A program made the position numbers and the translations under genes. This document shows, piece after piece, positions 1 to 64,000 of a stretch of DNA of 64,000 bases. How positions within the stretch are numbered: the stretch's first letter is position 1; every line of letters begins with the position of its first letter. The stretch lies in the NCBI GenBank assembly GCA_002717515.1, contig PBEC01000017.1, positions 73,159 through 137,158 of the forward strand, in the 5' to 3' direction. This DNA is from Flavobacteriales bacterium. Its GTDB lineage: Bacteria > Bacteroidota > Bacteroidia > Flavobacteriales_C > GCA-002722245. A model generated the notes under the pieces. The model had not been told where the DNA came from and did no database searches. It worked only from the letters and a program-made list of their open reading frames with translations.

Positions 1-705
1 TGCAACAAAGGCATTGTACAAATACATTTTCTCCTCAAGACTTAAATTCTCTTCTTTAAAAGCAGGAAGCGACGAATATAAAAATGAATTCACAATTTCA
101 AAATCTGCTGAATTTCGAGTAAAACCCAATTTGATATACAAACCGTAAAGTTTGGAACTTAAGTTACTAAAAGTATTAATGTTTGTAAGTTTTTTAACAA
201 GCTCCTCACCTTCAGGAACTAAACCGTCAATTCTATTTTGAATGTCCTTTTTAACAATTTTTGATATTAGTTTCTTTTCTAGGTTATGAATGTCGAGCAA
301 AAGAATGTTTTTTTCGTATTTCTTGGCCAATTCTTTTCCCTTTTCTAAGGTTTTATAAGATTGCTGATAAAGACAACGGTTATATAATATTGTTGCATTA
401 TCGATAATCTCCCGAATGCTTAGAGCAATATCGTTACCTGAATGAAGCATTCGAAGACTAGCCATAATTTGCTTGTACAAATTTTGTTTCAAATTTGGAA
501 GCTGGGAAGGCTTTAAGGTTTTGTCCTTACTCAAAATCTTTTGCTCGTTGTAATTGGTTTGATTATTAATCAAATCAAAAAGCTTTAAAAATTTTGCATT
601 TTCGCCTCCTTTATGCCTTGAAGCATACAATTTAAAATGACGCTTTTCTCCTTTATTTAAACTCTGAATCAATTGAAAAAGCTGGTCCGAATTCTTGTTA
701 GACAT
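1..705 (-). CDS. Conserved hypothetical protein, C-terminus outside the window
   Basis: The minus strand is open from an ATG at 703-705 to the window edge, giving 235 codons with no stop. The protein starts MSNKNSDQLFQLIQSLNKGE and is rich in Lys, Leu and Asn. It looks all-helical, with TPR-like alternation (for example ILYNRCLYQQSYKTLEKG around residue 110). There is no signal peptide or membrane segment in the visible part, so it is probably cytoplasmic. Proteins beginning this way are, to my memory, common and unnamed in Flavobacteriales; I assign no function. It is divergent from leuA, sharing the 443-base upstream gap. The reading frame and coding character are clear; the function is unknown. 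Confidence 0.75.
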   Translation of the reverse strand, partial: MSNKNSDQLFQLIQSLNKGEKRHFKLYASRHKGGENAKFLKLFDLINNQTNYNEQKILSKDKTLKPSQLPNLKQNLYKQIMASLRMLHSGNDIALSIREIIDNATILYNRCLYQQSYKTLEKGKELAKKYEKNILLLDIHNLEKKLISKIVKKDIQNRIDGLVPEGEELVKKLTNINTFSNLSSKLYGLYIKLGFTRNSADFEIVNSFLYSSLPAFKEENLSLEEKMYLYNAFVA

Positions 706-1148
706 AATAACGATATTTTACATTACCTGTTTTGAAATGCAATATATACAATACTTTTGTAGCATTAAAGTTTTAAATTCATCTTTTTTGTGTTCTTATA
801 CAACGTATGAATATTCAGAATTATCAAAAAGATTTTTAAAAACAAACCCTGAAAGAAAATTTGTTCTTTTTCTCAAACCACCTCAAACATCAACCAAAAA
901 GTAGTTATTTCTCTTTTTTTCTGAGCTTAATTCCCAAATCACATTGTTAACAACAGCTTTATAATTAAGATTAAAAGAACTAATAAAAAAAACATAAAAA
1001 ACTAAACTACAACAACTTAACCTCTCTTTACAAAAAATAACAATTAAAAAACATCAGTTGTACATTGTATTAAAATATCAAGGTTGATTTTTTAATACTC
1101 AACTTCAATTTTATATTAGGGTTTTGCTTAAAAACTAAACGGTATTTT
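706..1148. other. Intergenic region, probable long leader of leuA
   Basis: This 443-base AT-rich gap separates the divergent hypothetical gene from leuA. It holds one good promoter match pointing towards leuA (731-759), which would leave a leader of about 385 bases. A perfect 10-bp palindrome TTGTTAACAA lies at 944-953, a possible operator. The short open frames here have no homology-like composition or leucine-rich run, so I see no classical attenuation peptide. No riboswitch consensus was recognised. Confidence 0.4.
731..759 (+). promoter_or_regulatory. Bacteroidota-type promoter upstream of leuA
   Basis: TTTG at 731-734 is followed after 17 bases by TACTTTTG at 752-759, matching the TTTG/TAnnTTTG consensus of the Bacteroidota primary sigma factor. 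Transcription would start near 766, about 385 bases before leuA. It is the best match in the gap; nothing comparable was seen closer to leuA. Confidence 0.5.
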
Positions 1149-2291
1149 ATGAGTGATAAAGTATACATTTTTGATACAACCTTAAGAGACGGGGAGCAAG
1201 TCCCAGGATGTAAATTGGTTACGGAGGAAAAAATAATAATCGCAAAAAAGCTCGAAGAATTGGGAGTTGATATAATTGAGGCGGGATTCCCTATTTCCTC
1301 ACCAGGAGATTTTAAATCGGTTGTAGAAATTTCAAAAGCAGTTAAAAACCCCACGGTATGTGCTCTAACTCGCGCTGTTGAAAAAGACATTGACGCTGCA
1401 GGGGAAGCTTTGAAATTCGCAAAAAAAGGTAGAATTCATACTGGTTTAGCAACTTCTGAAATGCATCGTCAACATAAGTTAAGAATGACAGCTGAACAGG
1501 TTATAGAAAAAACATCTTTTGCTGTAGCTCATGCAAAAAAGTACGTAGAAGATGTTGAGTTTTACGCCGAAGACGCCGGAAGAACTGAAAATGAATACCT
1601 TGCTCGTGTTTGTGAAGCTGCGATAAAATCCGGAGCTACTGTTTTAAATATCCCTGACACCACCGGTTATTGTTTACCAGATCAGTATGGTGCCAAAATA
1701 AAATACCTTAAAGAAAATGTAACAGGGATTCACAAAGCTATTCTTTCAACTCATTGTCACAACGACTTGGGGCTCGCTACTGCTAACTCCATCTATGGTG
1801 CTGTAAATGGTGCACGTCAAATCGAGTGTACAATTAACGGAATTGGAGAAAGAGCTGGAAATACTGCCTTAGAGGAAGTTGTTATGATTATGCGTCAGCA
1901 ACCCAATTTAGGACTACACACAGACATTCAAACGCCTCAACTAAATTCCATCTCGAAACTGGTTTCTGAAATGATGCAAATGCCCGTACAACCCAACAAA
2001 GCTATTGTCGGAGATAACGCTTTTGCCCACTCTTCGGGAATACACCAGGATGGAGTAATTAAGCACAGAGAAAATTATGAAATTATCGACCCGAAAGATG
2101 TGGGAGTTGATCATTCTGCCATCGTATTAACTGCACGTTCGGGAAGAGCTGCTGTTGCATACAGAGCAAAGCTTTTGGGATATGAGCCTACCAAAGACGA
2201 ATTAAACATCATATATCAAGAATTTTTAAAAGTTGCTGATACCAGAAAGGAGGTAAATGATGATGAACTATTAAAGCTTCTTAAAACTTAG
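1149..2291 (+). CDS. leuA: 2-isopropylmalate synthase, short form without regulatory domain
   Basis: LeuA condenses acetyl-CoA with 2-oxoisovalerate, the first committed step of leucine synthesis. The catalytic HMGL-like TIM barrel is complete: DTTLRDGEQ at residues 9-17, the metal ligands in THCHNDLG (His202, His204) and GERAGN at 233-238. At 380 residues it is far shorter than enterobacterial LeuA (about 520). It ends soon after the linker subdomain, so the C-terminal allosteric leucine-binding domain is missing. Bacteroidota often carry such short forms, sometimes beside a second full-length copy; feedback-insensitive activity is my inference. Homocitrate or citramalate synthase are related alternatives, but the leuCD genes directly downstream favour leucine synthesis. 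The ATG fits the family start. leuC follows after 49 bases. Confidence 0.9.
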
Positions 2292-2340
2292 TTAAACTCT
2301 CTGACGAGATTAATTTACTACTACACAAACAAAAATTATT

Positions 2341-3750
2341 ATGGGAAAAACATTATTTGATAAAATTTACGACAAGCATGTTGTTTCGTCCATCCCAGAC
2401 GGACCTGACGTTTTTTACATTGATGTCCAGTATATACATGAAGTCACATCACCTCAAGCATTTGCGGGATTGAGAAAAAGAGGTATACCAGTTGCACGAC
2501 CAAATCAGGTTTGTGCAACACCGGACCATAACGTACCAACAGAAAACCAACATTTACCGATTCAAAATGAATTATCGAGACACCAAGTGGCAACACTTGT
2601 AAAGAACTGTCAAGATTTTGGAATCGATTTATACGGTTTGGAACATCCTTTTCAAGGGATTGTTCATGTTGTAGGACCAGAATTGGGTATTTCAAAACCT
2701 GGAATGACTATGGTTTGTGGAGATTCTCATACTTCAACTCACGGTGCATTCGGTTCAATTGCATTCGGAGTAGGAACTTCAGAAGTAGAAATGGTATTGG
2801 CTACACAGTGTTTAATGCAGCAGCGTCCTAAAAAAATGAGAATTACAGTTGATGGAACTGTACGTAAAGGAGTTACCGCAAAAGACATCGTTTTATACGT
2901 TATTTCAAAAACTACTGCTGCAGGTGGAACTGGTTATTTTGTTGAGTTTGCAGGTTCTGCATTCAGAGATCTTTCAATGGAAGGAAGAATGACTGTTTGC
3001 AATATGTCAATTGAAATGGGAGCACGTGGCGGTTTAATAGCTCCAGATCAAACTACTTTTGATTACGTAAAAGGAAGAGAATTTGCTCCTAAGGGCGCAG
3101 ACTGGGATAAGGCTTTAGCGGAGTGGGAAGAACTTTATTCAGATGAGGATGCTGTTTTTGATAAGGAATATAATTTTGATGCAGCAGACATTGAACCAAT
3201 GATTACCTATGGAACAAATCCAGGAATGGGTATTGGTATCACACAAAAGATTCCAACTGCAGCAGATATAGGATCAACAACTGTAAAAGAGGTTGAATCT
3301 TTTGATAAAGCCATGGAGTACATGGATTTTAAACCCGGTGAAGTTATGCTGGGCAAACCTATTGATTATGTTTTCGTTGGATCTTGTACGAACGCAAGAA
3401 TCGAAGACTTTAGAGAAGTTGCCGAAATCGTGAAAGGCCGACAAAAAGCTGAAAACGTCACTGCATGGCTTGTCCCAGGTTCAAAGCAGGTTGAAAAACA
3501 AATCTACGAAGAAGGTTTGGCTGAAATCATAGAGGCAGCTGGTTTTAAAATACGTCAACCAGGTTGTTCTGCTTGTTTGGCTATGAATGACGACAAGGTA
3601 CCTGCTGGAGCTTATTGTGTGAGTACTTCAAACAGAAATTTTGAGGGGCGACAAGGTCCTGGAGCCAGAACCATGCTTGCATCTCCCTCGACAGCGGCAG
3701 CAACAGCCATAGCTGGAAAAATTGCTAATCCTTCAGATTTTATTGACTAA
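2341..3750 (+). CDS. leuC: 3-isopropylmalate dehydratase, large subunit
   Basis: With LeuD this forms isopropylmalate isomerase, which converts 2- to 3-isopropylmalate through a dehydrated intermediate. It belongs to the aconitase family and carries a [4Fe-4S] cluster. The 469-residue length is normal. The three expected cluster cysteines are visible in [11 protein letters not shown] and in [10 protein letters not shown]. Other family signatures are [14 protein letters not shown] and the C-terminal [17 protein letters not shown]. The ATG start gives the usual MGKTLFDKI beginning. leuD follows 10 bases after the stop, so the two subunits are co-transcribed and probably made in equal amounts. 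Nothing is missing or truncated. Confidence 0.97.
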
Positions 3751-3760
3751 AAACTTAATT

Positions 3761-4351
3761 ATGGAAAAATTCAAAACCATTATATCCCCTGCTGTACCCA
3801 TTACAACAGAAAACATAGACACCGATCAAATTATTCCTGCTCGATTTTTAAAAGCAACCACCCGAGATGGATTTGGGGACAATTTATTCAGGGATTGGAG
3901 ATTTAATAAAAATAATGAACCTATTACTTCTTTTCCTCTTGAAAACCCAAAGTATTCTGGTAATGTGTTAGTTGCTGGTAAAAACTTTGGATGTGGATCT
4001 TCAAGAGAGCACGCCGCATGGGCAATAGCTGACTACGGATTTAAAGTAGTTATTTCATCTGAATTTGCAGATATTTTCAACAACAATGCTCTAAATAATG
4101 GTGTTTTAACAGTTACTGTTACTCCTGAATTTTTAGCCAGTGCTTTTGCTGCAATCGATTCCGATAATAATACTCAAATAAAAGTTGATTTAGAAAATCA
4201 ATTTGTTGAATTAATGGCTACCGGTGAAAAAAATGAATTTCAAATTAATGGCTACAGAAAAGAATGTTTATTGAACGGTTACGATAATATAGATTACTTA
4301 CTGGCTCAAAAGGGTAAAATAGAAGCCTACGAGACAAATAGACAGTCATAA
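3761..4351 (+). CDS. leuD: 3-isopropylmalate dehydratase, small subunit
   Basis: This is the small (swivel) subunit of isopropylmalate isomerase and partners LeuC. The recognisable blocks are [16 protein letters not shown] near the N-terminus, [16 protein letters not shown] in the substrate-binding loop, and [17 protein letters not shown] start it at the ATG at 3761 (196 residues). A longer reading frame from 3722 overlaps leuC and adds residues foreign to the family. The gene closes the leuACD operon, and an intrinsic terminator follows at 4384. leuB, which would complete the pathway, is not beside it and not elsewhere in this window. Confidence 0.96.
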
Positions 4352-4383
4352 CCAATAAATTAAATTCATTTAATAGTATTTGA

Positions 4384-4409
4384 GGGTCGATTAATATTCG
4401 ACCCTTTTT
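4384..4409 (+). terminator. Intrinsic terminator of leuACD
   Basis: A perfect 7-bp stem GGGTCGA/TCGACCC (4384-4390 and 4398-4404) with a 7-base loop is followed by TTTTT. It sits between leuD and the convergent thioesterase gene. Confidence 0.85.
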
Positions 4410-4425
4410 ACAGGAATCTTTTTCG

Positions 4426-4833
4426 CTACCCTATTCCATTTGCAATTAGCGCCTCTATAACCGCTTTAGGTGACTTTACAGGACGAAACTTATCGTTTAT
4501 AAACACAAGTGTTACCTGAGCCCTACAAACAACCTTACCTGCCTCGTTTAAAGCTCTATTTTGAAAAACAATTTTAGAGGTGGGTAATGATTCAATCCAG
4601 GTTTCAATTGTTAATTCCTCGTCATAAGGAGCAGGAAGAAGATAGTTGATATCAATATTTACCACAGGCATTCCAATACCATCTTTCTCCAGTTCAGCAT
4701 ATACAACTCCAATATTCCTCATAAACTCTACTCTACCAACTTCAAAATATTGAATGTAATTACCATGATAAACAACACCCATTTTATCCGTTTCAGAATA
4801 TCGAACTCTTAACTTCGTTTTATGTACATACAT
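4426..4833 (-). CDS. Hotdog-fold acyl-CoA thioesterase (YbgC/4HBT family)
   Basis: The 135-residue protein is a 4-hydroxybenzoyl-CoA-thioesterase-type hotdog enzyme, expected to hydrolyse acyl-CoA thioesters in the cytoplasm. The family signature RYSETDKMGVVYHGNY at residues 10-25 contains the catalytic Asp (in ETDKMG), followed by YFEVGRVEFMR. The length is normal for YbgC/FadM-type proteins. It converges on leuD across a terminator and diverges from dnaA; no partner gene such as tol-pal is nearby, so the substrate cannot be told. The ATG at 4831-4833 gives MYVHKTKLRVRY, a typical start. A TAnnTTTG-type box on the minus strand (4850-4857) lies 17 bases upstream. Confidence 0.88.
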   Translation of the reverse strand: MYVHKTKLRVRYSETDKMGVVYHGNYIQYFEVGRVEFMRNIGVVYAELEKDGIGMPVVNIDINYLLPAPYDEELTIETWIESLPTSKIVFQNRALNEAGKVVCRAQVTLVFINDKFRPVKSPKAVIEALIANGIG

Positions 4834-5304
4834 GAATAAAAATTTAATACAAAAATATGATTTTCAACATCAAATTCTATGAGTCAAAATTTTTATGCCA
4901 ATAAAAAAAATAAATTTATTCATCACTGTGTCGTATTATTATATTGCATAAAAATAAAAGTTTGAAAATATTTTTTTAAAAAAAACAATAAAAATCTGTT
5001 TATCAGGTTTTAACAATTAATTATGTAAAGAAAAGGTTTTTAAAAAAGATACTAAAAAGCTATAAAGAAATACATTCCGAAAAAAGAGGGAAATTAGCTC
5101 TTAACCTAAGTCAAAAAAAGTTAAAATACAATACCAAAAATATTTTTTTATTCACTTTTTTCGTCCAATATTTGTCCAAGCAAAATCAGGGGAGGAAATT
5201 TATTAATTCCCAACATTTTTTTGAAACTAATTTTTTGAAACAACCGTTTTGGCTTATGTAAGTAAGCCTGACATTTTATTGATATTTTTTAACCTATTTA
5301 TTCA
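4834..5304. other. AT-rich intergenic region upstream of dnaA
   Basis: These 471 bases are very AT-rich and contain no gene. The minus strand carries the box TATTTTTG (complement of 4850-4857) for the thioesterase gene. I looked for TTATnCACA-type DnaA boxes on both strands and found none, so there is no support for an origin of replication here. I found no convincing TAnnTTTG box for dnaA either. Confidence 0.5.
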
Positions 5305-6735
5305 ATGGAGAAAGCACAAAAAGTTTGGAACGATTGTCTATCTGTAATAAAAGACAATGTAAGCCCTAGAAGTTTTCAAACGTGGTTCGAACCAATTAAA
5401 TCGGTTAAGCTTAAAAACAAAATCCTTACTCTACAGGTTCCCAGCCAGTTTTTTTATGAGTGGGTTGAAGAGCACTATGTTGAATTGTTGAAAAAAACAA
5501 TTCAAAAAGAGCTTGGACAGCAAGGCAAATTGGAATACAGTGTTGTGGTTGACAACCACCACAGTAACCAAAAACCTTTTACTGTCAAACTTCCAACCAC
5601 TGATAAACAATCTGTCAAGAACCCTGCTGTTACGATGCCTATCGATTTAAACCAGCAGACTCCCATTAGAAACCCATTCATAATACCTGGGTTGAAAAAG
5701 GTAAATGTGGATTCACAGCTTAACCCGAACTACGCAATTGAAAACTTTGTAGAAGGAGATTGTAACCGTTTAGCCCGTTCGGCAGGATATGCGGTTGCAA
5801 ATAAACCAGGAGGCACAGCCTTTAACCCCTTATTAATTTATGGAGGTGTTGGTTTAGGAAAAACCCATTTAGCAAACGCTATTGGTATTGAAATCAAAAA
5901 GAACCACCCTAACAAAACTGTTCTTTACGTTTCATCAGAGAAGTTTACACATCAATTTATTGACTCTGTAAAAAACAATACTCAAAACGATTTTATTCAC
6001 TTCTATCAAATGATTGATGTGTTAATAATTGACGACGTTCAGTTTTTTGCAGGTAAAGAGAAAACACAAGACGTATTCTTTCACATTTTTAATCACTTAC
6101 ATCAAAACGGTTCTCAACTTGTTTTAACATCGGACAAACCTCCTGTTGAACTACAAGGCATGGAGCAAAGACTTCTTTCTAGATTCAAGTGGGGGTTGTC
6201 TGCAGACTTACAAGCTCCTGATCTGGAAACCAGAATCGCTGTATTGAACAAAAAAATGTATCAAGATGGTATTGATTTACCAAAAGATGTTGTTGAATAT
6301 CTTGCCTATTCGATAACGACAAACATAAGAGAACTGGAAGGCGCTCTTATCTCTTTGATTGCTCAATCGAGTTTAAATAAAAAATCAATCACTTTAGATC
6401 TTGCTAAGCAAATGATTGATAAGTTTGTTAAAAATACGGCTCGAGAGGTATCAATTGATTATATCCAGAAAGTAGTTTGTGACTATTTTAATTTACCTCT
6501 TGAATTAATGAAAAGCAAAACTCGTAAAAGAGAGGTTGTTCAAGCACGTCAAATAGCGATGTATTTTTCAAAACAACTGACAAAATCCTCTTTAGCTACC
6601 ATTGGTGCTCATTGTGGAGGTAAAGATCATGCTACTGTTTTACACGCGTGCAGAACGGTTAACAATTTAATTGATACCGATAAGCGTTTCAGAGTATACA
6701 TTAGTGATATTGAAAAGAAAATTAATCTAAGTTAA
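5305..6735 (+). CDS. dnaA: Chromosomal replication initiator DnaA
   Basis: DnaA binds origin boxes and opens the duplex. All four domains are visible in 476 residues. Domain I (1-80) starts with VWNDCLSVIKDNVSPRSFQTWFEPI. A variable linker covers about 81-140. The AAA+ domain has Walker A GGVGLGKTH at 180-188 and Walker B VLIIDDVQF at 239-247. The C-terminal domain IV carries the box-recognition signature GGKDHATVLHACR near 440-452. The ATG at 5305 matches the conserved N-terminus. The gene is monocistronic, with a strong terminator 25 bases after its stop. dnaN, recF and rpmH are not neighbours, which is common in Bacteroidota. Confidence 0.98.
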   Translation: MEKAQKVWNDCLSVIKDNVSPRSFQTWFEPIKSVKLKNKILTLQVPSQFFYEWVEEHYVELLKKTIQKELGQQGKLEYSVVVDNHHSNQKPFTVKLPTTDKQSVKNPAVTMPIDLNQQTPIRNPFIIPGLKKVNVDSQLNPNYAIENFVEGDCNRLARSAGYAVANKPGGTAFNPLLIYGGVGLGKTHLANAIGIEIKKNHPNKTVLYVSSEKFTHQFIDSVKNNTQNDFIHFYQMIDVLIIDDVQFFAGKEKTQDVFFHIFNHLHQNGSQLVLTSDKPPVELQGMEQRLLSRFKWGLSADLQAPDLETRIAVLNKKMYQDGIDLPKDVVEYLAYSITTNIRELEGALISLIAQSSLNKKSITLDLAKQMIDKFVKNTAREVSIDYIQKVVCDYFNLPLELMKSKTRKREVVQARQIAMYFSKQLTKSSLATIGAHCGGKDHATVLHACRTVNNLIDTDKRFRVYISDIEKKINLS

Positions 6736-6760
6736 TTTTCATAAATAGCAATTTATATAA

Positions 6761-6791
6761 AGGCAACTCAAAAATAGAGTTGCCTTTTTTT
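6761..6791 (+). terminator. Intrinsic terminator of dnaA
   Basis: GGCAACTC/GAGTTGCC, a perfect 8-bp stem (6762-6769 and 6777-6784) with a 7-base loop, is followed by seven T. Confidence 0.92.
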
Positions 6792-6832
6792 ATTGTACAT
6801 GTTACTTTTTAACTGGCTGACATTATACTTTT

Positions 6833-7399
6833 ATGAAGCCGTTTATATTTCTTTTTACAACTATAATACTGAATTCATGTTGCTCTCCTTACTATGTAAA
6901 ATATGTAAATCCACTTTTTCTGGAAGAAACTGGATATGAAAAATCCTGTCTTTTACGACCTTGTAAAAACAACGAAGATTGCAACCCCTATATTCCTTGG
7001 TTAAATTACGAATATGAATATGCCACTAACCATTTTTCAAAATTCGGACTTACTTATATCGGATACAGCAATGTTGCTCTCGTAAATTTTACAGGAAACT
7101 TTATTACAAAAACAAACAACAATTCATCCAATAATAAATTATATGGGATGGGTATGGAAACTCAATTAGGTGTCCTGGATTTTAACGAGTATTATTCCTC
7201 GTTTATTGGTCTGGAATTTAATCATTTTTTCAGCAATAGAAAATATAACCAATTTCATCCAACAATTGGTTTTGCTTTACCTTTAAAATATATTAATGCT
7301 TTCCAAATTAAGGGAGGCTATCAATTCAACACATCCAAAGAATACAACTACTGGACCTTAGGCATAAATTTCAAAATGCCCATATACCCACTTTATTGA
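6833..7399 (+). CDS. Hypothetical lipoprotein, possible small outer-membrane beta-barrel
   Basis: The 188-residue protein starts with a short hydrophobic signal MKPFIFLFTTIILNSCC, with a lipobox-like LNSC at residues 13-16, so it is probably a lipoprotein. The body is rich in aromatic residues and Asn. Its second half has alternating strand-like segments (GMGMETQLGVLDF, FIGLEFNHFF, TIGFALPLKY, IKGGYQFN, WTLGINFKM) ending in a short hydrophobic strand, which resembles a small beta-barrel. A lipid anchor plus barrel is unusual, so one of these two readings may be wrong. It is flanked by dnaA and the convergent TIMP-like gene and has no obvious partner. The family is not recognised. Confidence 0.6.
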   Translation: MKPFIFLFTTIILNSCCSPYYVKYVNPLFLEETGYEKSCLLRPCKNNEDCNPYIPWLNYEYEYATNHFSKFGLTYIGYSNVALVNFTGNFITKTNNNSSNNKLYGMGMETQLGVLDFNEYYSSFIGLEFNHFFSNRKYNQFHPTIGFALPLKYINAFQIKGGYQFNTSKEYNYWTLGINFKMPIYPLY

Positions 7400-7406
7400 T
7401 AATATT

Positions 7407-7994
7407 TTATTTCATTTTTTTTATCACAAAGTATCCTATGAGCATGAACAGCAACCCCACTCCGAGAAGAATGGGAACTAATTTTGGGTCAACTTTTTGA
7501 TATTTTTTTGGAAGCAACTCTTTTTCTCCAAAAGACTTAAGAGTAAAGTTTTCTTTTAAAAAGGCCAAGTCGTCTTTAAAACTACTTCCTCGAATGTCTT
7601 GAAAATAATCGATTTGATCTTCCGGAATTTGTTTTCTACTATGACCACAAATCGAAAGTCTTAATTCCTGTGCATTATTCAAAAAACCATATATTATCCA
7701 ATATTCTCCCTTTGAAACATGAAGGCCCCCATCGGAGCAAGGAGTATACAAAACAATATTTTTTTCCTTCGAAAACCCTTTAAATATGAAAATTGGCTGA
7801 AACGAAAATTTTTCATTTTCACAATCAAAATCAGTTTCGACTTTACCGTAAGCAATAAAGTCATAATGTCCACACTGCTCTAAACTGAGCTTTGGTAAAA
7901 CATCACAAACAACTGCGTAAGAGGAATGATAAAAAAGTACTAAAAAAAATAAACTACCTAACCATAAATTGTTTAACTGAACTTTTTTCCTCAT
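7407..7994 (-). CDS. Membrane-anchored exported protein with TIMP/NTR-like domain
   Basis: The 195-residue protein has an N-terminal signal (NNLWLGSLFFLVLFYHSSYA) and a C-terminal hydrophobic anchor (LVPILLGVGLLFMLIGYFVI) followed by KKMK. Between them is a small Cys-containing domain with CDVLPKL, FIAYGKVE, YTPCSDGGLHVSKGEYW and LSICGHSR. This pattern (Cys near the mature N-terminus, a glycine-rich turn, a later C-x-R type motif) recalls tissue-inhibitor-of-metalloproteinase or netrin-type domains seen in Bacteroidota. That is a resemblance, not a firm assignment. It overlaps the 3' end of the upstream T9SS gene by 41 bases, so the two are probably translationally coupled. Function unknown. 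Confidence 0.65.
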   Translation of the reverse strand: MRKKVQLNNLWLGSLFFLVLFYHSSYAVVCDVLPKLSLEQCGHYDFIAYGKVETDFDCENEKFSFQPIFIFKGFSKEKNIVLYTPCSDGGLHVSKGEYWIIYGFLNNAQELRLSICGHSRKQIPEDQIDYFQDIRGSSFKDDLAFLKENFTLKSFGEKELLPKKYQKVDPKLVPILLGVGLLFMLIGYFVIKKMK

Positions 7995-10812
7995 TACTAA
8001 CTTTTACATAATAAATACCAGATGCAAAATTACTTACGGCAATTAAATCATCCAATTGATTACCTGCTAGAAATTGCTTCGTATATACAATTTGTCCATT
8101 ACCATTGAGCAATTCCAGGCTGAAATCTTCATTCAATGTTTGTGAGGAGATTACACGAATTGAGTTGGATTCATTTAAAACTTCAAATTCAAAACCGTTT
8201 AGTTCCTCTGTAGAATTGGAAGTTACGATTTTAACTGTGTAATCTTCTGTTTCACCGTAATCAATTGCTGCACAAGGGTCATCACTATCCTCTCGCCAAG
8301 CTGTTCTTACCCGCATTAAATGTTCTCCAACTTCTGCATCATTAGGTATATCAACAGTAAATTCAGCTGACCAATCATAATTTTCATTTTTTAAAATCAA
8401 CTCACTATCTTGAAAAACCTTATCATCGTTATAATCAATCCATGCCGACAAAGCATGTGCATTATAAGCGCAGGTTACTTCCAACTTATAAGATTCCCCT
8501 TGCTCCAAATCGGTGCTCTGACTTGTATAATCTCCATACCCATTTGCTGAGCAGGCTGAATAATTGTTTATGTCCTCAATTTTTAATGAACTGATATAAT
8601 CCTCTTCACAATCAGAAGTTGGGTTACAATTATAAGTTTCAACACTCTTTTTAGCTGTATCATTGCTGTGTTTTTGATCACCGGAGAGATTAGTATAAGC
8701 CATCAGTTGATAAGTTTTCACTGTTGAAAAATCGATTTTATTTCCAAAACTGAAATCCTTAATCTCACCACTTTCTATTTCATCAGTTAAAGTATCTCTA
8801 TGTATGGCACCATCAACAACCAACACCAATGGAATATCTTGTAATTTTTGTATTCCATAATTTTTAACCGATATCGTTACGGTTTCATCTTTCAATCCTA
8901 CATCAGATGAAGGGGATTTAATTTGAGTCACACCTGCATCTTTCTGATAGGGAATTTCAATTACGGATAAAAGTGTATCATTTGATCGATCACCATCACC
9001 TGAATGACCTGAAAAAACAGTTAAATTGTATTCACCCGAAACAGATAAATCGACTGTTGAAGCAAAAGTGAACGATGCTGTATCTCCAGGTTGAAGGGTA
9101 TTTGAAAAAATCTCTGTGACTGTATTTCCTTCAAAGAAATAACTAAGATTAAAGTTAGATAGAGGGTTTTTACCTATATTCTTAATCAGAATTTTAACTG
9201 CCTCGGCCCCCGTTAAGTGTCCACTTTCTGGAGAAACAACCTTAACTAAAGAAACATCGTAATCATTTTCGGTACCAATTTTAAAACTAAAAATACCAGT
9301 TTCCCAACCAGAAGACCCTATAAATTCTCCTGTATACCAAAAAGTTATTCCATCGGTAGGATCTACTGTCATTTGAGAGTAATCACCAAATCTATTGGTA
9401 TTTGTTTGTACGCCTGAGCCGTCAAAGGCATTTGATTCAGATATAGTCATCTGAGACAAGTTATCGTCTTTTTTTCTTCCTGTAAAACGAATACCTGGAT
9501 AAGTTGTTGAACTTGAAACTGAATAAGCCAAACCAATATTCCCCTGTTTATCCAATGCAATACTTCCCATCCACCTATTGTCACTATCGGGAGCATAAGT
9601 ACTTTGTTGATTTATTTTCCAGGTACCACTTTCTTCATGAAGTTCGTACCATCTTACGGCAGATTTTATTGAGGAGGACTGATCAACATCAACTGAATGA
9701 CATAACGTTAAAGCATTGTAATCTTCAAACGAACGATAATGAGCCATATACATAAAAGCCCCAGGTACTCCATCTAACTTTTCTGAAACTCCCGGTTGGG
9801 TAATATCATCCCAGTTTTCGTCAAATTCCGCATCAAAAGGAGCAACATTCAACTCTTGTTTCAATTCAATTTTTGAGTTTGAAGTGTTGTTCCAATCTAC
9901 TGTCATCTCCCAAATTTTAATTCTATCACTGCCTTGAGCCCATCCATCATCCTGAAAATAAAAAAAGTTAATTGGAGTGCTGGGCAAATCGTCTCCACTT
10001 GCATGAGCAGGAAGGGCACTAAAAAACCCATTTGTTTGTAGATTTGGGAAAGTCAAGGCTACCATTCTTGCGGAGGCATCTCCCGCCAGCATTTTAGTCC
10101 TTTCAAAGCATACTGCATTTTGCACACTCATATTTGCTGTCATATAATACCCATCTCCCCATATTGAAAACTTTGGATAGTCTGGAAAATCATCAAATTG
10201 ATATTCGTAGTAATACCATTCACCCAGGGGATCGCTTGTTTTCGATATAGCAATTAAAACTTTATTACTGGACGTTTGAAACTGACTTATGAACCATCGA
10301 TCAGCAAATTGATCATACATAACAATTGGATCACCATCGTCTGAACTTCCCGGAAAAACAGAGGACAAAGAGGTTGGCCCCCACAAACTGTTTCCATTCT
10401 TATCAAAAACCTGCATTGCACAGTTAACCATTTGAACATAATGATTTATTCCAACCGCTCCACTGGGATCAGGAGGAGTCGCACCCTGAGAGGACTGATC
10501 AATACCCTGCCATGATTTTATAGGAGTTAAAGCCAAAGACCTTTTATGGCCAACCTGAATGACAGGGTCTTCTTTTGTAGGTTTTGCGTTGGCATTTATA
10601 TACTTGTACCTACGCAATTTATTTTTTACTATTTTATTTTTACGAAACATAGGTCGAGCTTTTTCCTTAATTTCTCGAAGCGACTCAACCACACCAAAAT
10701 CACATGGTGTTTTAACTGATTTTTCCGGATACAAAGGTTTACTTTTTTTTATTTCAACTTGGGCCTGAAGGGCTAAACTCGCGATAAAAAAAACAAAAAT
10801 TAAATTTCTCAT
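7954..10812 (-). CDS. T9SS-exported surface protein with CARDB-like and GEVED domains
   Basis: The 952-residue protein starts with a signal peptide (MRNLIFVFFIASLALQAQ). A long region of about residues 90-520 describes a beta-rich fold of unknown role with repeated Trp and Asp motifs (DPSGAVGINHYVQMVN, DQFADRWFISQF). Two CARDB-like Ig-type repeats follow (around VSLVKVVSPESGHLTG and AGVTQIKSPSSDVGL). Then comes a GEVED domain (SACSANGYGDYTSQS to DYGETEDYTVKI). The end is a T9SS type A sorting domain (GQIVYTKQFLAGN, SGIYYVKVSNEEKSSVKQFM). It is therefore expected to be exported across the outer membrane and attached or released. It lies 45 bases downstream of the LytTR regulator and overlaps the TIMP-like gene. 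Substrate or ligand unknown. Confidence 0.88.
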   Translation of the reverse strand: MRNLIFVFFIASLALQAQVEIKKSKPLYPEKSVKTPCDFGVVESLREIKEKARPMFRKNKIVKNKLRRYKYINANAKPTKEDPVIQVGHKRSLALTPIKSWQGIDQSSQGATPPDPSGAVGINHYVQMVNCAMQVFDKNGNSLWGPTSLSSVFPGSSDDGDPIVMYDQFADRWFISQFQTSSNKVLIAISKTSDPLGEWYYYEYQFDDFPDYPKFSIWGDGYYMTANMSVQNAVCFERTKMLAGDASARMVALTFPNLQTNGFFSALPAHASGDDLPSTPINFFYFQDDGWAQGSDRIKIWEMTVDWNNTSNSKIELKQELNVAPFDAEFDENWDDITQPGVSEKLDGVPGAFMYMAHYRSFEDYNALTLCHSVDVDQSSSIKSAVRWYELHEESGTWKINQQSTYAPDSDNRWMGSIALDKQGNIGLAYSVSSSTTYPGIRFTGRKKDDNLSQMTISESNAFDGSGVQTNTNRFGDYSQMTVDPTDGITFWYTGEFIGSSGWETGIFSFKIGTENDYDVSLVKVVSPESGHLTGAEAVKILIKNIGKNPLSNFNLSYFFEGNTVTEIFSNTLQPGDTASFTFASTVDLSVSGEYNLTVFSGHSGDGDRSNDTLLSVIEIPYQKDAGVTQIKSPSSDVGLKDETVTISVKNYGIQKLQDIPLVLVVDGAIHRDTLTDEIESGEIKDFSFGNKIDFSTVKTYQLMAYTNLSGDQKHSNDTAKKSVETYNCNPTSDCEEDYISSLKIEDINNYSACSANGYGDYTSQSTDLEQGESYKLEVTCAYNAHALSAWIDYNDDKVFQDSELILKNENYDWSAEFTVDIPNDAEVGEHLMRVRTAWREDSDDPCAAIDYGETEDYTVKIVTSNSTEELNGFEFEVLNESNSIRVISSQTLNEDFSLELLNGNGQIVYTKQFLAGNQLDDLIAVSNFASGIYYVKVSNEEKSSVKQFMVR

Positions 10813-10857
10813 AGTTAGGGTTTTTAGTAGGACTGTTTTTTACTTATATAGTTGCCT

Positions 10858-11592
10858 TTAAACTACTCCTTGAAGCAGTTTTAATACAGATGATTTTTTT
10901 CTCGTTGAGATCGGAACGGAGGAACCATCAAACATTTTTAAATATCCTCCATCTATTTTAATATATTCTTTTAAGTGATCAATATTAATTAAATGACTCT
11001 GATGAACTCTGTAGAAACCAAAATCCGACAACATCCTGTCATATTCCTTTAAGGTTTTTGTTACCAACATCTTACTTCCATCAACAAAGTAAAACTGTGT
11101 GTAGTTGATGTTGGACTCACACCTGATTATATTTCCTATTTCAACAACTTCAATTTTATCCTGAGAATGAAGAGCCAAACGCTTGTTCGACTTATCCTCC
11201 TCTTTAATGTTCGCCTTCAACAATTGATAATCATCATTATTTATGGACTTAACCTTATCCACTGAAGATTTTAATTCATCCAGGTCAATAGGCTTTAGTA
11301 AATAATCAACAGCGGACAATTTAAAAGCCTTAATAGCATATTCATCTGAGGCCGTTGTGAAAATTATTTTAAAATTAATTTCTCCCAATAATTCTAGCAG
11401 ATCAAACGCTGTACCCTGATTGATTTGAATATCAAGAAAAACAACATCTGGCGATTTTGATTTGATTACTTTGGCTGCAGAAACAACTCCGTCTGCTGTT
11501 CCAACCACCTCAACTTCAGGACAAAACTCATTTAAATCTTGAATTAAATTGTCTCGAAACTTTTCAATGTCATCTACTACAACTGCTCTCAT
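10858..11592 (-). CDS. LytTR-family response regulator, orphan
   Basis: The N-terminal receiver domain has the acidic pair Asp7/Asp8 (VVVDDIEKF), phospho-acceptor Asp54 (VVFLDIQI), Thr80 and Lys100 (DYLLKP). The C-terminal LytTR DNA-binding domain covers about 140-240 (IIRCESNINYTQFYF, LSDFGFYRVHQSHLINIDHL). It should be activated by a sensor kinase and bind DNA as a dimer. I choose the ATG at 11592 (244 residues, MRAVVVDD); an upstream GTG at 11610 would add MLKRIK. No histidine kinase is in the window. It heads a minus-strand row with the GEVED surface protein and the TIMP-like protein, and is divergent from the frameshifted surface protein, so it may control one or both. Confidence 0.92.
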   Translation of the reverse strand: MRAVVVDDIEKFRDNLIQDLNEFCPEVEVVGTADGVVSAAKVIKSKSPDVVFLDIQINQGTAFDLLELLGEINFKIIFTTASDEYAIKAFKLSAVDYLLKPIDLDELKSSVDKVKSINNDDYQLLKANIKEEDKSNKRLALHSQDKIEVVEIGNIIRCESNINYTQFYFVDGSKMLVTKTLKEYDRMLSDFGFYRVHQSHLINIDHLKEYIKIDGGYLKMFDGSSVPISTRKKSSVLKLLQGVV

Positions 11593-11717
11593 TTTTATTC
11601 GTTTTAACACAGTTTATAACCTTGCAAACTCTTTTCAAACATTTCAGTTCAATAAAGTTTGTTTTTTTCAAATCGAGATTCAATTTACTAATAAATTAGC
11701 TCAATTAGTAAATAGTT

Positions 11718-14700
11718 ATGATAAAAAATCAATTTATTTTATATTTCACCTTTTTAATAACAGGAATATCGCAGGCCGAAATTATTGAAACTCATCGATC
11801 CGGTAAATGGACAGACTCGGAAACATGGATAAACGGAGTTAAACCGGGTCCTTCAGATTCTGTCCTGATAAATATAGGAGATACTGTTTTCATAAACTCT
11901 TCCAACACCCAATGTTTTTATTTAAAAAACATGGGCATTCTTTTCTTTAAATCTCAAACAAATTTTTTAAAATGTAAAAATGCTTTTTTTGATGATAGCG
12001 AAATCACAGGAAGTTATTCAGGCACATTTGAAACTGAAAATTTATATATCGAAGGGGGTACCATTTTTGGTCAATTCAACCTCAAAGTGTCCAATAAACT
12101 ACTCATTAAAGACTCTCTTTCTCTAAAAAGCAGAATTGGCAGTAAAAAAATTAATGATTTTATTAACCTCGGAACTCTCTTAAACCCGGCAAACGAAAAC
12201 ATTATTCTATTTGGTAATTTACAAAACACAGGAACTATACTATTGAATGAAGGAACCTTAACTTTCATGAATCCAAGCGTTATAAATGGGTACCTTTCTG
12301 TATCTAAACTCAAAATGAACAATAGCTTAGTCGTCATGGACACATTAATAGTCAGTGAAGAGCTGGGAGGTGAAGGCGAGTTAATCAATAAAGGCGTTAT
12401 TAAACTTGGAATGATGAATACAAATTTCAAAATTGACTCATTAAATCTAAGTTACCCCAACAATGAACTTCATCTCATTCGAAATGGACACCAAAAAATC
12501 CCGAAAATCAGTAAGAATAGAGCAGAAAAAATAGTGCTTTCAGGGAAAACAAAATACACACTAAATACAGTAAATTATATTCGTACTCTAGATATAAAAA
12601 GCAAATCTTCAATAGAATTGAAAAAACCCTTAAGCCTGGTTTCCCTTTATTGTAATGATACTTCTCACCTCAGCGTATCTGATGATTTCACATTCGACAA
12701 CACTCAAAACTTCTATTTTGGAAAAAAATCAACACTTGAAATTAATAACAATCAAAGTTTTAATCACTCTATACAAGTGGGCAACCTTTCAATACCTAAT
12801 TCAGGAAAATTGACTTTAAATTCCGACGATACTTTAAAAATCGGTGGAAACTTTACAGGAGAAGGAATTGTTAATGGAAATCCGATTATTGAATACAATG
12901 GAAGCAACAGGCAAAAGATCAAAAAAAAAAGATTATGGAACAATGATTTATAACAATTACAGCAACGACTCGTCGACAATCTATAGTAACATTTCAATTG
13001 AGAATCTTAAGATTATGAAAGGTAAACTTAAAGTTGGTGACCTTAAATTAAACAAATGCACAATAGATTCCTTAGGAAAACTAATAATTGGAGGGCACAA
13101 ACCTATTTTTATGGACACAACTAAAATTAAGGGTTGTCTCATAATTCAATCCGACGATGCCCTTCCACAGTTTTACTTTATATCAATTCAAAAAAACGGA
13201 AAATTTATAAACAACTCCAGTTCTGATGTTGTAATTACAAAAGGTATAGAAAACGACGGAGCACTCAAAGGCTGCAAAGGAACTGCCTGTGATTATCTTT
13301 TTTTAAACGATTCCGTTTTCATTTTAGGAAAAGACACTGCATTTATACCCAGAGTAAAAGCTAACAACTTATACAATAGAGGGATTGTTTCAATAAATAA
13401 AAAAATCGACGTAGATTCTTTATTTAATCTTGGAGGAGGGGTACTTGTATTATCTACCGACACTCAAAACACACTTGGCTTTATGGACTTCAGCTCTGAT
13501 TCAAACACCGTTGTCTTTAATAAAAAAGGAAACCAAATTTTCGCAAAGTCGCTAGGTGTTTTTCAAAATTTAACAATTCAAAACGAAGGAAGTAAATCAA
13601 TTTCCTCAAACATTATTGTTCACGGGAATTTAGTAATACAAAAATATTCGCATTTAAAGACTGACTCATTCCAAATTATAGGAAACCCCTACGGTTTGCT
13701 AAAAATTGATTCTCTTGCAAAACTGACTGTTGGTGATAACTTTAGTCGTAAACCAATAGAATTCCCATTATTCTTTTCAAAAATAAATTGTCATGACTCC
13801 TCTGTGGTTATATATGCCTCTATGGCAGATCAAAATATCTCATCTCTTCCCCATTACGGCTGCTTAACAATAGATGATGGTGCAATCGCTTCATGCAAAA
13901 AATATATTTCAGGAGATTCATTAATCGTAAAAGGAAATTTAAAATTGTCAGAATCTTCACTTCAACTTTTTATAGATGATAAAACGGTGTATTTAAAAGG
14001 AGATTGGAATGGACCTGGTGATGTAATACTTACAACAGGTAAATTTTATATTGGCGGTGATGGCAATTCGAGTGGTCAAATTCAGCCTGGAAATTCTGAA
14101 TTTATTTACAATGGGTTAAAATCACAGAAAATTAAAATTTCGGACTATCACACTTTAACAATCGATAAAATAGGTAAAGCATCTACGAGAGCAAATTCGG
14201 GAAGTTTACAAGTCAAAAATAAAGTGTTGGTAAAAAATGGAAATTTGAATTTTAACAGTGAAAAATCAAACATATATAATTTGATTGTAGAAGACAGTGT
14301 AACCTTCAGTTCAAAGTATCAGGAAAAATCATTCGAAAATATCTCCATAAGCTCCAACGGAATCTTTTTACTCAATTACGATGAGGAAATATACGTATAT
14401 GGAAATATTGATTGCGAAGGGTACTTTATTTGCAGCAAAGGAAAAATATTATTTTTAGACTCCACAAAAGATCAATCGATAAACGGGACAGGAAATATAA
14501 CCCTCAATCAAATTGATATTTCAAAAAATTTCAATTCTCTAGAAATTAATTCTGATGTATTACTCAAGGATACTCTTTTTATGACCGATGGAAGACTCAT
14601 TTTAAATGCAGAGGTTAAAATTGAAGAATCAGGATATATAAGTGGCGAAACTTTAAACAACCCGATTACAGGAGTAGGGAAACTATCACTAAATGAAGAT

Positions 14701-15555
14701 ATACCCTCTGGAACACATAAAAACATAAAGGGTTTAGGAGTATCCTTAAACTCATCTACTGATTTAGGCAAAACTTTAATTGAACGAGAATTTGAAGCTT
14801 TAGATTTAGGGAACTCAGAAAGCATCAATAGGGTTTATACAATAGAGCCATCTTACAACTACAATTTAAATGTAAACCTGTCTTTCAATTATTTCGAATC
14901 AGAATTGAACAACAACAACGAAAATGAATTAATAGTATTTAAATCCAGTGATGGAGGAATCAGCTGGAATAATCAAAGTAGTTTTTCGAACCCTCTAAAC
15001 AACTGTATTTCTCTCAATAATATTAGTAGCTTTTCAAAGTGGACTGCTGGAACATCAAACGACCGTATTCTAACGGTTGAACTACTTTATTTTGAAGCAA
15101 GAAGAGAAGATCAAAATAATGATATTATAATCAAATGGGAAGTTTTAGCTGAACTAAATACACAGGCGTACCAAATTAATTATTCTTTCGATGGTCTTAA
15201 CTTCGACTCATTAACCACATGCTATCCAAACAACAGTTTATTTTACTCCTATAATTGGCTCGATGCGCCCATTGGAACGGTTTATTTCGAATTGATTGAA
15301 GTTGAAACGGACAATACGCGAATTTTGTTGGACACTGCTGTAGTTTCTGCATTACTTGGAGAAAATCCAAAAGCCTGGGTTGTTAATAATAAAATTCACA
15401 CTCGATACTTCCCTACGGGAACATTAAATGTTTATAATGCCGGTGGTCGAATAATCATGAAAAATGAATACGAAATCTCTCATCTACCTCCCGGAATGTA
15501 TTACATTGAATTGCTGAATGAGATTGGTCGATGGACCTTTGAGTTTTTAAAATAA
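11718..15555 (+). pseudogene. Giant T9SS-type surface protein interrupted by a frameshift in an A10 run
   Basis: Two overlapping frames (11718-12953 and about 12931-15555) are one gene. The first encodes a signal peptide (IKNQFILYFTFLITGISQA) and an opening typical of Bacteroidota surface proteins (SGKWTDSETWINGVKPGPSD). It then carries beta-helix-like repeats up to a run of ten A at 12921-12930. Removing one A joins it in frame as NRQKIKKKDYGTMIYNN. That junction closely parallels an intact repeat later in the same protein (SQKIKISDYHTLTI), which shows where the true frame runs. The rest continues the repeats and ends with a WEV-x-AELNTQAYQINYS module and a T9SS-like tail (GTLNVYNAGGRIIMKN, LPPGMYYIELL). 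The joined product would be about 1,278 residues. The call could reflect a sequencing error, phase variation, transcriptional slippage or true decay. Confidence 0.8.
12921..12930 (+). repeat. Homopolymer A10 at the frameshift
   Basis: Ten consecutive A lie exactly where the reading frame changes. Nine A restore one continuous frame. Tracts of this length are prone to replication slippage, to RNA polymerase slippage, and to sequencing error. Confidence 0.9.
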
Positions 15556-15573
15556 TTTGGTTGAAATTTCCAA

Positions 15574-15864
15574 TTATAAGTCGAAAATCGATTTAATCTC
15601 GTGTTTTGCCAATACACCTGAAGTATTTTTAATCAGCTTTCCCTCTTTGTAAAAGAATAAGCCTGGAACTCCTCTCACTCCCATTTGAGCAGCAAATTTC
15701 TGATGACGATCAACATCAATTTTAATAATTCTTAATTTCTCACCAAGCTCTTCTTTGAGCTCTTCCAATATAGGCATAAGTGTTTGGCAGGGACCGCACC
15801 AAGTCGCATAGAAATCTACCAAAACATTCTCACTGCTCTTAATTAACTCATCAAAATTTGCCAT
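15574..15864 (-). CDS. trxA: Thioredoxin
   Basis: The 96-residue cytoplasmic thioredoxin has the active site WCGPC (Cys23, Cys26) and the cis-Pro loop GVRGVPGLFFY. It reduces protein disulfides, using NADPH through a thioredoxin reductase that is not in this window. It is slightly shorter than E. coli TrxA (109) at the N-terminus but otherwise complete. It lies 6 bases downstream of the AlkB-like gene, so the two are co-transcribed. It converges on the frameshifted surface gene. No signal peptide is present, so it is not one of the exported TlpA-like relatives. Chromosomes in this lineage usually hold several thioredoxins, so it may not be the main one. Confidence 0.9.
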   Translation of the reverse strand: MANFDELIKSSENVLVDFYATWCGPCQTLMPILEELKEELGEKLRIIKIDVDRHQKFAAQMGVRGVPGLFFYKEGKLIKNTSGVLAKHEIKSIFDL

Positions 15865-15870
15865 TAAAAT

Positions 15871-16473
15871 TTAACTTTTTAGTATGTTCCTAAAGGTAAG
15901 ATTCATTCGTGGAGTTTTTACCTTTTTAGTTTTAGGCAAACAATGCTTCCAATAATGTTGTATTTCACCAACCATCAATAGTAAACTACCATTCACCAGA
16001 TGTAAATCCAACTTTTCTTTGGTTTTTACGTGCTTGAAACTAAATTTTCTGTCCGAACCTAAACTTAAGGAAGCTATGGACGGATTTAAACCCAATTCTT
16101 TTTCATTATCGGAATGCCAGCCCATTCCATCTTCTCCTGTTGGATAATAATTAAGCAAGCAGGAATTAAACTTTGTTTGGGTTGCATTTTCTACTAGATC
16201 CTTTAATTTTAAAAGGCTTTCTGTCCATGGCTCTGCATCCCTTCTTATCTGAGCGTATCCATACGAGAAACGTTCGTCTCCAACCCATCCCACAAGACGA
16301 TTCATAGTATAATGCTTTCCAAAAACAATCGACTCATCGTTTTTAAAGCTTACTTGTTCTAATAATTTTGGAATATATTGCAAGGCGGAATTGGGATCAA
16401 GAAAATCTTGATTGTAGTACAACTCCCCATTTTTTGGAAGTAAATTTCTATTTTTTTCAATCGGGAAAAACAT
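15871..16473 (-). CDS. AlkB-type 2-oxoglutarate/Fe(II) dioxygenase
   Basis: AlkB-family enzymes remove alkyl groups from DNA or RNA bases by oxidative demethylation. The expected iron ligands are present: His-x-Asp in GWHSDNE, and the distal His in EIQHYWKHCLPKT. The 2-oxoglutarate-binding arginines lie in TPRMNLTFRNI, which is the R-x-N-x-x-F-R signature. The substrate-loop motif NYYPTGEDGMGWHSD resembles ALKBH2/3-type enzymes more than E. coli AlkB. At 200 residues it is complete. It is 6 bases upstream of trxA and 65 bases downstream of ftsY; no ada gene is nearby. The iron and cofactor sites look intact, so it should be active. Confidence 0.9.
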   Translation of the reverse strand: MFFPIEKNRNLLPKNGELYYNQDFLDPNSALQYIPKLLEQVSFKNDESIVFGKHYTMNRLVGWVGDERFSYGYAQIRRDAEPWTESLLKLKDLVENATQTKFNSCLLNYYPTGEDGMGWHSDNEKELGLNPSIASLSLGSDRKFSFKHVKTKEKLDLHLVNGSLLLMVGEIQHYWKHCLPKTKKVKTPRMNLTFRNILKS

Positions 16474-16538
16474 AATTTTTCACCTTTTCGCGAAGCCCAT
16501 TTAATTTTCAAAGAAAAACGAATGAACTAAAAAAGGAA

Positions 16539-17489
16539 TCAATTGAACAAAGAGTCTACAAATTCTTTTCTATCAAAAACCTGTAAATCCTCCATACCCT
16601 CTCCCACTCCTATAAATCGAACTGGAATTTTAAACTGATCAGAAATCCCAATAACAACACCTCCTTTTGCAGAACCGTCAAGTTTAGTTAGTGCCAAAGA
16701 CGTTATTTCAGTAGCTAAAGTAAATTGCTTAGCTTGCTCAAATGCATTCTGACCGGTTGATCCATCAAGAACCAAAAGAACCTCATGAGGAGCCCCTGGA
16801 ACAACTTTATCCATAACTCGCTTAATTTTTGTTAATTCCTCCATTAAATGAGACTTGTTATGCAACCGTCCTGCCGTATCAATCAAAACAACATCTGTAC
16901 CTTTTGATTTTGCGGATTGCAGTGTATCAAATGCAACCGAGGCCGGGTCGGCATTCATCCCTTGTTCAACAATAGGAACATCAACTCTTCCTGCCCATAT
17001 TTTCAATTGATCAACGGCTGCCGCCCTAAAAGTATCAGAAGCACCTAACATAACGGACTTGCCAGCATTTTTAAATTGATTGGCCAGTTTTCCGATTGTT
17101 GTTGTTTTTCCAACTCCATTTACGCCAACAATCATCATAACGTATGGCTTCTTGTCTTCAGGAAGTGAATAACCGGCATTATCTGAAGAATTATTCTCTT
17201 CCAATAATGCAGCAATTTCCTCCCTCAAAATTGAATTAAGCTGATCGGTTCCCAGGTACTTATCTTTTGAAACTCTATCCTCTATTCGTTCAATAATTTT
17301 AAGCGTTGTTTCAACACCTACGTCTGATGTAATCAACACCTCCTCTAAATCATCTAAAACATCATCATCAACCTTACTTTTTCCAACTACAGTTTTAGCT
17401 AGTTTTGAAAAAATACTATCCTTTGTTTTTGAAAGACCGCTGTCCAGTTTTTCTTTCTTCTCTTTTGAAAATAAACCAAATATCCCCAT
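16539..17489 (-). CDS. ftsY: Signal recognition particle receptor FtsY
   Basis: FtsY is the membrane-associated GTPase that receives SRP-ribosome complexes for co-translational insertion. The 316-residue protein is the short form: a small Lys-rich N-terminal helix (GLFSKEKKEKLDSG), then the N domain and the G domain. The G motifs are visible: P-loop GVNGVGKTT at 122-130, DTFRAAAVDQL, DTAGRLHNK, and TKLDGSAKGG. The acidic A domain of E. coli FtsY is absent, as in many bacteria. Upstream is the conserved set rpmG-DUF4295, but a hairpin between DUF4295 and ftsY suggests partly separate transcription. Confidence 0.97.
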   Translation of the reverse strand: MGIFGLFSKEKKEKLDSGLSKTKDSIFSKLAKTVVGKSKVDDDVLDDLEEVLITSDVGVETTLKIIERIEDRVSKDKYLGTDQLNSILREEIAALLEENNSSDNAGYSLPEDKKPYVMMIVGVNGVGKTTTIGKLANQFKNAGKSVMLGASDTFRAAAVDQLKIWAGRVDVPIVEQGMNADPASVAFDTLQSAKSKGTDVVLIDTAGRLHNKSHLMEELTKIKRVMDKVVPGAPHEVLLVLDGSTGQNAFEQAKQFTLATEITSLALTKLDGSAKGGVVIGISDQFKIPVRFIGVGEGMEDLQVFDRKEFVDSLFN

Positions 17490-17510
17490 TCTTTACAGTG
17501 TGTATATACA

Positions 17511-17540
17511 GAAAAAGCTTTCACTATAAGTGAAAGCTTT
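17511..17540 (-). terminator. Hairpin between DUF4295 and ftsY
   Basis: A perfect 12-bp inverted repeat AAAGCTTTCACT/AGTGAAAGCTTT (17514-17525 and 17529-17540) has a 3-base loop. On the minus strand it is followed by a short T-rich stretch, so it may terminate rpmG-DUF4295 transcription, or attenuate it before ftsY. Confidence 0.65.
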
Positions 17541-17562
17541 ATGAATGCTTAAAACCATTTTT

Positions 17563-17712
17563 TTACTTGCTAAGAAAGTCTTTTACTTTCTCATTAGGAA
17601 CCATTTCTTCTTTGAAGATGTAAGCTCCTGTTTTAGCCGACTTAACAGTCTTTATAACTTTTGTATAAGTCTTTCCTCCTTTTTGTAAAGTTGCTACCGT
17701 TTTCTTAGCCAT
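17563..17712 (-). CDS. DUF4295 small basic protein
   Basis: A 49-residue reading frame starts MAKKTVATLQKGG and ends NEKVKDFLSK. It is rich in Lys (about a quarter of residues), as ribosome-associated proteins are. DUF4295 genes between rpmG and ftsY are a conserved arrangement in Bacteroidota, which is the basis of the call. I recall that extra small proteins have been seen in a Flavobacterium ribosome structure, but cannot confirm this is one. It starts 7 bases after the rpmG stop and is surely co-transcribed with it. The frame is too short for most simple ORF cutoffs. Confidence 0.88.
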   Translation of the reverse strand: MAKKTVATLQKGGKTYTKVIKTVKSAKTGAYIFKEEMVPNEKVKDFLSK

Positions 17713-17719
17713 ATCTTAA

Positions 17720-17902
17720 TTATTTAATTTCTTTGTGAACTGTCATCTTCTTCAAGATAGGGTTGTATTTTTTCAACTCTAATCTCTCAGGAGAATTCTT
17801 TCTATTCTTTGTTGTAATGTATCTTGAAGTACCAGGTTGTCCTGACTCCTTGTGCTCAGTGCACTCCATTATCACCTGTACTCTGTCTCCTTTCTTAGCC
17901 AT
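17720..17902 (-). CDS. rpmG: 50S ribosomal protein L33
   Basis: The 60-residue protein begins [18 protein letters not shown] and contains [22 protein letters not shown], the L33 signature. The zinc-binding CxxC pairs of some L33 forms are absent: only one Cys is present, in MECTEHK, so this is the zinc-free type. It leads the rpmG-DUF4295 pair, and a promoter match lies just upstream (17931-17961). In most Bacteroidota rpmB sits directly before it; here a peptidase gene lies between the two. The ATG start and length are typical. Confidence 0.96.
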
Positions 17903-17930
17903 TTTATAAATTCTTAAAAATTGCGGAAGG

Positions 17931-17961
17931 CAAAATTACAGTTTTTTTTTATTATCAGCAA
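17931..17961 (-). promoter_or_regulatory. Promoter of rpmG
   Basis: On the minus strand TAATTTTG (complement of 17931-17938) is preceded by TTG at 17959-17961 with 20 bases between. The start of transcription would fall about 20 bases before the rpmG ATG. Confidence 0.6.
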
Positions 17962-18168
17962 CCCTATTCCTCTAAAAGTACATCTTATTTACAATAGGTA
18001 TTTAAATAAAGAGGATAAACACATTAAATGGTCTTTAAAAAAGAGAACCTCCATTTTTCTGCCTAAAAACACTTTAACTACTGAAAAATGAATAAATTCC
18101 ATAACCTTTTATTAATCCACCCTACTCACGTCTCTTTATTTCCTTTTTTGGACAACAATTAAAAAAAA

Positions 18169-19830
18169 TCAATCTTCTTTACTCAATTGCTCAATATCGT
18201 ACAAAGCAAATTTCCAATCAAATTGCTTCCTTAACTTTTTAAAATTCTTCAACTTAATTTTTTGCCATTCATTCGTTGGCTTAATTATTTCATCGTTCAC
18301 TCTTATTGGTAAATTAAAGTTTTGTGTTTCCGCTTTCCATTTATAATTTACTCGCTTAAACCATAAAAACTTTTTCTTTTCATATTGTAAAACAGGTATA
18401 TCTGCCTGGTATAAATAACGAATCATTAAATTTTTCACATCATTACCCAGTTTGATTTCAAACCATTTTAATACTTCTTCGGTATTTGTATTGCTCAGCT
18501 CAAAGTACATGTGAAACTCTTTTAATGTAGCAAACCACAATGAATCGTTATCCAAAAAATTTCTTACTGTGTGTAACATCCATGAACCTTTACAGTACAT
18601 ATCCCCACTACCCTCTTCATTTATCCCGTATTCACCAATAATTGGTTTATCATTTTTCATTCTTCTTTGGGACCGCAAATAATTTATTGAGGCCTCATAT
18701 CCATACATTTTTTCGGTATATAAAACTTCGGTATAGGTACAGAATCCCTCGTGTATCCACATATCAGCGAGATCCTCCATACTCACACTATTGCCCCAAT
18801 ACTCATGACCGGATTCATGAATAATTATGTAATCAAACTCAATTCCTTCAGGATGATAGCCTAAATATCCCTTTTTGTACTGATTACCATAGGCGATTGC
18901 GGACTGATGTTCCATTCCAAGATAAGGTGCCTCAACAAGTTTAAAGCCGTCATTCCAAAATGGATACTTACCAAATAAATCCTCATATATTTTCAACATC
19001 GGGTTAACTTGTTGAAATTGACTCTTAGCTTTATCAACATTATAATCAAGAGCATAAAACTCTGTTTTAAGGGAGTCGTTGCCCGAGACATACCATCCTT
19101 GAATTTTTTCATAACTGCCCAAATAAAAACTCACATTATAGGTGTTTATTGGATATGTTACTTTCCATGAATACTTTTCATAAGTTTTATTATTAAGCTT
19201 AATTTGACTTGCATCCGTTAATTGACCGTTACTGATGCACTGATATCCCTCGGGAACAAAGAATGTTAATTTCATCGAATCAGGCTCATCGTATAAATGG
19301 TCTTTACAAGGCCACCAACTGCTTGCTCCCCAGCCTTCACAAGCAACACCACAAAAATGCCGATCCATTGAATCCTTATCCCACACAAACCCTCCATCCC
19401 AAGGTGCTTTTTTTGCCACATTTGGATAACCACTATAAGCTATTTTCAGTCTGTAACTCAACCCCTCACGAATGGTATCGAGAAACGAAATAAAAAGCGC
19501 ATCTTCAATCTTTTTAAATTCTACGGGGAATTCTTCCTCAACGCCTGAAGAATCAATTGGTGCATATAAATAAATACTTTCCACTGTAAAGTGCCTGAAT
19601 AAGTCAATCTGTATTGTTTTTGAATTTTCCAAAACAGTAAAATAAATATCGTTTTGACCTGAAATCATTTTCTTTTCGGGGTCAATATTAATACTTAAAT
19701 CATATGAAGTAACGTCATAGCAAAGTCTCTCCGGTCGAAGTGAACCACGAATTGAATCAGGATTGGTTGTAAGTATTGCAAAAGAATTGGTAGCGATAAA
19801 TAACATTAAAACGAGTAAGATTTTCTTCAT
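18169..19830 (-). CDS. Exported M1-family (gluzincin) metallopeptidase
   Basis: The 553-residue protein has a signal peptide (MKKILLVLMLFIATNSFA), so it acts in the periplasm or beyond. The N-terminal beta domain of M1 aminopeptidases is followed by the catalytic domain with HESGH (His338, Glu339, His342) and the third zinc ligand Glu361 in WIHEGFCTYTE. The exopeptidase motif usually written GAMEN reads GMEHQ at 305-309, so the final Asn is His. This form is shared by a Bacteroidota subgroup as far as I recall. There is no T9SS tail. The gene interrupts the usual rpmB-rpmG pair and has its own gaps of 266 and 129 bases. Confidence 0.9.
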   Translation of the reverse strand: MKKILLVLMLFIATNSFAILTTNPDSIRGSLRPERLCYDVTSYDLSINIDPEKKMISGQNDIYFTVLENSKTIQIDLFRHFTVESIYLYAPIDSSGVEEEFPVEFKKIEDALFISFLDTIREGLSYRLKIAYSGYPNVAKKAPWDGGFVWDKDSMDRHFCGVACEGWGASSWWPCKDHLYDEPDSMKLTFFVPEGYQCISNGQLTDASQIKLNNKTYEKYSWKVTYPINTYNVSFYLGSYEKIQGWYVSGNDSLKTEFYALDYNVDKAKSQFQQVNPMLKIYEDLFGKYPFWNDGFKLVEAPYLGMEHQSAIAYGNQYKKGYLGYHPEGIEFDYIIIHESGHEYWGNSVSMEDLADMWIHEGFCTYTEVLYTEKMYGYEASINYLRSQRRMKNDKPIIGEYGINEEGSGDMYCKGSWMLHTVRNFLDNDSLWFATLKEFHMYFELSNTNTEEVLKWFEIKLGNDVKNLMIRYLYQADIPVLQYEKKKFLWFKRVNYKWKAETQNFNLPIRVNDEIIKPTNEWQKIKLKNFKKLRKQFDWKFALYDIEQLSKED

Positions 19831-19910
19831 GACACAAGTATAAAAACGTTTAAAAAAAATTACCTAGTAGACTTAAAAATTAATTTTTGAAATTTTCTTA
19901 AACAAAAAAA

Positions 19911-19938
19911 AACGTCAACGATTTTAACCGATGACGCT
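19911..19938 (-). terminator. Intrinsic terminator of rpmB
   Basis: On the minus strand a stem CGTCA/TGACG, extended by CG/CG past one mismatch, is followed by at least nine T. It lies 22 bases after the rpmB stop, upstream of the M1 peptidase gene, and would uncouple the two. Confidence 0.75.
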
Positions 19939-19959
19939 TTAAGTTCAATTTTCAATAAT

Positions 19960-20196
19960 TTATTTCAAAAAGCCTGCATTTTTAGCTTCTTTCAAGGCTA
20001 TTTCAATTCCTTTCTTATCGATTTCTCTTAATCCTGCTTTTGATACTCTCAACTTAATCCACTCATTTGTACTGGGTACAAAGAATTTCTTATCGAATAA
20101 ATTCGGTTCAAAAGTTCTTTTAGTTCTATTTAAAGCGTGAGAAACGTTGTTCCCAACCATAACTTTCTTTCCTGTAATTTGACAAACTTTAGACAT
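19960..20196 (-). CDS. rpmB: 50S ribosomal protein L28
   Basis: The 78-residue protein has the L28 hallmarks: N-terminal [21 protein letters not shown], then [11 protein letters not shown] and [14 protein letters not shown]. Only one Cys is present, so it is the zinc-free form. It is transcribed alone, from the promoter at 20226 to the terminator at 19911, rather than with rpmG as in related genomes. The ATG start is typical. The upstream neighbour on the same strand (TPR-SpoIIE protein) is downstream-facing from a separate unit. Confidence 0.97.
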
Positions 20197-20225
20197 AGCT
20201 TAATCTATTTATATAAACGGGAGTG

Positions 20226-20256
20226 CAAAAATATGTATTAATTTCTAATTAGTAAA
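20226..20256 (-). promoter_or_regulatory. Promoter of rpmB
   Basis: On the minus strand the box TATTTTTG (complement of 20226-20233) matches TAnnTTTG. A weak -33 element (TTTA, 20253-20256) lies 19 bases further upstream. Transcription would begin about 20 bases before the ATG. Confidence 0.6.
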
Positions 20257-20309
20257 CCTTTTTGTCATTTAATTGTTACTTTGTTACGAGTAACGATTAA
20301 AGTTTCAAT

Positions 20310-22376
20310 TTAAAAAATCTTCAATTGTATTCCAATAAAACAAACATCATCAACTTGTTCCTCGCCTTGTTTCCAATCAGAAAACGTTTCTCTTAACATC
20401 CCTTTTTGTTGATTAATATCGTGTTGAGACAATTCAACGAGCAATCTTTTCAATCTTCTTATTTTAAACTTCTTCCCTTTGGATCCTCCAAATTGATCTT
20501 GTATTCCATCCGAACACATATAAATATTGTCGACGCCGTCAAGATTAATAATGTGGTTCGAGAAAGGTTTTCTGTAATCGTATCGACCTATCGGTTGTTT
20601 GTCCGCTTTAGTTACTTGAAGTTCATTACCTTTCACCATATAAAGAGGAATATTGGCACCCGCATATTCAACCTCATTTTTTTCAAAATCAAATAAACAA
20701 AGCGCAATATCCATACCGTCGTTTACGGTATCGTTACTTTTATCAAAAGTTTCCTCTACATATTTGTTTAGTGCATCTAGGATTTGGGAGGGTTTTGTTA
20801 ACCCGTATTCATTTACACAGGTGTCTAAACCATTGTTTCCTATCATACTCACTATCGCCCCAGGGACACCATGACCTGTTGAATCGGCACATGCAACAAG
20901 TACCCTTTGGCCCACGGAGTGCACCCAATAAAAGTCACCACTAACGATATCTCTTGGTTTGTAAAAAACATAAGAAAAGGGCAAACAAATCTTCATCAAC
21001 TCGTTTGAAGGTAAAATAGCTTTTTGTATTTTTTTTGCGTACTCAATACTGGATGTTATTTGGTCTCTCTGTTCAGCAATTGTTGAGTTCATTTTCAACA
21101 ACTGTTTATTGGTTCGGTTTTGACGTTGATTGAACAAGAAAAGCATCAGCGCAATTATTCCAACAGCAAAAATTCCTACACCCAAATAGGTTAATTGAGC
21201 ATCCTTAAACTCTTGATGTTTTTCTTGACGCAATATTTCTCGCTCTTTTTCATCGTTTTCCATATGCAGTAAGTCAATATCTTTTAGAAAAATATCGTGC
21301 TGCTTCCTTGCTTCTCGATTTAAATTATCAATATAAGCCCTGTATTTTTCTGAAACATTAAATGCTTTTTGATACAACCCTGCCTTTTGGTATGTTTGTA
21401 ACATATTATCGTACAAAAAAGACTTATTAAATCCAATATTTTTTGGGTTGTTCAAAATCTTATCCGCAGCCACAAAAAGAACGTCTGCAGCTTTATAATT
21501 CCCAAGCTCATAATACAGCTTACCAAGCCTTATATTGGTGACGTATTCTAAATCAGAATGCTCTATACCTCCTCTATCATGAAATTTTTTCACACTATCG
21601 ATACACGTCTTAAAATAACGTTCTGACTTACTGAAATCCCCTTGGTTGAAATATATAAATGCCTTTAATTGTATGAACCAGAAAGACCATTTTGTTGAAT
21701 GGGTAATGTTATTCCTCAATTCAAAATCATGAATTAAATCATACCCCATGTCCGATATACTGTCGGCAGATTTAAAACGACCTTCTTTATTGAGCAAATC
21801 TGAAAAGTCCAATAAATTAATGGCATATTCAATCGTATCCCGAAAAGCACGAGAAATAGGAAGAGATATTTTGTTGATTCGGATTGCGTTTTTATTATCA
21901 TAATTGTCCATGTAGTAAAGAGCAAAACTTTTGTACAATTTCAACAATGTTAATGTATCGGCATCGATTTTAGTTTGCTCAATTCCTGATTCATGCCAAA
22001 AAATGGATTTATCACTTAGGTTTTGACGAAGATGATTGCAAAGATTTAAGTATGCTAAGTTTCTGTCTTTATATGTATATGGAATTTTTAATTTATATTT
22101 TATTCTCAAATTTAGCGCTGCAATATATATTTCAGAAGCATAGTCCAGCTTACCTGCATCCGACGCCATTTTCCCAACCTCGGTATACTTGATATAAGCT
22201 TCAATAAACTTTCCAGAATGCTCTAATTCATCAGCAATCAATAAGGCTTTTTTTAATTTATCCTTTACCTTATTATTTGAGTTGATCTTGAAGGAGTCAG
22301 CAGAGTTTCCACAGCAAGGAAACGTGAAAGAAATCATGCAACAAAAGAAAAAGAATTTCTTGATGAGTTCAACCAT
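20310..22376 (-). CDS. Membrane TPR protein with SpoIIE/PP2C phosphatase output
   Basis: The 688-residue protein has a hydrophobic N-terminal signal (KKFFFFCCMISFTFPCCG) and about 350 residues of TPR-like helices facing the periplasm (for example YYELGNYKAADVLFVAADKIL). A single membrane helix follows (LTYLGVGIFAVGIIALMLFLF), then a short coiled linker (ITSSIEYAKKIQKAILP) and a SpoIIE-type PP2C phosphatase domain. Metal-binding acids are in SGDFYWV, ACADSTGHGVPGA and the C-terminal QVDDVCFIG. This is a common Bacteroidota design: an extracytoplasmic sensor controlling a Ser/Thr phosphatase, probably acting on an anti-sigma-factor antagonist. No partner kinase or antagonist gene is in the window. 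Confidence 0.9.
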   Translation of the reverse strand: MVELIKKFFFFCCMISFTFPCCGNSADSFKINSNNKVKDKLKKALLIADELEHSGKFIEAYIKYTEVGKMASDAGKLDYASEIYIAALNLRIKYKLKIPYTYKDRNLAYLNLCNHLRQNLSDKSIFWHESGIEQTKIDADTLTLLKLYKSFALYYMDNYDNKNAIRINKISLPISRAFRDTIEYAINLLDFSDLLNKEGRFKSADSISDMGYDLIHDFELRNNITHSTKWSFWFIQLKAFIYFNQGDFSKSERYFKTCIDSVKKFHDRGGIEHSDLEYVTNIRLGKLYYELGNYKAADVLFVAADKILNNPKNIGFNKSFLYDNMLQTYQKAGLYQKAFNVSEKYRAYIDNLNREARKQHDIFLKDIDLLHMENDEKEREILRQEKHQEFKDAQLTYLGVGIFAVGIIALMLFLFNQRQNRTNKQLLKMNSTIAEQRDQITSSIEYAKKIQKAILPSNELMKICLPFSYVFYKPRDIVSGDFYWVHSVGQRVLVACADSTGHGVPGAIVSMIGNNGLDTCVNEYGLTKPSQILDALNKYVEETFDKSNDTVNDGMDIALCLFDFEKNEVEYAGANIPLYMVKGNELQVTKADKQPIGRYDYRKPFSNHIINLDGVDNIYMCSDGIQDQFGGSKGKKFKIRRLKRLLVELSQHDINQQKGMLRETFSDWKQGEEQVDDVCFIGIQLKIF

Positions 22377-22550
22377 GATTTTATATCCGATTATTTAGGC
22401 CAAATGTTTGATAAGCAATCATAACAACCATAACTGCTTTAGGGTTCTGTTTAAATTAACAAAAATTGAAACAACAAAAAAATAAATACGAATGATTTAA
22501 ATGTGATTTAAAAAAAACAGATAAAAATTAAAATAGAAATTGTCATAAAA

Positions 22551-22577
22551 AAAGGAGGTTTAAAACCTCCTTTTTTT
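22551..22577. terminator. Bidirectional terminator
   Basis: GGAGGTT/AACCTCC (7 bp, 22554-22560 and 22564-22570, 3-base loop) is flanked by seven A and seven T. It overlaps the stop codon of the small membrane protein gene, which it should terminate on the minus strand. Confidence 0.85.
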
Positions 22578-22977
22578 AACTCATTCCCTCTAATACTGCA
22601 CCGAAGGCAGCTCCTCCTTTTATTAACGAGTATAGTAGTAATAGTATATAAATTATTAACACAACACCCCAAACTATAAAATAGTTCTTACATTTTGAAA
22701 AAAAGGAATCAATAGACTGAGAACTCATATTCATACTACTGATACTTGCACCCATTCCCAATAACTGAATACTGGTGTAGATAAAAACACCCGTAATTAC
22801 TAAAGAAATAAATCCTTGCAATGGGATTGAACCTAAAAGATAAAATGAGGCTATCAACATGAAAAATGAAAAAACGAAAAATACAATCGCAATAAATTTC
22901 ATCCAAGGCCCAGCGGCCTTCATTGCATTAATGGCTTTTTGTGAAAAAAGAGTGTTTGTTTGGTCTAGTGTTTCCAT
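22576..22977 (-). CDS. Small integral membrane protein (DUF5362-like)
   Basis: The 133-residue protein has three or four membrane helices (MKFIAIVFFVFSFFMLIASFYLL, FISLVITGVFIYTSIQLLG, YFIVWGVVLIIYILLLLYSLI). A polar loop with SSMNMSSQSIDSFF lies between the second and third. The layout matches small Bacteroidota membrane proteins annotated DUF5362, which is a tentative name from memory. There is no catalytic motif. The gene is alone between the TPR-SpoIIE gene and pnp, with its own terminator. Function unknown. Confidence 0.8.
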   Translation of the reverse strand: METLDQTNTLFSQKAINAMKAAGPWMKFIAIVFFVFSFFMLIASFYLLGSIPLQGFISLVITGVFIYTSIQLLGMGASISSMNMSSQSIDSFFSKCKNYFIVWGVVLIIYILLLLYSLIKGGAAFGAVLEGMS

Positions 22978-23272
22978 AATTTTTTTTTGTAAAAGTAATT
23001 AAGATTTTTCGATAGCCAAACAAAAGAAGAAAAGAGTTAATTACTAGATAAAACTAAATTTTGTTTTATTATTGAAAAATTTATTTGCAAAAAAATCAAC
23101 ATAAGAATAACTTAAGATGAGTCAGGAAAATCCTAATTTAATCTTTTGTTTCTATTGGAGTTTTATCAAGAATTAACCCGCCATGTTTTAACTAATTTGA
23201 AACGACTGATAAACGTTAAAATTGTTACCAAAAGTTTAAAACTAAGTAATTAACAAGGAAAAAATGTTAACA
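22978..23272. other. Non-coding stretch between the membrane protein gene and the pnp terminator
   Basis: About 295 AT-rich bases hold no reading frame with coding character on either strand and no RNA gene that I recognise. A clear TAnnTTTG box for the neighbouring minus-strand gene was not found. The stretch from 23273 is the pnp terminator. Confidence 0.5.
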
Positions 23273-23300
23273 AAAAAAGCCCCTAATTTTTAGGGGCTTT
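23273..23300 (-). terminator. Intrinsic terminator of pnp
   Basis: AAAGCCCCTAA/TTAGGGGCTTT, an 11-bp stem (23276-23286 and 23290-23300) with a 3-base loop, ends in a T tract on the minus strand, 19 bases after the pnp stop. Confidence 0.92.
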
Positions 23301-23318
23301 TGATATTTATTGAAAGAA

Positions 23319-25484
23319 CTATGCCTCTTTAGGAGATTGCTCTTGCTCTTTTTTCTCCGGCTTTGGTAAAAGCGCCTTTCTCGATAATTTAAACTTACCA
23401 GAGCGCTTATCAATTTCTAGAATCTTTATTTCAAGTTCTTGACCTTCTTCCAGCTCATCTTTCACATCCTTAATTCGCTTATGTGCAATTTCAGAAATGT
23501 GAAGTAACCCTTCTTTTCCTGGTAAGAACTCAATAATTGCTCCAAAGTCAAGTATTACCTTTACCTTACCCTTGTAGGTTTCACCTGCTTCCGGTACAGT
23601 TGTAATTCCTTTAATGGCTGCAACAGCTTTATCAATTCCTTCCTTGTTGCTACCGGCAACAGCAACAGATGCAATTTTATCTGTTTTCTCTTCCAGCACA
23701 ATGGTAGTTTCTGTTTCTTTCTGTAATTCCTGGATAACCTTTCCTCCAGGCCCTATAACAGCTCCCATAAATTCAGTCGGAATGGTGAATCCAACTATTC
23801 TTGGTGCATGCGACTTAAAGTCCTCGTTTGGTTTTTCAATGGTTTTTGCCATTTCATTTAGTATATGTAACCTACCTTCTTTCGCTTGATATAGTGCTTT
23901 AACCAATACTTCATAAGAAAGTCCATCAATTTTGATATCCATTTGAGTAGCGGTAATACCATCCTCAGTACCTGTTACTTTAAAGTCCATATCTCCCAAA
24001 TGATCTTCATCTCCAAGGATATCTGAAAGTACAGCATAATTTCCTGACTCATTATCATAAATCAGACCCATTGCAATTCCTGATACAGGTTTAGTAATTT
24101 GAATACCTGCATCCATTAAGGCCAACGTTCCTGCACATACTGAAGCCATCGATGAAGAACCGTTTGACTCTAAAATGTCCGAGATGATTCTAATGGTATA
24201 TGGAAAATCCTCTCCGCTCGGAACAACAGGCTTTAAGCCTCTCCAAGCTAAATTACCATGTCCAATTTCTCTTCTTGAAGTACCACGAACTGGACGGGCT
24301 TCTCCCGTTGAAAATGGTGGGAAATTATAGTGTAAATAAAATTGGTCTTCTCTTTGAACAGAAACGCCATCAGAAGACTGGGCATCTAATTTTGTCCCCA
24401 ACGCTAAAGACGCTAATGATTGAGTCTCCCCTCTTGTAAATATAGCTGAACCATGAGCTCCTGGCAAATAGTCAACTTCAGTCCATATGTCTCTAATTTT
24501 ATCAGTCGCTCTCCCATCTAAACGAGTTCCTTCATTTAAAACACAGTCTCTAACTGCAGCTTTTTGAGCTTTTTTAAACCCTGTAGATATATGACCTCCT
24601 AACTCCTCTAAATCCTCTTCAGAGTATGTGGACTTCAACTCTTCATATACTTCATTAAAAGCAGCAGATCTTTCCTTTTTTGAAGATCCCTTCTTAGCAA
24701 TATCATATATCTTTTGATAAACCGCTTCCTTTACTGAAGCATATACTTCTTCATTACTTTCTGGAGCAGAATATTCTCTTTTTGTTTGAGCTTTTTCAAC
24801 TTGTGCGGCTAAATCCAATTGAGCTTGACACTGTAGTTTAATAACCTCGTGAGCTGTTTTGATGGCTTCAATCATGTCTTCTTCAGATACCTCGCTCATT
24901 TCACCCTCAACCATCATGATGTTGTCCATGGTTGCAGCAATAACCATATCCATATCGGCTTCGGCTAACTCTGCTTTGTTTGGATTAACGATGAATTCAC
25001 CATTTACTCTGGCAACCTGAGCTTCAGAAACTGGTCCCATAAAGGGAATATCTGAAACGGCAATTGCAGCTGATGCCGCCAAACCTGCCAATGATTCAGG
25101 AGTTGAGGCATTCTCATCATATGAGATTAACTGTAACATCACCTGAGTTTCTAACCTATAATCATCTGCAAATAATGGACGTAATGCCCTATCAACCAAT
25201 CTACAAATTAAAATTTCTGTTTCAGTTGGCCGAGCTTCTCTTTTAATATATCCCCCTGGAAATTTACCAGCAGCAGTCCATTTTTCTCTGTAATCAACTG
25301 ATAGTGGAAAGAAATCTATTCCATCTCTTAACTCTGTTGAAGAAACAACAGTAGCTAAAAGCATTGTTCCACCTTGTTTAATAACCACAGATCCGTCAGC
25401 TTGTTTAGCCAATTTACCTGTTTCGATGGTAATCGTTTTACCACCTGCCAACTCTATAGTTTGGCTTTTTGCTTGAATACTCAT
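23319..25484 (-). CDS. pnp: Polyribonucleotide nucleotidyltransferase (PNPase)
   Basis: PNPase degrades RNA 3' to 5' by phosphorolysis. The 721-residue protein has two RNase PH domains ([18 protein letters not shown] and [19 protein letters not shown] in the second). A KH domain ([15 protein letters not shown]) and an S1 domain ([17 protein letters not shown]) follow, then a short charged tail. I start at the ATG at 25484 ([15 protein letters not shown]). An open extension to 25595 runs through the rpsO terminator and adds 37 unlikely residues. The gene follows rpsO, the same order as in many bacteria, but a terminator and a promoter-like box at 25510 lie between them. There is no sign of the autoregulatory hairpin known in enterobacteria. 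Confidence 0.97.
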
Positions 25485-25509
25485 TATATAATTTCTGTTT
25501 ATTTTATGG

Positions 25510-25517
25510 CAAAGATA
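25510..25517 (-). promoter_or_regulatory. -7 box upstream of pnp
   Basis: On the minus strand TATCTTTG (complement of 25510-25517) matches TAnnTTTG and lies 25 bases before the pnp ATG. No clear -33 element was found at the usual distance. Confidence 0.5.
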
Positions 25518-25593
25518 TGATTTTTTAAACGAAGGAGGCTCTAAAAGGGCGGAAGGGTTTTTAATTATCTTTAAATATTTATTAAAAAACAGC

Positions 25594-25626
25594 ATAAAAA
25601 AAGGGCCTCTTTGAGAAGCCCTTTTA
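25594..25626 (-). terminator. Intrinsic terminator of rpsO
   Basis: On the minus strand AAGGGC-TT-CTC pairs with GAG-GCCCTT around a 3-base loop, with two bulged bases, and is followed by seven T. It lies 21 bases after the rpsO stop. Confidence 0.85.
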
Positions 25627-25646
25627 TAAAATAACTTAAGTGTATA

Positions 25647-25922
25647 TTACTTTCTTAGTCCCAATTCTGAAATTAAGGATCTATATTTCTGAATATCTTT
25701 AGCTTTTAAATAATCTAATAAAGACCGTCTTTTACCAACAGCTCTGATTAATGATCTTTTTGTAACAAAATCTTTTTTGTTTTCCTTTAAATGATCAGTC
25801 AAATGAGTGATTCTTGCAGTAAACAACGCTATTTGTCCCTCTGTAGAACCAGTATCAGTGTCGCTTTTACCAAATTTGGCAAAAATTTCTTTCTTCTTTT
25901 CAGCAGTAACAGTTAATGACAT
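25647..25922 (-). CDS. rpsO: 30S ribosomal protein S15
   Basis: The 91-residue protein matches S15 along its length: SDTDTGSTEGQIALFTARI, HLKENKKDFVTKRSLI and VGKRRSLLDYLKAKD. S15 binds 16S rRNA early in 30S assembly. The ATG at 25922 is followed by the usual MSLTVTAEKKKEIF. The promoter at 25951 and the terminator at 25594 bound a monocistronic unit, with pnp next on the same strand. Divergent from it is the BatA-like gene; their promoters are only about 30 bases apart. Confidence 0.98.
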   Translation of the reverse strand: MSLTVTAEKKKEIFAKFGKSDTDTGSTEGQIALFTARITHLTDHLKENKKDFVTKRSLIRAVGKRRSLLDYLKAKDIQKYRSLISELGLRK

Positions 25923-25950
25923 AACTAAATTTTATCTAAAAATTGGAGTG

Positions 25951-25980
25951 CAAAGATATCAATTCTTTTTGAACAAGCAA
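25951..25980 (-). promoter_or_regulatory. Promoter of rpsO
   Basis: On the minus strand TATCTTTG (complement of 25951-25958) is preceded by TTG (25978-25980) with 19 bases between. It lies 28 bases before the rpsO ATG. Confidence 0.7.
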
Positions 25981-25985
25981 CTCTC

Positions 25986-26020
25986 TTTGAAATAAAATTT
26001 AGAAAAAGAAGTTATATTTG
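25986..26020 (+). promoter_or_regulatory. Promoter of the BatA-like gene and its row
   Basis: TTTG at 25986-25989 and TATATTTG at 26013-26020 are separated by 23 bases. The start of transcription would fall near 26026, only about 13 bases before the TTG start codon at 26039. Confidence 0.6.
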
Positions 26021-26038
26021 GAAGAATAAATTGATTTT

Positions 26039-28030
26039 TTGGACATATCTTTCCTATATCCTTCATTTTTATGGGCCTTACTCCTGGTGAGTATACCTAT
26101 TTTACTTCATCTCTTTAATTTTAGAAAACATAAGATTCTATATTTCTCAAATGTTAGTCTATTAAAGGAAATTAAAGAGGAATCAAAAAAAGCAAGAAAG
26201 CTCAAAAACTGGCTAATTCTTTTATTTAGGATATTGTTTATTACTTTTTTAGTTCTGGCATTTTCCTTTCCCTATTCAGGTGAAAAATTAAGTACTCAAA
26301 ATGAAACGGTTAGCATATATATAGACAACTCCTTGAGCATGGATAGTGAGGGTGTAGAAGGAAATAAATTAAACAACGCTAAAGCATATGCTGATCAAGT
26401 TATTCAGCAACTTTCACCCAATACAAAAATCCACATTGTCACGAATGACTTTAAGGGCAAACATCAACTTACTTATAACAAAAGAAAGGCTCAGGAAGAA
26501 ATATCAAAAATATCACCCAGCCATTACACTAGGTCACTCAATTCCATAATGAATCGACAATCTTTATTTTTTCAGGGAAAAAACATTAAGAATACTGAGC
26601 TCTATTGGATATCTGATTTTCAACAATTGAATTCAAATAAAATTGAGAATCCGGATAGTTTTAAAATCCATTTGGCGATATTAAAAAGTAGTGAAGAAAC
26701 CAATTTATCCATAGATTCGGTTTGGTTTGAATCGCCTGTCAGAAAAAAAATAGGAACTGAGGTTTTAAAATTCAGTGTTTCAAACTACGGAACAACTGCT
26801 TTGGAAAACCTAAATATTAATTTAAGTATAAACAATAGAATAAATTCATTAACAATTCCTAACCTTACTGTTGGTAAGAGTATTCACGACTACAAATTTC
26901 AAATACCCGAGGACAGTATAATTAAAGGTGTTATTCAACTAGAAGATCAGGGGCTTTTATTCGACAATGAACTTATGTTTTCTTATTTGATACCCAATCA
27001 ACAAAAAGTTTGCTTAATTACCCCAAAAAAATCAGATGTAATAGCAACCCTTACCAAAATATTTAAAGGAGATACCTCTGTTGAATTATCGATTTTATCC
27101 CCTTTTGAAATTGATTACAAAATGCTTTCAGAGCAAGATTTGATTTTATTAGGAGAACTGGATGAAATATCGCAAAATCTGGCTATTGAATTATTAAAGC
27201 TGAGTAAATCAGGGAAAATCATCGGTGTAATCCCGGGAAACAATACCAATTTATTCAATTACAATGAGGCTTTTCAACTTTGGGGTAATGTATCAATCCT
27301 CTCAAAAGACACTCTAACTATGGGTATTGGAGATTTACAAAAATCTCATTCATTTTTTAAAGACGTTTTTGAAAAAAAGAAAAAAAGAAAAAATTTGAAG
27401 GAAAATTTCCCTTCTCTTTATATACATTATGACTTATCAACAGGTTCAAACTGTGAGTCAATAATTTACAAGGAAGATAATTCTCCATTCCTGGTAGAGC
27501 ATAACAACTTTTACTATTTGGCCAGTGGTTTATCAAAAACTCAATCAAATTTTTCAAAAAAAGCTTTGATTGTTCCTTTAATTTATCAAATGTTATTCAA
27601 ATCTATTAATACGACACCGATTCAATACTTCATAACCTCGAAAACAAAATTAGTTTCTCCATCCTCAGTAGATCGATTTATAAATGTTAAATCAAAGAAC
27701 TCTAATTCGCAATTAAGAGTTAACAATCATCTTTCCTCAATTCCTACCAACTTCCAAAAAGGGTATTATCAATTGCTAAAGTCTCAGAAAATTGTTGGTG
27801 CTTTCGGTTTAAATTATGACCGAACAGAAAATTCTTTAATAAAGGATCAGCTTCAAAATTTAAGTCAAGTCGAAAGCTCTCCTTTAATTTCAAGCTTTGA
27901 GGTTTCGGGCAACCAATCCAGTAACTTAAATCAGTTGTCCGACAATAAAAACACACATTGGTTAGCATGCTTGGTTCTATCTTTAACATGTCTTTTCTTT
28001 GAAATGATTTTAATACGAATTAAAATTTAA
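26039..28030 (+). CDS. BatA-like membrane protein with vWA-type domain
   Basis: The N-terminus (DISFLYPSFLWALLLVSIPILLHLFNFRKHK) is the BatA N-terminal motif. A second helix (WLILLFRILFITFLVLAF) follows, then a domain starting SIYIDNSLSMDSEG, which is a vWA-like metal-site motif of the DxSxS type. A C-terminal helix (LACLVLSLTCLFFEMILI) ends the 663-residue protein, so the large middle part is periplasmic. The start is TTG at 26039: an in-frame TAA lies 10 bases upstream and no ATG or GTG fits. Proteins like this stand next to a dihydroorotase-like gene in many Flavobacteriia as I recall, which holds here. Unlike true bat operons there is no MoxR ATPase nearby. Role unknown. Confidence 0.87.
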   Translation: MDISFLYPSFLWALLLVSIPILLHLFNFRKHKILYFSNVSLLKEIKEESKKARKLKNWLILLFRILFITFLVLAFSFPYSGEKLSTQNETVSIYIDNSLSMDSEGVEGNKLNNAKAYADQVIQQLSPNTKIHIVTNDFKGKHQLTYNKRKAQEEISKISPSHYTRSLNSIMNRQSLFFQGKNIKNTELYWISDFQQLNSNKIENPDSFKIHLAILKSSEETNLSIDSVWFESPVRKKIGTEVLKFSVSNYGTTALENLNINLSINNRINSLTIPNLTVGKSIHDYKFQIPEDSIIKGVIQLEDQGLLFDNELMFSYLIPNQQKVCLITPKKSDVIATLTKIFKGDTSVELSILSPFEIDYKMLSEQDLILLGELDEISQNLAIELLKLSKSGKIIGVIPGNNTNLFNYNEAFQLWGNVSILSKDTLTMGIGDLQKSHSFFKDVFEKKKKRKNLKENFPSLYIHYDLSTGSNCESIIYKEDNSPFLVEHNNFYYLASGLSKTQSNFSKKALIVPLIYQMLFKSINTTPIQYFITSKTKLVSPSSVDRFINVKSKNSNSQLRVNNHLSSIPTNFQKGYYQLLKSQKIVGAFGLNYDRTENSLIKDQLQNLSQVESSPLISSFEVSGNQSSNLNQLSDNKNTHWLACLVLSLTCLFFEMILIRIKI

Positions 28031-28045
28031 CTTCTTATTAGGTTA

Positions 28046-28069
28046 AGCCAACCAAATTTGGCTATTTTT
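28046..28069 (+). terminator. Weak hairpin with T tract between the BatA-like gene and the pseudo-dihydroorotase
   Basis: AGCCAA/TTGGCT (6 bp, 28046-28051 and 28058-28063) with a 6-base loop is followed by ATTTTT. It may partly terminate or attenuate transcription into the next gene, which starts at 28087. Confidence 0.4.
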
Positions 28070-28086
28070 ACTCAAATTATTCTTCT

Positions 28087-29346
28087 ATGGATGTACTGAT
28101 CAAATCTGCAAAAATCATTAGTCCGAAATCGCCTCATCATTTAAAAACAAAAGACGTTTTAATTGAAAAGGGTAAGATTGTTAAAATTGGAAAAAACTTA
28201 GGTAAGGCAAGAAATGTCATCGAAGAGAAAAACCTTTGCATTTCTGATGGGTGGGTTGACTTATTCAGTGTAATAAGAGAGCCCGGAAATGAACATCAAG
28301 ACAACATAGAAAACCTTTTAAAAAGTGCTGCTAAAGGAGGTTTTACGTCTGTTTTAGGAGTATCAGGAACAACTCCACCACTGGACAATAAATCTCAAAT
28401 TAAATTTGTTCGTAACAGTTCAACCAACAGTATTGTTAACTTATTACCTGCTGGCACAATTACAGAAAATCAAGAAGGCAAAGAAATAACAGAAATGTAT
28501 GATATGCACCTTGCTGGGGCAGCTGCATTTACCGATGGAAAAAAAGTTTTAAAAAACCCAGAACTACTTAAGAGAGCTTTACTTTACTCGAAACCATTTG
28601 GAGGAAAAATCATTTGTTATTGTGAAGACCAAACTGTCGCCAACGGCGGAATGATTAATGAAGGTGAAGTTGCTGCTTCTTTGGGTATGAAAGTTCGTCC
28701 TTCTCTGGCAGAAGAACTTGCTGTAATAAGGGATTTATATATAGCTGAATATACTGAATCTCCTATTCATATAACTGGCGTATCTACTAAAAAGAGTATT
28801 GAAATTATTAAAGAAGCAAAGTCAAAAGGAATTCAAGTAACTTGTGATGTAAATGTTGCTAATTTATATTTCACAGACCAAGAAACTACTTCCTTTGACG
28901 CCAATTATAAGTTATTACCCCCCTTGCGCTCAGAACAAGATCGACTTGCTTTAATTCAAGGTCTAAAAGACGGAACAATAGATGTTGTTTCAAGCGGTCA
29001 TACACCCAAAAATATAGAAACAAAATTTTGCGAATTTGACAATGCAGACTTTGGAGGTGTAAGTTTAGAAGCATCTTTTGGTGCTTTAAACAAAATTCTA
29101 GGGGATGATTTTTCCGAAGAAGAGATTACTCAACTAATTTCATCGAATCCTGCTCGTATTTTAGGACTTAACTATAAAATCGTTGAAGGAGAATCTGCCA
29201 ATATTACAATTTTCAGTTCAAACGGAAATTATACTTTTGAAAAATCCGAAATTGAGTGTCTATCCAAAAATTCTCCTTTCATAGGAGCTGAACTAAAAGG
29301 GAAGGTTATAGGGATTATAAATAACAAGAAAGTTAAATTAAATTAG
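28087..29346 (+). CDS. Dihydroorotase-like protein lacking the catalytic metal ligands
   Basis: The 419-residue protein aligns with type I dihydroorotases throughout: VLIEKGKIVKIG at the N-terminus, IREPGNEHQDNIEN, GGFTSVLGV, HITGVST and NPARILGL. Active-site residues are replaced. The usual DxHxHLREPG reads DLFSVIREPG at 58-67, so both histidines are Phe60 and Val62. The HCED motif reads YCED (178-181). The VTPHHLLLTD histidines become Ala258 and Asn259. The catalytic DHAPH reads GHTPK (304-308), so its Asp is Gly. Such a protein should not bind the zinc pair or make dihydroorotate. Inactive PyrC-prime partners of aspartate transcarbamoylase are known in Pseudomonas; a similar scaffold role is possible, but pyrB is not in the window. 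It is 56 bases after the BatA-like gene. Confidence 0.88.
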   Translation: MDVLIKSAKIISPKSPHHLKTKDVLIEKGKIVKIGKNLGKARNVIEEKNLCISDGWVDLFSVIREPGNEHQDNIENLLKSAAKGGFTSVLGVSGTTPPLDNKSQIKFVRNSSTNSIVNLLPAGTITENQEGKEITEMYDMHLAGAAAFTDGKKVLKNPELLKRALLYSKPFGGKIICYCEDQTVANGGMINEGEVAASLGMKVRPSLAEELAVIRDLYIAEYTESPIHITGVSTKKSIEIIKEAKSKGIQVTCDVNVANLYFTDQETTSFDANYKLLPPLRSEQDRLALIQGLKDGTIDVVSSGHTPKNIETKFCEFDNADFGGVSLEASFGALNKILGDDFSEEEITQLISSNPARILGLNYKIVEGESANITIFSSNGNYTFEKSEIECLSKNSPFIGAELKGKVIGIINNKKVKLN

Positions 29347-29357
29347 TTTAAGGGAAG

Positions 29358-30347
29358 ATGAGTATTGTGAAAAATATTTTCATTTTCCCGAAACGCTTGC
29401 TGTCCGTTCAAAATCAAATTCGTGAGCAAAAGACTTTCCTACATGAATATCTGCATCCATTTTTAAGTAAATATCACAAAAAAAATGATGGTTCTCTTAC
29501 AGAGTATGACTTTGAAAAAATCACGAATTATTACGGTGTTGGTTCACCTGTTTTAGCAGGTGAAGGAATTGCCAATTTACTAAATGTCAAGGTAGGCATC
29601 AGAGAAAGGAAAACGTTGACATTAATGGCTGCCATTACAGGGTTATTTGATGATTTTTTTGACCGCTCCTATGAATCTCCTGATCGAATTAAAGGGTTAA
29701 TGAGCTTATCTCCTGAAACTTTGCCACAAAACGCTCATGAAAGACTCTTTTGTGATTTAGTGCAGGAGATTTTATTGATTTCTCCCAATAAGAAAAGGTT
29801 GTATGAATTTGCTGAACGTGTTTTTGAAGCTCAAGTTGAGAGCTTAAAGCAAAAAGACCCAAATACAAAATGGGATGATTTATTTAGTATCACCTATAAA
29901 AAAGGAGGTGAATCACTTCTGTTTTACAGATGTTCTTTTTCCACTGAAATATCGCTGCAAGAAATAGAATGCTTACTGAAAATTGGTGGGTTAATTCAGG
30001 TTTGCAATGATATTTTCGACGTAAACAAAGACATAAAGGAAGGTATTCGAACAGTTGCAACAGAGACCAAAGACATTAAAACTCTAAAAAACAAAGTTCA
30101 AAAACTGTATAAGGAAACCTTTGATTTCTGTCGACTTGCTATACCTACTAAAAATATGAATGTATTTTTACAACAAATAAAAATTATAGTTTCTCAAAGC
30201 TTTGTCGCTTTAGATTTTTATCAAAAAACTCAGAAAAGTAATGGAGACAACTTCACTCCCAAAAAATATCCGAGAGAATCTTTGATTTGCGACATGGGAA
30301 AAAAGAAACATTTGTTTCAGGCAAGTTATTACTGGATATTCAATTGA
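29358..30347 (+). CDS. Class I isoprenoid-synthase-like protein
   Basis: The 329-residue, all-helical protein carries two Mg-diphosphate-type motifs of the class I terpenoid synthase fold. One is DDFFD at 98-102 (GLFDDFFDRSY). The other is QVCNDIFDVNKDIKEG at about 214-229 with Asn217, Asp218, Asp221, Asp225 and Glu228. A GGESLLFY segment (183-190) sits between, as in related helices. No signal peptide or membrane segment is seen, so it is cytoplasmic or membrane-peripheral. The motifs fit an active diphosphate enzyme, but neither chain length nor product can be read. No other isoprenoid gene is nearby. It begins 11 bases after the pseudo-dihydroorotase and is probably co-transcribed with it. 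Confidence 0.8.
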   Translation: MSIVKNIFIFPKRLLSVQNQIREQKTFLHEYLHPFLSKYHKKNDGSLTEYDFEKITNYYGVGSPVLAGEGIANLLNVKVGIRERKTLTLMAAITGLFDDFFDRSYESPDRIKGLMSLSPETLPQNAHERLFCDLVQEILLISPNKKRLYEFAERVFEAQVESLKQKDPNTKWDDLFSITYKKGGESLLFYRCSFSTEISLQEIECLLKIGGLIQVCNDIFDVNKDIKEGIRTVATETKDIKTLKNKVQKLYKETFDFCRLAIPTKNMNVFLQQIKIIVSQSFVALDFYQKTQKSNGDNFTPKKYPRESLICDMGKKKHLFQASYYWIFN

Positions 30348-30453
30348 TTTTAATAACGTTTCAAATGGGACTAATTTGAATCGATTTGTTCTTTATTCTC
30401 AACGAATAATAAATCATATTCATTTAAAATCATAATTGAACTAAATTGGAAGG

Positions 30454-32781
30454 GTGAAATTTAAGGGTATTCATAGAAAGAAATGGTTCAAAATAACTTC
30501 TTTACTTTTTGGGCTTTTAACGATTTATTGGGTGTTTTGTTTACCAAAAGTCTATTTTGAATTTCCAACAAGCACAATCATTGAATCAAAGAACGGGGAT
30601 TTACTGAGTGCAAAAATTGCAAACGATGGGCAATGGCGTTTTCCTTTAATTGACTCCGTTCCAAAAAAATTCAAGCATTGTATAGTTCAATTCGAGGATA
30701 GAAGATTTGATTCTCATTGGGGAATAAGCCTTAAAGCACTTGCCCGAGCGATATATCAAAACATATCCGAAAAAAGAGTTGTTTCTGGTGGAAGTACCAT
30801 TACAATGCAAACTGTTCGTTTGATGCGAAAAAACCCACCAAGAACAATTTGGCAAAAAGTAATTGAGGGACTTTGGGCAACGCGTTTGGAATTTAAAGAG
30901 TCGAAAAATGATATTTTAAGATATTATGCTACGTATGCTCCTTTTGGAGGAAATGTTGTTGGACTTGAAACTGCTTCATGGCGTTACTACGGAAAACCCT
31001 CTCATCAGTTAACTTGGGCACAGTCAGCAACCCTAGCAGTACTTCCTAATGCTCCCAGTTTAATTTTTCCAGGAAAAAATCATGACCTTTTGTTGAAAAA
31101 AAGAAACCGGCTTCTTAAGAGATTACTTGAAATAAAAATAATTTCAGAAGAAACTTTTAAATTATCATTGCTGGAAAAATTACCACAAAAACCTCACCCC
31201 CTACCTCAACATGCTCCTCACTTATTAAACTTTGTAAGTAAAAATTCAATAAGGGGAGAAAAACATCAAACAAGCATTAACTACAATTTACAACTTAGCA
31301 TTAATAAACTTCTGAGGAGACACTCTAAAAAATTAAGACGCAACAATATTAATAATATTGCCGTTTTAGTTACCAATGTAAAAACAGGTAAAATACTTAG
31401 CTACCATGGAAATGTTAGTGGACTTGGATTCAATCATAATGAAGCTGTCGACGTTGTTCAATCTCCAAGAAGTTCCGGAAGTATATTGAAGCCTTTTTTA
31501 TACTGTCAGGCCTTTGATGAGGGTTTTATAACACCATATACACTTCTGCCTGATGTTCCTACACATTACAAAGGGTATACACCTCAAAACTATGTTCAAA
31601 GTTTTGCTGGCGCAGTACCAGCAAATAAATGCCTGGCTCAATCGTTAAATATTCCTGCGGTTAGACTTCTTGAAAAAGTTGAACTTAATAACTTTTACCA
31701 CAAACTAAAATCCTTAGAAATAAAAACAATAAATCGACCTGCTCAACACTATGGTCTTTCATTGGTTTTAGGAGGTGCAGAAACCTGTCTCTGGGATTTA
31801 AATAAAGCTTACAGAAAAATGGCATGGCAAGCAAATCAGTCTAAAAAACAAAAAACGTATCCTAAACTATCTTATAAACCTGAAATTAAAACGATTCCAT
31901 TTCACTCTGATTTTAATGAAGGAGCTATAAACTTAACTTTCAATTCTATGCTTGAGGTAATAAGACCCGGTGATGAATCCAATTGGAAAGTATTTAGTAG
32001 CGCTCGAAAAGTAGCATGGAAAACAGGCACATCCTTTGGCTATCGTGATGCTTGGGCAATTGGAATAACGCCCGAATATGTGGTGAGTGTATGGGTAGGA
32101 AACGCAACTGGAGAGGGGCGTCCAGGAATAATTGGTGTTAAGGCCGCCGCACCAATTTTGTTCGACATCTATAATTTATTACCGTCAACATCCTGGTTTA
32201 AAGAGCCAGTAAATGACTTTAAAACTTTTTCAATTTGTAAAGAAAGCGGTTACAAAGCTTCAAAAAACTGTCCAAATCCAATAAGGGTTGAACTCAACAA
32301 ACAAGCATGTGATGTAAAAGCATGTCCTTACCATAAATTAATTCACTTAAACAAAGAAAAAACTCATCAAGTAAATAGTGACTGCTACAATGTATTTGAA
32401 ATGGAACAAACCAAATGGTTTATACTACCTGGTTTAATGGAACACTATTATAAATCTGCTCATGCAAATTATAAGGTAGTTCCACCCTTATCAGAAGATT
32501 GCGTCAACACATTTGATTCCGAGATTATGAAAATCATTTATCCCAAAAAAATCAGTCGTATCCATATCCCAATAAATTTAAATAATGAACTTGAAAAAGT
32601 GAGTTTTGAGGCAACACACAGAGAAAAAAACGGAATTATCTATTGGCACATTGATGAAAACTTTGTAGGAAGTACTCAAACGATTCATCAAATAAACATT
32701 CAACCTTCAGTAGGCGAACACACTTTAAAATTAGTCGACAATCGTGGAAATGTTTTCGTTCAAAAATTTTCCATTTACTAA
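30454..32781 (+). CDS. pbpC: Penicillin-binding protein 1C
   Basis: This bifunctional peptidoglycan synthase has a short cytoplasmic tail and one membrane helix (ITSLLFGLLTIYWVFCL). A GT51 glycosyltransferase domain follows (catalytic Glu81 in FEDRRFDSH, then GGSTITMQT). The transpeptidase domain has SxxK at 343-346 (SILK), SLN at 397-399 and KTG at 523-525. The C-terminal PBP1C-specific module ends near GEHTLKLVDNRGN. All catalytic residues are present. The start is GTG at 30454. PBP1C is usually paired with an alpha-2-macroglobulin gene; none is found here. It lies 106 bases after the isoprenoid-synthase-like gene. Confidence 0.94.
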   Translation: MKFKGIHRKKWFKITSLLFGLLTIYWVFCLPKVYFEFPTSTIIESKNGDLLSAKIANDGQWRFPLIDSVPKKFKHCIVQFEDRRFDSHWGISLKALARAIYQNISEKRVVSGGSTITMQTVRLMRKNPPRTIWQKVIEGLWATRLEFKESKNDILRYYATYAPFGGNVVGLETASWRYYGKPSHQLTWAQSATLAVLPNAPSLIFPGKNHDLLLKKRNRLLKRLLEIKIISEETFKLSLLEKLPQKPHPLPQHAPHLLNFVSKNSIRGEKHQTSINYNLQLSINKLLRRHSKKLRRNNINNIAVLVTNVKTGKILSYHGNVSGLGFNHNEAVDVVQSPRSSGSILKPFLYCQAFDEGFITPYTLLPDVPTHYKGYTPQNYVQSFAGAVPANKCLAQSLNIPAVRLLEKVELNNFYHKLKSLEIKTINRPAQHYGLSLVLGGAETCLWDLNKAYRKMAWQANQSKKQKTYPKLSYKPEIKTIPFHSDFNEGAINLTFNSMLEVIRPGDESNWKVFSSARKVAWKTGTSFGYRDAWAIGITPEYVVSVWVGNATGEGRPGIIGVKAAAPILFDIYNLLPSTSWFKEPVNDFKTFSICKESGYKASKNCPNPIRVELNKQACDVKACPYHKLIHLNKEKTHQVNSDCYNVFEMEQTKWFILPGLMEHYYKSAHANYKVVPPLSEDCVNTFDSEIMKIIYPKKISRIHIPINLNNELEKVSFEATHREKNGIIYWHIDENFVGSTQTIHQINIQPSVGEHTLKLVDNRGNVFVQKFSIY

Positions 32782-32930
32782 TTCACTTTACACTTCTCAA
32801 GAAAAGGAAAATACAACAGTCTTATAAAAATAGATGTTCAACAATATTCTCTTTTTCCTTCGAGTAAAAAAGATATGTTCAAAAAAATTCTTTTGATTAT
32901 TAATTAAATTCAGGAAACCTAATTTTAAAA

Positions 32931-34883
32931 CTAAATTTCCTTAAAAAAGACGACTGCTTTGTTAAAATCAGCAGCCTGATTGATTACATTTCTATATTTT
33001 GGTATTTCGTCTACCTCCACTCGAGTTATGTCGTAAAATTCCTCAATTCGAATAACAACCTCATTTCCTTCAACTTTAAAAGAAGAATTCCATCCAAAAA
33101 CTTTTTTACTTTCTCTTGTTCCTAAATCATTCAATTCTACATTTTGAGAAGACAAAAATTCATAACCTTCTGGAATTTTGACTCTTATTTCATATTTGTA
33201 TTTTTTAGGAAACATTTGAATTATTGGATTTATTCTTTTTAGGCTATCGTACATTTCCATTTGAATACCAATTATAGTCCCAATATTCAACATTAGCTTA
33301 TTACCCAGCTTTTTGGCAATTGTTTCATCTTCCATACTTGCTTTTACGACTATTTCTTTTTTCTCATTTTCAAAAATCTCATAATCAAGTACCTCTGGTG
33401 AGTCTCCAAAATCTTCTAAGGTTTCTTCCATAAACTTTTCAAAACGTTCTCCTTTACCATCATGATATCTGTACCAGGATTTTAAACCATATGAGTAATA
33501 TCCACCCCTATTCTGATAAAAAGAATAGTTTACCGTTAAATCCTCCTGAAAAGAAAGATCAATGTTCGTTAATCTTGTTGAGAAATCACAACTTGGAGTT
33601 GGTACTCGCTGTATAGGTGCATTTGTATATCCTTCATAAAAAGTCAAATTTTTGAAGTGTCCAATAAACACCAACTCTTGATTTAAAAATCGGTAAGGAA
33701 CATAATACGATTCACAATACTTACAGCTTGGATCCCAAAGAAAATCTTGATCTTTAAAATAAATCATGAATGCATCAATATCATAATAGCTCAAGGTTCT
33801 GTCTCCACTATCATAATTATTTATATATCGATTCCCTACTGCATATATAGAATGAGGAATCCGCATTTTTTTTAAGAGATAAGAAGCAGAAGCTACAAAC
33901 TGTTTTTTTGTGAGTTGACTTCCTCCCTTTTCGGATTCTCCCTGTCCTTTGATTGAAAAGTTTTTGTGTAATCTGAGTGTAAATTCATCAACTCCCTTTT
34001 TTATGTCTTGCTTAAAAAGTTTCTTCAGGTTACTATCGTAAATTTTCTTCTTAGCTTCAGTGTTTTTGTATAAATGAAAAAAATTCAATTCAGATTTACA
34101 AAATCTTTTACGATTGAATAAACTGTAATTGTACCCTTTTTCTGAAAACTCTTGAAAGCATAAATTCAATCGTTTTTTAAATACTATAGGATCCTTTTCA
34201 CTATGCTTAGGCAAAGAGTCTAATTCAATATAAACCCATTCTGTAATCCCGTTTGAACTATCAACTGAGGAGTAATCTTGACTCATATTCTCCATACCGA
34301 TATCAAAATAAAAATCAGCATCAATTTCAAGTTCCATCTTAAAGCTTTTTTTATTGGAATTTGATTGGAGGTTAAACCGATTACAAGTATAAAATGGCAT
34401 CTTTAATTTGTAGAAATATTCAATTTCTCCACCTATTTCAATTCCTTCAATTGCAAATACAGTATAGCCTCCATTCCCATCAAGATTATCAAATCTTTTG
34501 AGGTTCGTCTTATCAAAATTCACAATTTTTCCATCCGGACTAATACAGCGTACCTTTAAAGATGAAATTGCATTTTCATCCTGAGTGGGAATGTACATTT
34601 TATTATACATTTCGACTCCTAAGTCATTATTGAGTCGAATTATTCGATGCATCACATGATGAACTTCTTTTACTCCTTCATAAACATACTTATGCTCATC
34701 AAGTACTATAACAGCTGGTTCTTTTAAGTCATTGGTATCAATTTCATTGAGACTTCTTGATTCATCCCATCTGAACATATTTAAATTATTTTTTTGCAAT
34801 ACTTCAGAGTTATTCTGTGCAAAAACTGTGTTCGAAAATACAATTAGGGTTGTACAAATTAAAATTCTATATGATGCTAACAT
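32931..34883 (-). CDS. Exported DUF3857/transglutaminase-like protein
   Basis: The protein has a signal peptide (LASYRILICTTLIVFSNTVFAQ) and an N-terminal DUF3857-type beta domain (VYEGVKEVHHVMHRIIRLNND, ISSLKVRCISPDGKIV). A transglutaminase-like core of the Bacteroidota type follows, then a C-terminal beta region. In the core, KKQFVASASYLLKKMRIPHSIY is followed by SYYDIDAFMIYFKDQDFLWDPS. The canonical Cys is not in the usual place (VASASYLL lacks it), so protease or transferase activity is doubtful. I start at ATG 34883 (650 residues); the open frame back to a TTG at 34904 adds seven residues before the signal. It faces the DUF4836 gene on the same strand. Function unknown. Confidence 0.82.
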   Translation of the reverse strand: MLASYRILICTTLIVFSNTVFAQNNSEVLQKNNLNMFRWDESRSLNEIDTNDLKEPAVIVLDEHKYVYEGVKEVHHVMHRIIRLNNDLGVEMYNKMYIPTQDENAISSLKVRCISPDGKIVNFDKTNLKRFDNLDGNGGYTVFAIEGIEIGGEIEYFYKLKMPFYTCNRFNLQSNSNKKSFKMELEIDADFYFDIGMENMSQDYSSVDSSNGITEWVYIELDSLPKHSEKDPIVFKKRLNLCFQEFSEKGYNYSLFNRKRFCKSELNFFHLYKNTEAKKKIYDSNLKKLFKQDIKKGVDEFTLRLHKNFSIKGQGESEKGGSQLTKKQFVASASYLLKKMRIPHSIYAVGNRYINNYDSGDRTLSYYDIDAFMIYFKDQDFLWDPSCKYCESYYVPYRFLNQELVFIGHFKNLTFYEGYTNAPIQRVPTPSCDFSTRLTNIDLSFQEDLTVNYSFYQNRGGYYSYGLKSWYRYHDGKGERFEKFMEETLEDFGDSPEVLDYEIFENEKKEIVVKASMEDETIAKKLGNKLMLNIGTIIGIQMEMYDSLKRINPIIQMFPKKYKYEIRVKIPEGYEFLSSQNVELNDLGTRESKKVFGWNSSFKVEGNEVVIRIEEFYDITRVEVDEIPKYRNVINQAADFNKAVVFFKEI

Positions 34884-35005
34884 TCTTATTTGATTTAGAT
34901 ACAAAGATACTATTAGAAAGTAGTAAAAATTTAAAATTTCTGAAAAAACACCATTCGATGAGTCCTTTTATCTTCGAATTAAAAAAATTGCTTCAAAACT
35001 ACTTT

Positions 35006-36604
35006 TTACTGAATACCAACTGAGTCTGATGGGTTCATTAAAACAGCCAGGTCTGACAATATTTTTAATACAGAAACTAAACTGTTTTTATCGTCAATAA
35101 AATTAATTATCATCTCACCTTCGATAACTCCTTTACTGTTCGCTTCCTTTTTAAAAGCTAGAATATTACTTATGTTTTCAAGTCCTTCAAAACCGAAAAA
35201 AGAGAGTTCTTCATTTAGTTTTAAAATTTTTTGAGCATTGGCGTAAAAAATAGAATTGTTTGAATAAACAACAGGCTCAATTTTAGATGATAACTGTCCC
35301 TTCTGCTCGTTTAAAGCTTTAACACCATGTTTCGTTGAGGTAAGAAAGAAAAAATCATCCTTTACCGTGTAATACAACTCATCATTATAATTAAAAAACC
35401 CTTCATATTTAGGAAGACCAGCACTTAAAAAGTTAAGCATGAAATTAAATTTAACCGAGTCTTTTACTAATAATCCCAAAATATAATCTGGTTCTTTCTC
35501 AATTGTCTCTTTTAAAACCAACGTATCGTTACCTTCATCATCAATATCTGGAACTTGTTTAATTTTCATAACTTCTTTTGAACCATTTACAACCAGCATA
35601 ATTTCTTCTTCAAGATAATCGTTGAAAAGACTTGTTTGAGACGGAAGAGAGGAGTTGATTTTTTCCATATTCAAAATTTCTTCTAAATCCAGAAATTTTA
35701 AAGCTTGAGTGATTGTTTCTGGATTTATTGAAGTTTTTGCGATTAGTAAAGGATTTGAAGAGGATGCTTTCGCCATAACAGATGTCAGCTGATTTTGTTT
35801 TTCAAGTTGACGCTCGGTTTGCAATAAATCTTTCGTTAAATATATTTTCTGCTGTACAGCTATATTTCCATCATTAAAATTGGTAAAAAAGACCGTTTTA
35901 CCCGATTTAAACCGGTTGTTTTTACCCAAAGGCAAATCAGATGATGCATTCAAATTTTTTAGAATTAATGAGCCTTGGTCAATGTAATTGTTTAATTGAT
36001 CGTTATAAAACCAAGTTGAAATATGTGCATTTGTATTCAGTGCATCAACAAAAATAGAATCCTTTGCAGCGAGTGCTTCACTTGGTTTTTGTTGCAAAAG
36101 TATTATTGCTTCTTGTATTAAGTCTTCATTTAAGGCTCCAGAATAAAAAATTGCTGTTTGATTGTCCCAAACAACAGTATACTTTTCCAATATCTTAGCT
36201 GTTTTAAATCCACTCTTTTCAATTACATTTGCCTTAAAAGTCTCCTGCACGTAATCCAGTAATTCATCCTCATCACTTAAAGGAATTACAGCACCTATTT
36301 TTACATTAAAAAGATTTGCTCCCGAAACGAAAAAATAATATTTATCAAGCATTTTAATTCCTGCTGCCGAAGGATTATTTAGCATCCCTGCTAAAGGAAG
36401 AAGACTTAAACCACCTAAATTTTCACCTAAAGCCAAATCAAAAGCCGCTTCATTAAAAATTTTCTCTGTATTAACGCAAACAACCGCCGATGCACTGGAT
36501 GGAATACAATTTGAGTTCACCCTTGTTTCCTTAGAACATGAAAAAAGAGTGAAAGAAAATAAAAGTAATACAGCTAAGAATTTAATTTGAGAAAAATTAT
36601 ACAT
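35006..36604 (-). CDS. DUF4836-like lipoprotein
   Basis: The 532-residue protein has a lipoprotein signal ending in LFSCSK, so it is anchored to a membrane. The beta-rich body (IPSSASAVVCVNTEKIF, LDKYYFFVSGANLFNVKIGAVIPL, WDNQTAIFYSGALNEDL) matches the Bacteroidota DUF4836 family as far as I can judge. These proteins are found only in this phylum and have no known role. It lies 122 bases upstream of the DUF3857 gene on the same strand and 94 bases after the ABC exporter. A run of charged residues KQVPDIDDEGNDTLVLKE interrupts the domain midway. Confidence 0.75.
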   Translation of the reverse strand: MYNFSQIKFLAVLLLFSFTLFSCSKETRVNSNCIPSSASAVVCVNTEKIFNEAAFDLALGENLGGLSLLPLAGMLNNPSAAGIKMLDKYYFFVSGANLFNVKIGAVIPLSDEDELLDYVQETFKANVIEKSGFKTAKILEKYTVVWDNQTAIFYSGALNEDLIQEAIILLQQKPSEALAAKDSIFVDALNTNAHISTWFYNDQLNNYIDQGSLILKNLNASSDLPLGKNNRFKSGKTVFFTNFNDGNIAVQQKIYLTKDLLQTERQLEKQNQLTSVMAKASSSNPLLIAKTSINPETITQALKFLDLEEILNMEKINSSLPSQTSLFNDYLEEEIMLVVNGSKEVMKIKQVPDIDDEGNDTLVLKETIEKEPDYILGLLVKDSVKFNFMLNFLSAGLPKYEGFFNYNDELYYTVKDDFFFLTSTKHGVKALNEQKGQLSSKIEPVVYSNNSIFYANAQKILKLNEELSFFGFEGLENISNILAFKKEANSKGVIEGEMIINFIDDKNSLVSVLKILSDLAVLMNPSDSVGIQ

Positions 36605-36698
36605 ATTGATTGTCGTAATTAATTTGTGTAAATATATGTTTAAGGATTGATTTTAATTTTCATTAGTGCTAAAGATATTCAAAGTGTATAGCTTAGCC

Positions 36699-38453
36699 TT
36701 AATTTTTTTTAAATTGATATTCAAACAACTTTTTATAATACCCTTCTACCTTGATTAATTCTTTATGAGTTCCTTGTTCAACTTTTTCTCCTTTATCCAT
36801 AACAATAATTTGATTGGCATTTTGAATTGTTGATAATCTGTGAGCAATTACAATTGATGTTCTTCCTTCTGTTAACTTTTCAATTGCCTTTTGAATGAGT
36901 TGTTCCGACTGTGTATCAACTGAAGATGTTGCTTCATCCAAAATTAAGATTTGCGGATCATAAACGTAAGCTCTTAAAAAAGCAAGCAGTTGCCTCTGAC
37001 CAACTGATAAAACGGCACCTCGCTCACGAACTTGGTATGAATAACCTCCTTCTAACCCCATAATAAAGTCATGAACTCCAATAAGCTTTGCCCCCTCAAC
37101 AACTTTTTCTTTGGTTATTTTAGGGTTATTCAAAGTGATATTATTAATAATGGAATCATCAAACAAAAAGACGTCTTGAAGAACAACAGCTGTAACCTTT
37201 CTCAAGTGCCTCAGGGTAAATTGATTAATGTTTATACCATCAACAAGAATAGCTCCTTTTTTAATTTCATAAAACTTTGTGAGAACATTAATTATGGATG
37301 ACTTCCCTGCTCCTGTCGCTCCAACCAAAGCCAATGTTTGACCTTTATCAACATCAAAAGAGACTCCTTTTAAAACATAGGCATCCGGCTTGTATGAAAA
37401 CCAAACATCCTTAAAGGATATATTACCTTTTACTTCAATTGATGAGTTATCACCCTCATCAGAAATGTGTTCATGGGTATCTAAAACATTAAACACCCTA
37501 TTAGCAGCAACCATACCCATTTGAAGAGTATTAAATCGATCTGCAAGTTGACGAATTGGACGGTAAATCATATGAATGAAAAGAATAAAGGCCATTACAT
37601 CTCCAATTTGGACATAACCAGATATGACCCCACGAGCACCCCACCATACCAGCAATGCAATTGATCCTGCGGATAATATTTCAACTACAGGAAAAAAAAC
37701 AGCATTTGCCCAAACGGTTCTTATCCAGGCGTTCTTGTGACTTTCGTTAACCTCCTTGAACCTTCGCATTTCCTCAACCTCTCTATTGAATATTTGAACA
37801 ATACTCATACCGGTGACATGCTCTTGTACAAACGTATTTATTTTTGCTACATTTTTTCTTACATCAATAAACGCTGTTTTAATGGCTTTTTTAAACAAAA
37901 TTGTCGCAACAATTAAAAATGGAACTGGGAGTAAAATAACTAAAGTCAATTTCCAATTGATATAAAACATAAAAACCAAAACCATTATCAATTGAAGAAT
38001 ATCACTTATTATATTTAGTAGACCAGACGAAAATATTTCAGCAATGGTTTGAATATCACTGGTTACCCGAGTAACCAATGTACCAATTGGTGTAGTATCA
38101 AAATACTTTAGTTTAAAGGACACAACATGTCGAAATAACTTTCTTCGTATATTCAGTATTACACTTTGACCCAACCAATTTGCCATGTATGATTGTAAAA
38201 ACTGCATGAATGCATGTAGGCACAAAAGACCGACCAATAAAAGAATTATTTTTTTTAACCCTTCAATATCTCCAAATTGTATTTTATCGTCAACGGCTAT
38301 TTTGACCAGGTAAGTTCGAACTGGGGCCATGAATGATAAAAATATTGTAATCATTGCTGTCGAATAAAATGCTACACGAAAAGGTCGAACATACTTCATT
38401 GTACGCCTTAAAACTAGACTATCAATAGCCTTACCGGTAACCTCTTTACTCAT
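36699..38453 (-). CDS. ABC-type exporter, fused membrane and ATPase domains
   Basis: The 584-residue half-transporter has six membrane helices (AFYSTAMITIFLSFMAPV, IILLLVGLLCLHAF, VLVFMFYINWKLTLVILLPVPFL and others), then an ATPase domain. Walker A is VGATGAGKSS, the signature is LSVGQRQLLAF (a serine-valine variant of LSGGQ), and Walker B is ILILDEATSS. It would work as a homodimer, exporting lipids or drugs; it resembles the MsbA/LmrA group found in Bacteroidota. It overlaps truA by 8 bases and is the last gene of the acylphosphatase-cutA-truA set. Substrate not readable. Confidence 0.93.
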   Translation of the reverse strand: MSKEVTGKAIDSLVLRRTMKYVRPFRVAFYSTAMITIFLSFMAPVRTYLVKIAVDDKIQFGDIEGLKKIILLLVGLLCLHAFMQFLQSYMANWLGQSVILNIRRKLFRHVVSFKLKYFDTTPIGTLVTRVTSDIQTIAEIFSSGLLNIISDILQLIMVLVFMFYINWKLTLVILLPVPFLIVATILFKKAIKTAFIDVRKNVAKINTFVQEHVTGMSIVQIFNREVEEMRRFKEVNESHKNAWIRTVWANAVFFPVVEILSAGSIALLVWWGARGVISGYVQIGDVMAFILFIHMIYRPIRQLADRFNTLQMGMVAANRVFNVLDTHEHISDEGDNSSIEVKGNISFKDVWFSYKPDAYVLKGVSFDVDKGQTLALVGATGAGKSSIINVLTKFYEIKKGAILVDGININQFTLRHLRKVTAVVLQDVFLFDDSIINNITLNNPKITKEKVVEGAKLIGVHDFIMGLEGGYSYQVRERGAVLSVGQRQLLAFLRAYVYDPQILILDEATSSVDTQSEQLIQKAIEKLTEGRTSIVIAHRLSTIQNANQIIVMDKGEKVEQGTHKELIKVEGYYKKLFEYQFKKN

Positions 38454-39207
38454 TGTTTTTATCTTGAATTAATTCTTGAGGATATATGATTCTGTTTAGA
38501 AACAAACCTTGAGGAGGCGCGCTTGAACCTGCTCGACTTCTATCTCTAGCCTCGATTATTTCTTTCATGTCCTGTGGAGATTTTTTACCCAATCCAATTT
38601 CCACTAATGTGCCTACTATTGCACGAACCATATTTCTTAGAAACCGATTAGCGCTTATTGTGAAAACAATTGAATCATCATTCTTTTGCAGGTCAGCTTG
38701 AGTTATCCGACAAAGATTGGTTTTTGCATCTGTGTGAAGCTTCGAAAAAGATGTAAAATCTTCATAGTCGAATAGATAAGCTATGGCTTTTTGCATAGCT
38801 TTTAAATCCAAAGGTTGTCGTACGAACCAATAATTTTCTTTAAATGGATCCTTGGTCAAATTGATATAATATTTATACTGTCGAGAAGTTGCTGAAAATC
38901 GAGCATGAAAATCCTTAAATGCCTCTCTTAATTCAGTGATAGCTATGGAAGAAGGCAAAACAGAGTTTAATTTGTATTTTAAATTTCCAAAATCAACTTC
39001 ATACCCTTTTTCCAAATCGAAATGCAAATAAAAATCGTTTGCATGTACACCTGTATCGGTTCTCCCACAACCTATTACTTTTACATCAAGATTCAATAAC
39101 ATGGTTAACTTTTTCTCAACAGTCTCCTGAATAGTTAAAGAATTGGGCTGTATTTGCCAACCACAATATTCAGATCCATTATATTTCAAACGAGCTAAAA
39201 CTCTCAT
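38446..39207 (-). CDS. truA: tRNA pseudouridine synthase A
   Basis: TruA makes pseudouridine at positions 38-40 of the tRNA anticodon stem. The catalytic Asp51 lies in GCGRTDTGVHA, and the other blocks (RYKYYINL, FTISANRFLRNMVRAIVG, IIEARDRSRAG) are present. Length (253) is normal. Its stop overlaps the start of the ABC exporter by 8 bases. Its start shares one base with the cutA stop (TAATG), so the three are translationally coupled. No defect is seen. Confidence 0.97.
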   Translation of the reverse strand: MRVLARLKYNGSEYCGWQIQPNSLTIQETVEKKLTMLLNLDVKVIGCGRTDTGVHANDFYLHFDLEKGYEVDFGNLKYKLNSVLPSSIAITELREAFKDFHARFSATSRQYKYYINLTKDPFKENYWFVRQPLDLKAMQKAIAYLFDYEDFTSFSKLHTDAKTNLCRITQADLQKNDDSIVFTISANRFLRNMVRAIVGTLVEIGLGKKSPQDMKEIIEARDRSRAGSSAPPQGLFLNRIIYPQELIQDKNNE

Positions 39208-39515
39208 TACTTTATGTACTCATTCAACCAGTTAAGATACTCTTCACTTACATTTTTAGCCGTCCAGCTAAAAACGCATGGAACCTCATATGAATGAATT
39301 TCTTTAATTTTCTTTAAAATGACATCAAATTTTCCCGGTTTTGTTTTGATCAATAGAACTACTTCCTGATCTTCAATAATTTCTCCTTCCCAGAAATAAA
39401 TTGATTCCATACCTGAAAGTATATTTATACAAGCACACAGTTTTTCTTGTATCATTCTTTTGCCTATTTTTTTTGCCTCTTCGTACGATGAACATACTGT
39501 GTAAATAACTTCCAT
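39207..39515 (-). CDS. cutA: CutA-like divalent-cation tolerance protein
   Basis: The 102-residue protein is a trimeric ferredoxin-fold CutA1 homologue: YTVCSSYEEAKKIGKRMIQEKLCACINI, then SIYFWEGEIIEDQEVVLLIKT and IHSYEVPCVFSW. The role in metal tolerance is genetic and its mechanism is uncertain; family members are mostly cytoplasmic. It sits between acylphosphatase and truA with one-base overlaps on both sides. The conserved Cys and His residues are kept. Confidence 0.95.
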   Translation of the reverse strand: MEVIYTVCSSYEEAKKIGKRMIQEKLCACINILSGMESIYFWEGEIIEDQEVVLLIKTKPGKFDVILKKIKEIHSYEVPCVFSWTAKNVSEEYLNWLNEYIK

Positions 39516-39787
39516 TATCTGCGAACTTCAAAAAAATTAAATCCTTTTAGCTTTCCTGGCTCTACGTCTATTCTTGAAACTTTTGCCATAATTGACCCCT
39601 GATACATCCATTCTAAAAACTGATCTGCTTTCATTTGAGTTGTCTCAATTTCAATATAAACAGTACCATCAGGTTGATTAAAGCAGAAGCCATTCACGCT
39701 GTTTTCATTGGCTATTCGTTGTGCAAAGTTTCTGAACCCTACTCCCTGAACTTTACCGTGAACTTTTATGTTTAAATGAATCATCAA
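39515..39787 (-). CDS. acyP: Acylphosphatase
   Basis: The 90-residue enzyme hydrolyses acyl phosphates. The catalytic Arg19 lies in GKVQGVGFRNF and the catalytic Asn37 in GFCFNQPDG. The length is typical. It begins MMIHLN; the start could equally be the second Met. It is the first gene of a tightly overlapping unit with cutA, truA and the ABC exporter. There is a 109-base gap to the divergent phosphodiesterase, so the promoter for the row should be in it. Confidence 0.96.
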   Translation of the reverse strand: MMIHLNIKVHGKVQGVGFRNFAQRIANENSVNGFCFNQPDGTVYIEIETTQMKADQFLEWMYQGSIMAKVSRIDVEPGKLKGFNFFEVRR

Positions 39788-39896
39788 CCTAACAACAAAA
39801 GTATTAATTTAGAACGGCATTAAGTTCAAACACGAGAGAAATGATTCGATATTTTATAGTTCAAGATTATGTTTTTAACTCAAAAAACAAGAAATC

Positions 39897-40400
39897 ATGA
39901 CAAAAGTGCTTATTATGTCCGATACTCACTCGTTTCTTGACCCACGATTAAAAAAACATATAAAAAATTCTGATGTTGTATGGCACGCAGGAGATATTGG
40001 AAAAATAGAAGTTATGGATAAAATAAAATCCATGAAGCCAATCATTGCCGTTCACGGCAATATTGATGATTGTATTGTTAAATCTGAATATCCAAAAACT
40101 CAAATTTTTAAAATTCATGGAAAAAAAGTTGTAATTACCCACATAGCAGGCTATCCGGGTAGATATAATGGTAAAGCCTTAAACATTATAAAAAATGAAC
40201 AACCGGATATTTTCGTTTGTGGTCACTCACATATTTTAAAAGTGATGTATGACCAAAAACTAAAACATCTTCACATAAATCCTGGTGCATCAGGAAAACA
40301 TGGTTTTCATAAACTTCAAACTGCTGTAAAACTAGAAATCCTTACTAATGGAGATGTCCAAAATTGTGAAATAATAGAACTTACAAATTCATTAAAATAA
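39897..40400 (+). CDS. YfcE/MJ0936-type metallophosphoesterase
   Basis: The 167-residue calcineurin-fold phosphodiesterase has the metal-binding motifs SDTHSF, WHAGDIG, VHGNIDD, THIAGYPG and CGHSHI, so the two-metal site looks intact. Such enzymes hydrolyse cyclic or linear phosphodiesters in vitro; the natural substrate is often unclear. The final block NPGASGKHGFHK is typical for the family. It is the only plus-strand gene between 33 and 45 kb, divergent from acyP, and convergent with rarA. No partner gene. Confidence 0.92.
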   Translation: MTKVLIMSDTHSFLDPRLKKHIKNSDVVWHAGDIGKIEVMDKIKSMKPIIAVHGNIDDCIVKSEYPKTQIFKIHGKKVVITHIAGYPGRYNGKALNIIKNEQPDIFVCGHSHILKVMYDQKLKHLHINPGASGKHGFHKLQTAVKLEILTNGDVQNCEIIELTNSLK

Positions 40401-40511
40401 TATAGGCGATGTAGCAAACTTGAATCATTTTACGGACAGTCGTCACAGATTCGTTTTTGTTTGAAATTATTCTTGTGTAGGCAAAAACTTATAGTTTTTA
40501 GGTATTCTTTT

Positions 40512-41783
40512 CTAGTACTTCCCTTTCCAAAGCTTCGTGAGCCATTCTTTTATGAGTGTTTCCTTTTTATTTACACCTGGATCATACAACTTAGTGCCGG
40601 ACAATTCTGCTGGAAAAAATTCCTGATCAATAAAATTATCTGTTCCTGAATGAGAATATTGATAACCTTTACCGTATCCCATATTCTCCATTAATTGAGT
40701 TGGAGCATTTCTCAAATGCAAAGGAATAGGTAAATCTCCTGTTTCTTTTACAATTTTTTGAGCATTTTTGATAGCCTCGTAAGCACTATTACTTTTAGGT
40801 GATGTCGTCAAATAAATTGTACATTGAGAAAGAGCTATTCTACACTCAGGATAGCCTATGTTTTTCACAGCATCAAAACAAGCATTTGCCATGACCAAAG
40901 CAGTTGGGTTTGCCATACCAATATCCTCACTTGCCGAAATTACCAACCTACGTGCAATAAATTTTGCATCTTCACCTCCTTCAATCATTCTTGCTAAATA
41001 ATAAAGAGCAGCATTGGGATCACTTCCTCGAATTGATTTTATAAATGCAGATGCTATATCATAATGATTTTCACCTGCCTTATCATAGATAGCGAGGTTC
41101 TTTTGAACATGCTGTTGAACTATATCATTTGAAATTTCAATTTTTTCTCCTCCAATCGAATTAACTACCAACTCAAAATTATTCAGTAGTTTCCTCGCGT
41201 CACCTCCACTCAATTTAATTAAGGCATCTGTTTCATTTAAAATGATAGTTTTTTGTGACAACAAAACATCATTATCAATTGCTTTAGTCAACAACTCTTC
41301 CAACTCAAAATTAGAATGATGGTTTAAAACATAAACCTGAGACCTCGAAAGAAGTGCTGAAATGACCTCGAAAGAAGGATTTTCTGTAGTTGCACCAATT
41401 AGGGTAATCGTACCTTTTTCTACGGCACCCAGAAGAGAATCCTGTTGGGACTTACTAAATCGATGTATTTCATCAATAAATAAAACAGGAGATTTACCTC
41501 CATTAAACAAACCATTGGATTCTGCTTTATTAATTACATCTCTTACATCCTTAACCCCTGAATTAATAGCACTAAGTGTATAAAAAGGACGATCCAACTG
41601 TTTGCAAATAATATGAGCTAATGTCGTTTTACCGACCCCTGGAGGCCCCCAAAAAATCATACTTGGCAAGAGATTGCTTTTAAGAGCTAATCGAATAGGG
41701 CCACTCTTTCCAACAAGATGATCTTGACCTAAAAAATCATCTAAAGTTTGCGGACGTAATCTTTCTGCAAGAGGCTGATTCAT
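40512..41783 (-). CDS. rarA: Replication-associated recombination ATPase RarA
   Basis: RarA (MgsA) is a AAA+ clamp-loader-like ATPase acting at stalled replication forks. The 423-residue protein has Walker A GPPGVGKTT at 46-54, Walker B LFIDEIHRFSKSQQD, sensor 1 GATTENPSF and the RarA-specific C-terminal block (RGSDPNAALYYLARM, ASEDIGMANP). The start is MNQPLAERLRPQTLDDFLGQ as in the family. The ATG overlaps the stop of the lipoprotein gene by four bases (ATGA). All motifs are intact. Confidence 0.97.
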   Translation of the reverse strand: MNQPLAERLRPQTLDDFLGQDHLVGKSGPIRLALKSNLLPSMIFWGPPGVGKTTLAHIICKQLDRPFYTLSAINSGVKDVRDVINKAESNGLFNGGKSPVLFIDEIHRFSKSQQDSLLGAVEKGTITLIGATTENPSFEVISALLSRSQVYVLNHHSNFELEELLTKAIDNDVLLSQKTIILNETDALIKLSGGDARKLLNNFELVVNSIGGEKIEISNDIVQQHVQKNLAIYDKAGENHYDIASAFIKSIRGSDPNAALYYLARMIEGGEDAKFIARRLVISASEDIGMANPTALVMANACFDAVKNIGYPECRIALSQCTIYLTTSPKSNSAYEAIKNAQKIVKETGDLPIPLHLRNAPTQLMENMGYGKGYQYSHSGTDNFIDQEFFPAELSGTKLYDPGVNKKETLIKEWLTKLWKGKY

Positions 41784-42259
41784 TTTGAAACCTTCTTAAA
41801 AATAAACTTTTGATTGCGTTTCATCTCAGACACTTCCAAAACAGAGTCGTTGAGTTTCTTAATAACGGTGGTATCAACTGAAAACTTTTGTGTATTGGGG
41901 TATTTTTGGAACAAAAAAGTATCGGAAACCCACCATTTTCCCTTTACATTAATAGCACTCATCGAAAAACTGGAATCTTCATTATATATTGCAAAAACAT
42001 TTTGATCTCCTTGTTTTGAGAGGCCATCTGAAATTCTTTCTTCCACAAGCCAGGTTCCAACCAGATATTGAGCTGCTGTTGCGTTTGAATTAACCGAAAC
42101 TTCACTTGAATCAAAAGCGTCTTTGACAACTGAATCCGTGTTAACAACTTCTGTTACAGGAAGAGCCATTTCTCCTTTTAGGTCAGCAGTATTAGTGTTG
42201 CAATTCCACAAAAAAGAAATTGTAAGTAAACTAAGAATATTATGCTTTAAATTTCCCAT
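41780..42259 (-). CDS. Hypothetical lipoprotein
   Basis: The protein (159 residues from the ATG at 42259) has a signal peptide with a lipobox-type cysteine (LLTISFLWNCN). A Ser/Thr/Asp-rich linker follows, then a C-terminal domain (AAQYLVGTWLVEERI, GKWWVSDTFLFQKYP, NQKFIFKKVSK) that has the layout of small lipocalin-like or META-type beta domains. An upstream in-frame ATG at 42268 would add three residues. Its 5' end overlaps the bestrophin gene by 20 bases and its 3' end overlaps rarA by four, so the three are coupled. Function unknown. Confidence 0.75.
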   Translation of the reverse strand: MGNLKHNILSLLTISFLWNCNTNTADLKGEMALPVTEVVNTDSVVKDAFDSSEVSVNSNATAAQYLVGTWLVEERISDGLSKQGDQNVFAIYNEDSSFSMSAINVKGKWWVSDTFLFQKYPNTQKFSVDTTVIKKLNDSVLEVSEMKRNQKFIFKKVSK

Positions 42260-43100
42260 GGATTTCATCGATATTCCCTTCTATTTTATCTTGTAATTCA
42301 TCAAAAGGTAAATCATTGACATCCTTTCCAAAAGGATCCTCTATTTCTTCTCCAATCAATTCAATGCCAATCATTGTAAAAAAGACCAGCATCATCAATG
42401 GAATGCTCCACCAATGAAGTGACTTTACAAACCCGAAAGGGAGGGTAATCAAATATATGAGTAAAATTCTTTTGAGGTGTATCGCATAACCAAAGGGTAT
42501 AGGAGTATTTCTAATTCGTTCACATGCTCCCTGAATATTCGATAATTTTTCAATTTCGTTTTCCAAAACAAGAAGCTGCTCCCCTGTTATTGAACCTGAT
42601 TTCAAAGCTGCAACCACTTTTTTACTCATTTGATCCAAAAGGTAGTTTGGTTTATGATCTGCACGATTAATCCCTTCTTTCATCCAATCAGGACATAGTC
42701 GGTCGAGTTCAGCATACTCTTGTTTTCGTAAGTGTTCTTTAAGAACATAAGTATATATTTTAATAAGTTCAGTGAATTGAACATCTTCAAGATATCCTTC
42801 AACCTTCATTGCGAAGTGACGAGTTGTATTTACCAACATTCCCAATTGCTTCCTACCTTCCCACCATCGATCGTATGCCGTATTTGTTCTAAAAACCAAC
42901 AAAAGACCAATCACCAAACCTAAAACCGTATGAAATGTAGGCGATATATTAAACGCTTCAAGGGGATAGTTGGCATATAAAAAGTTTAACCCTGTTGTTA
43001 AAAGCCCATAAAAAAATATGCTCCAAAGCATACCTTCAAAAAAATATCCACTTGGTTTAAACAAAAACCTCCACCAAATTTTACTATTGTAATTAAGCAT
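42240..43100 (-). CDS. Bestrophin-family anion channel-like protein
   Basis: The 286-residue protein matches bacterial bestrophins: LVIGLLLVFRTNTAYDRWWEGRKQ is the signature, and helices lie at MLWSIFFYGLLTTGLNFL, TVLGLVIGLLLVF and LLIYLITLPFGFVKSLHWWSI. The RxNTAYxRWWE block forms part of the pentameric channel neck. Prokaryotic members of the family conduct cations or anions; selectivity cannot be read here. It leads a unit with the lipoprotein and rarA genes. The length is typical of the bacterial form. Confidence 0.93.
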   Translation of the reverse strand: MLNYNSKIWWRFLFKPSGYFFEGMLWSIFFYGLLTTGLNFLYANYPLEAFNISPTFHTVLGLVIGLLLVFRTNTAYDRWWEGRKQLGMLVNTTRHFAMKVEGYLEDVQFTELIKIYTYVLKEHLRKQEYAELDRLCPDWMKEGINRADHKPNYLLDQMSKKVVAALKSGSITGEQLLVLENEIEKLSNIQGACERIRNTPIPFGYAIHLKRILLIYLITLPFGFVKSLHWWSIPLMMLVFFTMIGIELIGEEIEDPFGKDVNDLPFDELQDKIEGNIDEIHGKFKA

Positions 43101-43207
43101 ATTTAAAGAAATACAGTATTAAAATTTAAGTTAGTAAAACAAAACCTGAAATGAGAATTACGCGCAAAATTTAACGAAAAAATGATTTTTAATGATAAAT
43201 AAAAGAA

Positions 43208-44308
43208 TCAATTTTTCAAATGCTTCTTAATTTCATTCGCTAAGTTGATGATTTCATTTTCTGTATTGAAAGTATGAATACATATCCTTATTCTTTCCTT
43301 TCCTTTTTTCACCGTTGGACTCAAAACCGGCCTTACATCAAAACCTGAATCAACCAACAATCCAGAAACATTCTTTACAACCTCGTTACCCGGAAAAAGA
43401 ACACATTGTATTGCTGAATCACTTGATATTAGGCACTTGGATTCTTTTTTAGAAAATTGAGCTTTAAACAAACTTATATTTTGCAATAAATTTAAACTCA
43501 AAGTTCCACTTTTTAACTCACCATAACTGTTACTTAGTGATTGAATTGTATGAGGTGGTAACGCAGTGGTATAAATAAAGCTTCTACAAAAATTTATCAA
43601 AAAACTTTTAACCGTAGCATCAGATAAAACCGCAGCGCCATGTGCACCAATTGCCTTTCCAAACGTAACGATTCTTATCGGAACTCTATCCTCTATACCT
43701 AAAGATTGAACTAAACCTTCCCCACACTTTCCAAAAACACCAATGCTATGTGCTTCATCCACTACTAAAATCAAACCTTCTTGATTACAAAAATTTGCCA
43801 AATCCAACAAAGGCGCTGAATCTCCATCCATTGAATAAACCCCCTCTACAACAACATAAACATCTCCCTCAGCGTGCTTTAATTTTTTATTAAGATCATC
43901 AATACTATTGTGCTTAAACGAATAAGATTTTGCAAAAGAAAGACGCATTCCATCTTTAACAGACGCATGAATTAGCTCATCGTAGAGTATAGTATCTCCT
44001 TTTTGAGGAACCGATGAAAAAAAACCTACGTTTGCATTATATCCTGAATTGAACATTAATGCACTCTCGCATTTGTGAAATTCAGATAAAAACTTTTCAA
44101 ATTGTTCTATCTCAGGATAATTTCCTGCCAATAAACGAGAGCCACCACTTCCTTTGACCTGAATACCATTGAATTCATCTCCTCCTTTAGACAACCCCAG
44201 GTAATCATTCGAAGAAAAATCGATGAGACCTCTGCGATTACTTAAAAAACGAAAAGCATTTGCTTCCTCTCTTTGAGTCAACAAATGCTTTTGTTTTTTG
44301 AATTTCAT
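43208..44308 (-). CDS. bioF: 8-amino-7-oxononanoate synthase (or close AOS-family relative)
   Basis: This PLP enzyme joins pimeloyl-thioester and L-alanine in biotin synthesis. Motifs visible are IDFSSNDYLGLS, GSGGSRLLAGN, the cofactor-binding VDEAHSIGVFG, and the PLP lysine in VTFGKAIGAHGAAV. Length (366) is slightly short but complete. It starts 15 bases after the bioB stop, so bioB-bioF form an operon. That context supports biotin rather than serine palmitoyl or KBL functions. bioA, bioC, bioD and bioH are not in the window. Confidence 0.93.
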   Translation of the reverse strand: MKFKKQKHLLTQREEANAFRFLSNRRGLIDFSSNDYLGLSKGGDEFNGIQVKGSGGSRLLAGNYPEIEQFEKFLSEFHKCESALMFNSGYNANVGFFSSVPQKGDTILYDELIHASVKDGMRLSFAKSYSFKHNSIDDLNKKLKHAEGDVYVVVEGVYSMDGDSAPLLDLANFCNQEGLILVVDEAHSIGVFGKCGEGLVQSLGIEDRVPIRIVTFGKAIGAHGAAVLSDATVKSFLINFCRSFIYTTALPPHTIQSLSNSYGELKSGTLSLNLLQNISLFKAQFSKKESKCLISSDSAIQCVLFPGNEVVKNVSGLLVDSGFDVRPVLSPTVKKGKERIRICIHTFNTENEIINLANEIKKHLKN

Positions 44309-44323
44309 GATTTAAATGAAGAA

Positions 44324-45382
44324 TTATTTGGAAGCCATTTCTTTCTTCCATTCACGGACCCTAGCCTCCATCTTAGCTTTAGCAGAGTTCTCCTTATATC
44401 TTTCATTAACTACTGGTTGCTCACCGTCTTCAAAAGGCATCTTAGGACTGAGTCCTAAATTCTTGAATAGTATTTTATCGGCTTTGAACTCAGGGTTATC
44501 AGTAGTAAGCAAAGTTTCACCAGCAAAAATAGAATTAGCGCCCGCCATAAAACACATAGCCTGAGCCTCATCACTCAATTCGAGTCTTCCTGCTGAAAGC
44601 CTAACGGCACTCTTCGGCATCATTATTCTGGCTATTGATACCATTTTTATTAAATCCCAAGAAGGAACTCTATCGTTTTCTGCTAAAGGAGTTCCTTCAA
44701 CGGGAACTAGCGTGTTAATAGGAACTGATTCTGGATGCTTTGGATAATTTGCCAAAGTAATAAGCATATTAATCCTGTCTTTTTTCTCTTCTCCCAAACC
44801 AATAATTCCTCCTGAACATAATGAAACTCCAGCTTTTCTAACAGATTTATGCGTGTCCAAGCGGTCATTAAAAGTTCTGGTAGAAATTATTTCTTCATAT
44901 TTTTCTTCAGAAGTATCAATGTTATGGTTGTATGCATAAAGCCCAGCATCTTTTAAACGTTGGGCTTGCTCATCGTTCAACATACCTAGAGTACAACAAA
45001 CCTCCATATCCATTTCGTTTATTCCTCTGACCATTTCAAGTACATTGTCGAAATCTCTATTATCTCTGACTTCTCTCCATGCTGCTCCCAAACACATTCT
45101 TGAAGCACCACCCTCCTTTGCTTTTTTTGCCTGACTGATAACATCTTCAGGCTTCATTAATTTTTGTGCTTCAACATCTGTGTGATATCTTGCTGCCTGA
45201 GGACAATAGGAACAATCCTCGGGACAGCCTCCAGTTTTTATGGATACCAATGAGGATATTTGAACTTGTTTAGAATCGTGGAACTCTCTGTGAATACCAG
45301 CTGCTTTGTAAACTAAATCCAGAAGAGGCATATCGTAAAGTTGACTTACCTCGCTATATTTCCAATCGTGACGAATGTCCAT
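44324..45382 (-). CDS. bioB: Biotin synthase
   Basis: BioB is the radical-SAM enzyme that inserts sulfur into dethiobiotin. The [4Fe-4S] motif CxxxCxxC reads CPEDCSYC in KTGGCPEDCSYCPQAARY, followed by the SAM site and the [2Fe-2S]-associated cysteines (MCLGAAWRE, EVCCTLG). I start at ATG 45382, giving MDIRHDWKYSEVS. An open TTG seven codons upstream is unlikely. A minus-strand box TATATTTG (complement of 45401-45408) lies 18 bases before the ATG. It is co-transcribed with bioF. No BirA-like operator was recognised. Confidence 0.96.
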   Translation of the reverse strand: MDIRHDWKYSEVSQLYDMPLLDLVYKAAGIHREFHDSKQVQISSLVSIKTGGCPEDCSYCPQAARYHTDVEAQKLMKPEDVISQAKKAKEGGASRMCLGAAWREVRDNRDFDNVLEMVRGINEMDMEVCCTLGMLNDEQAQRLKDAGLYAYNHNIDTSEEKYEEIISTRTFNDRLDTHKSVRKAGVSLCSGGIIGLGEEKKDRINMLITLANYPKHPESVPINTLVPVEGTPLAENDRVPSWDLIKMVSIARIMMPKSAVRLSAGRLELSDEAQAMCFMAGANSIFAGETLLTTDNPEFKADKILFKNLGLSPKMPFEDGEQPVVNERYKENSAKAKMEARVREWKKEMASK

Positions 45383-45400
45383 AACATTTACTTTATGAAA

Positions 45401-45408
45401 CAAATATA
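45401..45408 (-). promoter_or_regulatory. -7 box upstream of bioB
   Basis: On the minus strand TATATTTG (complement of 45401-45408) matches TAnnTTTG; the -33 element is unclear. Confidence 0.5.
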
Positions 45409-45537
45409 AACTTCTGTCGATTTAAATCCTAACAGTAAAGGTGTCTAATAATTGTTTTTTGTTAACATTCAGACTAAAAATATTTTTCAAATTGAGGAAA
45501 CTAATTTCTTTTTATGAGAACGTTTATTAGCAAAAAC

Positions 45538-45566
45538 AAAAAAGCGGATGAAACATCCGCTTTTTT
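45538..45566 (-). terminator. Terminator of tRNA-His
   Basis: GCGGATG/CATCCGC (7 bp, 45544-45550 and 45554-45560, 3-base loop) is flanked by six A and six T, giving an extended 13-bp hairpin. It is close to the 3' end of the tRNA on the minus strand and could work in both directions. Confidence 0.9.
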
Positions 45567-45567
45567 G

Positions 45568-45642
45568 GGCGAAGTATGGGATTCGAACCCACGACCCCTG
45601 GAACCACAAACCAGTGCTCTAACCAACTGAGCTAACATCGCC
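45568..45642 (-). tRNA. tRNA-His (GTG)
   Basis: The minus strand folds as a cloverleaf: acceptor stem, D arm with AGCTCAGTTGG, anticodon arm with loop TTGTGGT (anticodon GTG), and T arm with GGTTCGAATCC. The gene encodes the extra G at position -1, which pairs with discriminator C73, as required by histidyl-tRNA synthetase. CCA is not encoded. Length is 75 with G-1. Small mismatches sit in the acceptor and anticodon stems. A terminator follows at once, so it is a single-gene unit. hisS is in the same window (62028-63365). Confidence 0.97.
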
Positions 45643-45725
45643 ATTTTGTGGGATGCAAAGATAACAAAAAACTTTTCTTGAAAGCAAAATTTCTATTAAA
45701 ACCTAATTTGTAACTTTATTTCATA

Positions 45726-47816
45726 ATGGAAAAAAAGCATACGCTAAATATCAAAGGAATGACATGTGCCAACTGCGCACTTTCTGTGGAAAAAGCCCTA
45801 AAGAAACAAGGTGCTAAAAATGTACACGTAAATTTCAGTACAGGGGAAGCTTCTTATACCGGTAATATAAGCATCAAAGGTTTTAAAAATGCCATTAAAA
45901 TGAGTGGTTTTACAATCCAGCAAAACTCCGAAAAAAGAAAAAAATCAAAAACTACCCTCCTTTTTCTGGTTTCATTACTTTTCACTCTTCCTCTTGTGGC
46001 ACACATGTTTATCCCTGATGCCCCCCTCCTGAGCAACCCTCTTTTTCAACTTGGATTAACTGTTCCAATATTGTTAACAGGCGGTGTTTATTTTATAAAA
46101 AGTGCATATTTTGGTTTAAAATCAGGGGTACCCAATATGGACCTATTAATCTCAACTGGTTTTTTGTCAGCTTTTATTTATAGTACTTACGGTTCCTTTA
46201 TTATTGGGCACCAAACTGATTATTTATTTTTTGAAACAACAGCATCCATAATAACACTTGTTTTACTCGGAAATTTATTGGAAGAGAAATCAATAAAAAA
46301 AACAACATCTGCCTTAAAGGATTTAGAAGAATTACGCCCAAAAACTGCCAGGAAAGTTACTGACGGTGATAAAATTGAAAGAATAGAAGTGGCTCAGCTT
46401 AAAGCTGATGATTTTATTCGAATAAACTCAGGCGATAAAATACCCATCGACGGAATTATAGCCTCAGGCGAACTGGAGTTAGACGAAAGTTTAATTAATG
46501 GAGAGAGTAGGCCTGTTGTTAAAAACACACTTACGGATGTGATTTCTGGAACTACTGTAATTTCAGGTTCAGCTTTAGTAAGAGTTACAAAAGAATATGG
46601 AGAATCCACAATTGACAGAATAATAGAACTCGTTAAAAACGCACAAAATCAAAAACCTAAAATTCAAAAAATGGGAGATAGAATTAGTAACTTCTTTGTC
46701 CCTGGAGTTATTATTGCATCGATTTTTACGTTTTTATTCTCCTATTTAAAACTGGAAAAAAGTATTGAAAATTCAATAATGAGCAGTATTGCTGTCCTTG
46801 TGATTAGTTGTCCTTGCGCAATGGGCCTTGCTGCTCCAACTGCCATTATGGTTGGAATTGGAAAGCTTGCTAAATTTGGAATCCTTATTAAGGGAGGAAC
46901 AACTCTTGAAAAATTAGCAAAAGCAAACTTAATCGTATTTGATAAAACAGGTACTTTAACTACAGGTCAATTTATCCTAAATAAGCTTAATTATTACAAG
47001 GAATCTGAAAAAAAAATCAAACAAGTAATTCTTTCACTGGAACAGCAAAGTAATCATCCAATAGCAGAATCATTAGTTAAAACCCTGGAGAAAGAAGTTG
47101 GCCCCATTTATTTACAGGACGTTATAGAAATAAGAGGTAAAGGTGTTAAAGGAACCGATACAGAAGGAAATACTTATCAACTTGTATCCAATAAACATGC
47201 AAAAACAATAACAAAAAGAATATTAACATCGGATTTGGTTTTATTTAATGGAACATCAGTTGTCGCAGAACTTTGGATAAAAGATCAAATTAAAGAAGAT
47301 GCTGAAGAAACGATCTCCTGGCTTAAGAGTCATGGATACAGAACAATGCTATTATCGGGGGATTTAAGAAAAAACTGTGATGAAATTGCGAGAGAACTTT
47401 ATTTTGATGACTACTATTACGAAAAATCACCGGAAGAAAAATTAAAAATAATTGAAAAACTAAATAAAGATTATAATGTAATCATGGTAGGAGATGGAAT
47501 AAATGATGCTCCATCCTTGGCACTTGCTCATGTTGGAATATCATTCGGTTCGGCAACAGATATTGCTATAAATTCATCAGAGGTTATACTAATTGACAAA
47601 AATCTGACAGCTCTAAAAACAGCATTATCAATAGGTAAACAAACCTACAGAACAATTAAACAAAACTTCTTTTGGGCGTTGTCTTACAACATTTTTGCAA
47701 TTCCAATCGCTGCTGCAGGATATTTAAAACCAATTTTTGCCGCAATATTCATGGCATTTTCAGACATTGTTGTTATTGGAAACTCTCTTTTACTAAAGGT
47801 AAAAAAGAGCAGTTGA
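45726..47816 (+). CDS. copA: Copper-type P1B ATPase
   Basis: The 696-residue pump has one N-terminal heavy-metal domain (GMTCANCALSVEKAL, Cys14 and Cys17). Membrane helices, the ion-site CPCAMGLAAPTA, phosphorylation site DKTGTLTTGQ, ATP motif SNHPIAESL and hinge VGDGINDAPSL all fit Cu(I) P1B-1 ATPases. In the last helices YN (ALSYNIFAIPIAAAGY) is kept. The expected MxxSS reads MAFSD, so the final Ser is Asp. That could alter affinity or specificity. The protein is a little shorter than CopA of E. coli (single HMA). No copZ, csoR or cueR gene is adjacent. Export across the inner membrane is the likely role. Confidence 0.93.
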   Translation: MEKKHTLNIKGMTCANCALSVEKALKKQGAKNVHVNFSTGEASYTGNISIKGFKNAIKMSGFTIQQNSEKRKKSKTTLLFLVSLLFTLPLVAHMFIPDAPLLSNPLFQLGLTVPILLTGGVYFIKSAYFGLKSGVPNMDLLISTGFLSAFIYSTYGSFIIGHQTDYLFFETTASIITLVLLGNLLEEKSIKKTTSALKDLEELRPKTARKVTDGDKIERIEVAQLKADDFIRINSGDKIPIDGIIASGELELDESLINGESRPVVKNTLTDVISGTTVISGSALVRVTKEYGESTIDRIIELVKNAQNQKPKIQKMGDRISNFFVPGVIIASIFTFLFSYLKLEKSIENSIMSSIAVLVISCPCAMGLAAPTAIMVGIGKLAKFGILIKGGTTLEKLAKANLIVFDKTGTLTTGQFILNKLNYYKESEKKIKQVILSLEQQSNHPIAESLVKTLEKEVGPIYLQDVIEIRGKGVKGTDTEGNTYQLVSNKHAKTITKRILTSDLVLFNGTSVVAELWIKDQIKEDAEETISWLKSHGYRTMLLSGDLRKNCDEIARELYFDDYYYEKSPEEKLKIIEKLNKDYNVIMVGDGINDAPSLALAHVGISFGSATDIAINSSEVILIDKNLTALKTALSIGKQTYRTIKQNFFWALSYNIFAIPIAAAGYLKPIFAAIFMAFSDIVVIGNSLLLKVKKSS

Positions 47817-47888
47817 GAACAAATGTTAATGCTTGGATGTCACAAGATAAAAAAACTCTTTATAAGGAAAGGGTAGCATTTTATTGTC

Positions 47889-48602
47889 TCAAAGGCCTAG
47901 AAGGTCCGACATTCCAAAGAAACCAGATTTTTTGTACATAAATTCAGCAGCTAAAACAGCACCAAGAGCAAAACCTTTTCTGTTGTGAGCTGTGTGCTTT
48001 ATATATATCTCATCGATATCGTTTTCATAGGTGACAATATGAGTCCCTGGAACATTTTCTATTCTCTTAGAGAAAATCCCTAATTCACCATTGGAAGCTG
48101 TTTTTTCATTCACCCAATTGGTAACTTGTGGTAAATTATCAATAATTCCCTCGGCTAAAGTAATTGCTGTTCCACTTGGCGAATCCAATTTTTCAGTATG
48201 GTGAACCTCTTCCATTGCAACTTTGTATTCTTTATAGGGAGCCATTAATGAAGCGAGTTTTTTATTGATTTCAAAAAAAACATTTACTCCTACACTAAAG
48301 TTGGAAGCATAAAACAACCCTTTACCCGCCTCCGTTTGCTGAATGCAATAGTCTATTTTATCAAGCCAACCAGTAGTTCCTACAACTACAGGCACATTGG
48401 ATTCAAAACAAAGCTGAATGTTATCATAGGCAGTATTAGGCGTACTAAACTCTATTGCTACATCAGCGAGGCTTAAATTTTCTTTTGTTAAATCACTTAG
48501 ATTATCCTCTCCTATTTTTAAAACAACATCATTTCCACGGGATAAGGCTATTTTTTCAATTTCCTTACCCATTTTACCATAACCAAGAATTGCTATTTTC
48601 AT
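47889..48602 (-). CDS. dapB: 4-hydroxy-tetrahydrodipicolinate reductase
   Basis: DapB makes tetrahydrodipicolinate in lysine and diaminopimelate synthesis. Visible motifs: nucleotide-binding GYGKMGKEIEKIA, FSTPNTAYDNIQ, GTTGWLDK, ASNFSVGVNVF, and the catalytic block EVHHTEKLDSPSGTA. Length (237) is normal for this lineage. It lies 13 bases after the TlpA-like lipoprotein gene on the same strand, so the two are probably co-transcribed. It converges on copA with a 72-base gap and no evident terminator. Confidence 0.95.
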   Translation of the reverse strand: MKIAILGYGKMGKEIEKIALSRGNDVVLKIGEDNLSDLTKENLSLADVAIEFSTPNTAYDNIQLCFESNVPVVVGTTGWLDKIDYCIQQTEAGKGLFYASNFSVGVNVFFEINKKLASLMAPYKEYKVAMEEVHHTEKLDSPSGTAITLAEGIIDNLPQVTNWVNEKTASNGELGIFSKRIENVPGTHIVTYENDIDEIYIKHTAHNRKGFALGAVLAAEFMYKKSGFFGMSDLLGL

Positions 48603-48615
48603 TTTATAGTATAAT

Positions 48616-50112
48616 TTAATTACTACTTACTTTTTTTGAACTTTTATTTTCCCCTATACTTTCCTCTTCTTGTCTGAAGAGCTCTTTGAGAAAATTATCT
48701 ATTGCTTCAGGATCAATTCTTTTTCCAATTATTCTTCTCTCCTTGTCCAAAACAAAGGCAACAGGCGTTGAATAAATATCATAGTAGTCTCTGAACTTAG
48801 TCAAATGAGCTGTATCCTGAACATTTATCCATGAGTATTTATTTTCTCGCAAATACTCTAAGTAATTCTGTGTTTCTTGCTCAATATTTATAGCATAAAC
48901 CTCTAAACTTTTTCCTTCACCTTTATACTTTTGATATACATCCCAAAGCTTTGGCGTTTGTTTTTTACAGTGGCCACAATCAGAATCCCAAAACCACATA
49001 ATTACATAATCGGCCGGAACAGCATACAAATCCACTCGATTTAACAAAGTATCATCCATCCCTATTGTACCATAATTTCGCCCTTGATATTTCATTTGAA
49101 GAGGAACAGCCTTTTCACCGCATAAAGAATATCTGAGTCCATCTGCACGGGTTTTAATTTTCGCCATCTGACCTTCCTCTACCCAGGGCGTTTGCGTTTT
49201 TGGTTGTGTTAAGTAATAAGTCTTAGCCATATGATAAAAAACTTTATCCCAACACATTCTTTTTTGGTTCCCAGTTTCCCATTTGAAGGTTACATAATTG
49301 ACAATGTACTTAAAAACTTCAGGGTTAATTCTTGACTTTTCTATTAGAGCATCGGCATATATTGAAATAGAATCGTAATGCTGAGGGACTACATTATCAA
49401 AATACCTTTGAAGTTTTCCGTGAAACAGTGGTGTTCTTAACAAACATGAACTACTAAAATTCACATTATCCCAATAATGATTCAAATAATAGTAATATCT
49501 ATCTCTGTCAGCATTTTCTCCTTTTTTTTCTTTTAACTCCTTAGGGACTTTAACATCTTCCTGCATTAAAAAAACTACTGACATTGGGTTATTAGGATTG
49601 TTTTTTATAAACTCTTTTTTATAATCAGCAATTTCTTGTATGATTTTATTTTTGTCTTCCTTTAACAGGGAAGTATCTTGCAGTATTTTCCCCTTTTCTC
49701 CTGTAAATCGAAAGTACTCGTATAGTTTCTCATTGTTTGGAGATCCTTTAAAGGAAGTTTTGTTGATAAAGTCTGATGTATCTGAAATGACTGTAAAATA
49801 TTGATCATCGACTAAAAACTCAAAATAATTGTTTCTTTTTTGCCGAACGATTAGATAAATCCCACATTCGAGAGGTTCGTCTCCTTTAATCGTAAATTTT
49901 TCCTTTCCATTAACCAATATGGTATCCTTTATATACTTATTATCTCCATAATATCGAGCGAGATAAACAACACTATCATTCAAATTTTTAATATTGAATT
50001 CTATTTTATGTCCCGAAAAATTATCATTCGATTTTTTTCCTTTGAACGCACTACATGAAATTACCACAAAGGATAACAAAAAAGAAAAACTAAACTTATT
50101 TAAAAACCTCAT
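48616..50112 (-). CDS. TlpA-like thiol-disulfide lipoprotein (DUF4369 and DUF5106 type)
   Basis: The protein (498 residues from the ATG at 50112) has a lipoprotein signal (SFLLSFVVISCSAFK). An N-terminal DUF4369-like domain is seen (KIEFNIKNLNDSVVYLARYY, EPLECGIYLIVRQ), followed by a middle DUF5106-type helical domain and a C-terminal thioredoxin fold with CxxC in WDSDCGHCKKQTPKL. It should work as a periplasmic oxidoreductase or reductase. The middle domain and the anchor are the typical Bacteroidota pattern, though names of the domains are from memory. It starts a unit that continues into dapB, and a -7-like box CAAAAATA (complement) at 50130-50137 lies upstream. Confidence 0.87.
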   Translation of the reverse strand: MRFLNKFSFSFLLSFVVISCSAFKGKKSNDNFSGHKIEFNIKNLNDSVVYLARYYGDNKYIKDTILVNGKEKFTIKGDEPLECGIYLIVRQKRNNYFEFLVDDQYFTVISDTSDFINKTSFKGSPNNEKLYEYFRFTGEKGKILQDTSLLKEDKNKIIQEIADYKKEFIKNNPNNPMSVVFLMQEDVKVPKELKEKKGENADRDRYYYYLNHYWDNVNFSSSCLLRTPLFHGKLQRYFDNVVPQHYDSISIYADALIEKSRINPEVFKYIVNYVTFKWETGNQKRMCWDKVFYHMAKTYYLTQPKTQTPWVEEGQMAKIKTRADGLRYSLCGEKAVPLQMKYQGRNYGTIGMDDTLLNRVDLYAVPADYVIMWFWDSDCGHCKKQTPKLWDVYQKYKGEGKSLEVYAINIEQETQNYLEYLRENKYSWINVQDTAHLTKFRDYYDIYSTPVAFVLDKERRIIGKRIDPEAIDNFLKELFRQEEESIGENKSSKKVSSN

Positions 50113-50290
50113 AATCTTAATCAATTCAACAAAAATAATGGAAATGTATATTCATAAAGGATTTTTCCTCTATTTAATTTTAAAAAACAACCTACTATCC
50201 TACCCTTTTTCTTTGCCTCTAACAAATATCACAAAGAATTGTAACAATGTCATCACTGAATTAACAATACATTAATAACTTTAATAAAAT

Positions 50291-51163
50291 CTAATGTATT
50301 GTTTCTTTATTTGACATCATATTCCAACTTGCTAAAATTAATATAACTATGACAGTTATTATCCCTGCCATAGTTTTAACTTGTGGTATATAGACAAAAG
50401 CTGAAAAACTAATTAGGAAGATAGTAAAAAGAAAAAGCACCCAGTTTACTGAAATTTCAGCTTTTATGAATTTAGGGAAAATATGGAAAAAAAGTCTTGG
50501 TCGATAACCACCTAGCAAACTTGCTGTAACCGAAAGCGGCATCTTTTCCTGATGTAATCCGTAATGAATTCCGTCATAATTTTTCAGGTAAGTACCAAAA
50601 ATCTTGTCCCATATTATAAATATACCGCCAAAGTTTTTATCCAAAATATCTTTATTTGCTGCATGATGAATCCTGTGATGGGAGGGCATTACTAAAATTT
50701 TATCCAAAACAGGTATTCTATTCCAAAGTTCAGTATGCTGAAAATATTGGTAAAAAGCTTTCACGTATACCGCCATCAATACGAGTTCAAGAGGCACTCC
50801 GATTTGAGCAATTGCACAATAAATAAATCCACGCAAAAATGTTCCAATCGGATGGTTAACAAAAGCTACTGATAGATTCATTTTTTGAGGAGCATGATGC
50901 GCTTTATGTATAAACCACAACAAGTTCCACTTATGAGCCAAAAAATGAAACCAATACCATGAAAAATCAACAAGAATCAGTGCTATTACGAAAGTATTAA
51001 AATTAGATTCCAACCTAAAAAATGGTTCTGAATACAAATGTAAAACCCAATTCAAAAAGGGATGGAAAAAAAATAAAGCCAATAAACGCTCTATCATTCC
51101 CAGACACAAATTATTTATCCATTCTCCCTTCACAGACTGAATACTACCATATTTAATCTTCAA
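50291..51163 (-). CDS. Sterol desaturase/fatty acid hydroxylase family membrane protein
   Basis: The di-iron membrane enzyme has the expected His boxes: HFLAHKW, HKAHHAPQ (in WFIHKAHHA), and HHRIHHAANK. The usual role is oxygen-dependent lipid hydroxylation or desaturation. Coordinates here use a TTG at 51163 (290 residues), but the frame stays open upstream to 51220 and encodes a further membrane segment that the family normally has (IHYSIVILVLALGLNLVEL). No ATG, GTG or TTG lies before that segment, so the true start may be an ATT at 51217, or the start may have been lost. Substrate unknown. Confidence 0.85.
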   Translation of the reverse strand: MKIKYGSIQSVKGEWINNLCLGMIERLLALFFFHPFLNWVLHLYSEPFFRLESNFNTFVIALILVDFSWYWFHFLAHKWNLLWFIHKAHHAPQKMNLSVAFVNHPIGTFLRGFIYCAIAQIGVPLELVLMAVYVKAFYQYFQHTELWNRIPVLDKILVMPSHHRIHHAANKDILDKNFGGIFIIWDKIFGTYLKNYDGIHYGLHQEKMPLSVTASLLGGYRPRLFFHIFPKFIKAEISVNWVLFLFTIFLISFSAFVYIPQVKTMAGIITVIVILILASWNMMSNKETIH

Positions 51164-51254
51164 TTCAACAAGGTTAAGACCTAGAGCTAAAACTAATATT
51201 ACAATAGAATAATGAATAAGCTAATGCGGATGAAAGTTAATTTCACTTTTAATT

Positions 51255-51286
51255 AAAAAAAAGGCAAACATCAGATGTTTGCCTTT
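51255..51286 (-). terminator. Intrinsic terminator of sucC
   Basis: AAGGCAAACAT/ATGTTTGCCTT (11 bp, 51261-51271 and 51275-51285) with a 3-base loop ends in a run of T on the minus strand, 21 bases after the sucC stop. Confidence 0.93.
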
Positions 51287-51306
51287 ACAATTTTTTGTTT
51301 TGAATA

Positions 51307-52518
51307 TTAAGCTAATACCTCTGAGACTTTATCAGCCGCTTCCTGAAACTGAACAACAGAGTGTACGTCCAACCCTGAAGCATCAATTAACTCTTTTGCC
51401 TCTGCTGCATTTGTACCTTGAAGCCTTACTATAATCGGAACGGGGATATTCCCTATGTTTTTATAAGCATCCACAATACCTTGGGCTACTCGATCACATC
51501 GAACAATTCCTCCAAAAATATTTACAAGTATCGCTTTTACATTGGGGTCCTTCAAGATGATTTTAAATGCCTTTTCAACACGTTCAGCATTTGCTGTTCC
51601 TCCAACATCAAGAAAATTAGCAGGATCTCCACCCGAAAATTTAATTATATCCATTGTAGCCATAGCCAAACCTGCTCCGTTTACCATACAACCTACATTT
51701 CCATCAAGTTTCACATAATTAAGATCTACAGCCTTAGCCTCAACTTCAGTTGGATCTTCCTCAGTAACATCTCTCATTTCAGCATATTCCTTATGACGAA
51801 AAAGTGCATTGTCGTCCAAAGTAACTTTTGAATCGACAGCTATGATTTTATCATCAGAGGTTTTTAGAACAGGATTAATTTCAAACATTGAAGCATCTGA
51901 TCCTACATATGCAGAATATAGAGAAGCAACAAATTTGGTCATAGCTTTAAAAGCAGCACCTGAAAGACCTAGATTAAAGGCAATTTTTCTTGTTTGGAAA
52001 CCTTGAAGACCTAACGCGGGATCAACAAATTCTTTGTAAATTTTCTCGGGTGTCTCTTCGGCAACTGTTTCGATGTCCATTCCTCCTTCAGTTGAATACA
52101 CAATGACATTCTGACCAGACTCTCTGTCCAAAAGAACAGACATATAAATTTCTGAAATCTCACTCTCACCAGGGTAATATACATCTTGAGCGATTAAGAC
52201 TTTATTTACTTTTTTTCCGACACCATTCGTTTGAGCAGTTTCTAAATGCCCCCCCAAAATACCTTTAACAGCATCAGTTACTTTATCAAGCCCTTTCGCT
52301 AAAACAACACCATGAGAACCTGTCTCTTCAACAGTCCCTTTACCTCTTCCTCCAGCATGAATTTGAGCTTTTACAACGTACCAACCGGTTCCTGTTTCCT
52401 CAGTTAATTTTTGAGCCGCATCGGTTGCCTGGTCAACAGAATCTATGACAATTCCTTCCTGGATTCCTACACCGTAGCTTTTAAGTATTGATTTTCCTTG
52501 ATATTCGTGAAGATTCAT
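51307..52518 (-). CDS. sucC: Succinyl-CoA synthetase, beta subunit
   Basis: This TCA-cycle enzyme makes succinate and a nucleoside triphosphate from succinyl-CoA. Motifs: [20 protein letters not shown]-grasp [50 protein letters not shown]. Length is 403, normal is about 390-400. The alpha subunit sucD is not adjacent, as in many Bacteroidota. A terminator follows and a promoter lies upstream, so it is monocistronic. Nothing unusual in the active-site residues. Confidence 0.97.
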
Positions 52519-52547
52519 ATTTTTTGCTTTTCAATTTTCAAAGTGGT

Positions 52548-52575
52548 CAAATTTAACATTTTCATTTTTAACAAA
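52548..52575 (-). promoter_or_regulatory. Promoter of sucC
   Basis: On the minus strand TAAATTTG (complement of 52548-52555) is preceded by TTTG (complement of 52572-52575) with 16 bases between. The box ends 30 bases before the sucC ATG. Confidence 0.6.
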
Positions 52576-52768
52576 AACACTATTCTTAAGGAAATTTTAA
52601 AAAATAAAGACCCAAAGAAGGATAAAGTATCGAAAGAAGAGGTTTTTAATGGCAAATGACATTAGAATAGCACATTTTAAGTTGATTTAGTTTCATTTTA
52701 TTAAAGTACCTACAGCGAAAATACCTTAAACTAAATTGTTAATTAATGGTGGAGAAAAGACTTTTTTT

Positions 52769-52802
52769 TTTGGTTTAAAATAACTTGTGTTCGTTAACTT
52801 TG
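52769..52802 (+). promoter_or_regulatory. Promoter of the mutL-rhomboid operon, predicted leaderless
   Basis: TTTG at 52769-52772 and TAACTTTG at 52795-52802 are separated by 22 bases. Since the second box centres near -7, transcription would begin at about 52806-52809, which is at the ATG (52809) of the first gene. Confidence 0.6.
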
Positions 52803-52808
52803 AATTTA

Positions 52809-53087
52809 ATGTTCTCTTTCTTTTCAAATAGAAAACCAAAAAAATTCAATTACAAACCTAGATATCAAAAAGATTCTGAGGGAAATGAAAAAGAAGAGCG
52901 TCTCTCTTTCAGAAATAAAAAATACTCAGACGCAATGTATAATCGATACGAGAGGGTGCCTTTTAATGACTTGAAAAAGGAAGGAAGAAAAAGAATTATG
53001 ATTAGAGTAATCATTCTTGCTGTGCTTCTAATTGTGATTATTGTATACCTGGAAAAGATAGAGGAAATACTTAAAAAATTTGAATGA
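52809..53087 (+). CDS. Small basic membrane protein upstream of mutL
   Basis: The 92-residue protein starts MFSFFSNRKPKKFNYKPRYQ and is strongly basic. A polar N-terminal two-thirds is followed by one C-terminal membrane helix (RIMIRVIILAVLLIVIIVYL), so most of it faces the cytoplasm. Similar small proteins precede mutL in other Flavobacteriia, which is from memory. Its stop overlaps the mutL start (ATGA). An upstream in-frame start at 52785 lies inside the promoter, so I prefer the ATG at 52809. Function unknown. Confidence 0.8.
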   Translation: MFSFFSNRKPKKFNYKPRYQKDSEGNEKEERLSFRNKKYSDAMYNRYERVPFNDLKKEGRKRIMIRVIILAVLLIVIIVYLEKIEEILKKFE

Positions 53088-54958
53088 TGGAGAGTGTAAT
53101 AAATTTGCTGCCTGATGCAGTTGCAAATCAGATTGCAGCTGGAGAAGTAATCCAAAGACCGGCCAGTATTGTCAAGGAGTTACTGGAAAATGCTATTGAT
53201 TCTGGGGCATCAAAAATTCAGCTTATTGTAAAAGATTCAGGCAAATCATTGATTCAAGTCATCGATAATGGTTGTGGAATGACTCAGAAAGATGCAATAA
53301 TGAGTTTTGAACGACATGCAACTTCCAAAATAAACAACGCACAGGATTTATTTTCGCTCTACACGAAAGGTTTTCGTGGTGAAGCACTCGCTTCTATTTG
53401 TGCGGTAGCACATGTAGAAATGAAAACAAGAAGAGCGAAAGATGAACTTGGTTTTCATATTGTAAATGAGGGTAGTAAAATCAAAACTCAAGACCCCATA
53501 TCAACTCAACAAGGAACGTCCATCTCTGTAAAAAATTTATTTTTCAACATCCCGGCAAGAAGAAAGTTTCTTAAATCAAATTCTGTTGAAACAAGACACA
53601 TCATCGATGAATTTCAAAGAGTTGCCTTAATCCATCCTGAAATTGTATTTACATTAGTAAGCAACGAAAACGAATTGTATCATTTAGAAAAGAGAAATTT
53701 TAGACAAAGGATTGTATCCGTTTTTGGAAAATCATTTGATGAAAAGTTAGTGCCAATATTAGAAGAAACTGACATCGTCAATATATCAGGCTTTATTGGA
53801 AAGCCTGAATTCGCAAAAAAAACTCGTGGTGAGCAGTTCTTTTTTGCAAACAATCGTTTCATCAAAAGTAGTTACCTGCATCATGCAGTTGGCCAGGCCA
53901 TGGATGGGCTACTTCCTCCAAAATCGCATCCAAGTTATTTCATCCAGTTGGAGATTGACCCATCAGAGGTTGATATCAATATACATCCTACAAAAACTGA
54001 AATCAAGTTCAGTGATGAAAAATCAATTTATGCAATTTTAAGAGCAGCTACTAAACAAAGTCTTAATAAATTTAAAGTAGCTCCAACCCTTGACTTCGAC
54101 CAAGAAACTTCTTTTCAAACTTATAATGCATCCAGTAATGGGCCAATTTCTGAACCTAAAATAAGAATCAATCCAGATTTTAATCCTTTTGATGAAGTTC
54201 AAGAATCAGAGGCAAAAAAATGGAGTTCGGGGTCATCTTTCAAGGAAAGTAATTCAAAGGGCTCTTTCGATTGGAAAAGTTTGTACGAAAACGATAATGA
54301 CCTTAAAAATGAAAAGTTTGACGATCTTTTTGTTGATATTAAGTTTGAAGAAGAGCACGAGCAAAAAACTATACTGAATGAGGATACTCAAACGAGTTTT
54401 ACTTTTATTAAACAAGTATACAATCAGTTTATTCAAACATTTTACAATGGAACCCTTATTTTTATCGATCAAAGAAGAGCGCACGAAAGAGTGCTTTATG
54501 AACACTTCTCTTCCGCTTTAGCTTCTCAAAAAAACCCATCACAGCAGTTGCTTTTTCCAGAATCAATTTCTCTACAAGCATCTGATGCTGAATTGTTAAA
54601 AAGTATTCTTCCTGAACTTCAAAAAATGGGAATTGATATCAATGAATTTGGGTCATCAGACTTTGTTGTGAATGGTTTGCCTGCAGATTTACATGCTTTA
54701 AACGCCAAGCAGCTTATTGAACAACTTATTGAACAGTTCAAAATGAATCCCGATGAAGTCAAGATTGATAAAAGAGAAGCTTTGGCAAAAAGTCTAAGTA
54801 AAAATATAGCCATCAAACGTGGTATTAAAATGGAAACAGAAGAAATGAGAGAACTATTAATCCAACTTTTTCAATGTGAATCACCGTTTGTAAACCCCAG
54901 AGGTAAATCAACATTTTTTAACTTTACCGCTCAGGAAATTAATGATAAATTAGGATAA
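53084..54958 (+). CDS. mutL: DNA mismatch repair protein MutL
   Basis: The 624-residue MutL has the GHKL ATPase domain (VKELLENAIDSGASK, DNGCGM, FERHATSK, TKGFRGEALASI). The transducer domain (QFFFANNRFIKSS, HPTKTEIKFSDE) follows, then a low-complexity linker of about residues 340-440 and a C-terminal dimerisation domain. The endonuclease motif of MutL from mutH-less bacteria reads IDQRRAHERVLYE: the His after DQ in DQHAxxE is Arg, so nicking activity is uncertain. The first Met overlaps the upstream gene and the stop shares one base with the rhomboid start (TAATG), so it is translationally coupled on both sides. The start could be either Met1 or Met2. Confidence 0.95.
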   Translation: MMESVINLLPDAVANQIAAGEVIQRPASIVKELLENAIDSGASKIQLIVKDSGKSLIQVIDNGCGMTQKDAIMSFERHATSKINNAQDLFSLYTKGFRGEALASICAVAHVEMKTRRAKDELGFHIVNEGSKIKTQDPISTQQGTSISVKNLFFNIPARRKFLKSNSVETRHIIDEFQRVALIHPEIVFTLVSNENELYHLEKRNFRQRIVSVFGKSFDEKLVPILEETDIVNISGFIGKPEFAKKTRGEQFFFANNRFIKSSYLHHAVGQAMDGLLPPKSHPSYFIQLEIDPSEVDINIHPTKTEIKFSDEKSIYAILRAATKQSLNKFKVAPTLDFDQETSFQTYNASSNGPISEPKIRINPDFNPFDEVQESEAKKWSSGSSFKESNSKGSFDWKSLYENDNDLKNEKFDDLFVDIKFEEEHEQKTILNEDTQTSFTFIKQVYNQFIQTFYNGTLIFIDQRRAHERVLYEHFSSALASQKNPSQQLLFPESISLQASDAELLKSILPELQKMGIDINEFGSSDFVVNGLPADLHALNAKQLIEQLIEQFKMNPDEVKIDKREALAKSLSKNIAIKRGIKMETEEMRELLIQLFQCESPFVNPRGKSTFFNFTAQEINDKLG

Positions 54959-55794
54959 TGTTTAATATTCAGATAACACCAGTTGTAAAAAAGATCCTGC
55001 TTGTTAATGTTATTATTTGGTTGATAACAATTTTCGTACCCTTCCTAAACCTTGACCATCACTTCGCGATGTATGATGTAAGCTCGGATAATTTCAGACC
55101 GTGGCAATTCATTACGCATATTTTCATGCATGCCTCAAGAGATTTTTATGGAGACATTATATTTTCTCATATACTGATGAATTCATTGGGTCTGATTTTT
55201 ATAGGACCAATGGTAGAAAGACAATTGGGAGAAAAAAGGTTTTTAAGTTATTACTTACTTACGGGTTTTGGTGCTGCGGCAATTCACCTTGCAGCATCTC
55301 GCCTATATATGAATCACCTTAACGTCCTTCTTTATGAATTTTCCCAAAATCCCACAAGAGATGCTTTTCACATTCTCACAGATAAATTAATATCGAGATC
55401 AAATATTATTGCCGACCCCCAACTTAATAATTGGTATCGATCGGTTTACAATAACCTTTCTCCAGAAAATATATCCCCAGGTATCGTCGAGCAAGCAAAA
55501 AGCTTTTTATCTCTCTTCGTACAAAAAAATGCTGATTCAAAAATGGTTGGAGCTTCAGGAGCAATTTATGGTCTAATAGCAGCGCTTGGTGTTATGTTTC
55601 CTAACACCACTTTTATGTTGTTGTTTCCACCTATACCTATTAAGGCTAAATGGCTTGCCCTGTTTTTGGGGGGCTATGCATTCTATCAGGGAATTCAATT
55701 TAACCCTGCGGACAATGTAGGACATTTTGCCCACTTGGGAGGAGCCGTTATCGGTGCGATATTAATTTTTCAATGGAAAAGGAAAAGCAGATGA
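54958..55794 (+). CDS. Rhomboid intramembrane protease with a large loop insertion
   Basis: The 278-residue protein has the rhomboid catalytic pair: Ser200 in MVGASGAIYG and His259 in HFAHLGGAVIG. Upstream helices (VVKKILLVNVIIWLITI, FSHILMNSLGLIFIGP) match the fold. Between about residues 115 and 195 lies an unusual polar insertion (LLYEFSQNPTRDAFHI, LNNWYRSVYNNLSPENIS) before the catalytic helix. It is translationally coupled to mutL (TAATG) and to a second rhomboid (ATGA). Substrates unknown. The insertion might face the periplasm and could select substrates, which is inference. Confidence 0.92.
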   Translation: MFNIQITPVVKKILLVNVIIWLITIFVPFLNLDHHFAMYDVSSDNFRPWQFITHIFMHASRDFYGDIIFSHILMNSLGLIFIGPMVERQLGEKRFLSYYLLTGFGAAAIHLAASRLYMNHLNVLLYEFSQNPTRDAFHILTDKLISRSNIIADPQLNNWYRSVYNNLSPENISPGIVEQAKSFLSLFVQKNADSKMVGASGAIYGLIAALGVMFPNTTFMLLFPPIPIKAKWLALFLGGYAFYQGIQFNPADNVGHFAHLGGAVIGAILIFQWKRKSR

Positions 55795-56696
55795 AAGAAA
55801 TCTGGAATGATATAAAATGGAGATTTAAACAAGGAGATATTCTCACAAGACTTCTTTATGTGAATATCGGAGTATTTTTCATCTCTGTTCTTCTCGGAAT
55901 TGTCTGGATGTTAGTAACGGGTGAACCTTACGACTCCATAACAGATTTTTTTACTCGATATTTTGCTTTGCCCCTAAATAGCTTTGAACATTTTCTTTTA
56001 AAGCCGCATACTTTAATTACCAACATGTTTTTACATGTTGATTTTCTCCATCTGTTTTGGAACATGCTGATTTTATATTTCCTTGGTAAAATGTTCCTTA
56101 ATTACTTCAGTTCAAAGCAGCTATTTGGACTATATATTTTAGGAGGATTAATGGGAGGAATTGCGTTACTTATTATAACCAATATATCCCCTTATTTTAA
56201 CGATCAAATACCAGCATTCGGAGCATCGGCTGCCGTCATGGCAATTGTGATAGGAGTTGTAAGTTACACTCCTAAAACGACTGTTAATCTGTTTGGTGTT
56301 TTTCCAGTAAAAATTTTATGGATTGGTATAATCTTTGTCGCATCCGATCTCATTAATTTCTCCGATAAAAATGCTGGTGGTCATTTAGCTCATCTTGTGG
56401 GTGCCGGAACTGGCTATTGGTTTGGATCTGCCTATAAAAGAGGAAAAGACATTACCTTTAAAATCAACCGATACATCGGTAAAATATCCAGCCTATTTAC
56501 CAGAAAGGGTAAGATGAAAGTTGTATATAATCAAAGTAAGGTAAGGCAAATGTCCGATGAAGAATATAACGCCAGTGAAAAAGTTACTCAAGCAGAGATT
56601 GACGCTATTCTGGATAAAATATCCGAAAGTGGATACAGTTCGTTAACAAAAAGAGAAAAGGACATTTTATTTCAATATTCTAACAAAAAAAAGTAA
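55791..56696 (+). CDS. Second rhomboid protease with C-terminal helical extension
   Basis: The protein (301 residues from the ATG at 55791, overlapping the previous stop as ATGA) has the active-site motif FGASAAVMA (G-x-S-x) and HLAHLVGAG, so it should be active. Helices match the rhomboid core. The C-terminal 80 residues are soluble (RKGKMKVVYNQSKVRQMSDEEYNASEK, DKISESGYSSLTKREKDILFQYS), a domain of the type annotated DUF6576 in Bacteroidota. An extra six residues upstream are possible. It is followed three bases later by the acyltransferase gene. Confidence 0.92.
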   Translation: MKEIWNDIKWRFKQGDILTRLLYVNIGVFFISVLLGIVWMLVTGEPYDSITDFFTRYFALPLNSFEHFLLKPHTLITNMFLHVDFLHLFWNMLILYFLGKMFLNYFSSKQLFGLYILGGLMGGIALLIITNISPYFNDQIPAFGASAAVMAIVIGVVSYTPKTTVNLFGVFPVKILWIGIIFVASDLINFSDKNAGGHLAHLVGAGTGYWFGSAYKRGKDITFKINRYIGKISSLFTRKGKMKVVYNQSKVRQMSDEEYNASEKVTQAEIDAILDKISESGYSSLTKREKDILFQYSNKKK

Positions 56697-56699
56697 TCA

Positions 56700-57560
56700 A
56701 TGAGCGTTGTAAAACGATTAAAATTCGCGCCATTTTATTTGTTCTCTTTATTGCCCTTTTGGATAATTTTTGGATTAGCTGAAATTGCATACTTGATTTT
56801 ATACAAGCTTATCCAATACAGAAAAAAAATTGTATTTCAAAACTTTAAAAACAGCTTTCCCGATAAATCTGAAGATGAAATAAACATAGAAATCAAAAAG
56901 TTTTACAGACATTTTTGTCAGGTTTTTTTAGAGTCGGTAAAATTGCTAACGATACATCCTAAAAAAATAAAAAAACGTTTCTGTTTTAAAAATATTGAAC
57001 TACTCGATGAATTATACAACAACGATAAAAGTATTATTTTGTATGGTGCTCACTTGGGAAATTGGGAATGGATGACAAGTTTACCTCTTCAAACAAAATA
57101 CAAGATGTATTCTTTTTATCAAAAACAGTCAAATGCCTATTTTAATGATTTTATGATTCATGCCAGAGAACGATTTGGAAACTTATGCATCGAGTCTCAA
57201 TCGGGTTTTAAAACTCTGTTAAACAACTCCAAACAAAAGAAACTAACCCTTACTTACGTTGTAGGTGATCAATCACCAATGTCAAACAGCTCAATGCATT
57301 GGACCAATTTTTTAAATCAGGATACCGCTTTTTTAGTGGGTGCGGATAGAATGGCAAAAAAGTGTAACCAACAGCTTCTTTACCCTTTTACTACACAAAC
57401 TGTCAAAGGAAACTACGAAATTGAATTTAAAATAATTCCTATGGATTCTGATATAGAACCCATAAAAATTTATGCCGAGCTCCTTGAAAAAAATATTCAG
57501 ACTCAACCTGAACTTTGGCTTTGGTCACACAGAAGATGGAAGAGAAAAAGAAATGAATAA
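56700..57560 (+). CDS. Lipid A biosynthesis-type acyltransferase (LpxL/HtrB family)
   Basis: The 286-residue inner-membrane-associated acyltransferase has an N-terminal hydrophobic anchor (FYLFSLLPFWIIFGLAEIAYLILY) and the HxxxxE/D catalytic motif in GAHLGNWEWM. The other signatures are YQKQSNAYFND, VGDQSPMSNSSMHWTNFLNQDTAF and a C-terminal RRWKRKR. It should transfer a secondary acyl chain onto lipid A or a related lipid. It begins three bases after the second rhomboid stop and is the last gene of the mutL operon. Other lpx genes are not in the window. Confidence 0.93.
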   Translation: MSVVKRLKFAPFYLFSLLPFWIIFGLAEIAYLILYKLIQYRKKIVFQNFKNSFPDKSEDEINIEIKKFYRHFCQVFLESVKLLTIHPKKIKKRFCFKNIELLDELYNNDKSIILYGAHLGNWEWMTSLPLQTKYKMYSFYQKQSNAYFNDFMIHARERFGNLCIESQSGFKTLLNNSKQKKLTLTYVVGDQSPMSNSSMHWTNFLNQDTAFLVGADRMAKKCNQQLLYPFTTQTVKGNYEIEFKIIPMDSDIEPIKIYAELLEKNIQTQPELWLWSHRRWKRKRNE

Positions 57561-57574
57561 CTCTACTGATGAAT

Positions 57575-58024
57575 CTATTTTACCATTGCCATCATATACC
57601 CTAAATGCAATCCCTCATGAATAGTATTGAATTCTATTGCATCTTCGATACTTTTCAAATTTAATCCATAGCTTGTTGAATATGCATTATAATTAATAAA
57701 CAAGCCGGACTCGTAGTCTTTTTCAAGTTGGTCTAGGGTTACAAACAAATTCTCCTTTGTTCTCTTTACTTCCAGGTCCGTTATAAAATCCGCTGTTGGT
57801 ACAGTACCTTTTTTGTATTTGTCAACAAAGTGGTTCTCTAAAAACATCGGATTATTGCTCAGCTTATAGCAGAGAATTTGTTGAGTTGCTATACAATGGG
57901 CCAGGTTCCAATATAAATTATTTTGAAAGCCAATTGGAATTTGAAAAGCACTCTCTTCATGTTTTTCATAAACATTTAATATGTTCTTTCGAGTTTGCAA
58001 TAAGCGGTTAAATGTATTTTTCAT
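57575..58024 (-). CDS. DinB-family metal-binding protein
   Basis: The 149-residue helical protein has the DinB-type four-helix bundle. The probable metal histidines are in NLAHCIATQQ and in HEGLHLGYMM (two histidines). DinB-like proteins in Bacteroidota often act as bacillithiol or other thiol transferases, but the natural role here is not readable. It sits 12 bases downstream of the DMT transporter gene on the same strand and may be co-transcribed. It converges on the acyltransferase with a 14-base gap. Confidence 0.85.
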   Translation of the reverse strand: MKNTFNRLLQTRKNILNVYEKHEESAFQIPIGFQNNLYWNLAHCIATQQILCYKLSNNPMFLENHFVDKYKKGTVPTADFITDLEVKRTKENLFVTLDQLEKDYESGLFINYNAYSTSYGLNLKSIEDAIEFNTIHEGLHLGYMMAMVK

Positions 58025-58036
58025 ATTGAGTTTAAA

Positions 58037-58894
58037 TTATATAATTCTGTCTTTTTTTTGTTGTGTTTTCCAGCTGAATAAAACAATGCCTAATAAAATA
58101 ATGAGCACTCCAAAAGCAGAAATTGCTGTAATTCCTTCATCAAAAAAGAACCAACCAATAAAGAATGCGTGTATCACTCCAAGATATTTAAGAACCATAG
58201 CATTGGCAGCCTTATCTCCCTGCAATGCCTTTGTTAATGCAATTTGAGCAATTTGAGTAAATCCACCCAATGCAATAATTAAAAACCAATCAAATGTAGT
58301 TGGCCATATCCATTCTTGAAAAAGAAAAATTAGAACGAATGCAACAGGAGCACCAATCAAAGGGAAATAAAATACGACAACCAACGGATGGTCAGTTTTT
58401 CTACAAACTCGAACACAATTATAAGCTAACCCAGCTATTGATGAAGCACCAAAACCTAAAAGCAGCATCTCAAAAGTTAGACTGATTTCCCCCTTTTTCA
58501 ATACAAAAACTCCAAATACACAAACCAACAAATAAAACCATTGAATGGATCTAACCCTTTCTTTCAACCAATATACAGCTATCAGTGCAGTAAAAATAGG
58601 AGATAAATAAATAAGCATGACAGCCGTTCCTAGGGGAATATTTTTTATCAATGCAAACCCCATAATTAGAGCCAGAACCCCCGCAAAACCTCTTGTTATT
58701 AAAATTAGTTTATTGTTTCCCCAAACTGAAATCCGCAATGCCTTTAATTGAATAAGTGATATTAATAACGAAACAATACATCGAAAAAAAACGAGCTGAA
58801 ATTCTCCATATTCCTCTAAATACTTTACCAGTGCATTTACAACTGCAAAAGCAAGCGTAGAAACAATCATAAGAAGAACTGTTTTTCCCTTCAT
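58037..58894 (-). CDS. EamA/DMT-family transporter
   Basis: The 285-residue protein has ten predicted helices in two repeats (LLMIVSTLAFAVVNALVKYL, VFFRCIVSLLISLIQLKALRI, LILITRGFAGVLALIMGFALI and others) with the DMT-family signatures, including AVMLIYLSPIFTALIAVYWLKER and VLKYLGVIHAFFIGWFFFDEG. It probably exports a small metabolite; the substrate cannot be inferred. It is followed 12 bases later by the DinB-like gene. The start codon ATG and length are usual. Confidence 0.9.
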   Translation of the reverse strand: MKGKTVLLMIVSTLAFAVVNALVKYLEEYGEFQLVFFRCIVSLLISLIQLKALRISVWGNNKLILITRGFAGVLALIMGFALIKNIPLGTAVMLIYLSPIFTALIAVYWLKERVRSIQWFYLLVCVFGVFVLKKGEISLTFEMLLLGFGASSIAGLAYNCVRVCRKTDHPLVVVFYFPLIGAPVAFVLIFLFQEWIWPTTFDWFLIIALGGFTQIAQIALTKALQGDKAANAMVLKYLGVIHAFFIGWFFFDEGITAISAFGVLIILLGIVLFSWKTQQKKDRII

Positions 58895-58949
58895 ATATTC
58901 AAACCTTAATTACAAATTTCTCGTAATTAATTTCAAAATCCCCATCATT

Positions 58950-60128
58950 ATGAAAAAAGTTTACATTGTTTCCGCTGTTCGCACACCAATGGGTTCTTTT
59001 GGAGGTGCCCTATCTTCTGTTCCTGCAACAAGCCTCGGTGCAGCTGCTATAAAAGGTGCTCTTCAGAAAGCGGAAATAAATCCAAAAGATGTAAACGAGG
59101 TTTTAATGGGAAATGTTCTGCAAGCAAATTGTGGTCAAGCTCCAGCGCGTCAGGCTGCTATTGAAGCAGGAATTCCTGACAATGTCCCAGCCACTACCAT
59201 TAACAAGGTATGTTCAAGTGGAATGAAAGCAATAATGATGGGTGCACAATCCATTCTTCTTGGCGATAATGAGATTGTTGTATCGGGAGGAATGGAAAAT
59301 ATGTCAAGGGTACCTTTTTACTCTCAAGACATCAGATGGGGCAGCAAATTAGGAGACCGTAAGTTGATCGATGGACTTGTCAAGGATGGTTTAACTGATG
59401 TATACAATGGATACCACATGGGAAATGCAGCAGAGCTTTGTGCATCGAAATACAAAATCAGCAGGGAAGAACAAGACGAATTTGCCATTGAATCTTACCT
59501 GCGAAGTAAATCAGCCTGGGAATCGGGCAAATTTAACAATGAAGTCATACCTGTTAAAGTCCAGCAAAGAAAAGGAGGAGAAATTATCGTAGAAAAAGAC
59601 GAAGAATATTGCAATGTAAATTTAGATAAAATCCCTAAACTCAAAGCTGTCTTTCAAAAGGAAGGAACAATAACAGCTGCAAATGCATCAACTCTGAATG
59701 ATGGGGCGGCCGCAATACTTTTAATGAGTGAAAACAAAGTAAACCAACTGGAAGTAAAACCAATTGCTGAAATATTGGCTTATGCGGATGCAGCTCAAAA
59801 ACCAGAGGAATTTACAACAGCTCCATCGAAAGCTGTTTCTATAGCTTTAGAAAAAGCAGAACTAAACATAAACGATGTAGCGTATTTTGAACTGAATGAG
59901 GCTTTTAGTGTAGTTGGCTTAGTAAACTGCAAAATATTGGATATTGATTTAAAGAAAGTGAATGTAAATGGCGGGGCAGTTTCACTTGGTCATCCTTTAG
60001 GATGTTCAGGTGCCCGAATAACCACAACCCTTTTAAACGTACTAAAACAAAACAACGGAAAAATTGGAGTTGCAGGAATATGTAATGGCGGAGGAGGAGC
60101 GTCAGCAATTGTTGTAAAATCTCTTTAG
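58950..60128 (+). CDS. Acetyl-CoA C-acetyltransferase (thiolase)
   Basis: The 392-residue thiolase condenses or cleaves acetyl-CoA units. Nucleophilic Cys88 lies in INKVCSSGMKA, the catalytic His in GGAVSLGHPLGCSG, and the second Cys in GICNGGGGAS. Length and N-terminal MKKVYIVSAVRTPMGSF are typical of biosynthetic type II enzymes, but the beta-oxidation type cannot be excluded. Other beta-oxidation genes are not adjacent. It is divergent from the DMT transporter and 12 bases upstream of a small lipoprotein gene. Confidence 0.96.
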   Translation: MKKVYIVSAVRTPMGSFGGALSSVPATSLGAAAIKGALQKAEINPKDVNEVLMGNVLQANCGQAPARQAAIEAGIPDNVPATTINKVCSSGMKAIMMGAQSILLGDNEIVVSGGMENMSRVPFYSQDIRWGSKLGDRKLIDGLVKDGLTDVYNGYHMGNAAELCASKYKISREEQDEFAIESYLRSKSAWESGKFNNEVIPVKVQQRKGGEIIVEKDEEYCNVNLDKIPKLKAVFQKEGTITAANASTLNDGAAAILLMSENKVNQLEVKPIAEILAYADAAQKPEEFTTAPSKAVSIALEKAELNINDVAYFELNEAFSVVGLVNCKILDIDLKKVNVNGGAVSLGHPLGCSGARITTTLLNVLKQNNGKIGVAGICNGGGGASAIVVKSL

Positions 60129-60140
60129 TAAATTTGCCGA

Positions 60141-60536
60141 ATGAGGCTTTTTTTGTTTGTTATTATTATCATCCTTTTAAGTTGTAAGAAAAATGATGAG
60201 TCGCTGTACAATGAATGGAATCTTATTTCTTATATTAAGGGGCCTGGCGAGGTTATTACCAACTCTGGGTTTCGTATTAAAATCAACTTTTATCAAAACG
60301 AAAACTTCACTGTTAAGATGAATACAAATATGTGTCAGGGTAATTTTTCTGCAGGAGTCAGGGAATTTAACGTCATAAACCTAAGTTGCGATACTTTTTG
60401 CTGTGATTCAAATTTAAGTGTTGAAGCGATTAACCTTATTAAAGACAGTGTAGAAACTTACAATATTAATGGCAAAACCCTGAAGCTTTACGGTGGAAAT
60501 TTCACAAAACTTGAATTTACAATTGCAGAATTATAA
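60141..60536 (+). CDS. Small lipoprotein with META-type beta domain
   Basis: The 131-residue protein has a short signal (MRLFLFVIIIILLSC) ending in lipobox LLSC, then Lys/Asp-rich residues. The domain (YNEWNLISYIKGPGE, GFRIKINFYQNENFTVKMNTNMCQGNFS, KTLKLYGGNFTKLEFTI) has the layout of META or lipocalin-like beta domains. Four further cysteines in the central part (MCQGNFS, SCDTFCCDSN) may form disulfides. It begins 12 bases after the thiolase stop, so it is likely co-transcribed. Function unknown. Confidence 0.8.
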   Translation: MRLFLFVIIIILLSCKKNDESLYNEWNLISYIKGPGEVITNSGFRIKINFYQNENFTVKMNTNMCQGNFSAGVREFNVINLSCDTFCCDSNLSVEAINLIKDSVETYNINGKTLKLYGGNFTKLEFTIAEL

Positions 60537-60574
60537 AGCAGATAAAAATAAAATCAATTTTTCAGGGATAATTA

Positions 60575-60604
60575 TTTGTAAATAAGGATATTTTTATATT
60601 TTTG
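60575..60604 (+). promoter_or_regulatory. Strong promoter of the acidic lipoprotein gene
   Basis: TTTG at 60575-60578 and TATTTTTG at 60597-60604 are separated by 18 bases, a good match to the Bacteroidota consensus. The predicted leader is about 30 bases. Confidence 0.7.
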
Positions 60605-60639
60605 CACCTGATTAACTGAACAGAAAAAAATTGGATATT

Positions 60640-60897
60640 ATGAAAAAGGTATTATTATCAATGGCTGTAGCTGCATTTTTAGTTTCTTGTGGTGGTGCTG
60701 AAACTACTGAAACTTCTGCTATCGAAGATTTAAAGAATGCTGAAGCTGAAGTAAAAAGTGCAGTAGAAAAAACTGTTGAAGATGTAAAGACTGAAGTAGA
60801 AAAAACTGTTGAGACTCCTGGAGACACCGCAGAAACTACTGAAATTTCTGAAGACACTACTGAAGTAGAAACTGAAGTAGAAAAAACTGCTGAGTAA
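60640..60897 (+). CDS. Small acidic lipoprotein with Glu/Lys/Thr-rich repeats
   Basis: The 85-residue protein has a clean lipoprotein signal (MKKVLLSMAVAAFLVSCGG). The mature part is low-complexity and acidic, with repeats of the kind VEKTVEDVKTEVEKTVE, likely forming an extended or coiled helix. I start at ATG 60640 (a TTG at 60631 adds three residues). It has its own good promoter and a strong terminator, which suggests an abundant monocistronic transcript. No function is assigned. Confidence 0.82.
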   Translation: MKKVLLSMAVAAFLVSCGGAETTETSAIEDLKNAEAEVKSAVEKTVEDVKTEVEKTVETPGDTAETTEISEDTTEVETEVEKTAE

Positions 60898-60916
60898 TTT
60901 AAAGTCTACAAAACAA

Positions 60917-60948
60917 AAAGCCTTACATTGAATGTAAGGCTTTTTTTT
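60917..60948 (+). terminator. Terminator of the acidic lipoprotein gene
   Basis: AAGCCTTACAT/ATGTAAGGCTT (11 bp, 60918-60928 and 60932-60942) with a 3-base loop is followed by a run of T. Confidence 0.93.
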
Positions 60949-61010
60949 GCTCAATTTTCAGTTCAGTCCCTTCATAATCAATTCAAAAAATAGAGTTAAA
61001 TACTTTTAAT

Positions 61011-61901
61011 TCACTTCGATTTAATATCGCATCCGTGCTTCCAACAATTCTGTGTAACGCATTCTGTTTTGACCTCACACCTCTTTCCGGACTTTTCTGT
61101 TGCAACACATCTACTTTGCTTAACATATTTTGACTTTAACATGTAAGAAGTAGATTTATCTTTCCAAACATTTAGATCAATTGATTCCTCAACGAAATAC
61201 TCCAGATAATCTGGTAATTCAGAAAAAAAATCATAGCCTGTAATAGCCTCTACACTATCAACAGGCATGGAACATTTTTGAACACTGCTTGAATCATTAT
61301 TATTAGGCAAAATAAAACCAATTGCCCCCAAATCCAAACCGTTTTTCACCAACACAACTATAAAAAACTTATCTGGAACAGATACTTTTCCACCTCCGAT
61401 TGTTTCAGGTTTCTTTTTTTCAAATATGGGCCCCTTAATTACAAAAACACTGTCAAAAGTTACTGCCCAACCTGAAATCATATTGTTCATGATTCTCCAA
61501 TAGCCCTTAGAAAGATTAATTTCCATCGGAGCAACATTAATCATATTGTATACTTCAAACATTTCTTGAGTAGAGTTTCGCGAAGCGCTACTGGGCTTTA
61601 ACTGCCCTTTAACATAAGCATACCCCTCATACATGTCTTCTGTTGGACATACTTTAATTGCTGAGTCCTTATGATACGTTTTAGAATAGACCTCTGTTCC
61701 TTTAACATCATCAGAAGTTATTGTATAACTGAGCCAGTTACATACTTTGGACCCTTGATTATAACTAAAATGAAAACCACTTCTTGTTTCATATGCTTGA
61801 TTTTTTGGAACCAAATAGTTTTGAGCGTGAACATCAAAAGTAGAAATCAAAAAAAACGCCCAAAGTTTCAGAAAATAATTTCCAATTTTAATTTTTAACA
61901 T
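61011..61901 (-). CDS. Exported NUC1-family nuclease homologue with lost catalytic motif and Cys-rich tail
   Basis: The protein (296 residues from ATG 61901) has a signal peptide (GNYFLKLWAFFLISTFDVHAQ). The body follows DNA/RNA non-specific endonucleases of the NUC1 type: YNMINVAPMEINLSKGYW, FVIKGPIFEKKKPETIGGGK, VPDKFFIVVLV, GAIGFILPN and PVDSVEAITGYDFF. The DRGH catalytic motif is replaced by VKGQ (in YVKGQLKPSS), so the general-base His and the Asp are gone. The C-terminus has a CxxH-type knuckle (RCVATEKSGKRC, then QNCWKHGC), which in other family members is fused behind active domains. It is probably not a nuclease. I favour the ATG at 61901 or 61910; the open frame runs into the hisS terminator. 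Confidence 0.82.
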   Translation of the reverse strand: MLKIKIGNYFLKLWAFFLISTFDVHAQNYLVPKNQAYETRSGFHFSYNQGSKVCNWLSYTITSDDVKGTEVYSKTYHKDSAIKVCPTEDMYEGYAYVKGQLKPSSASRNSTQEMFEVYNMINVAPMEINLSKGYWRIMNNMISGWAVTFDSVFVIKGPIFEKKKPETIGGGKVSVPDKFFIVVLVKNGLDLGAIGFILPNNNDSSSVQKCSMPVDSVEAITGYDFFSELPDYLEYFVEESIDLNVWKDKSTSYMLKSKYVKQSRCVATEKSGKRCEVKTECVTQNCWKHGCDIKSK

Positions 61902-61928
61902 ATCTAACATCTTGGTAGAAATTAGTTT

Positions 61929-61956
61929 AAAAAAAAGGCGAAGTTTTAACCTCGCC
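61929..61956 (-). terminator. Intrinsic terminator of hisS
   Basis: On the minus strand GGCGAGG/CTTCGCC (7 bp with one G-T pair) around a 6-base loop is followed by at least eight T. It lies about 70 bases after the hisS stop. Confidence 0.88.
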
Positions 61957-62027
61957 CCTTGAACTAAATTTAACACCTAACTTGACTGATTTAAAAAACG
62001 CAATTATCAAAATTAGGTTTCATTTTT

Positions 62028-63365
62028 TTACAATTTATTTAAAAAATCTTCAAACCGAATTTCTTCTTGAATACCATTTTTCATGTCTTTTACACTTATT
62101 AAACCAGATTCAATTTCATTAGAACCTACTAAAACCACATATCTTGCTCCTTTTGAATCAGCATAACTCATTTGCTTTTTCATTTTTGCAGAGGAGGGAT
62201 AAATCTCCGACGAAATATTTTTCTTATGAAGTTTCGACAGTAAAGGAAATATATAGCTGGCTTCCCTCTGTCCAAAATTCACGAAGAAAACCTGTAATCC
62301 TTGCATCGCATCTTCTGGAAACAAATCTTTCTCAAGTAATACATCATAAATCCTATCAGCACCAAAAGAGATACCTACTGCTCCCATTCCTTTCAGCCCA
62401 AACTGATCTGTTAAACCATCGTACCTTCCTCCACCACAAATACTTCCTTTAAACCCCTCACAAACCACTTCAAAGATTATACCTGTATAATAATTCAACC
62501 CTCTTGCTAAAGTCACATCTAAATCTAAGCTTTTCTCAAGATTCATTTTTTTTATAAAATCCAGTACAAACTCTAATTCTTCAATACCTTTTAGACCCGT
62601 TTGAGACTCAGACAAAAATTGTTTTAAAATATTTATTTTTTCAAAAGTTGAACCACTAAGTTTTATGATCGGCTGTAATTTAGCAACGGCATCTGACGCA
62701 ACTCCTTTACTAAGCAACTCTTCATTTACTTTTTCCAAACCAATCTTATCAAGCTTATCTATAGTAATGGTTATATCAATTATTTTATCTTCTTCACCAA
62801 TAACCTCTGCAATTCCAAACAAAATTTTTCTATTGTTGATTTTTATAGTATAATTTGGAATACTAAGAGCCGAAAGTACTTCATTATAAATTTGAATCAA
62901 TTCAACCTCACACAACAAAGAATCTGAACCAACAACATCCACATCACATTGATAAAACTCTCTGTAACGACCTTTACCAGGTCGATCCGCTCTCCAAACA
63001 GGTTGAATTTGATATCTTTTAAATGGAAACGTTATTTCGTTTTGATTTTGTACAACAAACCGCGCAAAAGGAACCGTTTGATCATATTTTAAAGCCAATT
63101 CAGAAAAATCAGTTTCTTTTTGAAGCCCATCATTAATTGCTCTTTTAAACTTATCTCCCCTGTTTAATATTTTAAACATCAGTTGATCACCTTCCTCTCC
63201 GTATTTTCCGGTTAAGGTATTTAAGTTTTCGATTGCTGGAGTTTCAATTTGTAAAAACCCATGATTTTTAAACACTCTTTTTACAACATTGAATATGTAA
63301 TTTCTACCCGCCATTTGTTTGGGTAAAAAATCTCTTGTACCTTTTGGAATACTTGGTTTACCCAT
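62028..63365 (-). CDS. hisS: Histidyl-tRNA synthetase
   Basis: The 445-residue class II synthetase charges tRNA-His. Motif 1 region ([13 protein letters not shown]), motif 2 ([11 protein letters not shown]), the histidine-A motif ([10 protein letters not shown]) and motif 3 ([16 protein letters not shown]) are visible. A C-terminal anticodon-binding domain starts near [10 protein letters not shown]. Its ATG directly follows the ettA stop, so the two are coupled. The cognate tRNA-His (45568-45642) is 16 kb away in the same window. Nothing unusual in the active site. Confidence 0.97.
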
Positions 63366-64000
63366 TTACTTCACTAATTTCTTAAACTTAATACGCTTTG
63401 GTCCTTCATCTCCCAAACGTTTTTTTCGATTCTCTTCGTACTCTGTATAGGACCCTTCAAAAAAGTAAACTTGCGAATCGCCTTCAAAGGCAAGAATATG
63501 CGTACAAACTCTGTCCAGAAACCATCTGTCGTGAGAAATTATAACCGAACAACCGGCAAAATTTTCTAATGCTTCCTCCAAAGCTCTCAAAGTATTAACA
63601 TCAATATCATTGGTAGGTTCATCGAGTAATAGAACATTACCTCCGTCTTTCAGGGCTAGAGCCAAATGAAGCCTGTTTCTTTCTCCTCCCGACAAAACCC
63701 CACATTTTTTGTTTTGATCTGAACCACTAAAATTAAATTTAGAAACGTAAGCTCTCGCATTGATAACCTTACCTCCTAAATCAATGTTGTCTAACCCTCC
63801 TGAAATAACGTCAAAAACAGTTTTATTTGGATCGATGGCCTCGTGTTTTTGATCTACGTATGAAATTTTTACGGTCTCCCCAACTTTAAAGCTCCCTGAA
63901 TCAGGAGTTTCTTCTCCCATAATCATTCTAAACATTGTTGTTTTACCAGCTCCATTTGGCCCAACAATACCTACAATTCCTGCAGGCGGCAATTTAAAAT
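63366..64000 (-). CDS. ettA: Energy-dependent translational throttle protein EttA, 5' part outside the window
   Basis: The visible 211 residues are the C-terminal ABC domain of an ABC-F protein. They show Walker [10 protein letters not shown], signature LSGGERNRL, Walker [10 protein letters not shown] and the H-loop ISHDRWFLD. They end [32 protein letters not shown], which matches EttA rather than Uup. EttA binds the ribosomal E site and regulates translation according to energy state. The reading frame runs off the window edge, where [14 protein letters not shown] is visible. Its stop is immediately followed by the hisS ATG. The missing part is N-terminal, about 340 residues. Confidence 0.93.

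Follow-up and report, generated by a model that had tools for sequence, protein, structure and literature searches.

In the endosymbionts Buchnera and Blochmannia, genes with poly-A frameshifts are rescued by transcriptional slippage (PMC3017870 and references therein), and dnaX genes read in two frames at an A10 run are a known type, as in Thermus (PMC3711429). The G-tracts of bifidobacterial pilus genes, in turn, are replication-slippage switches that recur across the genus and whose length variation has been measured (PMC9187656). Among the papers listed in our literature search, none dealt with phase variation through poly-A runs in Flavobacteriales. The gene analysed here lies in a window (the whole 64,000-nucleotide stretch of DNA under study) of the genome of an uncultured Flavobacteriales bacterium, G000 (2.64 Mb, 26 contigs, completeness 91.9%), which was compared with four congeners, G001-G004. 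Most records from the same genus and family are MAGs of Flavobacteriales, and several of their names suggest marine or lake sources. The locus comprises the following features.

10858-11610, reverse strand: LytTR response regulator gene, divergent; a syntenic neighbour in G000, G004 and G003
11718-12953, forward strand: 5' part of the split gene, 411 aa, ATG at 11718, stop at 12951-12953; putative signal peptide MIKNQFILYFTFLITGISQA and N-terminal region
12921-12930, forward strand: A10 run, in the context C-A10-G at 12920-12931
12931-15555, forward strand: 3' part of the split gene, shifted by +1 with respect to the 5' part; carries beta-rich repeats and a tail at the C-terminus
about 15360-15552, forward strand: T9SS type-A-like sorting tail, at the C-terminal end of the 3' part
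15574-15864, reverse strand: thioredoxin gene, downstream of the split gene; syntenic in G004

The first frame stops seven codons past the A run. With nine As instead of ten the junction reads ATC AAA AAA AAA GAT, the frame is kept and a single stop-free frame of 1,278 residues spans 11718-15555, within which this is the only A run of nine or more. A sequence-only reading of the locus had proposed that the two frames join on removal of one A, and the proposal is borne out: over its whole length the nine-A product can be aligned with unbroken orthologues from two other genomes of the genus, and the frame junction is hence not a matter of chance. The GTG at 12844, the start listed for the second open reading frame, lies inside the first frame and was rejected as a true start. 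The same reading had likened the junction to a later internal repeat and called the protein very large; the resemblance is real (residues 387-434 against 791-839, score 62, the best of 500 shuffles scoring 58) but modest, and the size was overstated for a product of 1,278 aa.

The downstream half used alone as a query found no relatives, whereas an alignment used as the query did. The two orthologues, in the closest genomes having the gene, are both uninterrupted and syntenic: that of G004 has 1,251 aa from its ATG and 50% identity (49.7%) over the downstream part, and that of G003 has 1,286 aa from its ATG and 47% identity (47.1%). An AlkB-like gene lies downstream both here and in G004. Shorter relatives of 921-958 aa, all uninterrupted, occur in five genomes of a sister genus. 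None of these seven genes (two from congeners and five from the sister genus) contains nine or more As or Ts in a row, and the codons at the site differ: ATC AAA AAA AAA GAT TAT here in the nine-A reading, ATA AAT CCA ATC AAT TAT in G004 and CTT GAG CCT ATG AAT TAT in G003. The tract is thus not kept in related genomes, and since the orthologues are whole but devoid of the A run, the frame itself is real and the tract private to G000. The N-termini of two relatives' loci (L005 and L006) align with the 5' part, which also gives a weak, below-cut-off match to the G8 domain. Beyond the LytTR regulator gene, at 7954-10812 of the window, lies a gene for a T9SS cargo protein in which GEVED, CARDB and Por_Secre_tail domains occur. 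Promoter and terminator scans of the locus gave chance-level results.

The description of the product as a surface protein with a signal peptide and a T9SS-like tail finds its support at the level of the family and the genome. TIGR04183, the T9SS type A tail model, is matched at E<=0.1 by five of eight family members, this protein included (best E 1.9e-7), and the genome encodes the SprA translocon (PF14349 hit in an open frame of 2,431 residues at G000:C18, E 6.9e-149). It is weaker for the protein itself, whose tail scores 12.7 bits against a curated cut-off of 23 and whose putative N-terminal signal peptide was recognised by eye only. The 3' part is predicted to be all-beta (mean pLDDT 85.5, eight sequences), and a fold search of the PDB returned TM-scores near 0.1 only, with no useful match. 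Because the A10 product would lack the sorting tail and the downstream frame lacks a signal peptide, neither fragment would be expected at the cell surface.

The best explanation has, taken as a whole, about an even chance of being right: a gene for a secreted, all-beta surface protein of the T9SS type, inherited vertically and otherwise intact, has recently undergone an A9-to-A10 replication slip that is probably leaky and potentially reversible. Three lysine codons would have become a pure A9 run in this lineage, and one replication slip would have extended it to A10. The A10 allele would then yield mainly the 411-residue fragment without the sorting tail, and some full-length protein would probably still be made, because A10 lies within the range of RNA polymerase and ribosome slippage. 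We infer that the allele is real, that the tract grew rather than shrank, and that the lesion is leaky and could revert. What the comparison displays is a single gene with one surplus A in a private tract, intact orthologues and no other damage. Downstream of the tract 5.5% of single substitutions would create a stop, so that after about 50 substitutions the chance of finding none would be 6%; as no such stop is present, the slip would be younger than roughly 50 substitutions, provided that the sequence is unselected. Against a slip, mismatch repair genes (MutL and MutS-type ATPases) appear to be present, which would lower slip rates.

The wider behaviour of A runs was surveyed by reading the frames that flank all 26 A10, all 9 A11 and about 100 of the 223 A9 runs of G000, together with 83 A10 runs of the four congeners. 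Splits were called by open-frame geometry, a codon-usage frame scorer having been dropped as too weak on 80-codon flanks. On the coding strand of G000 the gene is split at three of six A10 runs, as against none off frame among 107 A8-A9 runs (Fisher 8.5e-5), the A8 counts here and below coming only from the stretches that were read. The three are this gene, a GT4 glycosyltransferase gene (L054) and a secreted lysine/glutamate-rich coiled-coil gene (L059), each with one surplus A. Over the five genomes, dnaX excluded, splits occur at 7 of 25 A10 sites, one shared split being counted in two species, and at 0 of 132 A8-A9 sites on the coding strand (Fisher 1.2e-6). Clear splits at coding-strand A runs therefore start at ten throughout the genus, and the earlier placement of the tract in a slippage-prone length class agrees with this, A10 being the length at which the genus shows bypassed frameshifts. 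The uniform direction of the surplus is accounted for by in-frame A9 runs being far commoner than A11 runs. An apparent split at an A8 run (L045) proved to be a gene boundary, with a TAA stop at the run and the ATG of the next gene overlapping it, and a further candidate (L087) looks like a gene boundary too. Other split genes were seen along the way: a PspC-domain gene of G000 at a coding-strand T9 run (L078, around 1502-1510) and, apparently, an OmpA-like gene (L092) and an uncharacterised secreted-protein gene (L093), both at A11 runs.

The splits fall into two kinds, the conserved ones needing one extra base and the private ones carrying one A too many. Within the first kind, the dnaX run is A10 in G001-G004, where the -1 frame gives the longer product, and A13 in G000; among more distant relatives A10 or A11 stands at the same place in all nine cases in which the anchor motif was found. 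The run stands at the gamma/tau point of dnaX across relatives in the Bacteroidia (L206, L168, L190, L143, L214 and more), the default frame giving the short or the long form depending on the genome. A strong candidate for conserved slippage is an outer-membrane-type gene with A10 at the same site in G003 (L198, 2069-2078, reverse strand) and G001 (L210, 1504-1513), its orthologues in G000, G002 and G004 being whole. Between G003 and G001, at a dS of 0.35, its dN/dS is 0.086 upstream of the run and, in the shifted frame, 0.079 downstream, while the other two frames give 1.0-1.5; values near 0.08 on both sides at such a distance imply that an A10 frameshift has long been bypassed, or has long been switching, in this genus. 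The second kind comprises this gene, the GT4 genes of G000 and G002, comF in G002 and the coiled-coil gene; the OmpA-like gene split at A11, for which no orthologue was found in the genus, perhaps belongs here as well. The GT4 gene, of LPS type, is syntenic beside a GT2 gene and is split by one A too many at different A10 positions in G000 (L054/L262) and G002 (L176/L263), and it is intact in three congeners. When transcription errs in A/T runs it mostly inserts bases (PMC5574713), a bias that suits the conserved, one-base-short kind better than the surplus-A kind. Nonetheless, active M.HaeIII was still made in E. coli, at basal expression, from a gene carrying one A too many in an A8 repeat (PMC3812077), and some leak is thus likely in the surplus-A kind too.

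A broader reading, possible if rather doubtful, is that the genus tolerates A10 frameshifts as a lineage trait, some of them conserved and translated through slippage (dnaX and the outer-membrane-type gene), with the surplus-A envelope genes acting as leaky, reversible dimmers of expression. It is unlikely, though to be taken seriously, that the tract is really A9 and the gene whole, A10 being an error of assembly or consensus. The sequence is probably the consensus of a MAG and has single Ns scattered through it, longer runs favour error and true slippage alike, and the surplus-A cases are all one A off; A10 may be an artefact of the consensus, or else one of the alleles in a mixture. On the other hand, a chemistry prone to homopolymer errors should also hit A8-A9 runs, none of which is off frame in G000, and A10 splits recur in independent assemblies, one of them conserved between two species. 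Single Ns stand at 78 places in about 0.43 Mb of G000, clustered in places (e.g. L128 2000-4610) and with none in the window, and suggest masked polymorphic positions.

Selected phase variation, in which the tract stays long because it benefits a surface protein to be turned on (A9) and off (A10), is distinctly unlikely here. The product would be a surface one, envelope genes are typical phase-variable classes (PMC3711429), and the repeated splitting of the glycosyltransferase gene at two positions makes on-off variation of envelope genes under selection a hypothesis to pursue. For this gene, however, the tract is absent from the orthologues, so that no switch is maintained across the genus; the run is the only one of its length in the gene, contingency loci would be expected to have tracts longer than A10, and mismatch repair genes appear to be present. 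The switch proposed by the sequence-only reading thus finds neither a tract in the orthologues nor a programmed-frameshift signal, and selected variation can be entertained only as a possibility.

That the gene died recently, with A10 fixed and decay begun, is more improbable still. A frameshift in a probably non-essential gene would fit such a course, and G000 also holds the T9-split PspC-domain gene and other split genes. Yet there is no second lesion in 2.6 kb and no other stop in the nine-A reading, which upholds the earlier argument against long-term decay. Neither more than one disabling lesion nor relaxed constraint was found, the downstream part evolving no faster than in the relatives (G003-G004 identity 45.9%, below both G000 values). 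Programmed rescue at the RNA level, with RNA polymerase slippage at A10 as the normal route of expression, is very unlikely despite the use of such sites by the genus (dnaX, and the outer-membrane-type gene of G001 and G003), because the conserved sites need one extra base where this gene needs one fewer (or two extra), contrary to the mostly inserting errors of transcription, the tract is not conserved in orthologues without run or split whereas dnaX in the same genomes is, a -1 ribosomal shift meets a stop within seven codons, and a fold of 12880-13000, examined for a stimulatory RNA structure, is no better than shuffles (z 0.32).

We thus return to a recent slip in a gene of the private, surplus-A kind. 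MAG annotation labels such genes as pseudogenes or as two false genes; if bypass or reversibility of A10 frameshifts is common among free-living Flavobacteriales of marine and fresh waters, many 'broken' surface genes work, and the outer-membrane-type gene split at A10 in two congeners offers a direct test outside endosymbionts.

Set against known systems, the protein resembles T9SS type A sorting-domain surface proteins in its signal peptide (putative here), beta-rich repeats and C-terminal tail, and in the presence of SprA in its genome, and departs from them in a tail under the curated cut-off. With the bifidobacterial pilus genes it shares a homopolymer inside a surface-structure gene, the frame being set by tract length, but theirs are genus-wide with measured length variation and this one is a private tract in a single assembly. 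The two-frame dnaX genes, found in this genus and across the class, have the same A10 run and split frames, but dnaX is one base short and conserved where this gene has one base too many and is not. Finally, unlike the genes of Buchnera and Blochmannia, this one encodes a surface protein with a private tract in a 2.6 Mb Flavobacteriales genome rather than in a reduced endosymbiont; it nonetheless shares with them an AT-rich genome and a single indel in a long A run of a gene that is otherwise intact.

Follow-up and report, generated by a model that had tools for sequence, protein, structure and literature searches.

Results

The pyrC' locus

The stretch of DNA that we analysed (the window) comprises 64,000 nucleotides of a contig from a Flavobacteriales bacterium. 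On its forward strand lies a gene for a dihydroorotase (DHO) homologue, which we name pyrC', flanked by genes for a BatA-like membrane protein and a protein that resembles isoprenoid synthases. The following features are relevant:

26039..28030, forward strand: BatA-like membrane protein with a VWA domain (Pfam BatA, 1.4e-18); a conserved upstream neighbour of pyrC', dispensable for the presence of PyrC'
28087..29346, forward strand: pyrC' (419 aa, ATG start); non-catalytic homologue of type-I dihydroorotase, predicted partner subunit of aspartate transcarbamoylase (ATCase)
28258..28287, forward strand: former metal motif DxHxH[LF]R[DE]PG, now DLFSVIREPG (residues 58-67); both His gone, fold motif retained
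28618..28629, forward strand: former HCED motif, now YCED (residues 178-181)
28996..29010, forward strand: former DHAPH motif, now GHTPK (residues 304-308); Asp gone, first His retained
29358..30347, forward strand: isoprenoid/terpene-synthase-like protein with DDFFD and NDIFDVNKD motifs; a neighbour in this genus only, outside the system

A dihydroorotase fold without a metal site

The pyrC' product matches the TIGR00857 family (8e-94, over the family cut-off), and its best solved relative is the Aquifex aeolicus DHO from the DHO-ATC complex (phmmer, 1.3e-78), to which it is 35% identical. An AlphaFold2 model built from 37 sequences (pLDDT 92.8, pTM 0.92) superimposes with a TM value of 0.95 on both the Aquifex enzyme (3d6n) and the Bacillus anthracis DHO (4yiw). 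A prior reading of the same DNA, made from the sequence only, had proposed a dihydroorotase fold that lacks its metal site, and this is borne out by the alignment: none of the six Aquifex positions H61, H63, D153, H180, H232 and D305 is retained, their equivalents in the window protein being F60, V62, G151, Y178, G231 and G304. Among the side chains that contact substrate in the Aquifex protein, N95 and H309 are replaced by Gly and Lys, while R65 is retained as R64. That reading was also correct in its statement that the fold motifs IREPG and NPARILGL are kept (residues 63-67 and 354-361), yet two histidines, H228 and H305, survive too, and these are invariant or nearly so across the PyrC' family. 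Thus, of the attributes of an active type-I dihydroorotase (EC 3.5.2.3), the fold and family membership are present, the metal ligands and the catalytic D305 are absent, and the R65/N95/H309 set is incomplete. Judged from these motifs, the window protein is a dihydroorotase homologue that has no metal site and is non-catalytic. It shares both of these properties with the inactive PyrC' of Pseudomonas ATCase, with which it had earlier been compared. Its fold differs from that of PyrI, and a profile search of its own genome for PF01948 yielded no match.

Two congeners carry orthologues that are 74% and 73% identical to the window protein; dN/dS relative to these is approximately 0.07-0.09, with dS saturated. 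We therefore regard pyrC' as encoding a maintained protein that has lost its metal site; that it is a pseudogene is ruled out by the existence of a full-length, class-wide family and by purifying selection.

A second, intact PyrC

The sequence-only reading had hinged on whether the genome encodes another dihydroorotase, and it does: an intact PyrC lies on contig C18 (L002) and displays the motifs QVHFREPG, THCEDE, HISTA and ATDHAPH. Its relatives agree, since all 41 PyrC'-bearing genomes that we tested also contain an intact PyrC (E from 0 to 6e-142). Dihydroorotase catalysis falls to this separate, distantly related PyrC of the QVHFREPG type. The intact gene (L002:518-2691, L126, L133) is situated directly behind a GT2 glycosyltransferase that resembles polyprenol-phosphate mannose synthase; envelope-type neighbours are thus common to both DHO homologues. 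Elsewhere in the same assembly, the start of contig C6 and the end of contig C11 (L003 and L004) bear near-identical hutI/hutG-type genes, one copy of which has many ambiguous bases, and this pair is probably an assembly split or a duplicated edge.

PyrC' is widespread in the class Bacteroidia

We sampled 247 genomes of the class, and as a first pass required a full-length match at E < 1e-40. This was attained by 207 genomes, one of which (G055) proved to contain an intact DHO; profile searches added ten genomes that carry a diverged PyrC', bringing the total with PyrC' to 216 of 247. In these 216 genomes, an ATCase was found over cut-off in 209, as fragments in four, and not at all in three (G000, G142, G017). 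In the last of these three, a BatA-like gene has a 4-bp overlap with the gene for a strongly diverged PyrC' (L258); part of the assembly may be missing, or this PyrC' may have been put to another use. Genomes of the f41 family encode extremely diverged pseudo-DHOs (374-402 aa; L256:7233-8357, L257:7137-8345) in a different gene context, and their PyrB also sits on a long branch; the profile check for diverged PyrC' took in four of the eight f41 genomes.

Alignment of the family, which the sequence-only reading had recommended, revealed that the HHD metal core is missing from 135 of 136 distinct PyrC' proteins; the exception, L247, is intact and lies 7 bp downstream of a pyrB. Near the dead copies, no pyrB was seen at any of the Bacteroidia loci examined, so that pyrB and pyrC' are unlinked there. 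The former ligands that are retained differ by lineage (as many as four of six in L103), and the erosion of the metal site has therefore been piecemeal. Residues that are invariant in PyrC' (in Aquifex numbering, E70, Y169, H229, K276, R282 and H306) are largely common to active relatives, and so point to a conserved fold or interface and not to a new pocket.

The assembly that contains the window is 92% complete and yielded no PyrB, nor a clear orthologue of either of two genes found beside pyrRB in the congener G190; this is consistent with a gap in the assembly.

Loss of activity within the Bacteroidota lineage

Of 20 homologues from other classes of the phylum, 18 possess the complete ligand set and seven follow pyrB directly. 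One sequence from outside the class (L280, 2355-4585; genome G247, f71) is a dead DHO, with YFGSNS at the ligand positions, that overlaps pyrB by 4 bp; this is a Pseudomonas-like pyrBC' arrangement in Bacteroidota and apparently a further loss of dihydroorotase activity. A homologue from family f90 (L285), likewise outside the class, is also dead.

In a tree that contained no Pseudomonas sequence, the Bacteroidia PyrC' proteins constitute a single clade (SH-aLRT 99) that sits among the phylum's intact DHOs. The native PyrB that accompanies PyrC' groups with the operon-encoded PyrB of the phylum, in trees that placed approximately 35 PyrB proteins from genomes with PyrC'. The topology suggests that dihydroorotase activity was lost within the Bacteroidota DHO lineage.

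Native PyrB was not found in genomes without PyrC'

Twenty-four genomes have no PyrC', and the native PyrB lineage was found in none of them. PyrI is present in 12 genomes, all of them without PyrC'. Other PyrC'-less genomes have different forms of ATCase: G090 has only a class-B-like PyrB; G020 has a class-C, Bacillus-like PyrB (348 bits to the B. subtilis protein versus 186 bits to that of Aquifex); and three f49 genomes are represented in the trees by two PyrB proteins that branch outside the native clade. The f49 genomes are consequently ruled out as a counter-example of PyrB without PyrC', their PyrB being foreign. In G055, PyrB is followed 70 bp downstream by the intact DHO mentioned above; with all of its metal ligands in place, this DHO is excluded as a PyrC' beside pyrB and so belongs to an active pair, which was probably imported. 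In six PyrC'-less genomes (G037, G075, G105, G024, G169, G202) there is no detectable ATCase. Among the candidates for PyrB, we rejected L040, which is a succinyl/acetylornithine-transcarbamylase-type gene that precedes argB.

Three genomes in which PyrB is present and PyrC' was not found are counted apart from the 24. A true loss is ruled out for G224, the contig of which ends exactly at BatA, and we presume that gaps account for G230 and G233. Bearing in mind that the absences of PyrC' represent some six or seven independent events, such that uncorrected genome counts overstate the statistics, the strength of these data resides in the agreement among the events and not in a p-value; a Fisher test on the genome counts disregards phylogeny and takes PyrB to be native in genomes outside the trees, and we place no weight on it.

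We also obtained an instructive pair of genomes from a single genus. G146 has the native PyrB, PyrC' and an extra class-B-like PyrB without PyrI (L104, L167/L045); its congener G090 has the class-B-like PyrB only (L053, L251). This looks like a stepwise replacement of ATCase inside one genus, with G146 as the intermediate state. Over the class as a whole, PyrC' behaves as a class A2 subunit does: it accompanies a PyrB of class-A type, and is supplanted in genomes that employ a different class of ATCase.

The gene neighbourhood

Both of the immediate neighbours had been identified correctly from sequence, the upstream one as BatA-like and the downstream one as isoprenoid-synthase-like; the linkage had then been taken to suggest a role for PyrC' outside pyrimidine synthesis or a moonlighting one, and our data do not support a role outside that pathway. 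The product of 29358-30347 has no Pfam or NCBIfam match over cut-off and no relative in the PDB, its matches to terpene synthases being sub-threshold (E 0.014-0.057); it is found beside pyrC' in just four loci, all from the genus of the window, and as a genus-only neighbour it is ruled out as a functional link.

The BatA-like gene is a different matter. It is directly upstream of pyrC' in 67 of 105 loci of the class, often with a 4-bp overlap, and the common full order is BatA-like, pyrC', a DUF4199 membrane protein and GT2, the latter two being downstream in about half of the loci. The gene order that the sequence-only reading had proposed to check is thus indeed class-wide; the presence of the two genes, on the other hand, dissociates both ways. 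Such an arrangement could be explained if PyrC' served an envelope or stress function together with the BatA-like membrane protein, unrelated to PyrB, with the correlation to pyrimidine genes a by-product of shared ancestry. We consider this highly improbable. In four genomes (G131, G157, G222, G202) the BatA-DUF4199-GT2 cluster survives and lacks nothing but pyrC'; the first three of these have PyrI and G202 has no detectable ATCase. In G090, the place behind BatA that pyrC' occupies in the congener G146 is taken by an unrelated gene on the opposite strand. Together with G037, G075, G105 and G169, this makes nine genomes with BatA and without PyrC', and native PyrB was found in none of them. 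Conversely, PyrC' is present in ten genomes (G038, G225, G223, G242, G034, G102, G203, G089, G118, G232) in which no close BatA-like protein was found, and all ten have an ATCase. Because BatA is kept without PyrC', and PyrC' with ATCase is kept without BatA, PyrC' follows ATCase and not BatA, and BatA is ruled out as its obligate partner.

Discussion

We hypothesize, with a probability that we estimate at roughly 0.86, that PyrC' serves a class-A2-type ATCase as its non-catalytic subunit, one that evolved independently and is genetically unlinked to its partner; by analogy with the known complexes, it would bind PyrB. Direct results provide the foundation for this proposal: the fold, the loss of the metal site, the second intact PyrC, the phylogeny, the co-distribution and the precise deletions. 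The physical complex with PyrB, its stoichiometry and the dependence of PyrB upon PyrC' are predicted from related systems. In Aquifex, three DHO dimers hold together two ATCase trimers, and in Pseudomonas, both the trimerisation and the activity of PyrB need the inactive pDHO (PMC7053772). If the same architecture applies, two PyrB trimers would be held together by PyrC' dimers in a class-A dodecamer (PyrB6-PyrC'6), and this clamping would stabilise PyrB or permit its activity.

The same comparisons delineate what is distinctive about the Bacteroidia protein. The class A2 ATCase of Pseudomonas, composed of PyrB and an inactive PyrC' (pseudo-DHO), resembles it in having the type-I DHO fold, no functional metal site and a separate active PyrC; the complex is demonstrated in Pseudomonas, whereas the partnership with PyrB is predicted for Bacteroidia. 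The Pseudomonas pyrC' adjoins pyrB, whereas that of Bacteroidia is unlinked to it and commonly lies behind a BatA-like gene. The closest solved complex to the window protein is the class A1 ATCase-DHOase of A. aeolicus (3d6n, 4bjh), in which DHO is active and has the full ligand set HHDHHD, none of which the window protein keeps. The nearest intact relatives of PyrC' and its PyrB come from other Bacteroidota classes, where class A1-like pyrB-pyrC operons encode them (L267, L271, L273, L277, L281, L283); unlike PyrC', these have an intact metal site and genes that adjoin pyrB. The pseudo-DHO domain of fungal Ura2/CAD-like proteins is another case in which architecture is kept without activity, as we propose for PyrC' (PMC7053772); in contrast to PyrC', it is fused into a single polypeptide and belongs to a separate lineage.

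Two further interpretations concern what the dead pocket might do. PyrC' might still be an active hydrolase, either with a different metal site or metal-free, and it is true that former ligands survive in some lineages, such as L103 with its four of six, and that a few pocket residues (H229, H306, K276, R282) are invariant. However, there is no alternative ligand set that is conserved, R65, N95 and H309 vary across the family, another intact PyrC was present in every genome tested, and the commonality of the invariant residues with active relatives is explained by the fold; we find this possibility barely credible. Alternatively, PyrC' might bind PyrB mainly as a regulatory sensor, accommodating a nucleotide or metabolite in the dead pocket in the manner of PyrI, and not as a clamp. 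The mutual exclusion of PyrC' and PyrI would be expected of alternative partner subunits, and the conservation of residues on the pocket side fits as well; against this, PyrC' has no recognisable nucleotide site, and the Pseudomonas pseudo-DHO ATCase has been judged free of nucleotide allosteric regulation (PMC7053772). We rate such a sensor as unlikely, though less so than the other alternatives, with the proviso that it is a sub-case of the partner-subunit proposal and so overlaps with the confidence assigned to the latter. These considerations also divide the original suggestion of a scaffold or ligand-binding protein: the scaffold half, as a partner of PyrB, is favoured, and binding of dihydroorotate is unlikely because R65, N95 and H309 are not conserved.

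For the partner subunit that we propose, the following history may be envisaged. The ancestral pyrB-pyrC pair of the phylum would have been an active, class-A1 type. A single loss of dihydroorotase catalysis may then have occurred at the base of Bacteroidia or close to it, either following the gain of a second PyrC or together with it. Subsequently, each lineage would have eroded the metal site in its own way, with purifying selection continuing to act on the fold, and the gene would have moved out of the pyrB operon. Wherever PyrB was lost, or swapped for an ATCase that is self-sufficient or differently partnered, pyrC' would have been deleted. It is also conceivable, but quite improbable in our estimation, that the class-wide relocation of pyrC' to an operon with BatA-like, DUF4199 and GT genes, where start and stop codons often overlap, ties envelope synthesis to how much ATCase is made or where it resides; the expression of PyrC', or its association with the membrane, might in that event tune the supply of pyrimidine (UTP, and hence UDP-sugars).

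We found no description of a Bacteroidetes pseudo-DHO in the open-licence literature, and one may have been published elsewhere. As far as sequence can tell, an unlinked pseudo-DHO that lost its activity within the Bacteroidota lineage would be a new variant of the class A2 ATCase subunit. Because family models for dihydroorotase recognise the gene, it is likely to carry that annotation across Bacteroidia, and pathway reconstructions probably include an enzyme that is dead and overlook a subunit of ATCase. Our proposal predicts that the ATCase of Flavobacteriales, Cytophagales, Sphingobacteriales and Chitinophagales would be a class-A2-type complex with subunits that are encoded far apart. The phylum also offers a natural series, which runs from an active pair, through a dead partner, to the dead subunit being lost, again and again, on each exchange of PyrB, and which would make the retention of an enzyme fold after its chemistry has been lost directly testable.
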